Part shown: piece by piece, positions 1 to 39,486 of the stretch
Position numbering within the stretch: position 1 is the stretch's first letter
How the letters are laid out: each line of letters opens with the position of its first letter
Assembly (NCBI GenBank): GCA_030524715.1
Contig: JAUNGB010000049.1
Coordinates: 1-39,486, forward strand
Reading direction: 5' to 3'
From: Eubacteriales bacterium
GTDB lineage: Bacteria > Bacillota > Clostridia > Lachnospirales > Lachnospiraceae
DNA length: 39,486 bases
Translations under genes and position numbers: made by a program
Notes under the pieces: model-generated
What the model saw: only the letters and a program-made list of their open reading frames with translations
Databases searched by the model: none
What the model was told of the DNA's origin: nothing

Positions 1-470
1 TAGATAATATTTTCCGGCTTAATGTCACGATGTATAATGGGCGGATCCTGTTTATGGAGCAATTCCAGCAGATCGCATAACCGTATGCCTGTCAGCGCCA
101 GCACTTTTTCCGGCATACATCCCCGCCTTGCGACAATAGAAAGAAGCGTCTCCCCTTCCACATATTCCCGCAGATAATAAGTCTTTCTGTTTTCCTTTAT
201 CAGCAGCTCAGGCCTTGGGAATGCCTGAATTCCTGACTGGATAAGCTCCTGCAGAATCTGCATTTCACGTTCTAATATCTCGCCTCTTTCGGAGTCGGTC
301 ACCTTTAGTGTATAATTTCTGTCCGTATTTTTATTATACACAAGTAACGTACAAAAGTCTTGTCTTTCTTTCAAACATTTTTTTAAGATTATCTTACTTT
401 TCAGAATTTCAGGAAGTTCTATGGTTTCCAGATACTTCCTGTACTGAGCTTCAAACTCCTCCCGCATCAT
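1..470 (-). CDS. Ser/Thr protein kinase, N-terminal part (runs off window)
   Basis: The reading frame starts at ATG 470-468 and is still open at base 1, giving about 156 residues of an N-terminal kinase lobe. The segment TLKV near residue 63 fits the ATP-anchoring lysine strand, YYLREYVEGETL fits the hinge, and the window ends in the catalytic loop HRDIKPENII. The arrangement matches the LRR-kinase at 1170-3122 closely, so the two are probably paralogues. The start ATG overlaps the TGA of the upstream HTH gene (ATGA), so the two are translationally coupled. Whether a membrane or sensor domain follows cannot be seen. Kinase identity is secure; substrates are unknown. Confidence 0.9.
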   Translation of the reverse strand, partial: MMREEFEAQYRKYLETIELPEILKSKIILKKCLKERQDFCTLLVYNKNTDRNYTLKVTDSERGEILEREMQILQELIQSGIQAFPRPELLIKENRKTYYLREYVEGETLLSIVARRGCMPEKVLALTGIRLCDLLELLHKQDPPIIHRDIKPENII

Positions 471-901
471 AAAAGAGGGGCTTCCCCGATTTCTTCCAGA
501 AAGGCATTCATCTGATCCAACGTCATTTTCTTTTCGATTCCATGGATGATCGCCGCATCATAGCGGACTCTGGGATAAAGTCTTGTTTTCTGGCCGATTT
601 CCAAAAGGCGCTGTGTTTCTTTTAAATCCAGGGACAAAATAAAGGCGCATTGCAGCAATATTTTTCTCGTAGGTATCCTCTGCCCTCCGAACAGCTTACG
701 CCCATAGGATTCTTCCAGGTTCAGCCTGTGTACCATGCTTTTTCTGGTAATGCCCCTTTCTTCCATCAATTGTTCCAGATAAATGCCTACATCGATTTTG
801 TATTTTCCCTCCTTGGAAAAATACCCGGCTCCTTCCTGTTTGATCATCCCCATGATTTCATCTGTCTCTATCATTTCGTCCCATACCTCTCTTTTGTTCA
901 T
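467..901 (-). CDS. XRE-like helix-turn-helix protein coupled to a kinase
   Basis: This 144-residue soluble protein has a predicted all-helical middle part (about residues 38-103, IYLEQLMEERGITRKSMVHR and following) that reads as a divergent XRE/Cro-type HTH: a 'GITRKSM' turn, then a recognition-helix-like stretch and 'GGQRIPTRKILL'. The ATG is preceded by GGAAGAGG at good spacing. Its stop overlaps the start of the downstream kinase by four bases, so the pair should be made in a fixed ratio. From context it is probably a partner or phosphorylation target of the kinase. It could be a DNA-binding regulator or a non-DNA-binding adaptor. HTH fold is likely; role is inference. Confidence 0.65.
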   Translation of the reverse strand: MNKREVWDEMIETDEIMGMIKQEGAGYFSKEGKYKIDVGIYLEQLMEERGITRKSMVHRLNLEESYGRKLFGGQRIPTRKILLQCAFILSLDLKETQRLLEIGQKTRLYPRVRYDAAIIHGIEKKMTLDQMNAFLEEIGEAPLL

Positions 902-950
902 ACTTTTTCCTCTTCCTTCATTATCCGGCGGACTGTTTCGTGCAGCTCTT

Positions 951-998
951 TAAAAAAGGCAGATATGATACGTTTAGTATATCATATCTGCCCTTTTT
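951..998 (-). terminator. Intrinsic terminator (bidirectional shape)
   Basis: A perfect 13-bp stem (958-970 with 980-992) has a 9-nt loop, with an A-run on its left (952-957) and a T-run on its right (994-998). On the minus strand it lies downstream of the kinase-LRR gene and upstream of the HTH gene, so it separates them into two transcription units. Confidence 0.8.
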
Positions 999-1120
999 AA
1001 CCGGGACAAATTTGTCTCTTTCATGACTTTTCATAGACTGTCAATTATGCGTTGCAAGCAGCCAGTGCAAGACTTGGGAGTGAACAGTAGCCATATGCTT
1101 CATCCACAGCAAAACAGCGT

Positions 1121-1165
1121 AAAGCGGGCATTCGATTCCGTTTTGCTGCATGCTCATGAACGCAG
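1121..1165. repeat. Dispersed double-hairpin repeat, copy 1
   Basis: The sequence has the layout AAAGCGG-loop-CCGTTTT followed by CTGCAT-loop-ACGCAG. It closely resembles 31566-31611, and its first hairpin resembles 19339-19363. This copy lies just downstream of the kinase-LRR stop codon. Its stems contain G-T pairs, so it is a slightly degenerate copy. Confidence 0.55.
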
Positions 1166-1169
1166 GCCG

Positions 1170-3122
1170 TTACGGTATGATAAATTCAAGGTCTGTCTCA
1201 GGGTCTGATTTTAATATTTCTTCTTTCTGCTGTTCATCACAGAATATCCTTTCCAATGTGGGATGCTCCAGAACAGGAGTATAATCCTCAATCTGAAGAT
1301 TCTGAATCCCCAAATCCAGTAATTTCGGAGCCTGCGCAATAGGGGATAGATCTGTCACACTGCTGCCTTCTATATGGAGATACTGCAAATTGGGAAAATT
1401 CTCAATTCCTTCCAGACTCTCAAGCCCTGTCCGCAAATTGAGCAGACTCAGGCTGTCCATTCCGGCTAAGGGCTGTAAATCGCCAGGGAGATAGTTATGA
1501 TAGCAGTACAGCTCCTGTATGCTGTCCATCCGGCTCAGGATTTCTGCTTCCTCTGTCCCGAAATTATCCATTGTAAATGCTCTCAGGTACTTTTGTGTAA
1601 GAAGTTTTTCCAATCCGCCTTTTGCTACTTTTGTTTCCTGTATGGACAATCTTTCTAAAGCCAAATCCTCCAGAAAATCCAGATCCCGCACTGTCATATC
1701 ATCGATATTCAATGTTTTTAACCGGACACAATCACGTAACGGTTCCAAATCCACGCAGGGATTTGTTCCAATATACATCGTTTCCAGCTTCGGCATTTTT
1801 CCCAAAGGAGAAATATCAAGAACATCATTACCGGATATATAAAGGGTTTCCAGCGGCAGTCCCTCAAGAACGGACAGATCTGAAAGATCCTGATTGCAGA
1901 GAGCCAGGCAGGACAGTCTTTTCATATATGTAAAATCCGTCAGATCAGAAATCCCGCCGCTTTCTCCGTCATGCTGCGACTCCCCGTTTACATAGATCCA
2001 CATCCTTACTGTCAGGTCGTCCTCCGGCTCTAAAATTCTGTTCCCAACAATACGGAGTTCCGTAATCTCCGACAGCATTTCCTCTGTAATGACAGCCTGC
2101 TCATCCAGACCGAGGGTCTTACGGACTGCTTTTTCCACTAACGGTTCTTTAAACACAATACCATCTTTGGATTCCTCCTGTACAAAGGACCGGTTATCCA
2201 CAACCGCGCTGTTTTTTTCGGTGGGTTTTCCACCGTTTCCGCCTCCATATCCCCTCAATGCCAGCGCTGTTATACAAAAAGCGGCAGATACCATAACCAG
2301 CGCTGCCGCAAAATAGTTCCACTGATACTTACAATTTCTTAATGCTTTTTCTAATTCAATGACAGAACCATATCTTTTTCCCGGATCAAAGGCGGAAGCT
2401 TTTTTAATGACCCGCTTCAGCCTGCGGCTGACGTCCGCATTTTTCAGCCCATCATTGTCATAGGTTCCTGCCGCAAGATAGCACAGGGTTCTTCCGATCG
2501 CATAGACATCCGTGCGCCTGTCTGTCTGGCTGAATCCAAACTGCTCCGGCGCTGCGGTTCCGCAGCTTCCCACCACAAAGGTATCGCGTGTCCCTTCCTC
2601 CCGATACCAGCGGGCCGTCCCAAAATCCACCAGAATATATTTTCCTTCCCGCGTACGGATAATATTCTCAGGCTTGACGTCCCGGTGTATCAGCGGGGTT
2701 TTCAGTTCATGGAACTGGAGGATGATTCCGCAGAGTTCTCTTCCCACATGTAAAAGCTCGCTCTGGGAAAAATCCCCTTCTTCCTTCAGTTCATAGAGCG
2801 ATTTTCCCTCTATATATTCGCGCAGGAAATAAACGCTGTCTCCCTCTTCCAAAAGACAATACGGGTGCGGGATTCCACGGAGATTTTTCTCCTGTAAGTC
2901 CTTTAAAACCGTATATTCCCATTCTAAAAAAGGCCGGGCCTTCCCCTTTGCCTGCTTGATAATGCAAAAGGTTCCGGTAAGACGTGCCTTTGCCAGCAGA
3001 GTGAAGGACTCTTCACTTTCTTTCAGGCATTCTTCTATCTGGTATTGCTCCCGCACAATCTGCGGCAGCGGAAATTTCTTCATTTCTTTTTCGTATTTTT
3101 CTGTAAACTCCAGGGATTCCAC
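1170..3122 (-). CDS. Membrane Ser/Thr kinase with leucine-rich-repeat ectodomain
   Basis: 650 residues. An N-terminal eukaryotic-type kinase domain (about 20-262) has the ATP lysine in FCIIKQ (K56), catalytic loop HRDVKPEN (146-153), metal-binding DFG (166-168) and APEQ (191-194), so it should be active. One membrane segment at about 270-289 is followed by a GGGNGGK linker and, from about residue 330, an acidic region with leucine-rich repeats (LETLYISGNDVLDISPLGKM and similar units of roughly 22 residues) that should face outside. The start is GTG at 3122-3120 with AGGAGG 10 bases upstream. It probably senses an extracellular ligand through the LRR and phosphorylates cytosolic targets. This resembles PknB-type receptors but with LRR in place of PASTA repeats. 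The LRR face could also bind host or wall components. Confidence 0.93.
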   Translation of the reverse strand: MESLEFTEKYEKEMKKFPLPQIVREQYQIEECLKESEESFTLLAKARLTGTFCIIKQAKGKARPFLEWEYTVLKDLQEKNLRGIPHPYCLLEEGDSVYFLREYIEGKSLYELKEEGDFSQSELLHVGRELCGIILQFHELKTPLIHRDVKPENIIRTREGKYILVDFGTARWYREEGTRDTFVVGSCGTAAPEQFGFSQTDRRTDVYAIGRTLCYLAAGTYDNDGLKNADVSRRLKRVIKKASAFDPGKRYGSVIELEKALRNCKYQWNYFAAALVMVSAAFCITALALRGYGGGNGGKPTEKNSAVVDNRSFVQEESKDGIVFKEPLVEKAVRKTLGLDEQAVITEEMLSEITELRIVGNRILEPEDDLTVRMWIYVNGESQHDGESGGISDLTDFTYMKRLSCLALCNQDLSDLSVLEGLPLETLYISGNDVLDISPLGKMPKLETMYIGTNPCVDLEPLRDCVRLKTLNIDDMTVRDLDFLEDLALERLSIQETKVAKGGLEKLLTQKYLRAFTMDNFGTEEAEILSRMDSIQELYCYHNYLPGDLQPLAGMDSLSLLNLRTGLESLEGIENFPNLQYLHIEGSSVTDLSPIAQAPKLLDLGIQNLQIEDYTPVLEHPTLERIFCDEQQKEEILKSDPETDLEFIIP

Positions 3123-3535
3123 TTATAATATCCCTCCTGTTTGCCCTATAATAATACAGTCCTGTCCGTTTTTCCAAATTAATATGCTCTTGATAACTGT
3201 ATATATTTTATAACACAAACTTTTTGTTTGTAAATACTCTTCCAGACATAATCAGGGACAAGAATTTTTCGGCTTAAAGAATTTTTCAGTGGAAAAACCA
3301 ACATCCATATGTTATGCTTATATCGGGTAGCTAATACCCTGCATAAGGTGCAACAACATATTTTGCTTATGGACATGCTTATGGAAACTACCTGTGGATG
3401 AAACCGATTGATTTTTTCCAGAAAAGGCAGGTTTTCAATACAAATGATAAAATATTCACAGACCTTCATAAAAGGTTCTCCCTGATTATAAAAACACCAA
3501 AGAACAATACAATATATTAAAGGAGAAGAACTTAA
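3123..3535. other. Non-coding gap between divergent genes
   Basis: This AT-rich 413-base gap separates the leftward kinase-LRR gene from the rightward nuclease-like gene. It holds the candidate kinase promoter and a short direct repeat, AAGAATTTTTC, at 3260-3270 and 3277-3287. No convincing RNA gene or coding frame was seen. A minus-strand open frame here lacks any recognisable protein character. Confidence 0.5.
3148..3177 (-). promoter_or_regulatory. Candidate promoter of the kinase-LRR gene
   Basis: On the minus strand TTGGAA (3177-3172) and TATTAT (3153-3148) are 18 bases apart, 26 bases before the GTG start. It overlaps the sole upstream space of the gene. The match is by eye only. Confidence 0.4.
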
Positions 3536-4438
3536 ATGGAGCAAAGTGAAATTAGGAAACAATGGCACGGGCCATTCTGCTCAGCTGTACGGTTGGAGCT
3601 GGTTGAAAACAAAAATGATGTTGATTTTCAGAAAGAATATCAGCTCAGCTCCAAACCCCTGCAGATCGATCTTCTGGTCATCAGGAAGACGGAGGATATT
3701 TCCATTAATAATGAAATAGGAAAGCTCTTCCGTGGTCATAATCTGATGGAGTATAAATCTCCGGGAGATTCCTTAAATGTGGATACATATTTTAAGGTTT
3801 TGGGATACGCCTGCTTTTACAAGTCCAACGGTCCCTCTGTGGATTCCATCAAAGAAGATGACATTACTCTTTCCTTTGTACGGGAGGGATATCCCCGGGA
3901 ATTGTTCCGTTATTTCCGGGAGCGTAATTTTACAGTGGAACAGAGATATCCGGGCATATACTATGTAACCAGGGACGGTTTCTTTCCGATCCAGGTGATC
4001 GTATCCAAAGAGTTGGATAAGGAACTCCATATCTGGCTGACATCCCTTACCAGAAATATGAAAGGTGCCGCTGCAGAAATGCTGGTCTACAGGATAGGGA
4101 ACCTTACCGATAAAGATGACCTGATCAATGCCAGTGCCGTCCTGAACCTGGCTTCTGAAGCCAACCGGAAAGTCTTTAATGATATCAAGGAGGATGGAAC
4201 TATGTTTGAAGAATTACGGAAACTTATGCAGCCTGAACTTGATGCTGAACTTAATGCCGCTGTTGATGCCGCCGTCGCCAGCAATACGGATATTGTAAAA
4301 GTTCAGGCCGTTGATAATGTCGTAAAAAAATTGGGCGTATCTCTGATGGAAGCATGTGAAGTATTAGGCATTACGATCGAAAAATACGAAGAAATCAAGG
4401 CTGGGACACCCCAGAATGAACTGACTAAAACAGAATAA
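3536..4438 (+). CDS. PD-(D/E)XK nuclease-like protein of unknown role
   Basis: 300 residues, with AGGAGA before the ATG. The N-terminal half carries a PD-(D/E)XK-like core: E34, then D45 in LQIDLLVI, then E72-Y-K74 in LMEYKSPGDSL. This is the arrangement in Rpn/PDDEXK transposase-associated nucleases. The C-terminal 80 residues are helical and alanine-rich (AELNAAVDAAVASN), followed by a predicted helix pair. Such proteins are common and often multicopy in Lachnospiraceae, where database labels such as 3-isopropylmalate dehydrogenase are mistaken. It stands alone, with its own strong terminator. It may be a mobile-element-derived or recombination-promoting nuclease; the biological role is not known. 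Confidence 0.65.
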   Translation: MEQSEIRKQWHGPFCSAVRLELVENKNDVDFQKEYQLSSKPLQIDLLVIRKTEDISINNEIGKLFRGHNLMEYKSPGDSLNVDTYFKVLGYACFYKSNGPSVDSIKEDDITLSFVREGYPRELFRYFRERNFTVEQRYPGIYYVTRDGFFPIQVIVSKELDKELHIWLTSLTRNMKGAAAEMLVYRIGNLTDKDDLINASAVLNLASEANRKVFNDIKEDGTMFEELRKLMQPELDAELNAAVDAAVASNTDIVKVQAVDNVVKKLGVSLMEACEVLGITIEKYEEIKAGTPQNELTKTE

Positions 4439-4454
4439 TCACTGGCATTTGGAA

Positions 4455-4494
4455 GCATTGCAAAATAAATTCTTCTTATTTTGCAATGCTTTTT
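4455..4494 (+). terminator. Strong intrinsic terminator
   Basis: A perfect 14-bp stem (4455-4468 with 4476-4489) has a 7-base loop and is followed by TTTTT. It lies 17 bases after the nuclease-like stop. It probably also insulates the converging dusB end. Confidence 0.92.
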
Positions 4495-4542
4495 ACGCTT
4501 TATACCAATTCACTGGTTTTTAACTTTTTGATTTTAATAAAA

Positions 4543-5511
4543 TTATAGCCTTGCCAACAATTGCTTTAACTCATCATAGCTTCCGATCTGGTTGGAATCC
4601 CGGCGGAGCCCTGCGCTGTGGCGCATTCCCGCGGTGTACCATGCCACATGCTTGCGCATTTCGCGGATTCCGGTATATTCACCCTTCAGTTCGATCTGCG
4701 CCCGGGCATGGCGCAGGATCATTTCCCGGATTTCCTCTGTTGATGGGCGGGGAAGAAGCTCTCCTGTGGAAAAATAATGCTTCAGTTCCCGGAATATCCA
4801 TGGATTTCCCTCCACGGCACGTCCGATCATCACCGCATCACAGCCAGTCTGCTGAAAAAGGGCCCCCGCTTTTTGGGGGGAATCCACATCTCCATTTCCA
4901 ATCACCGGAATAGAAACCGCCTCCTTCACCCTGCGGATAGCATCCCAGTCAGCCTGCCCGGAATAATATTGCTGCCGTGTCCGTCCGTGGACCGCGATAG
5001 CCGCCGCCCCGGAATCCTCCAGCATTTTTGCAATTTCCGTCACATCCATGGGATAACCTTCAAACCCGATCCGAATCTTTACGGTCACCGGTTTTTTTAT
5101 AGCTCCCGAAACCGCGGCGACGATCCGTCTCATAAGCGCAGGATCCCTTAAAAGGGCGGAGCCTTCCCCATTATTTACCACCTTCGGCACCGGACAGCCC
5201 ATGTTGATATCCAGAATATCAAAAGGCCGCTCTTCAATGCTTTTTGCCACCTCTGCCATCAGCTCCGGCTCGCTGCCGAAAATCTGCAGGGATACAGGAT
5301 GTTCGCTTTCATCGATTTCCATCAGGGCTTCCGTATTTTTGTTCCGATAGGAGATTGCCTTGGCGCTGACCATTTCCATACAGATCAATCCCGCTCCCTG
5401 CTCCTTGCAGAGTTTTCGGTAGGGAAGATCCGTAACTCCTGCCATGGGAGCCAAAATAAAAGGATTTTCTATCTGTACATTACCGATTTTCCACTGCATC
5501 TGCATGATCAT
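4543..5511 (-). CDS. dusB: tRNA-dihydrouridine synthase B
   Basis: 322 residues, usual length for Dus. The TIM-barrel signature is complete: LAPMAGVTDLPYRKLC near the N terminus (FMN site), DINMGCPVPK with the catalytic cysteine, KIRIGFE, AVHGRTRQQYYSG, and IGNGDV with MIGRAVEGNPW (FMN phosphate). It reduces specific uridines in the tRNA D-loop using FMN and NADPH. The start ATG overlaps the stop of the upstream DUF6145-like gene (ATGA), so both are in one operon. DusB rather than DusA/C is the usual single Firmicutes form. Confidence 0.92.
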   Translation of the reverse strand: MIMQMQWKIGNVQIENPFILAPMAGVTDLPYRKLCKEQGAGLICMEMVSAKAISYRNKNTEALMEIDESEHPVSLQIFGSEPELMAEVAKSIEERPFDILDINMGCPVPKVVNNGEGSALLRDPALMRRIVAAVSGAIKKPVTVKIRIGFEGYPMDVTEIAKMLEDSGAAAIAVHGRTRQQYYSGQADWDAIRRVKEAVSIPVIGNGDVDSPQKAGALFQQTGCDAVMIGRAVEGNPWIFRELKHYFSTGELLPRPSTEEIREMILRHARAQIELKGEYTGIREMRKHVAWYTAGMRHSAGLRRDSNQIGSYDELKQLLARL

Positions 5512-5873
5512 TCCTCACTGTCCGCTTTTTTCTGCAGTTCCTCATCCGGAATATCGCCAAGGAAAAAGACTTTATAATACATCTCCAGGGATTCCAGAAG
5601 CTCCTTCTTCTCCTGCTGAAGCTTTTTTATCCGCAGGACGCTTCCAATCTCATCATACATAGCGTCGCTGTCCAAAGCCTCAGTCTTAAACTGCAGTTCT
5701 CCCTCTTCATCAAACTCCAGGGTTAGAATCCCGCCGATTTCCTCCGTATAAAGCACACACATGATCTGAAGCTCCTGCTTTACAGAATCCGGCAGAGAAT
5801 CAAAATCCCGGTTAAAATAATATTTCTGCTCATAAGCGCTGGCGCCGCAGAGCACAATGTTTTCCTGATACAT
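5508..5873 (-). CDS. Small acidic protein, DUF6145-like
   Basis: 121 residues, acidic, with no signal peptide or membrane segment. The N-terminal half looks alpha/beta (ILTLEFDEEGELQFKT strands) and the C-terminal half is a coiled-coil-prone helix (KKLQQEKKELLESLEMYYKV). From memory it fits DUF6145, a family found next to dusB in Lachnospiraceae. AGAGGAG precedes the ATG. It is translationally coupled to dusB, so a role in tRNA modification or as a partner is possible but unproven. Confidence 0.75.
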   Translation of the reverse strand: MYQENIVLCGASAYEQKYYFNRDFDSLPDSVKQELQIMCVLYTEEIGGILTLEFDEEGELQFKTEALDSDAMYDEIGSVLRIKKLQQEKKELLESLEMYYKVFFLGDIPDEELQKKADSEE

Positions 5874-5999
5874 ATCTTAAATTCTCCTCTGATCCCAGAA
5901 TATGTTTGAAAAGTCATTCCCGCACTTTTCCAACACACTCTGATACAAATTTGTTGCTCACCGCCTATAGAGGCGGGAGTCATCCCACATCTGATATAT

Positions 6000-7148
6000 C
6001 TACAGCAGAATCACCCATTTTCCATTTCTTTTACCATTCTCCCGTTCCATGATTCCTTTTTGCTGAAGACTCACCGTTATTCTTTTCACTGTTCTTTCAG
6101 ATTTCCCAATATGAACTGCCAGAGCCTTTTGTGTCATAGACGGATTTGCTTTCAATATCTTTAGCACTGCCAATTCTTCTAAAGTACATTCCAAAGTGCC
6201 ATCCATAGTGTCATCCAAAGTGCCATTCAAAGTGCCATTTTGGCACTTTGGACAATCTATCTCTGCACTCTGAACCTCTTTTACGGCATCTATCACCAGA
6301 TAACGATTCTTTAATTCATGTTTCGTTCCCAATAAAAGATTCTCAAAAAAAAGTTCAAGATACTCTGTGGTTGCATGGATTCCCCTTGTCAGGTTATTAT
6401 AATTTGCCCGCACAAGTGCATTTCGAAAATACCAGGAATGATCTGCAAACGCATCATTATTAATCTCAAACCCAAAGGTTTTCAGATACTTCACAATAAA
6501 AACTGCTGTTGTCCTTGTGTTTCCTTCGCAAAAAGGATGGATTTGCCAGATATCCGAAGTAAATTTAGCCAGATGTCTCACCGACTCGTTTAATGATAAT
6601 TCCTGATAAGAAAACTGCTTTTCCATACTAAAGTCATATTCCAAAGTGGCTTTAATACTGTTTGCTGACGCATATAGTACAGTTTCTCCATGAAGTACCC
6701 ATTCTTTTTTTGTAATATTATAAGAACGGATTTTTCCTGCATGATCATAGATGCCCGAAAACAAACGTTTATGAATCATCAAATATTCCGCAGGTGAAAA
6801 CTGAAAGGTTTTTTCGCTGAGAATCTCCGCAATCCTTGCCGCAACTCTGTCGGCTTCCTCTGTGCCCCGTTCTGCTTCCATCCGCTCTTCTTTGGATTCG
6901 TAATAATTGTCAATTCGCTTCCTGGCAGTTAAAATATCGATATTTCCTTCAATATGATCCTTAGCGGTCTGCAGCAAATATTCTGAAGTTTCCAGACCAT
7001 CCACATCCTGCAATCCAATAGCAGTCTTCCAGGCATAACTTTTTTCTGCCTTTTCAGCCTCTCCCTGACGTATATACTCTTCCAGATCAAATTGCCACGG
7101 TTTTAAAACCTTTTCCTCTTTATGAGAATTTTTCTGTTTTTCCTTCAC
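6000..7148 (-). CDS. Fic-domain AMP-transferase-like protein with C-terminal winged helix
   Basis: 382 residues from a GTG start (7148-7146) with GAGAGGCGGGG upstream. The Fic core is at about residues 105-245. Its catalytic loop reads HPFCEGNTRT, matching HPFx(D/E)GN(G/K)R except for threonine at the glycine/lysine position. The catalytic histidine, acidic residue, asparagine and arginine are kept. An IEGN motif near residue 73 resembles the inhibitory (S/T)xxxE(G/N) helix, but the Ser/Thr is replaced by lysine. After the Fic core comes a CPKCQ knuckle-like segment, five NGTL-type tetrapeptide repeats and a winged-helix domain (MTQKALAVHIGKSERTVKRI). Probably modifies a protein target by AMPylation and may regulate itself. 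It follows birA by 31 bases. Confidence 0.88.
   Translation of the reverse strand: MKEKQKNSHKEEKVLKPWQFDLEEYIRQGEAEKAEKSYAWKTAIGLQDVDGLETSEYLLQTAKDHIEGNIDILTARKRIDNYYESKEERMEAERGTEEADRVAARIAEILSEKTFQFSPAEYLMIHKRLFSGIYDHAGKIRSYNITKKEWVLHGETVLYASANSIKATLEYDFSMEKQFSYQELSLNESVRHLAKFTSDIWQIHPFCEGNTRTTAVFIVKYLKTFGFEINNDAFADHSWYFRNALVRANYNNLTRGIHATTEYLELFFENLLLGTKHELKNRYLVIDAVKEVQSAEIDCPKCQNGTLNGTLDDTMDGTLECTLEELAVLKILKANPSMTQKALAVHIGKSERTVKRITVSLQQKGIMERENGKRNGKWVILL
6180..6239 (-). repeat. In-frame 12-bp tandem repeat inside fic
   Basis: Five 12-base units (minus-strand consensus AATGGCACTTTG) encode the linker N/D-G/D-T-L/M repeated. Units 1 and 2 are identical; units 3 and 5 carry three to four changes. 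Because the unit is a multiple of three, copy-number change would lengthen the linker without a frameshift. Confidence 0.9.
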
Positions 7149-7179
7149 AAAGCCCCGCCTCTCTTAACGTCCACTCTTT

Positions 7180-8055
7180 TCACACATAACTATAAAGCCC
7201 GCGCACCGAAACCTCTCCTGCGCTGACGCAGGTTATTGTGCCGTCGGCGCGTTCCACCAACAGCTCGCCCTTTTCATTAATCCCATGGGCTGTTCCCTCG
7301 TAAGGCTCCTTTGCCAGTACGCGGACGGGCTGTTCCCGGTTGGCAAGGAGATTATTATAATCCTCTATGAGAAGCTTCAGATCACAGGTCTGCACAAATC
7401 TTTCGTAATTCTTTTCAAAGCATTCCATTACCAGTCCCACAACCTGATTACGGTCGTATTTCCGCCCGGTTTCCAGATACAAAGAGGTCGCCTTGTCGCT
7501 AAGCTCTTGGGGAATCTCTTCGATATTGACATTGATCCCCACGCCGATAACCACATGGCGGATATTTTCTCCATCCACAGACATTTCCGTGAGGATCCCG
7601 CAGATTTTCTTTCTGGAAACAACTACGTCGTTCGGCCACTTGATGGAAACCTCTATTCCAAGCTTCTCCGCTGCCTGCGCTACTGATAGGCCCATGACCA
7701 GCGTAAGCATGGATGCATACTGGGGAGCAAACTGCGGACGCAGAAGCAGGGACATCATCACAGAGCTTCCCGCAGGCGCCGTCCACCTTCTTCCAAGACG
7801 TCCCTTACCCGCAGACTGATATTCGGTTACTGCAAGAGTCCCATGCTCCGCGCCTTCACGGGCAAGCGCCTTCACCCATTCATTTGTGGAATCTGTCTCA
7901 TCTGCAAAATGGACGGTTTTACCCGCCCATTTCGTATGTATTGCCTGTGAAATCGTCCCGCCGTTATAAGCCGCCTCACTCTGCGCTATTTTGCCTGTGC
8001 CGGTGCATTCCTTCACATTGCTTTTATCGTTTTTTTTACAGATATCCATGCTCAT
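7180..8055 (-). CDS. birA: Biotin protein ligase (no N-terminal DNA-binding domain)
   Basis: 291 residues. The ligase motifs are present: [18 protein letters not shown] (biotinyl-AMP loop, GRGRxGR type), the SLLLRP strand, KWPNDV, and ICGILTE leading to [10 protein letters not shown] small C-terminal beta domain follows. It attaches biotin to the carboxyl-carrier protein of biotin-dependent carboxylases. The N-terminal 40 residues are low in structure and do not form the HTH of bifunctional BirA, so this form should not repress biotin genes. Its start overlaps the argF stop (ATGA). Confidence 0.93.
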
Positions 8056-9056
8056 GCTTCCGCTCCCGGTTCTCCCAGAGTCGCCACCATAACGGCCTTG
8101 ATGGTGTGCATACGGTTCTCGGCCTCGTCAAACACCTTAGACTGCTCAGATTCAAATACCTCGTCCGTCACTTCCATGTCTGTCAGATTGAATCTTTCTC
8201 CCATTTCCTTGCCGATCTTTGTCTTTAAGTCATGGAATGCCGGCAGACAATGGAGGAAGATCGCCTTTTCCCCTGCGTTTTTCATGATCTCTGCCGTTAC
8301 CTTATACGGGGTCAGTTCACGGATTCTCTCTTCCCAGACTTCATCCGGCTCTCCCATGGAAACCCATACGTCTGTATAAATAACGTCCGCATCCTTTGTG
8401 CCGGCCTTTGCGTCCTCTGTCAGAGTGATAGTTCCGCCGGAAGCCTTGGCATATTCTTTACACTGGGCCACAAGCTCCTCGTTTGGGAAATATTTCTTTG
8501 TGGTGCATGCCACGAAATGCATTCCAAGCTTTGCGCAGGCGATCATTAAAGAATTTCCCATGTTATAACGGGCGTCTCCCATATAAACCAGCTTGATTCC
8601 CTCAAGCCTTCCGAAATGCTCACGGATGGTCAGCATATCGGCAAGCATCTGTGTGGGATGATATTCGTTGGTCAGTCCGTTCCATACCGGAACGCCTGCA
8701 TATTTTGCCAGTTCCTCCACGATTTCCTGTCCGAAACCGCGGTATTCGATACCGTCATACATTCTTCCAAGGACTCTTGCAGTGTCTGCAATGCTTTCTT
8801 TTTTGCCGATCTGGGAGCCTGTGGGATCCAGATAGGTGCTTCCCATTCCCAGGTCATGCGCTGCCACCTCAAAGGAGCAGCGTGTCCTGGTACTTGTTTT
8901 TTCAAAAATCAGGGCAATGTTTTTGCCTCTGTAATACTCATGCAGCTCCCCGGCCTTTTTCTTAGCCTTCAGGTTCGCTGCCAGATCCAGAAGATATACG
9001 ATTTCTTCCGGAGTATAATCCTTCAATGTCAGGAAGTTACGTCCCTTTAAATTCAT
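8052..9056 (-). CDS. argF: Ornithine carbamoyltransferase
   Basis: 334 residues from the ATG at 9056-9054, which has GAGGAGG at proper distance. An earlier TTG (9065) sits only 1-2 bases from that site and is less likely. Carbamoyl-phosphate motifs [16 protein letters not shown] and [12 protein letters not shown], and the ornithine loop HCLPAFHD, are intact. It makes citrulline from ornithine and carbamoyl phosphate in arginine synthesis. The reverse catabolic role (ArcB) cannot be ruled out by sequence, but no arcA or arcC lies nearby. It is translationally coupled to birA. Confidence 0.93.
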
Positions 9057-9132
9057 AACAACCAATCCTCCTCTGTATCATTCACCGGACGGTTTCCCGC
9101 CCGGCCTGTTTCCTCTGTTCCTGTTCAACCGT

Positions 9133-10068
9133 TTAATTTTTTGTATCCTCCGATACGATCTCCTTCAAAGAAGAAGCCAGCCCTGCAAGCCCCTGGATCT
9201 CTGACGGAATGATGATCTTGGTGGCCTTGCCGTCCGCCGCCTTGGCAAAAGCCTCCAGGCTTTTCAGCGTGAGCACTGCCTGATCGGCCCCTGCCTCTTT
9301 GATCATACGAAGGCCCTCTGCATTGGCGCTCTGTACCTTTAAAACAGCCTCCGCCTGACCTTCTGCTTCCTTGATCATACGCTCCTTCTGCGCTTCCGCC
9401 CGAAGGATAGCCGCCTGCTTCTCCGCCTCCGCATCCAGAATGGCGGACTGCTTCTTACCTTCCGCAACAAGGATCGTGGAACGCTTCTCGCCTTCCGCAA
9501 TCAGAATGGCTTCACGGCGTTCACGCTCTGCCTTCATCTGCTTCTCCATGGCGTCCTGAATAGCTGCCGGAGGAATGATGTTTTTCAGTTCCACACGGTT
9601 TACCTTGATGCCCCATGGGTCTGTCGCCACATCCAGAGACGCACGCATCCTGGTATTGATCACCTCACGGGAGGTCAGGGTTTCATCAAGTTCCATATCG
9701 CCGATGATGTTACGGAGCGTTGTAGCAGACAGGTTTTCGATGGCCATGATCGGGTTTTCCACACCGTAGGCATACAGCTTGGGGTCCGTGATCTGGAAAA
9801 ATACCACCGTATCGATCTGCATGGTTACATTATCCTTGGTAATCACAGGCTGCGGCGGGAAGTCTACTACCTGCTCCTTCAGATTTACTTTTCTTGCCAC
9901 ACGCTCAATAAACGGAACCTTAAAATGAATCCCCGTATTCCATGTGGCGCGGTAAGCTCCCAGACGTTCCAGAACCACCGCATATGCCTGGGGCACGATA
10001 CGGATACAGGATGCCAGAATCCACAGCACCAGTATCATAACTATAATAAAAAATATAATTCCTCTCAT
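9133..10068 (-). CDS. SPFH/Band-7 membrane scaffold (stomatin, QmcA-like)
   Basis: 311 residues. An N-terminal membrane anchor (3-25) is followed by the SPFH domain (about 27-190: IVPQAYAVVLERLGAY, then DIPPAAIQDAM-like IIPPAAIQDAMEKQM) and a long alanine/glutamate coiled coil (RREAILIAEGEKRSTILVAE and following). It ends in a hydrophobic oligomerisation tail. It forms ring or cage assemblies in membrane microdomains. It starts one base after the stop of the NfeD gene, the classic pairing for this family. Confidence 0.93.
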   Translation of the reverse strand: MRGIIFFIIVMILVLWILASCIRIVPQAYAVVLERLGAYRATWNTGIHFKVPFIERVARKVNLKEQVVDFPPQPVITKDNVTMQIDTVVFFQITDPKLYAYGVENPIMAIENLSATTLRNIIGDMELDETLTSREVINTRMRASLDVATDPWGIKVNRVELKNIIPPAAIQDAMEKQMKAERERREAILIAEGEKRSTILVAEGKKQSAILDAEAEKQAAILRAEAQKERMIKEAEGQAEAVLKVQSANAEGLRMIKEAGADQAVLTLKSLEAFAKAADGKATKIIIPSEIQGLAGLASSLKEIVSEDTKN

Positions 10069-10069
10069 G

Positions 10070-10507
10070 TTATCCCTCCTTACTTTCTTCTACGATCAGT
10101 TTCACTCCCTGTACTTCTTTAATGGTTACAATTGTCTTTTCGGGAATCGTCTGTCCGTCCAAAGCAGTGCGCGCCATCCACTCGATATCGTTGATACGCA
10201 CCTGCCCGGTCTGTTCCAGATTGTTGATCTCCTGAATCACAATAGCCCTTGCCCCGATCAGGCTGTTGACGTTTGTCTTTTCCACGCCCTTATTCATAAA
10301 TTTCACGGCAAGCGGCCTTGTAAAGATCAGAAGAACCAACGAAACAGTCAGAAACAAAACAAGCTGCACCGCCAGCCCCGCACCCGCAAAAGAAGCCACA
10401 GCCGCGACAAGCGCGCCTCCGGCAAACCAGATGGTGGTCAGCCCGGCGGTAATGGCTTCTATGATCAGAAGGACGGCAAGCAGTGCAAGCCATATCATCG
10501 GTTCCAT
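10070..10507 (-). CDS. NfeD-like membrane protein
   Basis: 145 residues from the ATG at 10507, preceded by AAAGGGGG. Three or so N-terminal membrane helices (LALLAVLLIIEAITAGLTTI, and following) lead to a C-terminal OB-fold of about 60 residues (LIGARAIVIQEINNLEQTGQ to VQGVKLIVEE). This is the short NfeD1b type that partners with SPFH proteins. The pair is thought to organise membrane domains. A longer frame upstream lacks a ribosome site and overlaps the methyltransferase end. Confidence 0.88.
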   Translation of the reverse strand: MEPMIWLALLAVLLIIEAITAGLTTIWFAGGALVAAVASFAGAGLAVQLVLFLTVSLVLLIFTRPLAVKFMNKGVEKTNVNSLIGARAIVIQEINNLEQTGQVRINDIEWMARTALDGQTIPEKTIVTIKEVQGVKLIVEESKEG

Positions 10508-10529
10508 ATAATTCCCCCTTTCGTCAAAA

Positions 10530-11306
10530 CTATCCCCGGCGCTGCCGGGAGGCCTCATACATCAGAATCCCCGCCGCCATTGCTGCATTCAGAGATTCCA
10601 CCTGTCCGCACATGGGAATCCGTATCAGGCAGTCGGCAGCCGACGCCGCCTGTTCCGTCAGCCCTTTTCCTTCATTTCCGATAAAAAATGCCGTCCCTCC
10701 TCTGTAGGATTCCCCGTCATAGAAGTTTTTACCCTTCAGATGAGCGGCATAGGACCGGATTCCCGCTTCCTTTAGCTTCATCTTTAATGATACCACATCT
10801 TCCACATATAAAAAAGGCATTCTGTAAACAGAACCCATAGTTGAACGGATTACTTTAGGGTTGGTGATATCCACGCAGGTACGGGTGAGAAAAATACCGC
10901 TGACTCCGGCTCCCTCTCCCGTCCGCAGAATGGTTCCCGCATTTCCCGGATCCTGCAGATCCTCCAGAACCATCACCAGCGGATTTTCCCCTTTCAGGAT
11001 ATCCGCCATGCTGTACGACGGCTTTTTTAACACAGTCAGGATCCCCTGGGGAGTCTGGGTGTCGCTCATCTGGCGGAAAACGGAATCTGTTACGATTTCA
11101 CAGGGAAATTCCATCACTCGCTCCATCAGTTCTTTGTCTTCGGAAAGAAACTCTGAGACATAAACTTTATGCACCCAGTCTGTGGGAGCCTCCCTGAACA
11201 TTTTCCGTCCTTCTGCAACAAAAAGCCCTTGTTCCTTCCGGGCTTTTGTCTTCTGGTTCAACTGTATGATATTCTTTACCTGTCCGTTATTTAAACTGGT
11301 GATCAT
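10530..11306 (-). CDS. TrmH/SpoU-family RNA 2'-O-ribose methyltransferase
   Basis: 258 residues. The SPOUT knot motifs are clear: motif 1 in DPGNAGTILRTGEGAG, motif 2 in AFFIGNEGKGL, motif 3 in IPMCGQVESLNAAMAAGILM. An N-terminal substrate-binding domain of about 90 residues starts MITSLNNGQVKNI. It methylates a ribose in rRNA or tRNA with SAM; the exact site (RlmB-like 23S G or another) is not decided by the sequence. It sits between ktrA and nfeD in the same direction. Confidence 0.92.
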   Translation of the reverse strand: MITSLNNGQVKNIIQLNQKTKARKEQGLFVAEGRKMFREAPTDWVHKVYVSEFLSEDKELMERVMEFPCEIVTDSVFRQMSDTQTPQGILTVLKKPSYSMADILKGENPLVMVLEDLQDPGNAGTILRTGEGAGVSGIFLTRTCVDITNPKVIRSTMGSVYRMPFLYVEDVVSLKMKLKEAGIRSYAAHLKGKNFYDGESYRGGTAFFIGNEGKGLTEQAASAADCLIRIPMCGQVESLNAAMAAGILMYEASRQRRG

Positions 11307-11327
11307 GATCCTTCCCCAATCTTTTCC

Positions 11328-11972
11328 TTATACTTTATTCAGATCGCGGTTTTTCCCCACGGCGATCAGTGTACAATTTGCAGGAAGCTCTTCGTTAGGA
11401 TCCAGATCCACCCGGACCTCCTCGCCTATTTTGATGCCGATGATATTGATCCCATATTTTTCCCGGATCTTCAGATCGCGAAGGCACTTTTCTATCCAGC
11501 CCTCCGGAATGCGGATCTCTGCCATACTAAATTCCGAGGAAAGCTCAAAAATATCCAGAAACCCGGTGGACATCAGGTTCTTCGCCACCCGAAGCCCCAT
11601 GGATTTCTCCGGATAGATGACCTCATCCGCTCCCACCTTATCCAGGATCCTTCCGTGCAGGCCGCTTGTAGCCTTGGCCATAACGTAGGGAACGCCCAGC
11701 TCCTTGGCCTGCATGGTGGCAGTAATGCTTGCCTCGATATTTTCGGAAACGGCAATGACCGCCACGTCCACGTTCTGGACGCCAAGCTGCTTCAGGATTC
11801 CCGGCTCACGGACGTCCGCCTTCACCGCATACGTTACCTTGTCTGCGATCTCCTGTATATTTTCTTCTTTGTCGTCGATCACCAGAACGTCACAGTCCGA
11901 TTCCGCCAATGTCTCTGCCAAAGTCATTCCGAATCTTCCCAGTCCGATGACTGCAAAGGATTTTCCTTTCAT
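11328..11972 (-). CDS. ktrA: Potassium channel gating subunit (RCK), KtrA/TrkA type
   Basis: 214 residues. An N-terminal Rossmann RCK domain begins AVIGLGRFGMTLAETLAES with the GxGxxG nucleotide motif and the acidic residue at the end of strand 2 (VLVIDDKEE). A C-terminal TrkA_C domain (about 135-214) follows. It forms a ring on the cytosolic face of KtrB and gates potassium uptake by binding ATP/ADP or NAD(H). It starts 15 bases after ktrB ends. Confidence 0.92.
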   Translation of the reverse strand: MKGKSFAVIGLGRFGMTLAETLAESDCDVLVIDDKEENIQEIADKVTYAVKADVREPGILKQLGVQNVDVAVIAVSENIEASITATMQAKELGVPYVMAKATSGLHGRILDKVGADEVIYPEKSMGLRVAKNLMSTGFLDIFELSSEFSMAEIRIPEGWIEKCLRDLKIREKYGINIIGIKIGEEVRVDLDPNEELPANCTLIAVGKNRDLNKV

Positions 11973-11987
11973 TATAGATCCTCCAGC

Positions 11988-13376
11988 TTATCCAATCATA
12001 ATATCCTCTTCCGCAAGATGAGTGCTCTCCGTTGTCTTCCGGGCGCGCATCAGAACCGCGGTTCCCAAAGTCAGCGGACCGATCCTGCCAAGATACATAG
12101 TTACCATCACGATCCACTTGCCGGGTACTGTCAGTTCAGGCGTCAGCCCTCTTGTCAGACCTACCGTCGCCATCGCAGAGGTGATCTCATATATAATATC
12201 AACCAGATCCGCCTGCGGCATTGCCGCCGCCAGAAGAAGGCTCATGGTCAAAAGCGTCATAAACCCCATACCCGCCACCACCACCGCGGAGCGGATATAG
12301 CCAGCACGTACCCGTCGGTTTTCAAATTCCACATCATGCTTTCCCCGGAGGTTTGCGATCACGCTCAAAAACAGCACTGCTACCGTAGTCGTCTTAATTC
12401 CGCCGGCCGTTCCCATAGGAGAGCCGCCCACAAACATCAGAAAAAGACATAAGATCACACTGGCGCCTGAAAGCGACGCCTGATCCACGGTCAGAAATCC
12501 CGCGGTTCTTGTGGTCACAGACTGGAACAGAGACGCCATCAGCTTTGTTCCAAGGGGCATAGATCCCATTGTTTCCGGATTGTGATATTCAAACAGAAAA
12601 ATTAATAAAGCCCCGCCCAACACAAGCACGGCCGTTGTGACAAGCACCAGCTTGCTGTGCAGACGCAGGCTTTTAAACATCCTGCGCAGGGAAAGCCTTC
12701 TCTGACACACTCTTTTTAATTTTTCCGCCACATCCCACCAGACCGTAAAGCCCAGGCCGGATAAAATAATCAGCCCTATAGTAGTAAAATTTATCAACGG
12801 GTCGTCCACATAGGCCGCAAGGCTGTTCTCCCCGAGAATATCAACGCCTGCGTTGCAGAACGCGGACACTGCGGTAAAAACAGACTGGGCGATCCCTCTG
12901 GCAAATCCAAACTGCGGAATAAACCGGAAGGAGTAAAATACCGCGCCGATGGCCTCAGCGCCAAATACGCAGGCGATCACCCTCTTCACAAGCTTCACAA
13001 GCCCGGACATCTTATCCAGGTTATACGACTCCTGAATAAGTCTGCGGCTGCGCAGGCTGAGCTTCTTGTGAAGGGTTATAAAAATAATACTTGCCAGTGC
13101 GACCAGGCCGATCCCGCCTATCTGGATCAGCACCAGGATCACAGCCTTGCCAAAAAACGTCCAGTGAGCGGCCGTCGTCACAGTCACAAGCCCGGTTACA
13201 CAGACACAGGTGGTAGCCGTAAACAGCGCATCCGTAAAGGAGGTCTGTGCTCCCGGCGCCGTACAAAAAGGCAGCCACAAAACAAGACCTCCCGCCAGAA
13301 TTGTTAATGCGAAGCTAAAGGCAATAATCTGCGCTGTTTTTAATTTATGCAGCCTTTTGCTTATATTTGAAAACAT
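11988..13376 (-). CDS. ktrB: Potassium uptake channel subunit, KtrB/TrkH type
   Basis: 462 residues with about 8-10 membrane helices and four pore repeats. Recognisable filter regions are CVTGLVTVTTAAHW, FCNAGVDI, SVTTRTAGFLTVD and GGSPMGTAGGIKTTT. It imports potassium with or without sodium coupling under control of KtrA. The ATG shares one base with the TAA of pfkA (TAATG), so translation is coupled to glycolytic gene expression. Confidence 0.93.
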   Translation of the reverse strand: MFSNISKRLHKLKTAQIIAFSFALTILAGGLVLWLPFCTAPGAQTSFTDALFTATTCVCVTGLVTVTTAAHWTFFGKAVILVLIQIGGIGLVALASIIFITLHKKLSLRSRRLIQESYNLDKMSGLVKLVKRVIACVFGAEAIGAVFYSFRFIPQFGFARGIAQSVFTAVSAFCNAGVDILGENSLAAYVDDPLINFTTIGLIILSGLGFTVWWDVAEKLKRVCQRRLSLRRMFKSLRLHSKLVLVTTAVLVLGGALLIFLFEYHNPETMGSMPLGTKLMASLFQSVTTRTAGFLTVDQASLSGASVILCLFLMFVGGSPMGTAGGIKTTTVAVLFLSVIANLRGKHDVEFENRRVRAGYIRSAVVVAGMGFMTLLTMSLLLAAAMPQADLVDIIYEITSAMATVGLTRGLTPELTVPGKWIVMVTMYLGRIGPLTLGTAVLMRARKTTESTHLAEEDIMIG

Positions 13377-14392
13377 TATTTTTTCTTACTTTTCTTCTTT
13401 TCATTTTTGTCATAGTTATGGGAAAGGGAATTACATACCTCCCACATATATTCCGATACATTTTTCTTCATGGAAAGAGCTTCGTTGATATCAAAGTCCA
13501 CAAACTCGCCATGGCGGTATCCTACTACACGGCAGCTCTTGCCCTGAACAAGAAGGTCTACAGCCAGAGCGCCCATCATAGAAGCGTAAACCCTGTCCTT
13601 ACAGGTGGGATTTCCGCCACGCTGCATGTGTCCCAGGATCGTTGCCCGCGTCTCAATACCGGTAGCGGCTTCAATACGCTTTGCCATTGCCTCGGAATGT
13701 CCGATGCCCTCTGCGTTAATAATAATATGATGCTTCTTGCCTAATTTACGGTTTTCGATAATGTTGTTGATGATCTTCTGTTCGTCATAGTCATATTTTT
13801 CAGGAATCAGAATGTCCTCCGCGCCGTTGGCGATACCGCACCACATAGCAAGATATCCCGCGTTACGGCCCATAACCTCGATGATGCTGCAGCGTTCATG
13901 GGAGGTAGAGGTATCACGTACCTTATCGATCGCTTCCATGGCGGTATTTACCGCGGTATCAAAACCGATGGTATACTCGGTGCACGCAATATCCAGGTCA
14001 ATGGTTCCCGGTACGCCGATGGTGTTGATCCCCAGATTGGCAAGCTTCTGCGCGCCGGCAAAGGAACCGTCTCCGCCGATGACTACCAGGCCGTCAATGC
14101 CGTGCTTTCTGCAGACCTCAGCTCCACGCTGCTGGCCCTCCGGAGTACGAAATTCCGCACAGCGCGCCGTATATAAGAAGGTACCGCCCCGCTGTATGGT
14201 ATCAGATACGTCTTTGGCAGTCATGTCAACAATTTCTTCGTTTAAAAGTCCGTTATAGCCTTTATAAATACCCTTTACATTCAGGCCGCTGCTGAGTCCT
14301 CTTCTTACAACCGCGCGGATAGCGGCATTCATTCCGGGCGCGTCACCGCCACTGGTTAATACGCCAATGGTTTTAATTTTGTTCTCTGCCAT
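13376..14392 (-). CDS. pfkA: ATP-dependent 6-phosphofructokinase
   Basis: 338 residues. The ATP site is GVLTSGGDAPGMNAAIR and IGGDGSFAGA, where the glycine after GGD is the ATP-type, not the pyrophosphate-type. The catalytic loop reads PGTIDLDIACTEYTIGFDTA, keeping the TID aspartate but replacing the usual asparagine of DNDI by leucine. MGRNAGYLAMWCGIANGA and LGHMQRGGNPTCKDR complete the fructose-6-phosphate site. A lysine-rich tail of about 12 residues ends the protein. GAGGAATGAACTATG gives the start. It commits glycolysis and is adjacent to dnaE and ktrB. Confidence 0.96.
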   Translation of the reverse strand: MAENKIKTIGVLTSGGDAPGMNAAIRAVVRRGLSSGLNVKGIYKGYNGLLNEEIVDMTAKDVSDTIQRGGTFLYTARCAEFRTPEGQQRGAEVCRKHGIDGLVVIGGDGSFAGAQKLANLGINTIGVPGTIDLDIACTEYTIGFDTAVNTAMEAIDKVRDTSTSHERCSIIEVMGRNAGYLAMWCGIANGAEDILIPEKYDYDEQKIINNIIENRKLGKKHHIIINAEGIGHSEAMAKRIEAATGIETRATILGHMQRGGNPTCKDRVYASMMGALAVDLLVQGKSCRVVGYRHGEFVDFDINEALSMKKNVSEYMWEVCNSLSHNYDKNEKKKSKKK

Positions 14393-14513
14393 AGTTCATT
14401 CCTCCATCTTCTGATTCAGTCCGGCAACCGCAAAGGCATTGAAAAAGCTTATAAACAGCCGTCTTCCGTTGCCATATAGCTCTACACATATTCGGTTATA
14501 GTGTAAAGCATTT

Positions 14514-17500
14514 TCAAAAGTTTTTCAATACTCTTTCCACAACTTTAACATTAGATTCCCCATATTTTTTTCGCATCTGCGCAAGCTGCGGATCCTGTAT
14601 CTGCACATGATAAGCGGCCGGAAGCTTTTTCATTGCCCTTACGTCCTTCAGATAAACGACCACGCTGTCCTGCCCCGGAAAATCCTTAAGCGTCTGCAGA
14701 AGCTCCGCCTCTTTTTCGGCATATTCATTCCTGTCCTTAAACTGTACCCACAGTTCCCTGGGAATGTCGTCGAAGGAACGAACCTTTTCCAGGATCAGCT
14801 TACTGGCGCGGTCGTCCTCAGCAGATACCCTTCCCTGAATAAATACCCTTGCTTCCTCATTGATCAGATGCTGGCACTTTTCGTAATCTCTGGGAAAAAC
14901 CACCACCTCGACGGTCCCCACCAGATCCTCGACGGTCAGAAAGGCCATAACCTTATTATTTTTCGTATATTTTATGGTTTTATCCGTGATCATTCCGCCG
15001 ATGATCACCTTTTGCCCGTCGCTGACATGGGGATATCCTGTCTCTTCATCCTGCTGGAAATCCGTTGTTTTCGCAGAGATTGTTTTTTCCATAACAGAGC
15101 GGTAGCGTTCCAGAGGATGGCCGCTTAAATAAATACCCAGAACCTCTTTTTCAAAGGCCAGGAGCATTTCCTCGTCATATTCCTCAAGATCGGGCATACG
15201 AATCTCATATTCCTTTTTTTCCTCCTCGCTTACAAGGTCAAAAAGGCTCATCTGCCCGGCCATGCCGTGTTTTTTATCCTGATTGATGCTGTCCACGATC
15301 CGGCTATACACCATCATTTTCTGCCGCCGGTTCCCCTCCAGGCAGTCCATGGCGCCGGCCTTAATGAAGTTTTCAATGGCCCGTTTATTTACAATGTTCA
15401 GATTACGTTCTACAAAATCCTTAAGGGAACGGTAGCTTCCGCCTTCCTCACGCTCCCTTACAATGTTTTCGATCACAGGGCGTCCCACACTCTTGATCGC
15501 CGAAAGCCCGTATCTGATGGCTCCGTTATCCACGGAAAAGCCGTAATCCCCGCAGTTAATATCCGGCGGAAGGATCCGGATTCCCATCTGCCGGCAGACA
15601 AGGATATACTCAGCGACCTTACTGGGCATTTCAATTACGGAGGTCATAAGAGCCGCCATAAATTCCACCGGATAATAGTATTTCAGATATGCGGTCTGGT
15701 AGGAAACCACTGCGTACGCCGCCGCGTGGGATTTATTAAAGGCGTACTTGGCAAAATCCGTCATATCGTCATAAATCTTATTTGCCGTTTTTTCCGGAAT
15801 GCCGTTGGCAATACAGCCGGGGACTCCCTCCGCCTCATTTCCATATACAAAGTTCTGGCGTTCTTTTTCCATAACGGAAGCCTTCTTCTTGGACATGGCC
15901 CGGCGCACCAGGTCGCTTCTCCCAAGAGTATAGCCTGCCAGGCTCCGCACGATCTGCATAACCTGCTCCTGATAAACAATACAGCCGTAAGTAGGCGCCA
16001 GAATAGGTTCAAGCTGCGGACAGTCATAGCGGATAGTATCCGGGCGGTTTTTCCCACGGATATACTGGGGAATAAAGTCCATAGGGCCCGGGCGGTAAAG
16101 GGAAATCCCCGCGATCACGTCCTCAAGGCTCTGGGGCTTCAATTCCTTCATGAAATTCTTCATTCCCGCGCTTTCCAACTGGAATACACCGTCAGAACGC
16201 CCGGTTCCAAGAGAATCCAGCACCTTTTTATCATTATAATCGATCTTCTGCATATCCAGACACCTTCCGGTGTCTTTTTTGATCAGATTTACGGCGTTCT
16301 GGATAACGGTCAGGGTACGAAGGCCCAAAAAATCCATTTTCAGAAGTCCCAGCTCTTCCAGAGTCGTCATGGTAAACTGAGTGGTAATGGAGCCGTCCTG
16401 GGCGCGGGAAAGCGGCACATATTCATCCACCGCCTTCTGGCTGATCACAACGCCCGCCGCATGCATGGAGGTGTGGCGTGGAAGCCCCTCCAGGCGTTTT
16501 GCCATATCGATCAGATAATGGACGTCCTCCTGTTCCTCGTATGCCTTGCGAAGCTCCGGATTCATTTCCAGCGCCTTATTGATCGTGATATTCAATTCCT
16601 GAGGAACCATCTTGGCAATGGCGTCCACCTGGGCGTAAGGCATATCCAGCACACGGCCCACATCCCGGATCACGCCTCTTGCAGCCAGGGTACCGAAGGT
16701 CACGATCTGCACCACCCGGTCCTTGCCGTATTTTTCCACAACATAATCGATGACCTCCTGGCGGCGCTCAAAACAGAAATCCACGTCAATATCCGGCATG
16801 GACACTCGCTCCGGATTCAGGAACCGTTCAAACAACAGGTCGTATTTAATGGGGTCAAGCTGGGTAATCCCAAGGGTATAGGCCACAAGGCTGCCCGCCG
16901 CAGACCCTCTTCCCGGGCCCACCATAATATCATGGTCCCTTGCATATTTGATAAAATCCCATACGATCAGGAAGTAATCCACATATCCCATGTTTTTAAT
17001 GGTATCAAGCTCATATTCCAGCCGCTCACGAAGTTCCTCCGTCACAGGCTGATACAGCCGTTCAAGGCCCTCATAGCAAAGCTTATTCAGGTACTCCCAG
17101 GAAGTATACCCTTCCGGTACGTCATATTTGGGAAGCTTTGTGACGCCGAACTCGATCTCCACATGGCACCGCTCTGCGATCCTGTGGGTATTTTCCAGCG
17201 CTTCCGGGGCATACGGAAAAATCTCCAGCATTTCTTCCGGGGACTTCACATAATATTGCCCGCCCTCATAGCGCATCCTGTCCTCGTCCGCCAGCTTCTT
17301 GCCTGTCTGCAGGCAGAGCAGGATATCGTGGGGCTGTGCGTCCTCCGCGGTGGTATAATGAACGTCATTGGTCGCCACAAGCTCGATGCCCGTCTCCTTA
17401 TGCATACGGACAAGCTGCTGATTCACCATCTGCTGTTCCGCAATGCCGTGATCCTGTAATTCCAAAAAGAAGTTTCCCTTTCCGAAAATATCCTGATACC

Positions 17501-17987
17501 GCAGGGCCGCCGCTTTGGCTTCCTCATACATTCCTCTTGTGAGATTCCGGGAAACCTCCCCGGCAAGGCAGGCGCTTAAAGCGATAATGCCCTCATGGTA
17601 TTCCCGCAGAAGTTCAAGGTCTACCCTCGGCTTATAATAGAAGCCCTCCACAAACCCCTTGGATACGATTTTCATCAGGTTGCTGTAGCCCTGGTTATTT
17701 TCCGCAAGGAGCACCAAATGGTAATAGCGGTCGTCTCCGGTTCCTGCTTCCCTGTCAAAACGGGATCCGGGAGCAACATAGACCTCGCATCCCAATATGG
17801 GATTGATCCCGGCCTCTTTAGCCGCCCGGTAGAAATCGATTACTCCATACATAACGCCGTGATCCGTGATCGCCGCGCTGTCCATGCCCAGTTCTTTTAC
17901 TCTTGCGACATATTCTTTTATTTTGTTAGACCCGTCCAGCAGGCTGTATTCCGTGTGGACATGTAAATGAGTAAAATTCAAGTTCAT
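14514..17987 (-). CDS. dnaE: DNA polymerase III alpha subunit
   Basis: 1157 residues, the normal length of DnaE1. An N-terminal PHP domain (HLHVHTEYSLLDG, AITDHGVMYG) comes first. The polymerase palm follows with GPGRGSAAGSLVAY and the catalytic triad in MPDIDVDFCFERR plus a third acidic residue downstream. Then come the fingers, the tandem HhH, and a C-terminal OB-fold (VIIGGMITDKTIKYTKNNK). It is the replicative polymerase of the DnaE type; a separate PolC is expected elsewhere. The gene begins eight bases after the cvfB-like stop. A short C-terminal tail lacks an obvious clamp motif that could be assigned by eye. Confidence 0.97.
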   Translation of the reverse strand: MNLNFTHLHVHTEYSLLDGSNKIKEYVARVKELGMDSAAITDHGVMYGVIDFYRAAKEAGINPILGCEVYVAPGSRFDREAGTGDDRYYHLVLLAENNQGYSNLMKIVSKGFVEGFYYKPRVDLELLREYHEGIIALSACLAGEVSRNLTRGMYEEAKAAALRYQDIFGKGNFFLELQDHGIAEQQMVNQQLVRMHKETGIELVATNDVHYTTAEDAQPHDILLCLQTGKKLADEDRMRYEGGQYYVKSPEEMLEIFPYAPEALENTHRIAERCHVEIEFGVTKLPKYDVPEGYTSWEYLNKLCYEGLERLYQPVTEELRERLEYELDTIKNMGYVDYFLIVWDFIKYARDHDIMVGPGRGSAAGSLVAYTLGITQLDPIKYDLLFERFLNPERVSMPDIDVDFCFERRQEVIDYVVEKYGKDRVVQIVTFGTLAARGVIRDVGRVLDMPYAQVDAIAKMVPQELNITINKALEMNPELRKAYEEQEDVHYLIDMAKRLEGLPRHTSMHAAGVVISQKAVDEYVPLSRAQDGSITTQFTMTTLEELGLLKMDFLGLRTLTVIQNAVNLIKKDTGRCLDMQKIDYNDKKVLDSLGTGRSDGVFQLESAGMKNFMKELKPQSLEDVIAGISLYRPGPMDFIPQYIRGKNRPDTIRYDCPQLEPILAPTYGCIVYQEQVMQIVRSLAGYTLGRSDLVRRAMSKKKASVMEKERQNFVYGNEAEGVPGCIANGIPEKTANKIYDDMTDFAKYAFNKSHAAAYAVVSYQTAYLKYYYPVEFMAALMTSVIEMPSKVAEYILVCRQMGIRILPPDINCGDYGFSVDNGAIRYGLSAIKSVGRPVIENIVREREEGGSYRSLKDFVERNLNIVNKRAIENFIKAGAMDCLEGNRRQKMMVYSRIVDSINQDKKHGMAGQMSLFDLVSEEEKKEYEIRMPDLEEYDEEMLLAFEKEVLGIYLSGHPLERYRSVMEKTISAKTTDFQQDEETGYPHVSDGQKVIIGGMITDKTIKYTKNNKVMAFLTVEDLVGTVEVVVFPRDYEKCQHLINEEARVFIQGRVSAEDDRASKLILEKVRSFDDIPRELWVQFKDRNEYAEKEAELLQTLKDFPGQDSVVVYLKDVRAMKKLPAAYHVQIQDPQLAQMRKKYGESNVKVVERVLKNF

Positions 17988-17995
17988 TCCTCTTT

Positions 17996-18841
17996 TCAGC
18001 GATCAATCCGCAAAATGTGTCCGTTTTCGATCGTAACCTTTCCTTCTTTGAGAAGATGGCCCACGGCGCGCTTAAACGCGCCCTTGCTCAAAGAAAATTC
18101 CCTCTGAATGACTTCCGGGGACGCTTTGTCGTCAAAAGGAAGCGCTCCGGCAAATTCGTCAAGGACTTCAAGAACCGCTTCCGCGTCCTCATTGATCTGA
18201 AGATAAGCCTTCTGCCTGTCGCTGACGTTCATCTTTCCGTCTTCTTTAACCTCGGTCACACGCAGATCAAGAATCGTACCGGGACGATATTTCCCCTTGG
18301 CCTCCCGCGCGGGAATCAACGCGGAATATTTGTCGTCCACCGCCACAAAAACACCGAAATTCTCACTGATCTGGTATACTCTTCCCTTCACCTGATCGCC
18401 GGGCACATACGGCGTTCTGGTAGAAAGATATTGATAAACCTTCATCGTGGCGCAAAGGCGGCTGCTTTTATCCACATAAAGAGCCACCAGGCATTCCTCT
18501 CCCTCACGGACGCGCAGAGTCTGTTCGTGATAAGGAAGCAGCAAGTCCTTCTCCAGTCCCCAGTCAAGGAACGCGCCTATTTTTGTCACCTGCTTCACCT
18601 TCAGGACCGCCGTCTGGCCTACCTGAAAGGCCGGCTCCCTGGTCGTCGCGATCAAACGATCCTTGGAATCCTTATAAATAAATACCTCAAGGTTGTCTCC
18701 CTCTTTTGTCCCCTGGGGTACCTGTTTGGCCGGAAGGAGCACACGTTCCTCCGCCTCCGCATTCTTGTCTTCCGCTAAATATATCCCAAAATCTACGGTC
18801 CTGACCACCGTCAGAACCTGTTTCCTTCCTAATATAATCAT
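17996..18841 (-). CDS. cvfB: S1-domain RNA-binding protein, CvfB-like
   Basis: 281 residues. Three or four S1-type OB modules are visible (residues 1-62 with an IYLAEDK type strand, 73-135 with VKQVTKIGAFLDWGLEKDLL, 145-210 with GRVYQISENFGVFVAVDDKYSALIP), followed by a C-terminal winged helix (SKGAFKRAVGHLLKEGKVTI). This is the layout of CvfB/YitL, an RNA-binding virulence regulator in Firmicutes. AAGGAC precedes the ATG; a second AGGAGG about 40 bases upstream has no usable start after it. It heads the minus-strand block that runs into dnaE. Confidence 0.9.
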   Translation of the reverse strand: MIILGRKQVLTVVRTVDFGIYLAEDKNAEAEERVLLPAKQVPQGTKEGDNLEVFIYKDSKDRLIATTREPAFQVGQTAVLKVKQVTKIGAFLDWGLEKDLLLPYHEQTLRVREGEECLVALYVDKSSRLCATMKVYQYLSTRTPYVPGDQVKGRVYQISENFGVFVAVDDKYSALIPAREAKGKYRPGTILDLRVTEVKEDGKMNVSDRQKAYLQINEDAEAVLEVLDEFAGALPFDDKASPEVIQREFSLSKGAFKRAVGHLLKEGKVTIENGHILRIDR

Positions 18842-18900
18842 AGTCGTCCTTGTTAATATATTTAATTACTTAACTTTCCTCCTGTTTGATTTCGCTTATA

Positions 18901-18930
18901 AGTATATCACACCTGAAAGCCCGCCGTAAA
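18901..18930 (-). promoter_or_regulatory. Candidate promoter of the cvfB-dnaE block
   Basis: On the minus strand TTTACG (18930-18925) and TATACT (18906-18901) are 18 bases apart. A TG one base before the -10 makes it an extended -10. The leader would be about 55 bases. Confidence 0.5.
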
Positions 18931-18940
18931 CAAAATAAAC

Positions 18941-18967
18941 AAAAAGCTGCCGGACATCACCGACAGC
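18941..18967 (-). terminator. Intrinsic terminator after the small XRE gene
   Basis: The stem GCTGtCGG/CCGgCAGC (18967-18960 with 18953-18946) is followed on the minus strand by TTTTTG. A near-identical copy lies at 29751-29774 as part of the duplicated segment. Confidence 0.8.
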
Positions 18968-18976
18968 CTTACCTTT

Positions 18977-19016
18977 GTTATTCTTAGTTATTCTTAGTTA
19001 TTCTTGATTATTTTAG
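18977..19016. repeat. 10-bp tandem repeats behind the XRE gene
   Basis: Four units of 10 bases, GTTATTCTTA, GTTATTCTTA, GTTATTCTTG, ATTATTTTAG, lie between the XRE stop and its terminator. The partial second copy has three and a half units with a slightly different sequence at 29785-29820. The unit length is one helical turn. Confidence 0.85.
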
Positions 19017-19059
19017 ATAATTTGGGGTTATTATTGGCCGCTGCGCGTCCGGCAGACAT
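18994..19059 (-). CDS. Possible 21-residue peptide downstream of XRE gene
   Basis: An ATG 11 bases after the XRE stop opens a 21-codon frame, MSAGRAAANNNPKLSK followed by five more residues, basic and asparagine-rich. The tandem repeat encodes its last residues and the TAA. No good ribosome site is seen. The truncated second locus has only a 13-codon frame of different sequence at the same place, which argues against conservation. Confidence 0.2.
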   Translation of the reverse strand: MSAGRAAANNNPKLSKIIKNN

Positions 19060-19070
19060 TTTGTTTTCTT

Positions 19071-19322
19071 TTATACAAGCTCTTCCACTCCAAGCAGCGA
19101 TTCTACTTCCACGCCCAAAACCTTCGCAAACACAAACAGCTCATAATCCGCCACAAACCTCCTCCCGCTCTCAATCCTGCTGATACTGTCACGTTCCAGC
19201 ATAACGCCTTCCACCTGTATTCTCGCAGCGAGATCACTCTGGGACATTTCTCTCTGCACACGTATCTGGTGTATTTTTCTTCCGCTTACGTTCTTTTTTC
19301 CTTGGTAATCATAGATTTTCAT
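19071..19322 (-). CDS. Small XRE-family transcriptional regulator
   Basis: 83 residues from the ATG at 19322, preceded by CGGGGGATAT; a 27-codon upstream extension has no ribosome site. The single domain is a Cro/C1-type HTH at about residues 14-75: IHQIRVQREMSQSDLAARIQ is helices 1-2, RDSISRIESGRRFV the recognition helix and loop. No sensor domain is present, so it may act as a simple repressor. It is divergent from the two-component operon and could control it or itself. A truncated homologue lies at 29859-29941. Confidence 0.9.
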   Translation of the reverse strand: MKIYDYQGKKNVSGRKIHQIRVQREMSQSDLAARIQVEGVMLERDSISRIESGRRFVADYELFVFAKVLGVEVESLLGVEELV

Positions 19323-19638
19323 ATATCCCCCGAATTGTAAAGCGGATATTCCCATTCCGCTCTGATATGTGCTAAACATCTGCAATTTTCTTGACACTAA
19401 CACATATTCGGCGGAAAATTGTGTTAAAGGTCAGCATGGGCTATTTTTACTTGGTTTATTTTCCAATTTATGACTGATTCGTTCCTGTTCACACCCCCAA
19501 AACAGCCGCCCTCAAATGCCTTGACATAAATATCTATTCCGTATAAAATTATGCTTATGATTCCATTTTGTTTTTTTCTTATACGCCTTATTCCATTTTC
19601 CTATACAGTACGTTTCACACATTATCAGGGGGTTATAC
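19323..19638. promoter_or_regulatory. Divergent regulatory region, XRE / response regulator
   Basis: The rightward promoter is TTGACA (19521-19526), 17 bases, TAAAAT (19544-19549), a strong match. Two direct copies of ATTCCATTTT follow at 19560-19569 and 19590-19599, exactly 30 bases apart, a spacing that suits an AraC-type regulator binding one face of the helix. An inverted repeat AACACA/TGTGTT (19399-19404, 19420-19425) lies on the XRE side. No clear leftward promoter was found. The response-regulator ribosome site is AGGGGG at 19627-19632. Confidence 0.6.
19339..19363. repeat. Dispersed hairpin repeat, copy 2, upstream of XRE start
   Basis: AGCGGA-9 nt loop-TCCGCT (19341-19346 with 19356-19361) lies just before the XRE ribosome site. 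It matches the first hairpin of 31566-31590 at 22 of 25 bases. The second hairpin of the unit is absent. It could form in the XRE leader or act as an operator. Confidence 0.5.
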
Positions 19639-21246
19639 ATGAAAATTATTATTGCTGACGATGAACCTAAGATTTGTGACCTGATCGCCAGACTGGTAGA
19701 TTGGGATTCACTGGATATGGAAATTGTTTCCGTAGCTCATGACGGAATTGAGGCATTGACCGCAATTTCCCAATATAAACCGGATATTGTGATTACAGAT
19801 ATCCGTATGCCGGGATATGACGGCCTTGAGCTGATACGCCAGGGCCAGGAGTGCAGCCCTGAAACAGAATTTATAATCATCAGCGGCTACCGTCAGTTTG
19901 AATATGCCAAAAATGCCATTCATTACGGAGTGAAAAACTATCTTCTGAAACCAATTCAGAAAAATGAGCTTACAGATACTCTGACTAAACTCCGCAGCAA
20001 CTATGTCCAACGGCATTCCCGCATCTCAACTGAGGAACAATACCAACTCCTTATGGAGAACAGCCGCAACCAGAAGCGTTTGGAATTTCTACAGGAAATT
20101 CTTCTGAAAAATCCTGGTGTTTCTCACAGTTTTTCCGTGGAAACGGCCAACGCCGCCTATTCCTACTCTTTCCGTGAAGGAAGCTTCCAGATCGCAGTAA
20201 TCAAAATAGACGGACTAGATTCGACAGTTTCCACTGAAACCGATTACATCAATGATAAGATCCGCAGCTTCGTAAACAGAAGGCTGTCTGTGTACTGCTA
20301 TGATTCCTCATATATTTCAGAGGATTCTTTCTATTATATCCTTATGAACTATGAAGATACCAACTGTAAAGAAGTACGCGGCGCATTAAAAAAATTCCTC
20401 AATGAGCTTCTCTGTCAAAAAGAGGTGCTTCACCATATGAATGTAACGCTTGGTATCGGCAGTGTACAGAAATCTATCTCAGAAATTCCGCTTTCTGCCA
20501 AAATTGCCCTACTGACCGTAGAGCAGCGTCTTGTCTCCGGAACTAATATTCTGATCGACGAGACATATCTTACCCAGGCCGCTCCGGATAACACTGCTTT
20601 TCTGGATTTTTTCAAACGGTTTTCTGCTGCCATGGACCGTCTGAATGAAGCCGAAATGACAGACAGCTTTTCTATATTAAGGAAGCAATTATCACAGACG
20701 CCCAATCTTTCCGGCCATGAGATCCTGCAGAACGCCAAAGAGATCCTTCATCTTTACATGGTTTCCATGCAGAGGAATAATTTTACAATACCGGAAAAAG
20801 AACATTTTTTTAACAAGACTTACAAAGCGCTTATTAACCAGAGTTCCTGGCAAAGCATCCTGTCCCTTTTGTCCAAAACCATTCTGGACTCCTATCGGTC
20901 CAGCCGTGATATACGCACGCTGGAAGCCAACCGACCTATACGGGAAGCCAAAAATTACATTAAATCCAACCTGAAAGAGCCGTTATCCCTGGAACAGATC
21001 AGTTCTATCGCAGGATTTAACCCAAGCTATTTCAGTTCTCTCTTTAAAAAAGAAACAGGCATTACCTTCTCAGAATACGTTATCCAGGTAAGAATGGAAC
21101 GCGCCAAAGAGCTTCTTAAGGAAACCGACTGGAATATTTCCGTTATCTGCGAGGAGGTAGGTTACAGCGATTTAAAGAACTTCAACAAGAATTTTAAGAA
21201 ATATACAGGATTAAGGCCAAATGAATTCCGAAAAATATACAGTTGA
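19639..21246 (+). CDS. AraC-type response regulator (YesN family)
   Basis: 535 residues. The receiver domain (1-120) has acidic pair D7-D8, phospho-acceptor D54 in VITDIRMPGYDG, and K104 in LLKPIQ. A linker and helical middle domain (about 130-425) follow. The C-terminal AraC DNA-binding pair is at about 432-535 (LSLEQISSIAGFNPSYFSSLFKKETGITFSEYV as two helix-turn-helix units, written in parts here). Phosphorylated by the neighbouring kinase, it should activate sugar transport genes. The likely target is the converging polyol operon, or its own promoter. The kinase gene starts inside its 3' end. Confidence 0.95.
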   Translation: MKIIIADDEPKICDLIARLVDWDSLDMEIVSVAHDGIEALTAISQYKPDIVITDIRMPGYDGLELIRQGQECSPETEFIIISGYRQFEYAKNAIHYGVKNYLLKPIQKNELTDTLTKLRSNYVQRHSRISTEEQYQLLMENSRNQKRLEFLQEILLKNPGVSHSFSVETANAAYSYSFREGSFQIAVIKIDGLDSTVSTETDYINDKIRSFVNRRLSVYCYDSSYISEDSFYYILMNYEDTNCKEVRGALKKFLNELLCQKEVLHHMNVTLGIGSVQKSISEIPLSAKIALLTVEQRLVSGTNILIDETYLTQAAPDNTAFLDFFKRFSAAMDRLNEAEMTDSFSILRKQLSQTPNLSGHEILQNAKEILHLYMVSMQRNNFTIPEKEHFFNKTYKALINQSSWQSILSLLSKTILDSYRSSRDIRTLEANRPIREAKNYIKSNLKEPLSLEQISSIAGFNPSYFSSLFKKETGITFSEYVIQVRMERAKELLKETDWNISVICEEVGYSDLKNFNKNFKKYTGLRPNEFRKIYS

Positions 21247-22282
21247 TAAACAAAGCTTTTTCACAGGTTCACCCAAAAGATACCTTAGTACCCAAATCCG
21301 GAACTGGATGATAGCCGCCCTGCTGTTCTGTGCTGTCCTTTTGGGTATCCTGGCCTGTCTCACCGTCAGGCACAGGTTTTCCGGCAGAATTTTCATGATA
21401 ATCCTCCTTGTTTTTATCTGCCTCTGTCTTACCGCATACTTTTTTATTGCCCGTAAGGCGACCAAAATATCAGATACTATTCAGGACACACTGAACAGCT
21501 ATAGTCCAGAGGATATTTTTCAGGAGGATTTATCGGTCAATCCGGAGGTGGATCTGCTTTTTTCTACTCTGAACGAACGCTTCAACAAAACAAAATATCT
21601 GGATCTGTCCCAAAAACAGGCGCAATATCTTGCCCTTCAGAACCAGATCAATCCGCACTTTCTGTATAACACGCTGGAATGTATCCGCAGCGAGGCTGTC
21701 TGCGAGGGAATCGAAAGTGTTGCGATCATGACGGAAACGCTCTCCACCTTCTTCAGATATACCATATCCAATATCGACAAACTGGTGACGATCGAAGATG
21801 AGCTGAACAATATTGATAATTACTACCGGATACAGCACTACCGTTTTGGGGATAAGCTCAGCCTGACTGTCAGCTATGACACTGACTGTGAAATAAATAT
21901 TCCCGGTCTTTTTATGCCTAAGCTTATTCTCCAGCCAATTGTGGAAAACGCCATTTATCATGGTCTGGAGCCAAAGGTGGGAAAAGGAAGCCTGCAGATA
22001 AAAATCAACTGCAATACCGATTATCTGATCATAAACATTATTGACGACGGCCTTGGAATGGAAAAGGAAGCCCTCGACCGCCTGAACCGGCGCCTTTTAA
22101 AGAATATTCTTTATAATAATGACGACCACTCTTCATCCAAGGGCGGTATTGCCGTTACTAACGTAAATAACCGGATCAAGCTCCTTTTCGGGGAACGCTA
22201 CGGAATCCATATCCACAGCACCAAAAATGTCGGAACAGATGTGGAAATCACACTTCCGGTTATTTTAAAGGGGAACTCATGA
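21221..22282 (+). CDS. Sensor histidine kinase (YesM/LytS type) without ectodomain
   Basis: 353 residues, overlapping the regulator gene by 26 bases. Two membrane helices (about 29-49 and 56-76) are only six residues apart, so almost nothing is exposed outside, unlike usual YesM proteins with about 250 outer residues. The dimerisation/phosphorylation motif is QNQINPHFLYNTLE with H146; the ATPase has LQPIVENAIYHG (N243), DDGLGM (275-280) and the GGIAVTNV box. It should be enzymatically active. The stimulus must therefore arise within the membrane, in the cytosol, or from a partner. The pseudo-ATPase encoded next, or the sugar transporter, is the obvious candidate. Confidence 0.92.
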   Translation: MNSEKYTVDKQSFFTGSPKRYLSTQIRNWMIAALLFCAVLLGILACLTVRHRFSGRIFMIILLVFICLCLTAYFFIARKATKISDTIQDTLNSYSPEDIFQEDLSVNPEVDLLFSTLNERFNKTKYLDLSQKQAQYLALQNQINPHFLYNTLECIRSEAVCEGIESVAIMTETLSTFFRYTISNIDKLVTIEDELNNIDNYYRIQHYRFGDKLSLTVSYDTDCEINIPGLFMPKLILQPIVENAIYHGLEPKVGKGSLQIKINCNTDYLIINIIDDGLGMEKEALDRLNRRLLKNILYNNDDHSSSKGGIAVTNVNNRIKLLFGERYGIHIHSTKNVGTDVEITLPVILKGNS

Positions 22283-23697
22283 AAAAAGAAATTTTTCGGA
22301 TGATCAATGTCATCACCAACAGCCCGGATGCCGCCAATCTGGATGATATGAATCTTTACATTCACTTAGGGGAAATTATCGGTCTGATTCCGATCAATGG
22401 AATTGGCATAGAGGTCTTTTTAAATATGTTTACCGATACGCTTCCCATAAAATTCGGGAAGATCTATATTAACAACAAGCCCCTCAACAACCGCCAGCCA
22501 AGCAAGCAGCAATTAAATAAAATCTATATCCTCAATCAGCAGCGGAAGCTGGTTGAAAGTCTGTCTGTTCTGGAAAATATTTATGTTTTGAACAGCCTTC
22601 CCTTCCGCGGCATAATCCACAAGGAGCCATTGCTGCGCCAATATGCCTGGCTTATGGAGGATCTGGATTTTCATGTATCTCCTGACGCCCGCTGTGAACG
22701 GCTCTCGGAATATGAGCGCTGTGCCGTCGAAATCCTGAAAGCGATCACCCAGGGCGCCAAGCTGATCATTCTTTACGGTATGAGCGATATTATGGGGGCG
22801 GGAGATTTGGCACGCTTTAAGGATTTTCTGACCGCCGTATCCAGAAAAAATTATTCATTTCTGTATATCTGCGACCGCTGCGAGGAATCCGTCTCCTTTT
22901 GTGATAGAATTATTTATATGAAAGACGGCAAAGACATCCAAAGCTTCGACCGTCATGAACTTAGTTCTCCCAGGCACCTGAAATTTTCATATTCCCTGCA
23001 GTCGGCGGATCCTTTGGTAAAACCCGATCATATGGTTCCTTCCCTCCGTATCCGGCATTTGCCCACAGAGGTCTGCGAAGAATTCTGTTTTGACATTAAT
23101 CAGGGAGAATGTCTGGTCCTTTATGATGAAACCAAAGACCTTCACAGGGAATTTATGGATACGATCCGCAATAACCACGGAAATCTCAAAAATCTTTTCT
23201 GTATACTGGAAGCGCATTCCCCGTCCTTCCGCGGTTTGGAAAACTCTGTGGGCACGCAGATCGCTGTGATCGGAGAAAATCCGTTATCGACCATGCTTTT
23301 TTACAATATGAGCTACATTGATAATCTCTGTATCCGTATGGAAAGCAAGCTAAAACGCATCCGCATCCCAAAAGCAGTAAAAGAAAGCATCCGGGCAGAA
23401 TACCACGCGGTTATCGGAGACGATATTTATGCAGATTCCCTGCTCGGACTCAGCGCCGATTCTCTGTACAATCTTATTTATTACCGCGTTGCGCTGATCA
23501 ATCCCAAGGCCGTATTTATTATTCAGCCTTTTTATAACACAGATATCTATACAAAAAAGCATATCCGCGGTTTGATCCGCATGCTTCAGGAAAAAAAGAT
23601 TTCCGTGATCATTCTTTCCGCTGACCTGCAGGACAGTTCTGCCATTGCCAACCGCTGCCTGATCCTGGAAAACGGCAGGATCCGTCCTGAGTCATAA
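22279..23697 (+). CDS. Catalytically dead tandem ABC ATPase (pseudo-RbsA) in the two-component operon
   Basis: 472 residues, ATGA overlap with the kinase. It aligns along its whole length with a sugar-ABC ATPase of the RbsA/MglA type, two nucleotide domains in one chain, like the true one at 24808-26298. Every catalytic motif is lost. The first P-loop reads GLIPINGIGIEV (35-46) with isoleucine for the lysine; Walker B LIILYGMSD lacks D and E; the H-loop histidine is aspartate (D199); the signature is RLSEYERCAVEI. The second half has GECLVLYDETKD and LSADSLYNLIYYRV. The frame is intact and codon use normal, so it is not a decaying pseudogene. I infer a structural or signalling subunit that links transporter and kinase. 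Confidence 0.85.
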   Translation: MKKEIFRMINVITNSPDAANLDDMNLYIHLGEIIGLIPINGIGIEVFLNMFTDTLPIKFGKIYINNKPLNNRQPSKQQLNKIYILNQQRKLVESLSVLENIYVLNSLPFRGIIHKEPLLRQYAWLMEDLDFHVSPDARCERLSEYERCAVEILKAITQGAKLIILYGMSDIMGAGDLARFKDFLTAVSRKNYSFLYICDRCEESVSFCDRIIYMKDGKDIQSFDRHELSSPRHLKFSYSLQSADPLVKPDHMVPSLRIRHLPTEVCEEFCFDINQGECLVLYDETKDLHREFMDTIRNNHGNLKNLFCILEAHSPSFRGLENSVGTQIAVIGENPLSTMLFYNMSYIDNLCIRMESKLKRIRIPKAVKESIRAEYHAVIGDDIYADSLLGLSADSLYNLIYYRVALINPKAVFIIQPFYNTDIYTKKHIRGLIRMLQEKKISVIILSADLQDSSAIANRCLILENGRIRPES

Positions 23698-23701
23698 GCA
23701 G

Positions 23702-23737
23702 AAAAAACTGCTCCGGGGCAAATCGGAGCAGTTTTTT
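23702..23737. terminator. Bidirectional terminator between convergent operons
   Basis: A 14-bp perfect stem, AAAAAACTGCTCCG and its complement (23702-23715, 23724-23737), ends in six Ts on the right and six As on the left. It can terminate both the two-component operon and the polyol operon. Confidence 0.93.
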
Positions 23738-23760
23738 CAGGAGGAATTTCCTGTAATTTA

Positions 23761-24723
23761 TCAAGCGATGATCTTTACTTTTTTTCTGACCTTCACATAC
23801 TGCAGGCTGTCCAATATTACTGCAAAGATCAATACCAGACCCTTTACCATTTTCTGCATAAACGGACTCATTCCTGCCATGGACATTCCATTGCTTAAAA
23901 CACCGATGACCAGAATACCCGCAAAAGCTTTTCCAATATTTCCCTTTCCTCCGTTCAGGCTGACTCCGCCCAATACACAGCCGGTAAGAACATCCATTTC
24001 ATAACCGTCGCCTGCGCTTGGCTGGCCGCTTCCGATACGGCCCAGCATAACGATTCCGGCAATCCCTACCAAAAAGCCGCAGAAGGTATAGGCGAGGATT
24101 CTGATACGGTTGGAATTGATCCCGGAGAGATTTGCCGCATCCTCATTGCTGCCGATGGCATAGAAGTATCTTCCCAGATATGTTTTTGACAAAATGAAAT
24201 AGCCCGCCAGAATAATAATGACCATGATCAGCGCCGACACCGGAATCACACCTGCAATATAGGTCTGGCCGATCCATTTCAGGGAATCCGGTATTCCATA
24301 TACCGGAAGGCCTCCGCAGAGCGTGTAAGTAAATCCATACAGAAAAATCTGCATACCCAGAGTCATGATCAACGGCGGGACTTTAATTTCCGCAATAATT
24401 ACGCCGTTAAGAAATCCGATACCTGTTGCAATAACCATTGCCAGAAGCATGGATACCCATACCGGGAGCTTTGCCTGTGTTACAAACATACTGATACAGA
24501 CGACTACCAGGGAAACGCCGGAGCCCATGGACAATTCAATTCCTCCGGTCAGCAATACAAAAGTCATACCCACAGACAGAATAGCCATAACCGCAATCTG
24601 CTTTGAAATATTGATCATGTTTCTTCCTGTGAGAAAGGCCGGGTTCAAGATAGTAAATATCACAACCAAGATTACCAGAATAAATACAACTCCATATTTT
24701 TTAAATAAATCCAAAAATTTCAT
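23761..24723 (-). CDS. Sugar ABC transporter permease (RbsC-like)
   Basis: 320 residues, about nine or ten membrane helices, BPD_transp_2 family. The conserved cytosolic loop GSNEDAANLSGINSNRIRILAYTFCGFLVG (given in parts) and GGVSLNGGKGN are typical. It pairs as a homodimer with the RbsA-like ATPase. AGGAGGG precedes the start. It is the last gene of the polyol operon, in front of the shared terminator. Confidence 0.93.
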   Translation of the reverse strand: MKFLDLFKKYGVVFILVILVVIFTILNPAFLTGRNMINISKQIAVMAILSVGMTFVLLTGGIELSMGSGVSLVVVCISMFVTQAKLPVWVSMLLAMVIATGIGFLNGVIIAEIKVPPLIMTLGMQIFLYGFTYTLCGGLPVYGIPDSLKWIGQTYIAGVIPVSALIMVIIILAGYFILSKTYLGRYFYAIGSNEDAANLSGINSNRIRILAYTFCGFLVGIAGIVMLGRIGSGQPSAGDGYEMDVLTGCVLGGVSLNGGKGNIGKAFAGILVIGVLSNGMSMAGMSPFMQKMVKGLVLIFAVILDSLQYVKVRKKVKIIA

Positions 24724-24807
24724 AATACTAACCCTCCTGTTGGTTTGCCGGATCCGTGCTTCATATCCCGGCTTTCTGCGGATACGACGCCGGATAAACT
24801 TTCCTTT

Positions 24808-26298
24808 TTACTGAATGCCTGACGCATACTGCATAACAGTTTCCTGACTAAATTCATCTCTTGATAATTCCTTCATCATATTTCCTTCATGAAGCACCAG
24901 CAGTCTTTCCGACATCCCCAGAAGCTCTTCCATCTCTGAAGAGATCAGGACAATCGCAATCCCCTGCTCTGACAATTCATTCATCAGCTTATAGATCTCC
25001 TGCTTTGCGCCTACATCCACGCCTCTGGTGGGTTCATCCATGAAAATCACCTTACATTTTGCCGCAAGCCATTTTGCCAGGACCACCTTCTGTTGGTTTC
25101 CTCCGCTTAAAGAATTTGCGGATACATCCAGCGACGGAGTTTTGATCCGAAGGATATCTTTTTGTTCTTCCGCGATCTGATACTCTTTCTTTCTGTCTAT
25201 AACGGACATTTTGGAAATACGTTTCAGTATCGGAAGCGAAATATTCGTGCATATGCTGTCCTCTAAAAGAAGCCCCTGACGTTTTCTGTCTTCTGTGACA
25301 AATCCCATACCGGCTTCCACCGCATCCTTGGGATGCCGTATTCTGATTTCCTGTCCATTCAGATAGGTATGGCCGCCGTTCATAATATCCGCGCCGAAAA
25401 TCGCACGGATCAGTTCCGTCCTGCCTGCGCCCACCAGACCGCCGATACCCAGAATTTCTCCTGCTCGCACGGTAAAGGAAATATCATGAACCTTATCTGC
25501 AATAATATTTTTTGCTTCAAATACCACTTCACCGATTTTATGATTTCTTTTCGGGTATTCAAAGGACATTTCACGTCCTACCATATAGGCGATCAGCTTA
25601 TCTGTATTCATATTTTTAATATCATCTGTGATGATCTTCTTTCCGTCTCTAAGAACCGTTACGCGGTCGCCAATCCTGAACAATTCATTCAGGCGGTGAG
25701 AAATATAGATAATGGTATATCCCTGCTTCTTCAGATCCAGAACCATATCCAGAAGCTTATCCACTTCATCCTCTGTCAGCGGCGCCGTAGGCTCGTCTAA
25801 AATTAAAACACTGATATCTCTTGACAAAGCTTTTGCGATTTCCACAAATTGCATATAAGAGACTGTTAAATCCTTGACAGCCTTCTTACAATCAATGTTG
25901 ACCTTCATTTTCCGGAATATTTCCTGCGTCTTCTTTTCCACGGTTTTCATGTCCGCCATTCCTCTTTTACGGATTTCATTGCCGAGAAAAACATTTTCGG
26001 CTACAGATAAATCTTCAGCAAGATTAAATTCCTGATATACAACCTCAATTCCCAAATCCTTGGAAAGCTTTGGGGTCATGGTATTATATACCCTCCCCAT
26101 AAATTCGATCGTCCCGGAATCCGGCTCGTTCGCCCCGGAGATCATTTTAATAAAGGTAGATTTCCCGGCTCCGTTTTCTCCTATAATACAATGGATCTCC
26201 CTCTGGCGGAAATCAATGGAGACATCATCCAAAGCCTGAACTCCCGGGTATTTTTTTGAGATGTTTTTTAATGATAATACAATTTTCTCTTCTGGCAT
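24808..26298 (-). CDS. Sugar ABC transporter ATP-binding protein (RbsA/MglA-like)
   Basis: 496 residues with two nucleotide-binding halves. The first has Walker A GENGAGKST (40-48), Q-loop in VYQEFNLAEDLS, Walker B VLILDEPTAPLTEDE, and H-loop YISHRLNEL. The second, as usual for the family, has a relaxed P-loop (GLVGAGRTELIR) with LSGGNQQKVVLAKWL and VIFMDEPTRGVDVGAK. It drives sugar or polyol uptake through the RbsC-like permease. The pseudo-RbsA across the terminator aligns with it motif by motif, so it serves as the comparison that shows what was lost there. Confidence 0.95.
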   Translation of the reverse strand: MPEEKIVLSLKNISKKYPGVQALDDVSIDFRQREIHCIIGENGAGKSTFIKMISGANEPDSGTIEFMGRVYNTMTPKLSKDLGIEVVYQEFNLAEDLSVAENVFLGNEIRKRGMADMKTVEKKTQEIFRKMKVNIDCKKAVKDLTVSYMQFVEIAKALSRDISVLILDEPTAPLTEDEVDKLLDMVLDLKKQGYTIIYISHRLNELFRIGDRVTVLRDGKKIITDDIKNMNTDKLIAYMVGREMSFEYPKRNHKIGEVVFEAKNIIADKVHDISFTVRAGEILGIGGLVGAGRTELIRAIFGADIMNGGHTYLNGQEIRIRHPKDAVEAGMGFVTEDRKRQGLLLEDSICTNISLPILKRISKMSVIDRKKEYQIAEEQKDILRIKTPSLDVSANSLSGGNQQKVVLAKWLAAKCKVIFMDEPTRGVDVGAKQEIYKLMNELSEQGIAIVLISSEMEELLGMSERLLVLHEGNMMKELSRDEFSQETVMQYASGIQ

Positions 26299-26371
26299 AT
26301 TTGCCTCCCCACAAAATAGAGTAACTTTCTAAAACAGATAAATAATACAAAAATCAGCAAATTCTCTTTCC

Positions 26372-26394
26372 TCCTCCGGAAAATTTCCGGAGGA
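26372..26394 (-). other. Hairpin between binding protein and ATPase genes
   Basis: TCCTCCGG/CCGGAGGA stems with a 7-base loop lie 44 bases downstream of the binding-protein stop, without a T-run. It probably blocks 3' exonuclease so that the binding protein is made in excess, or limits read-through into the ATPase gene. Confidence 0.55.
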
Positions 26395-26437
26395 AGAACC
26401 GTTTAAAGCTAAAAATTCCCCAAATACTTCTGTTGAC

Positions 26438-27445
26438 TTATTTATACAGGTTTTCGTCTGCTTTCCATTCATCCGCAGTATCAACCGTTACATTGATCAT
26501 AGGCATGATAACGTTTTCTGCTTCTTCACCGTTAAGAACCTTAATACAAGCTTCCAGAGCATCCGCACCGCCGTTATAAACATCCAGTCCCACATCGCCG
26601 CGAAGGATCGTTCCGTCTGCAACAAGGTCAATCGCATCCTTTACGCCGTCATTTCCAAACATACCAAAGTTCTCATCATTGAGATCTTTTCCTGCTGTTG
26701 TCCATGCTTCGGAGAATCCCATAAGTGCTGTATCATTTGTAGCTACAACTCCCTTCATATCAGGATAGGACTGAATCCAGGTTTCCGCTGCCGCCACGCC
26801 GTCTTCAATTACCAGGCCTTCCAGTTCCTCAACGATTTCAATACGGGGATCGATCTCTGCGATCGCATCTTCAATACCGTCTACACGATCCCACTGATAC
26901 TGGAATTCTCTGTGGCAGAGAAGGCCGAACTGGATTTTTTCTTCATCCGGAAAGTTTTCTTTCGTCCATTCTGCAGCCATGGTTCCTACACGGTAGCCGA
27001 TCTCATAGTTGTCGCACAGGAAAGTAAGCTGATAATCTACCGGCTCCCCTGTAGACGCATCAATAATATTGTCGTCATATGCGCAGATAACAACCCCCTG
27101 ATTCAATGCCTCTTTTACAACATCTGCAAAGGCCTCTCTGTCAAATGCATGAATAATAATCGCGTCATATCCCTGAGCCACCATGTTTTCGATATTGGCA
27201 ATCTGGGTAGCAACATCATTATTGGCAACCTGACAGTCATAGTCCGCGCCTAATTCTTCCGCTCTTGCCTTCATACCTTCGGACATAGTGTTCCATACGG
27301 CCACGTCCATAGACTGAAGGCAGAAGCCTACCTTATAACCCTCGCCGGATTTTTCATTTTCTTCTGCATTTACCATCATGGGCATAGATGCGCACATTGC
27401 TGCGGTTGTTAAAATAGCTGCTGCTTTCTTCAAGTTTTTCTTCAT
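26438..27445 (-). CDS. Periplasmic-type sugar/polyol binding protein
   Basis: 335 residues from the ATG at 27445 (GGAGG upstream; an in-frame TTG at 27460 overlaps that site). A signal peptide of about 27 residues ends VNA-EEN. A mature type I binding fold (Peripla_BP_4, ribose/galactose type) follows: YKVGFCLQSMDVAVWNTMSE, VANNDVATQIANIENMVAQG, ATNDTALMGFSEAW. No canonical lipobox is present; the only signal-peptide cysteine is in AAMCAS. The ligand is probably a polyol or rare ketose, judged from the dehydrogenase and epimerase upstream. Confidence 0.9.
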   Translation of the reverse strand: MKKNLKKAAAILTTAAMCASMPMMVNAEENEKSGEGYKVGFCLQSMDVAVWNTMSEGMKARAEELGADYDCQVANNDVATQIANIENMVAQGYDAIIIHAFDREAFADVVKEALNQGVVICAYDDNIIDASTGEPVDYQLTFLCDNYEIGYRVGTMAAEWTKENFPDEEKIQFGLLCHREFQYQWDRVDGIEDAIAEIDPRIEIVEELEGLVIEDGVAAAETWIQSYPDMKGVVATNDTALMGFSEAWTTAGKDLNDENFGMFGNDGVKDAIDLVADGTILRGDVGLDVYNGGADALEACIKVLNGEEAENVIMPMINVTVDTADEWKADENLYK

Positions 27446-27550
27446 AGTGTTTTCCTCCAATACTTTATTTTTTGTTTTTGCATGATTGCTCTTAAGAATT
27501 TGCTGATTTTTTATATGTTTCCTATATATCTCTCTTTTCTTTATGTCTCG

Positions 27551-28435
27551 TTATGCCAGCCCGTATTGCTGCAGCTTCTGTCTTTCGAAGTTCAAAAGGA
27601 ACGCTGCTTCCCCGTCAATGGTTTCTTCTGTAGGCGTATCCAGGTTTCTCCACACCTTGATATCTCTTCCCACTTCTCCGCCCATCATGACAAACGGCTC
27701 GGATACGATACGGCCTTTATAGTTTACATCCTTCAATGCCTGAAAAATTTCATCCCAATCCAGATGCCCTCTTCCCGGTGCGCGCCGATTATTCTCACCT
27801 GTGTGGAAATTCACCAGATAGTCTCCCGCATAACGGATCGCATCGCCGATGTTATTTTCTTCAATATTCATATGATAGGTATCCAATAAAACTCCGATAT
27901 TTTTACTGTCTACCCGTTTTACGTAATCTACGGCTTCTGCCGCTGTGTTGATCAGAACGGATTCGAAACGGTTTACCGCCTCCACACAGTACACAACTCC
28001 GTAATCCTCTGCTGTTTTAATAATCTGTCTCATACTGTCAATACTGCGTTCCAGAATGTCCTCCTTACCGTTATCCAGGACAAAATTGGTAATTCCCCAG
28101 CCGGCATAGCTGACGCCGGAAATTACTTTCCCATCCATAAAGCCTACGCGTTCCACAATCCTTTTTAAGTAATCCACACCGCCCATACGGATGTTCTCAT
28201 CTGCGCTTGCCACATCATAGGCAGGATCCAGGCCGAGGCTGTAAGTCAGCTCAATACCTCTTTCATCAGCAGCCTTTTTGATATCCTTCATTCTCTGTTC
28301 GCTCATTTCCAGCAGAGGCTGAGCCTGAAATTCCAGTATATCAAATCCGATATCAGCAGCTTTATTTACATATCTGATATGGTCTGCATCCCATTTCTTC
28401 TCCCAAAAGTTCATAAAAATCCCCAATTTATTCAT
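27551..28435 (-). CDS. Ketose 3-epimerase (D-psicose/D-tagatose 3-epimerase family)
   Basis: 294 residues, TIM barrel. The four metal ligands of the family are in place: E152 in CVEAVNRFE, D185 in LLDTYHMN, H211 in FHTGENNR, and E246 in SEPFV. R217 of the NRRAPGRG loop is kept. The segments NRFE..INTA..AVDYVKRVD and MMGGEVGRDIKVWR are family-typical. It interconverts free ketoses at C3 (D-fructose/D-allulose, D-tagatose/D-sorbose, possibly erythruloses) with Mn or Co. AGGAGG gives the start. It lies between a polyol dehydrogenase and a transporter, so it probably processes the ketose that the dehydrogenase makes. Natural substrate is not decided. Confidence 0.9.
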   Translation of the reverse strand: MNKLGIFMNFWEKKWDADHIRYVNKAADIGFDILEFQAQPLLEMSEQRMKDIKKAADERGIELTYSLGLDPAYDVASADENIRMGGVDYLKRIVERVGFMDGKVISGVSYAGWGITNFVLDNGKEDILERSIDSMRQIIKTAEDYGVVYCVEAVNRFESVLINTAAEAVDYVKRVDSKNIGVLLDTYHMNIEENNIGDAIRYAGDYLVNFHTGENNRRAPGRGHLDWDEIFQALKDVNYKGRIVSEPFVMMGGEVGRDIKVWRNLDTPTEETIDGEAAFLLNFERQKLQQYGLA

Positions 28436-28498
28436 TCTTTGTCTATCCTCCTGTTTTTGTACACAATATTTTTATCTCTGTCCTTTCTGCGGAATCGC

Positions 28499-29563
28499 CT
28501 ACGGAATCAGCGCCACTTTAAATGCCTCCGGATCCTTTTCTGCGACCTCAAATGCCTTTTCCCATTCTGCAAGCGGGAATTTATGGGAAATAATCCCGTC
28601 TGTCTTTAAGGTTCCGTCCACAATCCCCTTAATTACAGCGCCATAGCAATGTCCGGAAAGGTGGGAGCCAAGAATGTCCATATGCTTGGTATCCCCGATA
28701 ATATTCCAATCCGCCGTCACATCCTTTGGAAATACTCCGAACTGAACATAACGCCCCATATTCCGAACCATATTTAATCCCTGGGAAACGCTCGGAGCGC
28801 TTCCCGATGCTTCGATGTAAACATCACATCCATAACCGTCTGTCAGCTCCATGATTTTAGCAACCACGTCTTCTTCCGCCGGATTAAGCGCCATATCTGC
28901 TCCAAATTCCAGAGCTTTATCCAAACGGTTCTGTCTTAGATCAAGCCCGATTATCATTTTGGGTGCCAGAAGCTTTGCGGAATTTACCATTGCCAGCCCG
29001 ATGGCTCCAAGGCCGCTGATCACTACGATATCTTCGTGTCCGATCTTTCCTCTCTCTACCGCATGCATTCCGCAGGCATAAGGCTCGATCAGCGTTGCCT
29101 GCTCCGGGGTAATATCATCCGGCAGAATATGGATCACGCTGTTTTTCGGAAATCTCATATATTCCGCAAAGCCGCCCTGCGCATCCTCTTTAAACCCGAA
29201 AATATGATGTGGCTGGCACATCCAGTAATTTCCCTCACGGCAGAATCTGCATTCCCCACAGGGAAGTATCTGCTCTGCAAGAATTTTTTGTCCGATTTTT
29301 ACTCTCGTCACCTTTTCTCCGATTTCCACTACTTCCCCATAAAATTCATGGCCGCCGATACAGGGCGCTTCGATATAGGCGTTTTCCGGACTTGTTCCCC
29401 ACACCCGCTGTCCTCCGTGCAGAGTTTTCACATCTCCCGCACAGATACCGCAGCCCAGTACCTTAATTAAAATATCTTCGCTTCCGATTTCAGGAATCGG
29501 CACTTCATCCAGTCTGAAATCATAAGGCGCGTACATTCTTAATGCTTTCATTGTTCCATTCAT
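28499..29563 (-). CDS. Zinc-dependent polyol dehydrogenase (threitol/erythritol dehydrogenase-like)
   Basis: 354 residues from the ATG at 29563, with GGGAAGG eight bases upstream; an earlier in-frame ATG at 29587 has no such site. Medium-chain alcohol dehydrogenase motifs: catalytic zinc ligands in GCGICAGD and GGHEFYGE, a structural zinc lobe with four cysteines (CGECRFC...WMC), and Rossmann GLGAIG followed by GLDLRQNR, where the aspartate favours NAD. From memory the N-terminal MKALRMYAPYDFRLDEVPIP and GQRVWG parts resemble proteins labelled erythritol/L-threitol dehydrogenase. It would oxidise a polyol to a ketose as first step of the operon. The exact polyol is open. Confidence 0.88.
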   Translation of the reverse strand: MNGTMKALRMYAPYDFRLDEVPIPEIGSEDILIKVLGCGICAGDVKTLHGGQRVWGTSPENAYIEAPCIGGHEFYGEVVEIGEKVTRVKIGQKILAEQILPCGECRFCREGNYWMCQPHHIFGFKEDAQGGFAEYMRFPKNSVIHILPDDITPEQATLIEPYACGMHAVERGKIGHEDIVVISGLGAIGLAMVNSAKLLAPKMIIGLDLRQNRLDKALEFGADMALNPAEEDVVAKIMELTDGYGCDVYIEASGSAPSVSQGLNMVRNMGRYVQFGVFPKDVTADWNIIGDTKHMDILGSHLSGHCYGAVIKGIVDGTLKTDGIISHKFPLAEWEKAFEVAEKDPEAFKVALIP

Positions 29564-29674
29564 CTTATCAACCTTCCCAATTTCCATTTCATTTTGCTTT
29601 TGTTTATTATGTTTGTTGCATAATTACCAAATTTTGGGTTCCCTATTTGTTTTCTTTATGCTTTTTCAATAAAA

Positions 29675-29703
29675 ATTATAACATTTCAGGAAAATGTTAA
29701 ATA
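29675..29703 (-). promoter_or_regulatory. Promoter with overlapping inverted repeat, polyol operon
   Basis: On the minus strand TATTTA (29703-29698), 17 bases, TATAAT (29680-29675). The perfect inverted repeat AACATTT-TCCTG-AAATGTT (29680-29698) fills the spacer, so a bound protein would block RNA polymerase. More palindromes lie in the leader: ATTATG/CATAAT (29606-29624) and CCAAATTTTGG (29627-29637). This is a likely control point of the operon, in a 110-base leader. Confidence 0.6.
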
Positions 29704-29858
29704 GGGCATGGCTTTGGAATTATGGGGGTATTCTTTTGTTTTCGGATAAAAAAACTGCCGGATATCACCGACAGCCTTTCCTTTGTTATTCTTTGTTATT
29801 CTTTGTTATTTTTGGTTATTAACGATCACTGTGCATTCGGCAGCCATTTTGTTTTCTT

Positions 29859-29941
29859 TTACACAGGCTCCTCCACTCCCAGCAACGATTCCACTTCCAC
29901 GCCCAAAACCTTCGCAAACACAAACAGCTCATAATCCGCCA
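29859..29941 (-). pseudogene. Truncated XRE gene, 3' end only
   Basis: The last 26 codons match residues 58-83 of the XRE protein at 19071-19322, with one amino-acid difference (L to P near the end) and otherwise synonymous changes, then TAA. The wider copy, with 10-bp repeats and terminator hairpin, spans about 29755-29941 against 18946-19153. The match stops abruptly at 29941, exactly where the type III toxin-antitoxin promoter region begins. No start codon or HTH remains. Confidence 0.9.
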
Positions 29942-29995
29942 TAATTTATAACCCAAGAAACCCAAAAAATTTCTTAAATTTCTGAATCATTTCTC

Positions 29996-30024
29996 TTGAA
30001 TAAAAGCTCACTTTCGCATATAAT
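29996..30024 (+). promoter_or_regulatory. Promoter of the type III antitoxin RNA
   Basis: TTGAAT (29996-30001), a 17-base spacer, and a perfect TATAAT (30019-30024) are followed by a start region near 30031. It drives the antitoxin repeats and, by read-through of the terminator, the toxin. Confidence 0.85.
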
Positions 30025-30030
30025 ATAAGA

Positions 30031-30215
30031 AAAAGAAGAACTTTCTTCTTTCCTTCGCTAAATGATGACGAGTGACGGTTCCGACTCGTCGGTAAAATAA
30101 AAATTGACCGGGCGAAGATGATGTGTGACGGTTCTGACACATCGGTAAAATAAAAATTGACCGAGCGAAGCGAAATCCCGGCGAGGTTGACTCCAACTGG
30201 TCGACCTCGCTTTTT
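30031..30215 (+). ncRNA. Type III antitoxin RNA with two 53-nt repeats
   Basis: After a short leader hairpin (about 30034-30051), two 53-base units lie head to tail at 30064-30116 and 30117-30169, differing at six positions. Each has a 7-bp hairpin stem: GACGAGT/ACTCGTC in unit 1 and GATGTGT/ACACATC in unit 2. Two base pairs changed on both sides together, so RNA structure is conserved. A second short stem CGGT/ACCG follows in each unit. An intrinsic terminator ends the RNA before the toxin gene. In described systems (ToxIN, CptIN, TenpIN) the toxin cleaves such a precursor into single repeats, which then bind and inhibit it. Confidence 0.88.
30181..30215 (+). terminator. Leaky terminator between antitoxin RNA and toxin gene
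   Basis: Stem GCGAGGT/ACCTCGC (30181-30187, 30204-30210) with an inner GAC/GTC and T-run 30211-30215. In type III systems partial read-through here sets the toxin level. The 5' arm GCGAGGT recurs at 30221-30227, covering the toxin ribosome site. Confidence 0.9.
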
Positions 30216-30235
30216 ACGTTGCGAGGTATCGAAAA

Positions 30236-30709
30236 ATGGAATATGATTCAGAATTATCACTTCTATCATCTAAATTTACCCAGGACTACTCTCCTGCTAC
30301 ATATCCTGAGTTGCTGCATAAACACGGACGTCCTTATACCTGCCTGCTAATTGATTCGCATGATGATTACTTTATTTGTGTGCCATTCCGCTCGTCTATC
30401 GGACACAAAAACGCTTTCATGTTTACCGGAACTACACGGTCACAGAAAATGAAATCCGGTCTTGACTATTCCAAAATAGCAATCATCAAAAACATTGATT
30501 ACTTCGATTCAACCACAACGGCTCTTATCGATCAGGATGAATATGCTGAAATGATGAGAAATCTTCCAACCATTGTTCAGGAAGCAAGCGATTATGTGGA
30601 TACATACATCAACCATGTCAACGGAACCGCGCCTATGCATCCACGTGCATTTTCACGAAAATATCAATATTCCACTCTGCCTTATTTTCACAATATCATG
30701 GGAATCTAA
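30236..30709 (+). CDS. Type III toxin, ToxN/AbiQ-like endoribonuclease (CptN-like)
   Basis: 157 residues, ribosome site GCGAGGT nine bases before the ATG. Small soluble protein with alternating strands (PYTCLLIDSHDDYFICVPFRSS) and a C-terminal helical part (LPTIVQEASDYVDTYINHV). Length, gene order (promoter, repeats, terminator, toxin) and the strand-rich N terminus fit the ToxN/AbiQ group; I judge the CptN branch, named after Coprococcus, as nearest, from memory. It would cut cellular and antitoxin RNA when the repeats run short, halting growth or blocking phage. Catalytic residues cannot be assigned by eye. The assignment rests mostly on the RNA context, which is strong. Confidence 0.82.
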   Translation: MEYDSELSLLSSKFTQDYSPATYPELLHKHGRPYTCLLIDSHDDYFICVPFRSSIGHKNAFMFTGTTRSQKMKSGLDYSKIAIIKNIDYFDSTTTALIDQDEYAEMMRNLPTIVQEASDYVDTYINHVNGTAPMHPRAFSRKYQYSTLPYFHNIMGI

Positions 30710-30786
30710 ACGTCTGCTTTTGCCGTAGGATTTTTCACCCCTCTCACGGAGGTTTTCCATTCCTCATTCCATTTGAAATTTATCTT

Positions 30787-30834
30787 AGTAAGTCAAACTT
30801 CCCACACCAAATGGTGTGGGAAGTTTGACTTACT
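30787..30834. other. Perfect 22-bp hairpin between toxin and araD ends
   Basis: The arms 30787-30808 and 30813-30834 are perfectly complementary, with a 4-base loop AAAT. It lies between the convergent toxin and araD stops, four bases from the latter. No real T-run follows on either side, so it may be a shared terminator of unusual form, an RNase III site, or a mobile-element scar. Confidence 0.85.
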
Positions 30835-30838
30835 TCAT

Positions 30839-31531
30839 TTATTTACTCTGTCCATAATAAGCGTTTGCGCCATGCTTTCTGTAATAATGCTTATCCTGCA
30901 GTTCCTGCGGGGCAGGCTTTACATCCGGGTTGATCTGCTCGCAGCGTGTCGCCATCTTGGCAACCTCTTCCAGCACAACTGCGTTGTGCACAGCCTCATG
31001 TGCATCCTTGCCCCAGGCGAACGGGCCGTGGTTTTTGCAGAGAACTGCCGGAACTGCCTCATAATCTTTATCCTTGAAGTAATCTGCGATCAGAATGCCT
31101 GTATTTTTCTCATAAGCTTCGTCAATTTCTTCTTTTGTCAGATTGCGCACACAGGGAACTTCTCCGTAAATATAATCTGCATGGGTGGTTCCATAGCATG
31201 GAATACTCCGTCCTGCCTGTGCCCAGCTTGTTGCCCACGAGGAATGGGTATGTACAATACCGCCAATATTCGGGAATGCATTGTACAGAACTACATGGGT
31301 AGCCGTATCGGAAGACGGATTGTATTCTCCTTCAACCTTATTTCCCTGCAGATCCACAACTACCATATCCTCCGGTTTCAGCTTGTCATACTCCACGCCG
31401 CTTGGTTTGATCACGAACAGCCCCTTTTCTCTGTCAATTCCGCTCACATTACCCCAGGTAAAAGTAACCAGACCGTATTTCGGCAGGTCCATATTTGCTT
31501 TGTAAACTTCTTCTTTCAGTTTTTCCAGCAT
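30839..31531 (-). CDS. araD: L-ribulose-5-phosphate 4-epimerase
   Basis: 230 residues, class II aldolase family. The motifs are [30 protein letters not shown], the zinc-binding HTHSSWAT and a distal [10 protein letters not shown] histidine. [10 protein letters not shown] is AraD-typical. It converts L-ribulose-5-phosphate to D-xylulose-5-phosphate in arabinose use. AAGGAGAG precedes the start. UlaF/SgbE relatives act on the same substrate from ascorbate, so only the pathway entry is open. No araA or araB is in the window. Confidence 0.93.
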
Positions 31532-31565
31532 AATCTTCTCTCCTTCTTATTTTTTAATTTGATAT

Positions 31566-31611
31566 AAAGCGGATCTTCGCATTCCGCTTTACTGCGTCTT
31601 CATGAACGCAG
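31566..31611. repeat. Dispersed double-hairpin repeat, copy 3 (best formed)
   Basis: AAAGCGGA-9 nt-TCCGCTTT (31566-31590) then CTGCGT-8 nt-ACGCAG (31592-31611), both perfect. It lies in the araD leader, 35-80 bases before the start codon. Relatives are at 1121-1165 and 19339-19363. Confidence 0.75.
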
Positions 31612-31709
31612 GCTGCTATACTTATCTGCGTTCATATTCTCCTATTCGGCATTCATTACCTTGCTGCACAAATTTTATGACTCTGCGTGCCGTATTGTTA
31701 TGTAAGTCC

Positions 31710-31733
31710 AGTATACCACTTGTCTGCACAAAT
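31710..31733 (-). promoter_or_regulatory. araD promoter with AraR-like operator
   Basis: On the minus strand the 16-mer ATTTGTGCAGACAAGT (31733-31718) stands two bases before a -10 TATACT (31715-31710). It fits the Bacillus AraR operator ATTTGTACGTACAAAT in 12 of 16 positions, including the outer ATTTGT and ACAA. A half site ATTTGTGCAG recurs at 31673-31664, 60 bases on. An inverted pair TGCCGTATTGT/ACAGTACGGCA flanks the area (31688-31698, 31772-31782). The whole 327-base gap 31532-31858 holds only these signals and the repeat. Confidence 0.55.
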
Positions 31734-31858
31734 AATCTACTTGTATATGCTCAAAGCACATATTTTCGATTACAGTACGGCATGTCAGGCTATCGCTGTT
31801 TACTCCTTTGTCCACTCTTTTAAATCTATTCTAAAGCTACACAGATTATTTCAGTTCT

Positions 31859-32569
31859 TTAAGCACAGCTAAACTCCACAATGGCATAAGGAGCATCTTT
31901 CTCATCATTGAGAAGAACCGTTACTTTGTCCTCATCCAAAGCAACTTTCGGGTTAATTATATCATGCAGTCTTGCCTGCTGCTTATATTCCGCACGCATC
32001 TGACGGATTTCAAAACCATCCGGCAGAAAATCCTCCGCCATGCGCACATACTGACAATTATTCACATGATGATTCGTATCAAGGTAATGCTTCTGCACAC
32101 AAAAAGCCTCTTCTTCTTTCAATTCCTTTGGGATGCTGATTTTCCGGGGAGCATAGTTCATATCCAGCTTCTCATTCAGCTCATACCCCTCTGTATCACG
32201 CTCCGTCAGCTTTACCGGAAGCCCTGTCTGCATATCCATATAAGTCCAAAATGTATTCGCCCATGCAAGCCTCTCTCCATCTTCCGTATCCATCGTAAAA
32301 TTACGCATTCCCAAAAAGCTGCGGAAGCTGTATGGCCATGTAGACGTCACAATCCTTTCCCCCATACGAGGATAACGCTGCACCACAACCTGCCATGCCG
32401 ACAATACCCAGACTCTCTGTCTCTTTTTCAGTTCCTTCTGCCCCTGCCCGATAGACTCAGACTGAAACGTACAGCAATCCTGAAAATAATTCAAAATCCC
32501 CGGCAGCGTCAGACTGCCGTTTTCCCCAATCTCACTGTAACGGATACGCCCATCAAAACTATATGCCAT
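31859..32569 (-). CDS. Acyl-ACP thioesterase (FatA-like, hotdog fold)
   Basis: 236 residues from the ATG at 32569 (AAGGACGG upstream); a longer frame would overlap the upstream gene without a ribosome site. Two hotdog halves are seen: N-terminal FDGRIRYSEIGENG..LPGILNYFQDC, with RVWVLSAWQVVVQRYPRMGE, and C-terminal KHYLDTNHHVNNCQYVRM, the family's asparagine/histidine catalytic segment. It releases fatty acids from acyl carrier protein, a common Lachnospiraceae enzyme. It is unrelated in function to the defence-like pair upstream and probably has its own promoter. Confidence 0.9.
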   Translation of the reverse strand: MAYSFDGRIRYSEIGENGSLTLPGILNYFQDCCTFQSESIGQGQKELKKRQRVWVLSAWQVVVQRYPRMGERIVTSTWPYSFRSFLGMRNFTMDTEDGERLAWANTFWTYMDMQTGLPVKLTERDTEGYELNEKLDMNYAPRKISIPKELKEEEAFCVQKHYLDTNHHVNNCQYVRMAEDFLPDGFEIRQMRAEYKQQARLHDIINPKVALDEDKVTVLLNDEKDAPYAIVEFSCA

Positions 32570-32657
32570 TTCTTTTCCGTCCTTTCTATGATTTTCTTTT
32601 ACCCATGAATCCCAAAAACTATGCTGATTCCCTGAGCATCTCTGAATTTCCAGCATC

Positions 32658-33392
32658 TCATGCCGCAGTACAAGCTTCCAAAAAATCTTCGTAGAATCTG
32701 GCAAAACTAATAGGGCACTTTTCCTTTAAAGTATCAGTTTCCGTTTCTTTTGCTATTTCTATCAAAATATCCCTGTCTGCTTCTTTATGATACTGTTCCA
32801 AAACCCGCCTCAGATAATTCTTAGGATAATCACTGGACGGATTATTTTTTTCACCCCATATCAGTTCCGGTTTGGAAGGCAGTTTTACCTTTTCCGGTTC
32901 TTTTCCAAAGCATTTTTTATACGCCATTTTATCAGATAACAGCCAGCATTCTATCATTTTTAACGATATCATCGGAACGCCTGTCCAACCTATATTCCCT
33001 ATTCTCTGCAGCCCTTGTATAACATCAGAATATATTTGCTCATAGTACTTTTTGCAGTCTGTTTCCTTTGTATTTTTCCCGATCATGATCCGATCAGTAT
33101 CACAATAAAATACTCCTGCAGTATATCCATTTTCTTTTGCATAAAGCGAAAACCTAAGAGCCGGAATTCCTTTTCCACTGAGATTTCTCATATGTCTTGC
33201 ACCAAGCTTTATCCTGTTTTCTCCGTCAATTACTTTCTTTTCAATATACCCAATTTCCAAATCAACCTGAAATTCCTCTGCACACTTTCGAATCAGATAA
33301 ACAATCGGTCCCGGAAGCCATTCTCCTGTCGGAGACTGCCATCCATAGTCAGTGGGACCTTCCCCATAGACAAGTATTTTCATTTTTTTCAT
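32658..33392 (-). CDS. TOPRIM-like/DUF4276-like partner of the ATPase
   Basis: 244 residues. The N terminus reads ILVYGEGPTDYG, fitting the TOPRIM glutamate motif EGxTD (E11, D15), and VFYCDTDRIM gives the D-x-D motif (D98, D100). MIECWLLSD and a C-terminal SFARFYEDF are like DUF4276/RloB-type proteins. It should be a metal-dependent nuclease. The first ATG shares one base with the TGA of the ATPase gene (TGATG), with GAGGAGG inside the ATPase end, so the pair is tightly coupled. Pairs of this design include OLD, PARIS and AbiL-type phage defence. The exact family is not certain. Confidence 0.72.
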   Translation of the reverse strand: MKKMKILVYGEGPTDYGWQSPTGEWLPGPIVYLIRKCAEEFQVDLEIGYIEKKVIDGENRIKLGARHMRNLSGKGIPALRFSLYAKENGYTAGVFYCDTDRIMIGKNTKETDCKKYYEQIYSDVIQGLQRIGNIGWTGVPMISLKMIECWLLSDKMAYKKCFGKEPEKVKLPSKPELIWGEKNNPSSDYPKNYLRRVLEQYHKEADRDILIEIAKETETDTLKEKCPISFARFYEDFLEACTAA

Positions 33393-34579
33393 CAGGCATC
33401 CTCCTCAGCCAGCAATATCTTTATAATATCATTGTTGCTCATATTCATAAATAGCTCTCCGGGATATAAATAACGCATTTTTTCATTTAATTCAGGAATT
33501 TCTGCCAATGAATTGCATTTACAGTTTCCAAATTGCGGCTCTCGATACATATACCGGATGCTCTCCTTTTCAACATAATCCAGAAATATGGGACTATGGG
33601 TAGTTACAATCATCTGACTGCTCTTTCTGTTACAATTATCCTCAAGAATTCTAACTATTTTCTCTGCATAATCCAGATTAATACCATTTTCAATCTCATC
33701 AAGCAGCATCATTCCTCTCTTATCCATTTCACAGATCGCCAGAAAAGCCAACAGACGAAGCGTACCGTCGCTCATATTTTTAGACTCAATCATCAATGAT
33801 TTCTTTCTATACTGTTCCTCTGTCACCAAGTGTGTCCATCCCGGTTTTCCTTTGGTCCGTGCATCCACATTTACAATTTTCTCTCCCAAAGCCAGCTTGA
33901 TTTTATCAATAAATTCTGCTTTCTGCTTCTGATTCATGGATTTTACAAAGGATGGCAGCTTCTCGCCTGCATTTCCTATGGTATTTACATCCCCCCGACT
34001 GGAAAGCCTCATCTTCTCCGGTGAAAGCATTTCAAAGGAGTCTGAATTAACCAGAAACATTTTTAAGGCCTGTAACACCGGAAATTCCGTAACGTCCATC
34101 ATTTTCAGCACAGAGGAATTTGTTTGGAGTTTTGGAAGTGTCACCGCTTCCTGCACTGAACCATCCCAAATAAAGCCGCCCTTTGACTGTGTATACGACA
34201 ACAGCACCTTTTCCTTGCCTTCTCCGTAAATCTCTACTGTTTCATGCGATAATTCCATAATATTCTTTTGAGTATAGGCCAAAATCTGTATTTCCCAACG
34301 TACCGGCAATAATTCGTTCTTTATAATGAGTTCCAGATTACAAATAATCGTAATTTTGGGGGATTTCTGCATTTGAGATTTCAAATCCGACACTTTCCAT
34401 CCCCGTCTCTCCAGAATAACCCCAAAATCCTCCTTTGCCATATTAGCTATAAAATCCAGTGCCTGCAGAACCGTGCTTTTGCCGGACATGTTATTGCCTA
34501 CAATAACGGTAAATGATTCTAATTCCATCTGAAAATTATTTAACGCCTTAAAATTATCCACATAAATACTTTTAATCAT
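33392..34579 (-). CDS. SMC/OLD-like AAA ATPase of a probable defence pair
   Basis: 395 residues. Walker A GNNMSGKST (28-36), ABC-type signature MSDGTLRLLAFL (269-280), Walker B MMLLDEIENGI (290-300) and switch VTTHSPIFLDYV (325-336). The insert between has no long coiled coil; it is strand-rich (residues 75-260). This is the AAA_15/AAA_21 type that partners with TOPRIM nucleases. GGAGGTGA precedes the ATG. It probably senses an invader signal and licenses the TOPRIM-like protein. An RNA or DNA repair role is the alternative. Confidence 0.85.
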   Translation of the reverse strand: MIKSIYVDNFKALNNFQMELESFTVIVGNNMSGKSTVLQALDFIANMAKEDFGVILERRGWKVSDLKSQMQKSPKITIICNLELIIKNELLPVRWEIQILAYTQKNIMELSHETVEIYGEGKEKVLLSYTQSKGGFIWDGSVQEAVTLPKLQTNSSVLKMMDVTEFPVLQALKMFLVNSDSFEMLSPEKMRLSSRGDVNTIGNAGEKLPSFVKSMNQKQKAEFIDKIKLALGEKIVNVDARTKGKPGWTHLVTEEQYRKKSLMIESKNMSDGTLRLLAFLAICEMDKRGMMLLDEIENGINLDYAEKIVRILEDNCNRKSSQMIVTTHSPIFLDYVEKESIRYMYREPQFGNCKCNSLAEIPELNEKMRYLYPGELFMNMSNNDIIKILLAEEDA

Positions 34580-34680
34580 AATAATTTCACCTCCGCAAAA
34601 TCTTTATTTTTCCCGGAAACAGGGAACTTCTCGTCAAGTGATATTAAATTATCTTTATCCTTCTGAGGTGTATGTGTAAA

Positions 34681-34710
34681 ATTATAACATAGCTGCATCA
34701 CATTGTGCAA
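34681..34710 (-). promoter_or_regulatory. Candidate promoter of the ATPase/TOPRIM pair
   Basis: Minus strand TTGCAC (34710-34705), 18 bases, perfect TATAAT (34686-34681), about 100 bases before the ATPase start. The rest of the 365-base gap (34580-34944) holds only the terminator and short repeats listed; no gene is seen. Confidence 0.6.
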
Positions 34711-34828
34711 AAATCTTTAAAACAAAATTCTTTCAGATTGTGGGAGTAATAGCACGGAACGATCCGAAGGTATCACGGGACACCGATTATTTGCTATAAA
34801 ATAATATGAATAATTTTCTGCAGCACAG

Positions 34829-34874
34829 AAAAACGCCCTGCAAGCCGAACATTCCATGTCCGGCCCGCAGGGCG
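34829..34874 (-). terminator. Terminator downstream of the ArsR-type gene
   Basis: CGCCCTGC/GCAGGGCG (34874-34867 with 34841-34834) encloses an inner stem and is followed by TTTTT on the minus strand. Confidence 0.88.
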
Positions 34875-34911
34875 GCAGCTAAAGTGTGTTTCAACTCAGA
34901 AACTGTCTGAT

Positions 34912-34951
34912 ATCGATTCGATCTAAAATCGATTCAGCCTAAAATCAATTC
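34912..34951. repeat. Three 16-base direct repeats at the ArsR-type stop codon
   Basis: ATCGATTC at 34912-34919 and 34928-34935, and ATCAATTC at 34944-34951, are 16 bases apart; the last one overlaps the stop codon. The flanking bases CTAAA also recur. Function unknown. Confidence 0.8.
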
Positions 34952-35865
34952 ATTTTGCTATAGGCTATCCTGATTCGGATGTCCTGATTGTAATTGCCGA
35001 AGCCAGCCCCGAACAATGTGATGCCGCCTACATTAGACGCATCGCTGGGAACCATGAATTTAAAACGTAAAGTGCTTTTATAATCTAATTCCAACTGGTT
35101 TATGGTTATGTTCGATACCTTCATCCCGTCAATATAAGTTCCCTTCCGGTTTATGACTAACATCTTTAACACGCCGTACTGATTCCAATTAGGGAACCAC
35201 CAGTCCGGCGTAAAAATACCGCGGACGTCCCCAAAATCGCCGGCGCTTGTCCACATGCCAACCCATGTATCATTCAGGAAAAATGAGATATCCGAGGGCC
35301 AGTCATTGCTGACGCCGGGCGCCTCAGAACCGATTTCAAAGGATAAAGTGATCTGGTCAATCCGGGTGGCGTCCGGAAGCAGATTCGGGATAATGTATTC
35401 AATATATCCTCTGGTAAACCAAAGGATTCCCGCATCAATGCGATCCGGATGGGCAAAATATCTGGGGTCATCCACCTCTCCGATCAGATGTTTCGCAGTA
35501 GCAAGGCCGCAGGTCGGATAAACCTCATAATTTGAATAATGGCCGACTTTTAATTCCGTATTATAAATATTGCTGTGCTGAGATTCTTCTGATTCCACCT
35601 CGATCAGGATCTTATCGATAGCAATACTGCAGAGCTTTTGGTTGCCGTGAGATCCCCGTTCGATCGCCACCTTGATCAGACCGTTCTCTTCCATCTTTTT
35701 TATATGGCTGGTCAAAGCCCCGTTGGTAATTCCTAAATGAGAGGCGATCTCATTCATACTAAGCTCTTTTTCTTTCAGAAGCAACTTCAAAATATTAATC
35801 CGAATGTCAGAACCCAAAGTTTTAAATAATTCCAATCCGTCGTCGATATTTTTGACATGTAACAT
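34945..35865 (-). CDS. ArsR-type regulator with C-terminal beta-sandwich (sugar sensor?)
   Basis: 306 residues from the ATG at 35865 (AGGGG upstream). The winged helix spans about residues 8-85 (FKTLGSDIRINILKLLLKEKELSMNEI, ITNGALTSHIKKMEENGLI in parts) as in ArsR/SmtB, with no metal cysteines. The C-terminal 200 residues are rich in beta strands and aromatics (PNLLPDATRIDQITLSFEIG, NDTWVGMWTSAGDFGDVRG, TPDWWFPNWNQYG), resembling a carbohydrate-binding jelly roll. It lies next to a sugar transporter operon and a glycosidase remnant, so a sugar ligand is likely. It should repress its own promoter and perhaps the transporter. Confidence 0.85.
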   Translation of the reverse strand: MLHVKNIDDGLELFKTLGSDIRINILKLLLKEKELSMNEIASHLGITNGALTSHIKKMEENGLIKVAIERGSHGNQKLCSIAIDKILIEVESEESQHSNIYNTELKVGHYSNYEVYPTCGLATAKHLIGEVDDPRYFAHPDRIDAGILWFTRGYIEYIIPNLLPDATRIDQITLSFEIGSEAPGVSNDWPSDISFFLNDTWVGMWTSAGDFGDVRGIFTPDWWFPNWNQYGVLKMLVINRKGTYIDGMKVSNITINQLELDYKSTLRFKFMVPSDASNVGGITLFGAGFGNYNQDIRIRIAYSKMN

Positions 35866-35886
35866 TTTTCTACTACCCCTTCGCAT

Positions 35887-35945
35887 TTGTGGCACACCAC
35901 AACAATTGATTATTTTAGATAAACCCAAACTAATAGTTCAATTGT
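35887..35945 (-). promoter_or_regulatory. Promoter and palindromic operators of the ArsR-type gene
   Basis: Minus strand TTGAAC (35941-35936), 18 bases, TAAAAT (35917-35912). The perfect 8-bp inverted repeat ACAATTGA/TCAATTGT (35902-35909, 35938-35945) flanks it, and a second, TTGTGG-CACA-CCACAA (35887-35902), lies just downstream of the -10. Such sites suit autoregulation by a dimeric ArsR protein. Confidence 0.6.
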
Positions 35946-36090
35946 ACATAACTTTTCCCCAAAATGCAATGCCTGTTTCCAGAAAACCTGTACTTTTTGT
36001 AACCGGATCCCACATCATGGAAGGATCATGCGCTCCCGCAAACGCATTTTTCCTTACATTGTAATCATTCAGACGCAGCAAGTCCTCCAT
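35938..36090 (-). pseudogene. Remnant of a family 43-like glycoside hydrolase, 5' end
   Basis: A 50-codon frame starts at ATG 36090 with AAGGAGG upstream. It reads MEDLLRLNDYNVRKNAFAG then AHDPSMMWDPVTK, the first blade of a GH43-type beta-propeller with the catalytic-base aspartate (HDPS). After VTK the sequence turns into unrelated residues and stops. I infer an internal deletion that joined the 5' end to unrelated DNA. The stop overlaps the promoter of the ArsR-type gene. The lost enzyme would have fitted the sugar transporter upstream. Confidence 0.5.
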
Positions 36091-36125
36091 AGCCTCCCAT
36101 TCCTCCTTTTTTATTTGTCTATTTT

Positions 36126-36165
36126 AAAAGGCAGCTGCAAAACCTGCCATTTCGCAACTGCCTTT
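36126..36165 (-). terminator. Terminator of the sugar transporter operon
   Basis: AAAGGCAG/CTGCCTTT (36127-36134 with 36158-36165), extended by TGC/GCA, ends on the minus strand in TTTTAAAAT. It lies 38 bases after the permease stop. Confidence 0.8.
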
Positions 36166-36202
36166 CCCAAATTCGTCAAATAATTTATCAAATATGTAAT
36201 TT

Positions 36203-37072
36203 TTAACCTTTTACGCCGGTAAGAGCCATAGACTCGATAATATAACGCTGGAAAATAAAGAACAAGATCAGCGTAGGCAGCAGCGACAATACGGAGGCTG
36301 CCATAATCAGCGGATAATCACTGTTTACTGCATAGGAAGAGTTAAACATACGGATAACCACCTGCAGGGTGTACCATTTATCCTTGGAAACGAAAATCGT
36401 CGGCGCAAGGTAATCATTCCAGATTCCCATGAACCACAGGATGGCCTGTGTCATCAGAGCGCCCTTCATCAGAGGAAGGAAAACGGAATAATAAATCTTG
36501 AAATAGCCGCATCCGTCAATCTTTGCTGCTTCCACCAAAGCGTCCGGGATACTGGTCAGGTTCTGACGCAGGAAGAAAATCATGCTGACGTTACCAAACA
36601 GGCCGGGCAGAATCAGAGGCAGAAGATTATTGGTCAATCCCATTCTTGTAAACATTACATACTGGGGAATCATAACGACTGCAAAAGGAATCATCATGGT
36701 TGCCAGAAGGCCCAGGAAAATTCCGTTCTTTCCCTTAAATTTCAGCTTACTAAAGGAAAAGGCTGCCAGGGAGGAGGTAAAGCTGCCGACCACCAGAACC
36801 GGAATCTCTACCAAAAGGGTATTACGCACGCCGCGAAGGAATTCCGGCTTCGCAAGCACCTCCGAGTATTTGCCGAATTTCCATGGATTGGGAATCAGGC
36901 TGAATTTCGCGGAAAGTATCTGGTTCTTGGTCATAAAAGAAGCAAAAATCATATACACCAGCGGAAATACCATGACAACTGCGCCAAGGCAGAGCAGGAT
37001 GAATACAATTATATTAATTCTATGTTCCTTTGCGGTCATACCGCTCGAGGATTTTTCATCATTTTTAGCCAT
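36203..37072 (-). CDS. Sugar ABC transporter permease, MalG type
   Basis: 289 residues, six membrane helices. The EAA loop that docks the ATPase reads EAAKIDGCGYFKIYYSVFLPLMKGAL, given in parts: EAAKIDGCG and IYYSVFLPL. AGGAGG gives the start, 14 bases after the MalF-type gene. No ATPase gene is in the operon, so a shared MsmX-like ATPase is probably used. Confidence 0.95.
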   Translation of the reverse strand: MAKNDEKSSSGMTAKEHRINIIVFILLCLGAVVMVFPLVYMIFASFMTKNQILSAKFSLIPNPWKFGKYSEVLAKPEFLRGVRNTLLVEIPVLVVGSFTSSLAAFSFSKLKFKGKNGIFLGLLATMMIPFAVVMIPQYVMFTRMGLTNNLLPLILPGLFGNVSMIFFLRQNLTSIPDALVEAAKIDGCGYFKIYYSVFLPLMKGALMTQAILWFMGIWNDYLAPTIFVSKDKWYTLQVVIRMFNSSYAVNSDYPLIMAASVLSLLPTLILFFIFQRYIIESMALTGVKG

Positions 37073-37086
37073 TTTCTTTCCACCTC

Positions 37087-38007
37087 CTACTCAATCGTCT
37101 TAACCCATTTATCCTGGCCGACAAAGTTGATCGCTGTAATGATAAAGATGATGATTGCCAGAATGAACGCCATTGCGGAAGCATAGCCCATCTGGTTGTT
37201 TCCAAAGGCCTTGTCATACAGATAGAATACAACCGTTGCAGCACTGTAATTCAAGCCGCCGTTGGGAACCATAACGAGTACCTCTACAAATACCTGGAAA
37301 CCGCCGATAAGGCCGGTAATCAACAGATAGAAGGTAACCGGGGATACCAAAGGCCAGGTGATGTTTCGGAAAAGAGCCCAGCCGCTTGCACCGTCGATTC
37401 TGGCTGCCTCATAATAATCCCTGGGAATTCCCTGAAGTCCGGACAAATACAGAATAATGGACGTTCCCAGGCCCTTCCACGTCATGAAAATAATCATGGC
37501 CACCTTGACCCAGAATTCATCTCCCAGCCAGTTGGGGCCATGCTGGCCGCTTATGGCCTTGATGATGCTGTTTAACACACCATAATCATAGTTAAATACC
37601 CACATCCACAGGATAGATACGGCAACCAGGGAGGAAATAACCGGAATGTAATACATGGTACGAAGTACCTTGATACCCTTAATCTTACGGTTCATACCCA
37701 TGGCAATGATAATACCGAGGATCATACCGCAGGGAATACCAAGCATGTAAATAATCGTATTAAGCAATACCTTCCAAAATCTATCATCTGTCAACAATTT
37801 AATATAATTTCGAAGCCCTACGAAATTATCCAGCATATTATTCATGCCGTTCCATTTGGTTAAGCTGGCAATAAATGCAAACGCAATGGGAAACGCCATA
37901 AAAATCAAAAATCCAACAAAGGGAGGAGCAACAAATGCAAGACCCCAGCAATGCTCTTTAAAAGCCGCTTTACTCATTTTTTTACGAGTTTGTACATTAC
38001 TACTCAC
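37087..38007 (-). CDS. Sugar ABC transporter permease, MalF type
   Basis: 306 residues from a GTG start (38007) with GGAGGTGA. Six membrane helices. The EAA loop is EAARIDGASGWALFRNITWP. It forms a heterodimer with the MalG-type protein for an oligosaccharide or glycoside. Confidence 0.95.
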   Translation of the reverse strand: MSSNVQTRKKMSKAAFKEHCWGLAFVAPPFVGFLIFMAFPIAFAFIASLTKWNGMNNMLDNFVGLRNYIKLLTDDRFWKVLLNTIIYMLGIPCGMILGIIIAMGMNRKIKGIKVLRTMYYIPVISSLVAVSILWMWVFNYDYGVLNSIIKAISGQHGPNWLGDEFWVKVAMIIFMTWKGLGTSIILYLSGLQGIPRDYYEAARIDGASGWALFRNITWPLVSPVTFYLLITGLIGGFQVFVEVLVMVPNGGLNYSAATVVFYLYDKAFGNNQMGYASAMAFILAIIIFIITAINFVGQDKWVKTIE

Positions 38008-38067
38008 TGATTTTCACCTCCAAACCGAGATACATACGACAGACCATTTTTATGTATCTGTGTACAC

Positions 38068-38104
38068 AAACAGCCGGCCGCGGACGTATTGCGACCGGCT
38101 GTTT
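38068..38104 (-). other. Hairpin after the sugar-binding protein gene
   Basis: AAACAGCCGG/CCGGCTGTTT (38104-38095 with 38077-38068), extended by CGC/GCG, lies eight bases after the stop codon. It could partly terminate or stabilise the mRNA so that the binding protein exceeds the permeases. Confidence 0.75.
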
Positions 38105-38112
38105 TATGTTTA

Positions 38113-39468
38113 TTATTCAACCATTTCCCATGCTTCGTCAAGGAGTTCCTGCATCTCCGGCTGAACGTCTTCGATATACTCTTCTACGGTTACGCTGCCG
38201 TTCTTTACGGTATCAAAGCCTTCGAAGAATCTGTCAAGCCAGCCTGCGCTTGGAGTGTAGGTGGACTCAATGAACTGTACGCCTGCATTGTCGGTTCCGT
38301 TCAGGTAGTTAAAGAATACGTCTACGTTAGACGGATAAGGAAGGTCTCCGTTTGTAACGGCATCCTTAAACTCGCCCTCAGCCATGGAGGTGATATTTGG
38401 CAGACGGATGGACTGTCCTGTGGTGATACCGGACATTTCTCTGTTTCCGTCCTCGTCAGCGCTCATGTAGTAAGCAAGCTTCGCTGCAAGGTCTTTGTTC
38501 TCAGAGCTTTCAGCTACACAGTAGCCAACAGTTCCGCACCAGGTAAGGGATTTTCCGGTGGAAAGGGTCGGGTACAGGCAGAGATCCCACTCAAACGGGA
38601 AGGTCTCGTCATCCATAAATGCAGCCACATCCCAGGTACCGCATGCATAGAAGGCTTCCTGTCCTGCAAGCCATCTCTGGTATACGCCAAGAGAAGCATC
38701 CTGCTCTACGGTAGGAGTTACTTTATATTCCAGTGTCAGGTCAACAAATTTCTGGCATGCCTCGATAAATTCCGGCGTGTCGATGGTTACGGTTTTGTAA
38801 TCGTCAGATAAGAAGCTTGCGCCGTTGGACCAAATATACTGATACAGCATGAATGCATTGGCAGCTCCCATACCCCACTGATCGATTTCGCCGTCGCCGT
38901 CAGTGTCCTTGGTAAGCTGCTGGCAAACCTCTACGAATTCCTCATAGGTGTAGGGTTTGTTCGGATCCGGATAGTCAAGCCCTGCTTCATCAAACAGTTC
39001 CTTGTTGTAAGCATAAGCAAATACAGAAGAGTCATAGGGCAGTCCGTACAGGTCACCGGTGCCGGTAGCCTCGCCGTCATAACGGTAATTGTCCAGGATG
39101 TCCTGCATCATGTCGTCTGTGGAAAGTCCTGCCTCCTCCAGAAGCGAGGTGAGGGATGTGATATAGCCGTTGTCCACATACTGAGAAACTGTCTCCGGTC
39201 CTACATAGAATACATCCGGAAGATCTCTTGCGGTCATCATACCGGTGAGGGTTGTGTTATAGTCATCCTTTGTGGAGAACTGAACTTCAACGGTGCAGTC
39301 ATTGGCTTCCTCAAACTTCTTAACCATGTTTGCCACAATTTCCTGCTCCTGCTCATTGGCATACACGAACATGGAAAGGGTTTCTCCGCCGTCTGCGTGT
39401 ACCATGGTTACGGAACCGCATGTCATCACTGCTGCTAATCCGAGAGCCAAAAGTTTCTTTCTTCTCAT
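38113..39468 (-). CDS. Extracellular sugar-binding protein (SBP_bac_1)
   Basis: 451 residues, AAGGAGGAA before the ATG. A signal peptide of about 26 residues ends VHA-DGG. Type II binding fold: LSMFVYANEQEQEIVANMVK, DLPDVFYVG, YGLPYDSSVFAYAYNKELFDEAG in parts, and a calcium-loop-like DTDGDGEIDQWG, common in this family. The peptide contains a cysteine in VMTCGS but not a standard lipobox. It delivers an oligosaccharide to the MalFG-type permeases. The promoter is outside the window. Confidence 0.95.
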   Translation of the reverse strand: MRRKKLLALGLAAVMTCGSVTMVHADGGETLSMFVYANEQEQEIVANMVKKFEEANDCTVEVQFSTKDDYNTTLTGMMTARDLPDVFYVGPETVSQYVDNGYITSLTSLLEEAGLSTDDMMQDILDNYRYDGEATGTGDLYGLPYDSSVFAYAYNKELFDEAGLDYPDPNKPYTYEEFVEVCQQLTKDTDGDGEIDQWGMGAANAFMLYQYIWSNGASFLSDDYKTVTIDTPEFIEACQKFVDLTLEYKVTPTVEQDASLGVYQRWLAGQEAFYACGTWDVAAFMDDETFPFEWDLCLYPTLSTGKSLTWCGTVGYCVAESSENKDLAAKLAYYMSADEDGNREMSGITTGQSIRLPNITSMAEGEFKDAVTNGDLPYPSNVDVFFNYLNGTDNAGVQFIESTYTPSAGWLDRFFEGFDTVKNGSVTVEEYIEDVQPEMQELLDEAWEMVE

Positions 39469-39486
39469 ATGAGTTCCTCCTTTTAT

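Follow-up and report, generated by a model that had tools for sequence, protein, structure and literature searches.

A probable chromosomal TenpIN type III toxin-antitoxin cassette from Lachnospiraceae and a proposed comparative secondary structure for its antitoxin RNA

The locus described here lies in the window, a 39,486-nt stretch of contig JAUNGB010000049.1 from a gut Eubacteriales bacterium (assembly GCA_030524715.1, family Lachnospiraceae). With a probability of roughly 0.9, it is a type III toxin-antitoxin cassette of the TenpIN family, chromosomal and ~0.8 kb long, in which an antitoxin RNA would restrain the endoribonuclease TenpN. The family is named after the TenpIN system of Photorhabdus luminescens, and the module is a new member of it. 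The gene order, the family, the predicted fold, the two stems (S1 and S2) of each antitoxin repeat, a 5' hairpin, a leader-tail helix (statistically) and the differing neighbourhoods of related loci were all computed here. Overall, these comparative data provide a concrete, testable secondary structure for a TenpIN antitoxin.

The window exhibited the gene order of a type III system, with promoter-like hexamers followed by two 53-nt repeats, a terminator and a 157-aa open reading frame (Table 1). An initial annotation, made from the letters of the window, had proposed these parts in this order, and every one of them was recovered in place; its description of the module as ToxIN/CptIN-like held with respect to type III but not with respect to family, which by HMM was TenpIN. 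The toxin matched the NCBIfam equivalog NF047358.1 (TenpIN) with 168.6 bits relative to a cut-off of 90, such that toxin residues 10–154 were aligned to positions 1–140 of the 141 in the profile, and in this search for ToxN, CptN and TenpN profiles, which the annotation had suggested, it was the sole type III model matched. NF047358 matched 0 of 14 control genomes, and it also matched six plasmid relatives, genome locus L044 and two viral-contig relatives in a scan that left out plasmid locus L054 and in which L057, one of the six on plasmids, fell below the cut-off. The toxin had no match in Pfam, none in phage records at E 1e-5 and nothing credible in sequence searches of the PDB with either the protein or profile A1, while its PADLOC matches were weak (CARF4, E 0.0014; AbiTi, E 0.0089). 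An Rfam scan of the whole window returned no family at its gathering score. The host genome contained a single toxin match and just these two repeat units at ≤3 mismatches.

Table 1. Coordinates of the cassette and its features in the window.
Feature	Position	Strand	Basis or remark
C-terminal remnant of an Xre-type regulator gene	29863–29945	-	Left cassette edge, within 20 bp
Likely extent of the mobile cassette	29960–30753	+	Shared with L002 at 92.8% DNA identity; genes fetched on either side are different there
Sigma-70-like promoter, TTGAAT-17-TATAAT	29996–30024	+	10 of 12 consensus positions
5' leader hairpin of antitoxin RNA, AAAGAAGA(ACTT)TCTTCTTT	30032–30051	+	Stem persists, sequence differs in relatives
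Closing helix, 5' strand CTTCGCT	30053–30059	+	Pairs with 30164–30170
Antitoxin repeat unit 1, 53 nt	30064–30116	+	TRF, pair counts, descriptor search
Unit 1 stems	S1 30067–30073/30084–30090; S2 30076–30080/30106–30110; A-rich loop 30091–30105	+	
Linker between pseudoknots, GGCGAAGAT	30111–30119	+	Putative place of toxin cleavage, by analogy with ToxI and CptI, which are processed to single units
Antitoxin repeat unit 2, 53 nt	30117–30169	+	TRF, pair counts, descriptor search
Unit 2 stems	S1 30120–30126/30137–30143; S2 30129–30133/30159–30163; A-rich loop 30144–30158	+	
Closing helix, 3' strand AGCGAAG (tail of last unit)	30164–30170	+	Pairs with 30053–30059
Intrinsic terminator between antitoxin and toxin	30180–30211	+	13 pairs plus T run
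GAGG	30223–30226	+	9 nt ahead of tenpN ATG
tenpN toxin gene, 157 aa	30236–30709	+	NF047358, E 9.1e-50; predicted fold

The AlphaFold model of the toxin (mean pLDDT 91.6, pTM 0.87; input of 18 sequences) exhibited, by Foldseek, the ToxN/MazF-like endoribonuclease fold that is a feature of TenpIN membership. Foldseek returned 237 PDB matches at E 10, the best of which was a MazF (E 6.1e-3), and nothing at E 0.001 or below; thus, kinship of fold rests on match probabilities and on TM-scores near 0.5. For AbiQ (4glk), ToxN (2xd0) and CptN (4rmo) the probabilities were 0.99, 0.94 and 0.90 and the TMq values 0.53, 0.51 and 0.45, respectively, and all three ranked by E-value after the best MazF and among more MazF chains. 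A lack of ToxN/AbiQ likeness in structure prediction, which had been named beforehand as grounds for giving up the toxin-antitoxin reading, did not occur. Among 19 homologues, invariant residues included K29, R32, Y34, P50, R52, H57, D77 and K80, and position 53 was either S or T; some of these are active-site candidates by analogy with ToxN, the active site of which comprises Tyr29, Lys33, Thr52, Ser53 and Lys55 (PMC5086642). Taken together, the TenpIN HMM, the AbiQ/ToxN/CptN-like model, the gene order and the identical placement of the array upstream of the toxin in relatives support the type III call.

TRF reported 2.0 copies of a 53-nt period at 30064–30170 with a score of 172, the highest of its 21 rows for the window, which corresponds to the tandem array of about two ~50-nt copies ahead of the terminator that characterises TenpIN. 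The suggestion that a 53-nt unit might mark a long variant was not borne out: TenpI has been described as 50 nt repeated 2.1 times (PMC12373285), and units in relatives ranged from 45 to 53 nt, with periods of 53, 52 or 51 nt and of 45–50 nt on plasmids. The two copies differed at 6 of 53 positions, four of which formed two compensatory pairs, and the exchange of GACGAGT/ACTCGTC for GATGTGT/ACACATC that had been read from the window was confirmed. The covarying stem is thus real, and the plain hairpin in which it had been placed is best replaced by one stem (S1) of a pseudoknot. Nested folding was not unusually stable for the single repeats (z -0.19 and -1.11) or for both together (z -0.82), so the structural case rests on covariation.

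Tabulation of 47 units from 26 loci revealed S1 as GACGAGT, GATGTGT, GTCCTGT, GAGGTGT or AACGAGT with a matching partner in 45 units, the exceptions being a unit of L015 with one mismatch and a unit of L025, where the toxin is broken. The units shared a near-constant loop, GACGGTTC(C/T)G, followed by GGTAAAATAAAAA and TGACCG. Across the 21 loci with two units, pairing of S1 was complete (100%) in each unit, and each S1 had changes on both sides in 4 of its 7 pairs. For the whole structure, sliding the partner positions lowered pairing from 97.1% to 23–44%. The covariation score of the whole structure was 0.210 relative to 0.080 in shuffled data and was reached by 0 of 500 shuffles, the count of pairs changed on both sides was reached by 2 of 500, and the count of further pair types was reached by 57 of 500, which is not unusual. 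Because the loci are related, these shuffle tests, like the permutation tests given below, come out too favourable. S1 was perfect in 45 of 46 units beside toxins labelled intact compared to 18 of 22 without, a weak difference (p 0.035).

Each unit was inferred to form an H-type pseudoknot composed of S1, a second stem S2 that joins the loop CGGUU to a downstream GACCG, and an A-rich loop. The complementarity of CGGTT to GACCG was absent from the earlier reading, and since S2 is invariant within the clade of the window it is uninformative there. More distant members (27–34% toxin identity) repeated the order S1-S2-S1'-A-rich loop-S2' with other sequences, namely GAGC/GCTC (L044, L027 and L060–L062), GGGC/GCCC in one unit of L059 and GAGC/GCTC in the other, GAGTT/GACTC and GGAA/TTCC in the pair of units of L052, GAAC/GTTC (L063), CCGGC/GCCGG (L055) and GAGG/CCTC (L056). 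It could be argued that the antitoxin consists of plain hairpins in which GACCG pairs locally with the GGU that follows the stem, as drawn by RNAfold, which forbids pseudoknots, and as permitted by the lack of S2 variation within the clade. However, this local pairing was missing, by inspection, from distant members such as L044 and L051, in which the complementarity between loop and downstream segment was kept with different sequences, and H-type pseudoknots are described for those type III antitoxins that had crystal structures by 2016 (PMC5086642), making plain hairpins very unlikely. A pseudoknot unit, as expected of a type III antitoxin, thus finds comparative support in S1 covariation and in S2 across subfamilies.

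The recurrence of the pseudoknot was also examined in 35 upstream sequences besides that of the window, drawn from 33 loci (two in both orientations), of which L015, L017 and L058 belong to its clade; the limits were looser than those of a strict descriptor that missed most plasmid loci. The best motif was unmatched by 20 shuffles in 22 of the 35 and matched by some in 8 (L015, L029, L031, L035, L050, L057 and the reversed L053 and L054, by 1–4 of 20), while the remaining 5 had none, including the forward strands of L053 and L054, the arrays of which are on the other strand. The best motif in L047 and L048 differed from that in L045 and L046 and may be a chance match. As a separate observation, L053 and L054 (Jeotgalibaca and Enterococcus plasmids) each carried, upstream of the toxin, a 45-nt TenpI-like array with a terminator-like hairpin, apparently on the opposite strand and divergent from the toxin, which departs from the textbook order; at both loci 2 of 20 shuffles did as well as the reversed-strand motif.

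Two further elements, both likewise absent from the earlier reading, appear to bracket the array. The 5' hairpin just after the promoter was reached by ≤5 of 100 mononucleotide shuffles in 20 of 23 loci labelled toxin-intact compared to 7 of 19 others. Beyond it, the leader is complementary to the tail that ends the last unit: across 26 loci the mean score was 17.2 for own tails relative to 15.0 for exchanged tails, a value reached by 0 of 2000 permutations, and examples included TCAGCT/AGCTGA in L028 and CTTCATCAT/ATGATGAAG in L018. Of the 21 two-unit loci, 14 had a leader that was a better fit to the last tail than to the first, 6 had one that fitted both equally well, and in 1 (L013) the last tail was the worse fit. 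On the alignment of these 21 loci the closing helix was 87.1% paired, a count that may understate it because MAFFT shifted the leaders; the permutation test was scored without alignment. For another 17 loci, comprising L058 and 16 distant members, the means were 14.0 and 12.1, and 2 of 600 permutations equalled or exceeded the former; this signal was carried by L056, L059, L061, L030 and L058, with nothing in many distant members.

Upstream of these elements, promoter-like matches were not enriched in the stretch examined (2 found relative to 2.5 expected by chance); thus, support for the promoter comes from conservation of TATAAT, which occurred exactly in the corresponding 32-nt stretch of 19 of 23 toxin-intact loci (window included) and 5 of 19 others. 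Downstream, the Rho-independent terminator expected ahead of a TenpIN toxin gene was present, and its stretch folded with z -4.59, equalled by 0 of 200 shuffles. Because the terminator sits between the repeats and the open reading frame, one could picture the repeats as a cis-acting attenuator or riboregulator, the pairing of which controls read-through, rather than as an antitoxin acting in trans. A possible antiterminator was indeed observed at the distant locus L061, where the leader GAGGGTACA is able to pair with a terminator-like hairpin through the 5' arm of the latter. In the window, however, 9 nt separate the end of the closing helix from the terminator, so that the two do not overlap, and type III arrays have been reported to show antitoxin activity when provided separately from the toxin (PMC4627078); we consider such cis-acting control extremely improbable.

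The ordinary TenpIN mechanism would, by analogy, apply at the window locus. One promoter would drive synthesis of the antitoxin RNA, with terminated transcripts giving an excess of antitoxin and read-through giving toxin mRNA and hence little toxin. The precursor, with its 5' hairpin, two H-type pseudoknots and closing leader-tail helix, would be cut in the linker by TenpN, which would then be held inactive by the pseudoknot units. Upon a shut-off of transcription, e.g. by phage, the short-lived antitoxin RNA would be exhausted, and TenpN, once freed, would cleave cellular RNA and arrest the cell. RNA processing, toxin inhibition, toxicity and abortive infection are thus expectations drawn from related systems, as processing and inhibition have been established for ToxN and CptN (PMC4627078, PMC5086642, PMC8860590), and the Photorhabdus TenpIN aborts phages (PMC5377504).

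A search of a contig collection with one genome per species for 84,980 species (per the tool description) identified 15 toxin loci with 66–94% identity, the closest in L002 (94%) and others in L003 (Blautia sp. An81) and L004 (a Lachnospiraceae MAG). The comparison of repeat number that had been proposed for relatives found two units with a period of 53 nt in 13 of these 15 and one unit in 2. Among 397 genomes of the family of the window, 28 had a toxin match at E 0.001 and 15 passed the cut-off, and among 398 genomes of the phylum the numbers were 8 and 2 (own genome included in both). None of the 15 toxin loci had, within flanks of ≤3 kb and at E 1e-10, the aldolase, dehydrogenase, sugar-epimerase-like, thioesterase, AAA or DUF4276 genes of the window. 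Conversely, the aldolase was matched in 36 of 41 same-genus genomes, and in all 19 loci fetched (L066–L084) the toxin was absent within ~1.5 kb of it. Fuller Xre-type copies of 83 and 80 aa were found beside the aldolase in L078, L068 and L075. Given the stretch shared with L002, the differing neighbours and the toxin-free aldolase loci, the ~0.8-kb cassette appears to be mobile as a whole.

Several other features of the neighbourhood were recorded. At 32661–34579 on the minus strand, ~2 kb from the cassette, genes for an AAA ATPase (395 aa) and a DUF4276-like protein (244 aa) matched the PADLOC candidate defence pair PDC-M25A/B (E 4.8e-79 and 5.5e-11). Between the toxin and the aldolase, a 20-bp inverted repeat with a short loop (30787–30834), perhaps a bidirectional terminator, occurred at a single place in the genome at ≤3 mismatches. 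Two arrays of a similar 10-bp unit were observed at 29781–29820 (CTTTGTTATT, four copies) and 18973–19016 (CTTAGTTATT, 4.5 copies).

Compared to complete modules, arrays lacking an intact toxin were at least as common in this one-family sample. A pattern search allowing ≤2 mismatches found the repeat motif of the subclade in 26 of the 397 family genomes, 11 with an intact adjacent toxin and 15 without (2 broken and 13 without a tblastn match to the toxin within 400 nt at E 0.01, three of which, L099, L103 and L113, had short toxin remains in a more permissive search). At least two units were present in 10 of the 11 compared to 4 of the 15 (Fisher p 0.0017) and, among 41 classified loci, in 22 of 23 toxin-intact loci compared to 4 of 18 without (p 1.1e-6), although toxin-based searches supplied most of the former and the pattern search most of the latter, and the loci share ancestry. 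The intact label of L016 is doubtful, as its alignment covers residues 1–61 only, and without it the counts were 21 of 22 and 4 of 18 (p 1.7e-6); L005 (143 aa) and L007 (148 aa) end early, and L015, cut by a contig end, was excluded from these groups and counted among the 19 others for the hairpin and TATAAT. The sole one-unit locus labelled toxin-intact was L017. These comparisons suggest that two units are nearly always kept where the toxin is intact. L113, which has a toxin remnant only, carried a hybrid unit (5' arm GACGAGT, 3' arm ACACATC), as deletion between two units would leave.

Such decay was common, with 5 broken toxins, 13 without any and 1 cut by a contig end among the 42 loci tabulated, and the low counts of TATAAT (5 of 19) and of a strong 5' hairpin (7 of 19) in the loci without a toxin labelled intact make most of these look like decaying relics. 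The window locus itself might be read in this way, with a silent or inactive toxin and an array that is a remnant, and the lack of the toxin at the 19 aldolase loci would fit. However, its open reading frame is in frame and of full length (157 aa), its toxin is as close to that of L002 as given above, and it keeps both units, S1, S2, the 5' hairpin, the closing helix and TATAAT, some of which are often missing where no intact toxin is present; a relic is highly unlikely here, and a complete TenpIN cassette remains the preferred reading. A broader proposal, which we put forward tentatively and think rather doubtful, is that TenpI, instead of consisting of separate units, is a capped, closed precursor (the 5' hairpin, then two pseudoknots enclosed by the leader-tail helix) with a co-selected pair of units, often differing in S1, that the RNA often lingers after loss of the toxin, and that some stand-alone arrays may confer immunity against incoming TenpIN modules. 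The same counts of 5 and 7 of 19 weaken the idea of conserved stand-alone immunity. In the best-preserved toxin-less arrays, L090 and L093, the antitoxin, promoter, 5' hairpin and terminator lay immediately ahead of a gene that is EcsC-like by a sub-cut-off Pfam match (E 6.4e-5); these records are 99.2% alike over 1.3 kb and are therefore nearly one observation.

Literature and structure searches placed the comparative structure in context. No solved TenpIN structure was found in PDB sequence searches or in a 2016 review, which, in the portion available, shows structures for ToxIN, AbiQ and CptIN only (PMC5086642). No title among the literature matches listed concerned a TenpI structure or type III orphan antitoxins, the founding 2012 paper being outside their scope. 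The comparative structure of a TenpI RNA may thus be new, while the unit length is ordinary.

Relative to the other type III families, the window module combined shared logic with distinct dimensions. ToxIN and AbiQ (PDB 2XD0 and 4GLK) have a similar toxin fold (TMq 0.51–0.53) and the common type III logic but differ in their 34–36-nt units and 2.8–5.5 repeats (PMC5086642); ToxIN membership was ruled out by the 53-nt units, the match to the TenpIN model only and the lack of a PDB sequence match to ToxN or AbiQ chains. CptIN of Eubacterium rectale (PDB 4RMO) likewise forms an H-type pseudoknot, in which the A-rich loop is long (PMC4627078, PMC5086642), and the fold of CptN is similar to that of the window TenpN (TMq 0.45), but its unit is 45 nt with a one-base L1 (PMC4627078); CptIN membership was ruled out by the 53-nt units, the TenpIN model match and the lack of a PDB sequence match to 4RMO. 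TenpIN, by contrast, resembles the window module in its toxin HMM family, its order of promoter, repeats, terminator and toxin, and its approximately two units of ~50 nt; within the family, the window subclade has a repeat sequence of its own, with a GACGGUUC loop and GGUAAAAUAAAAA.
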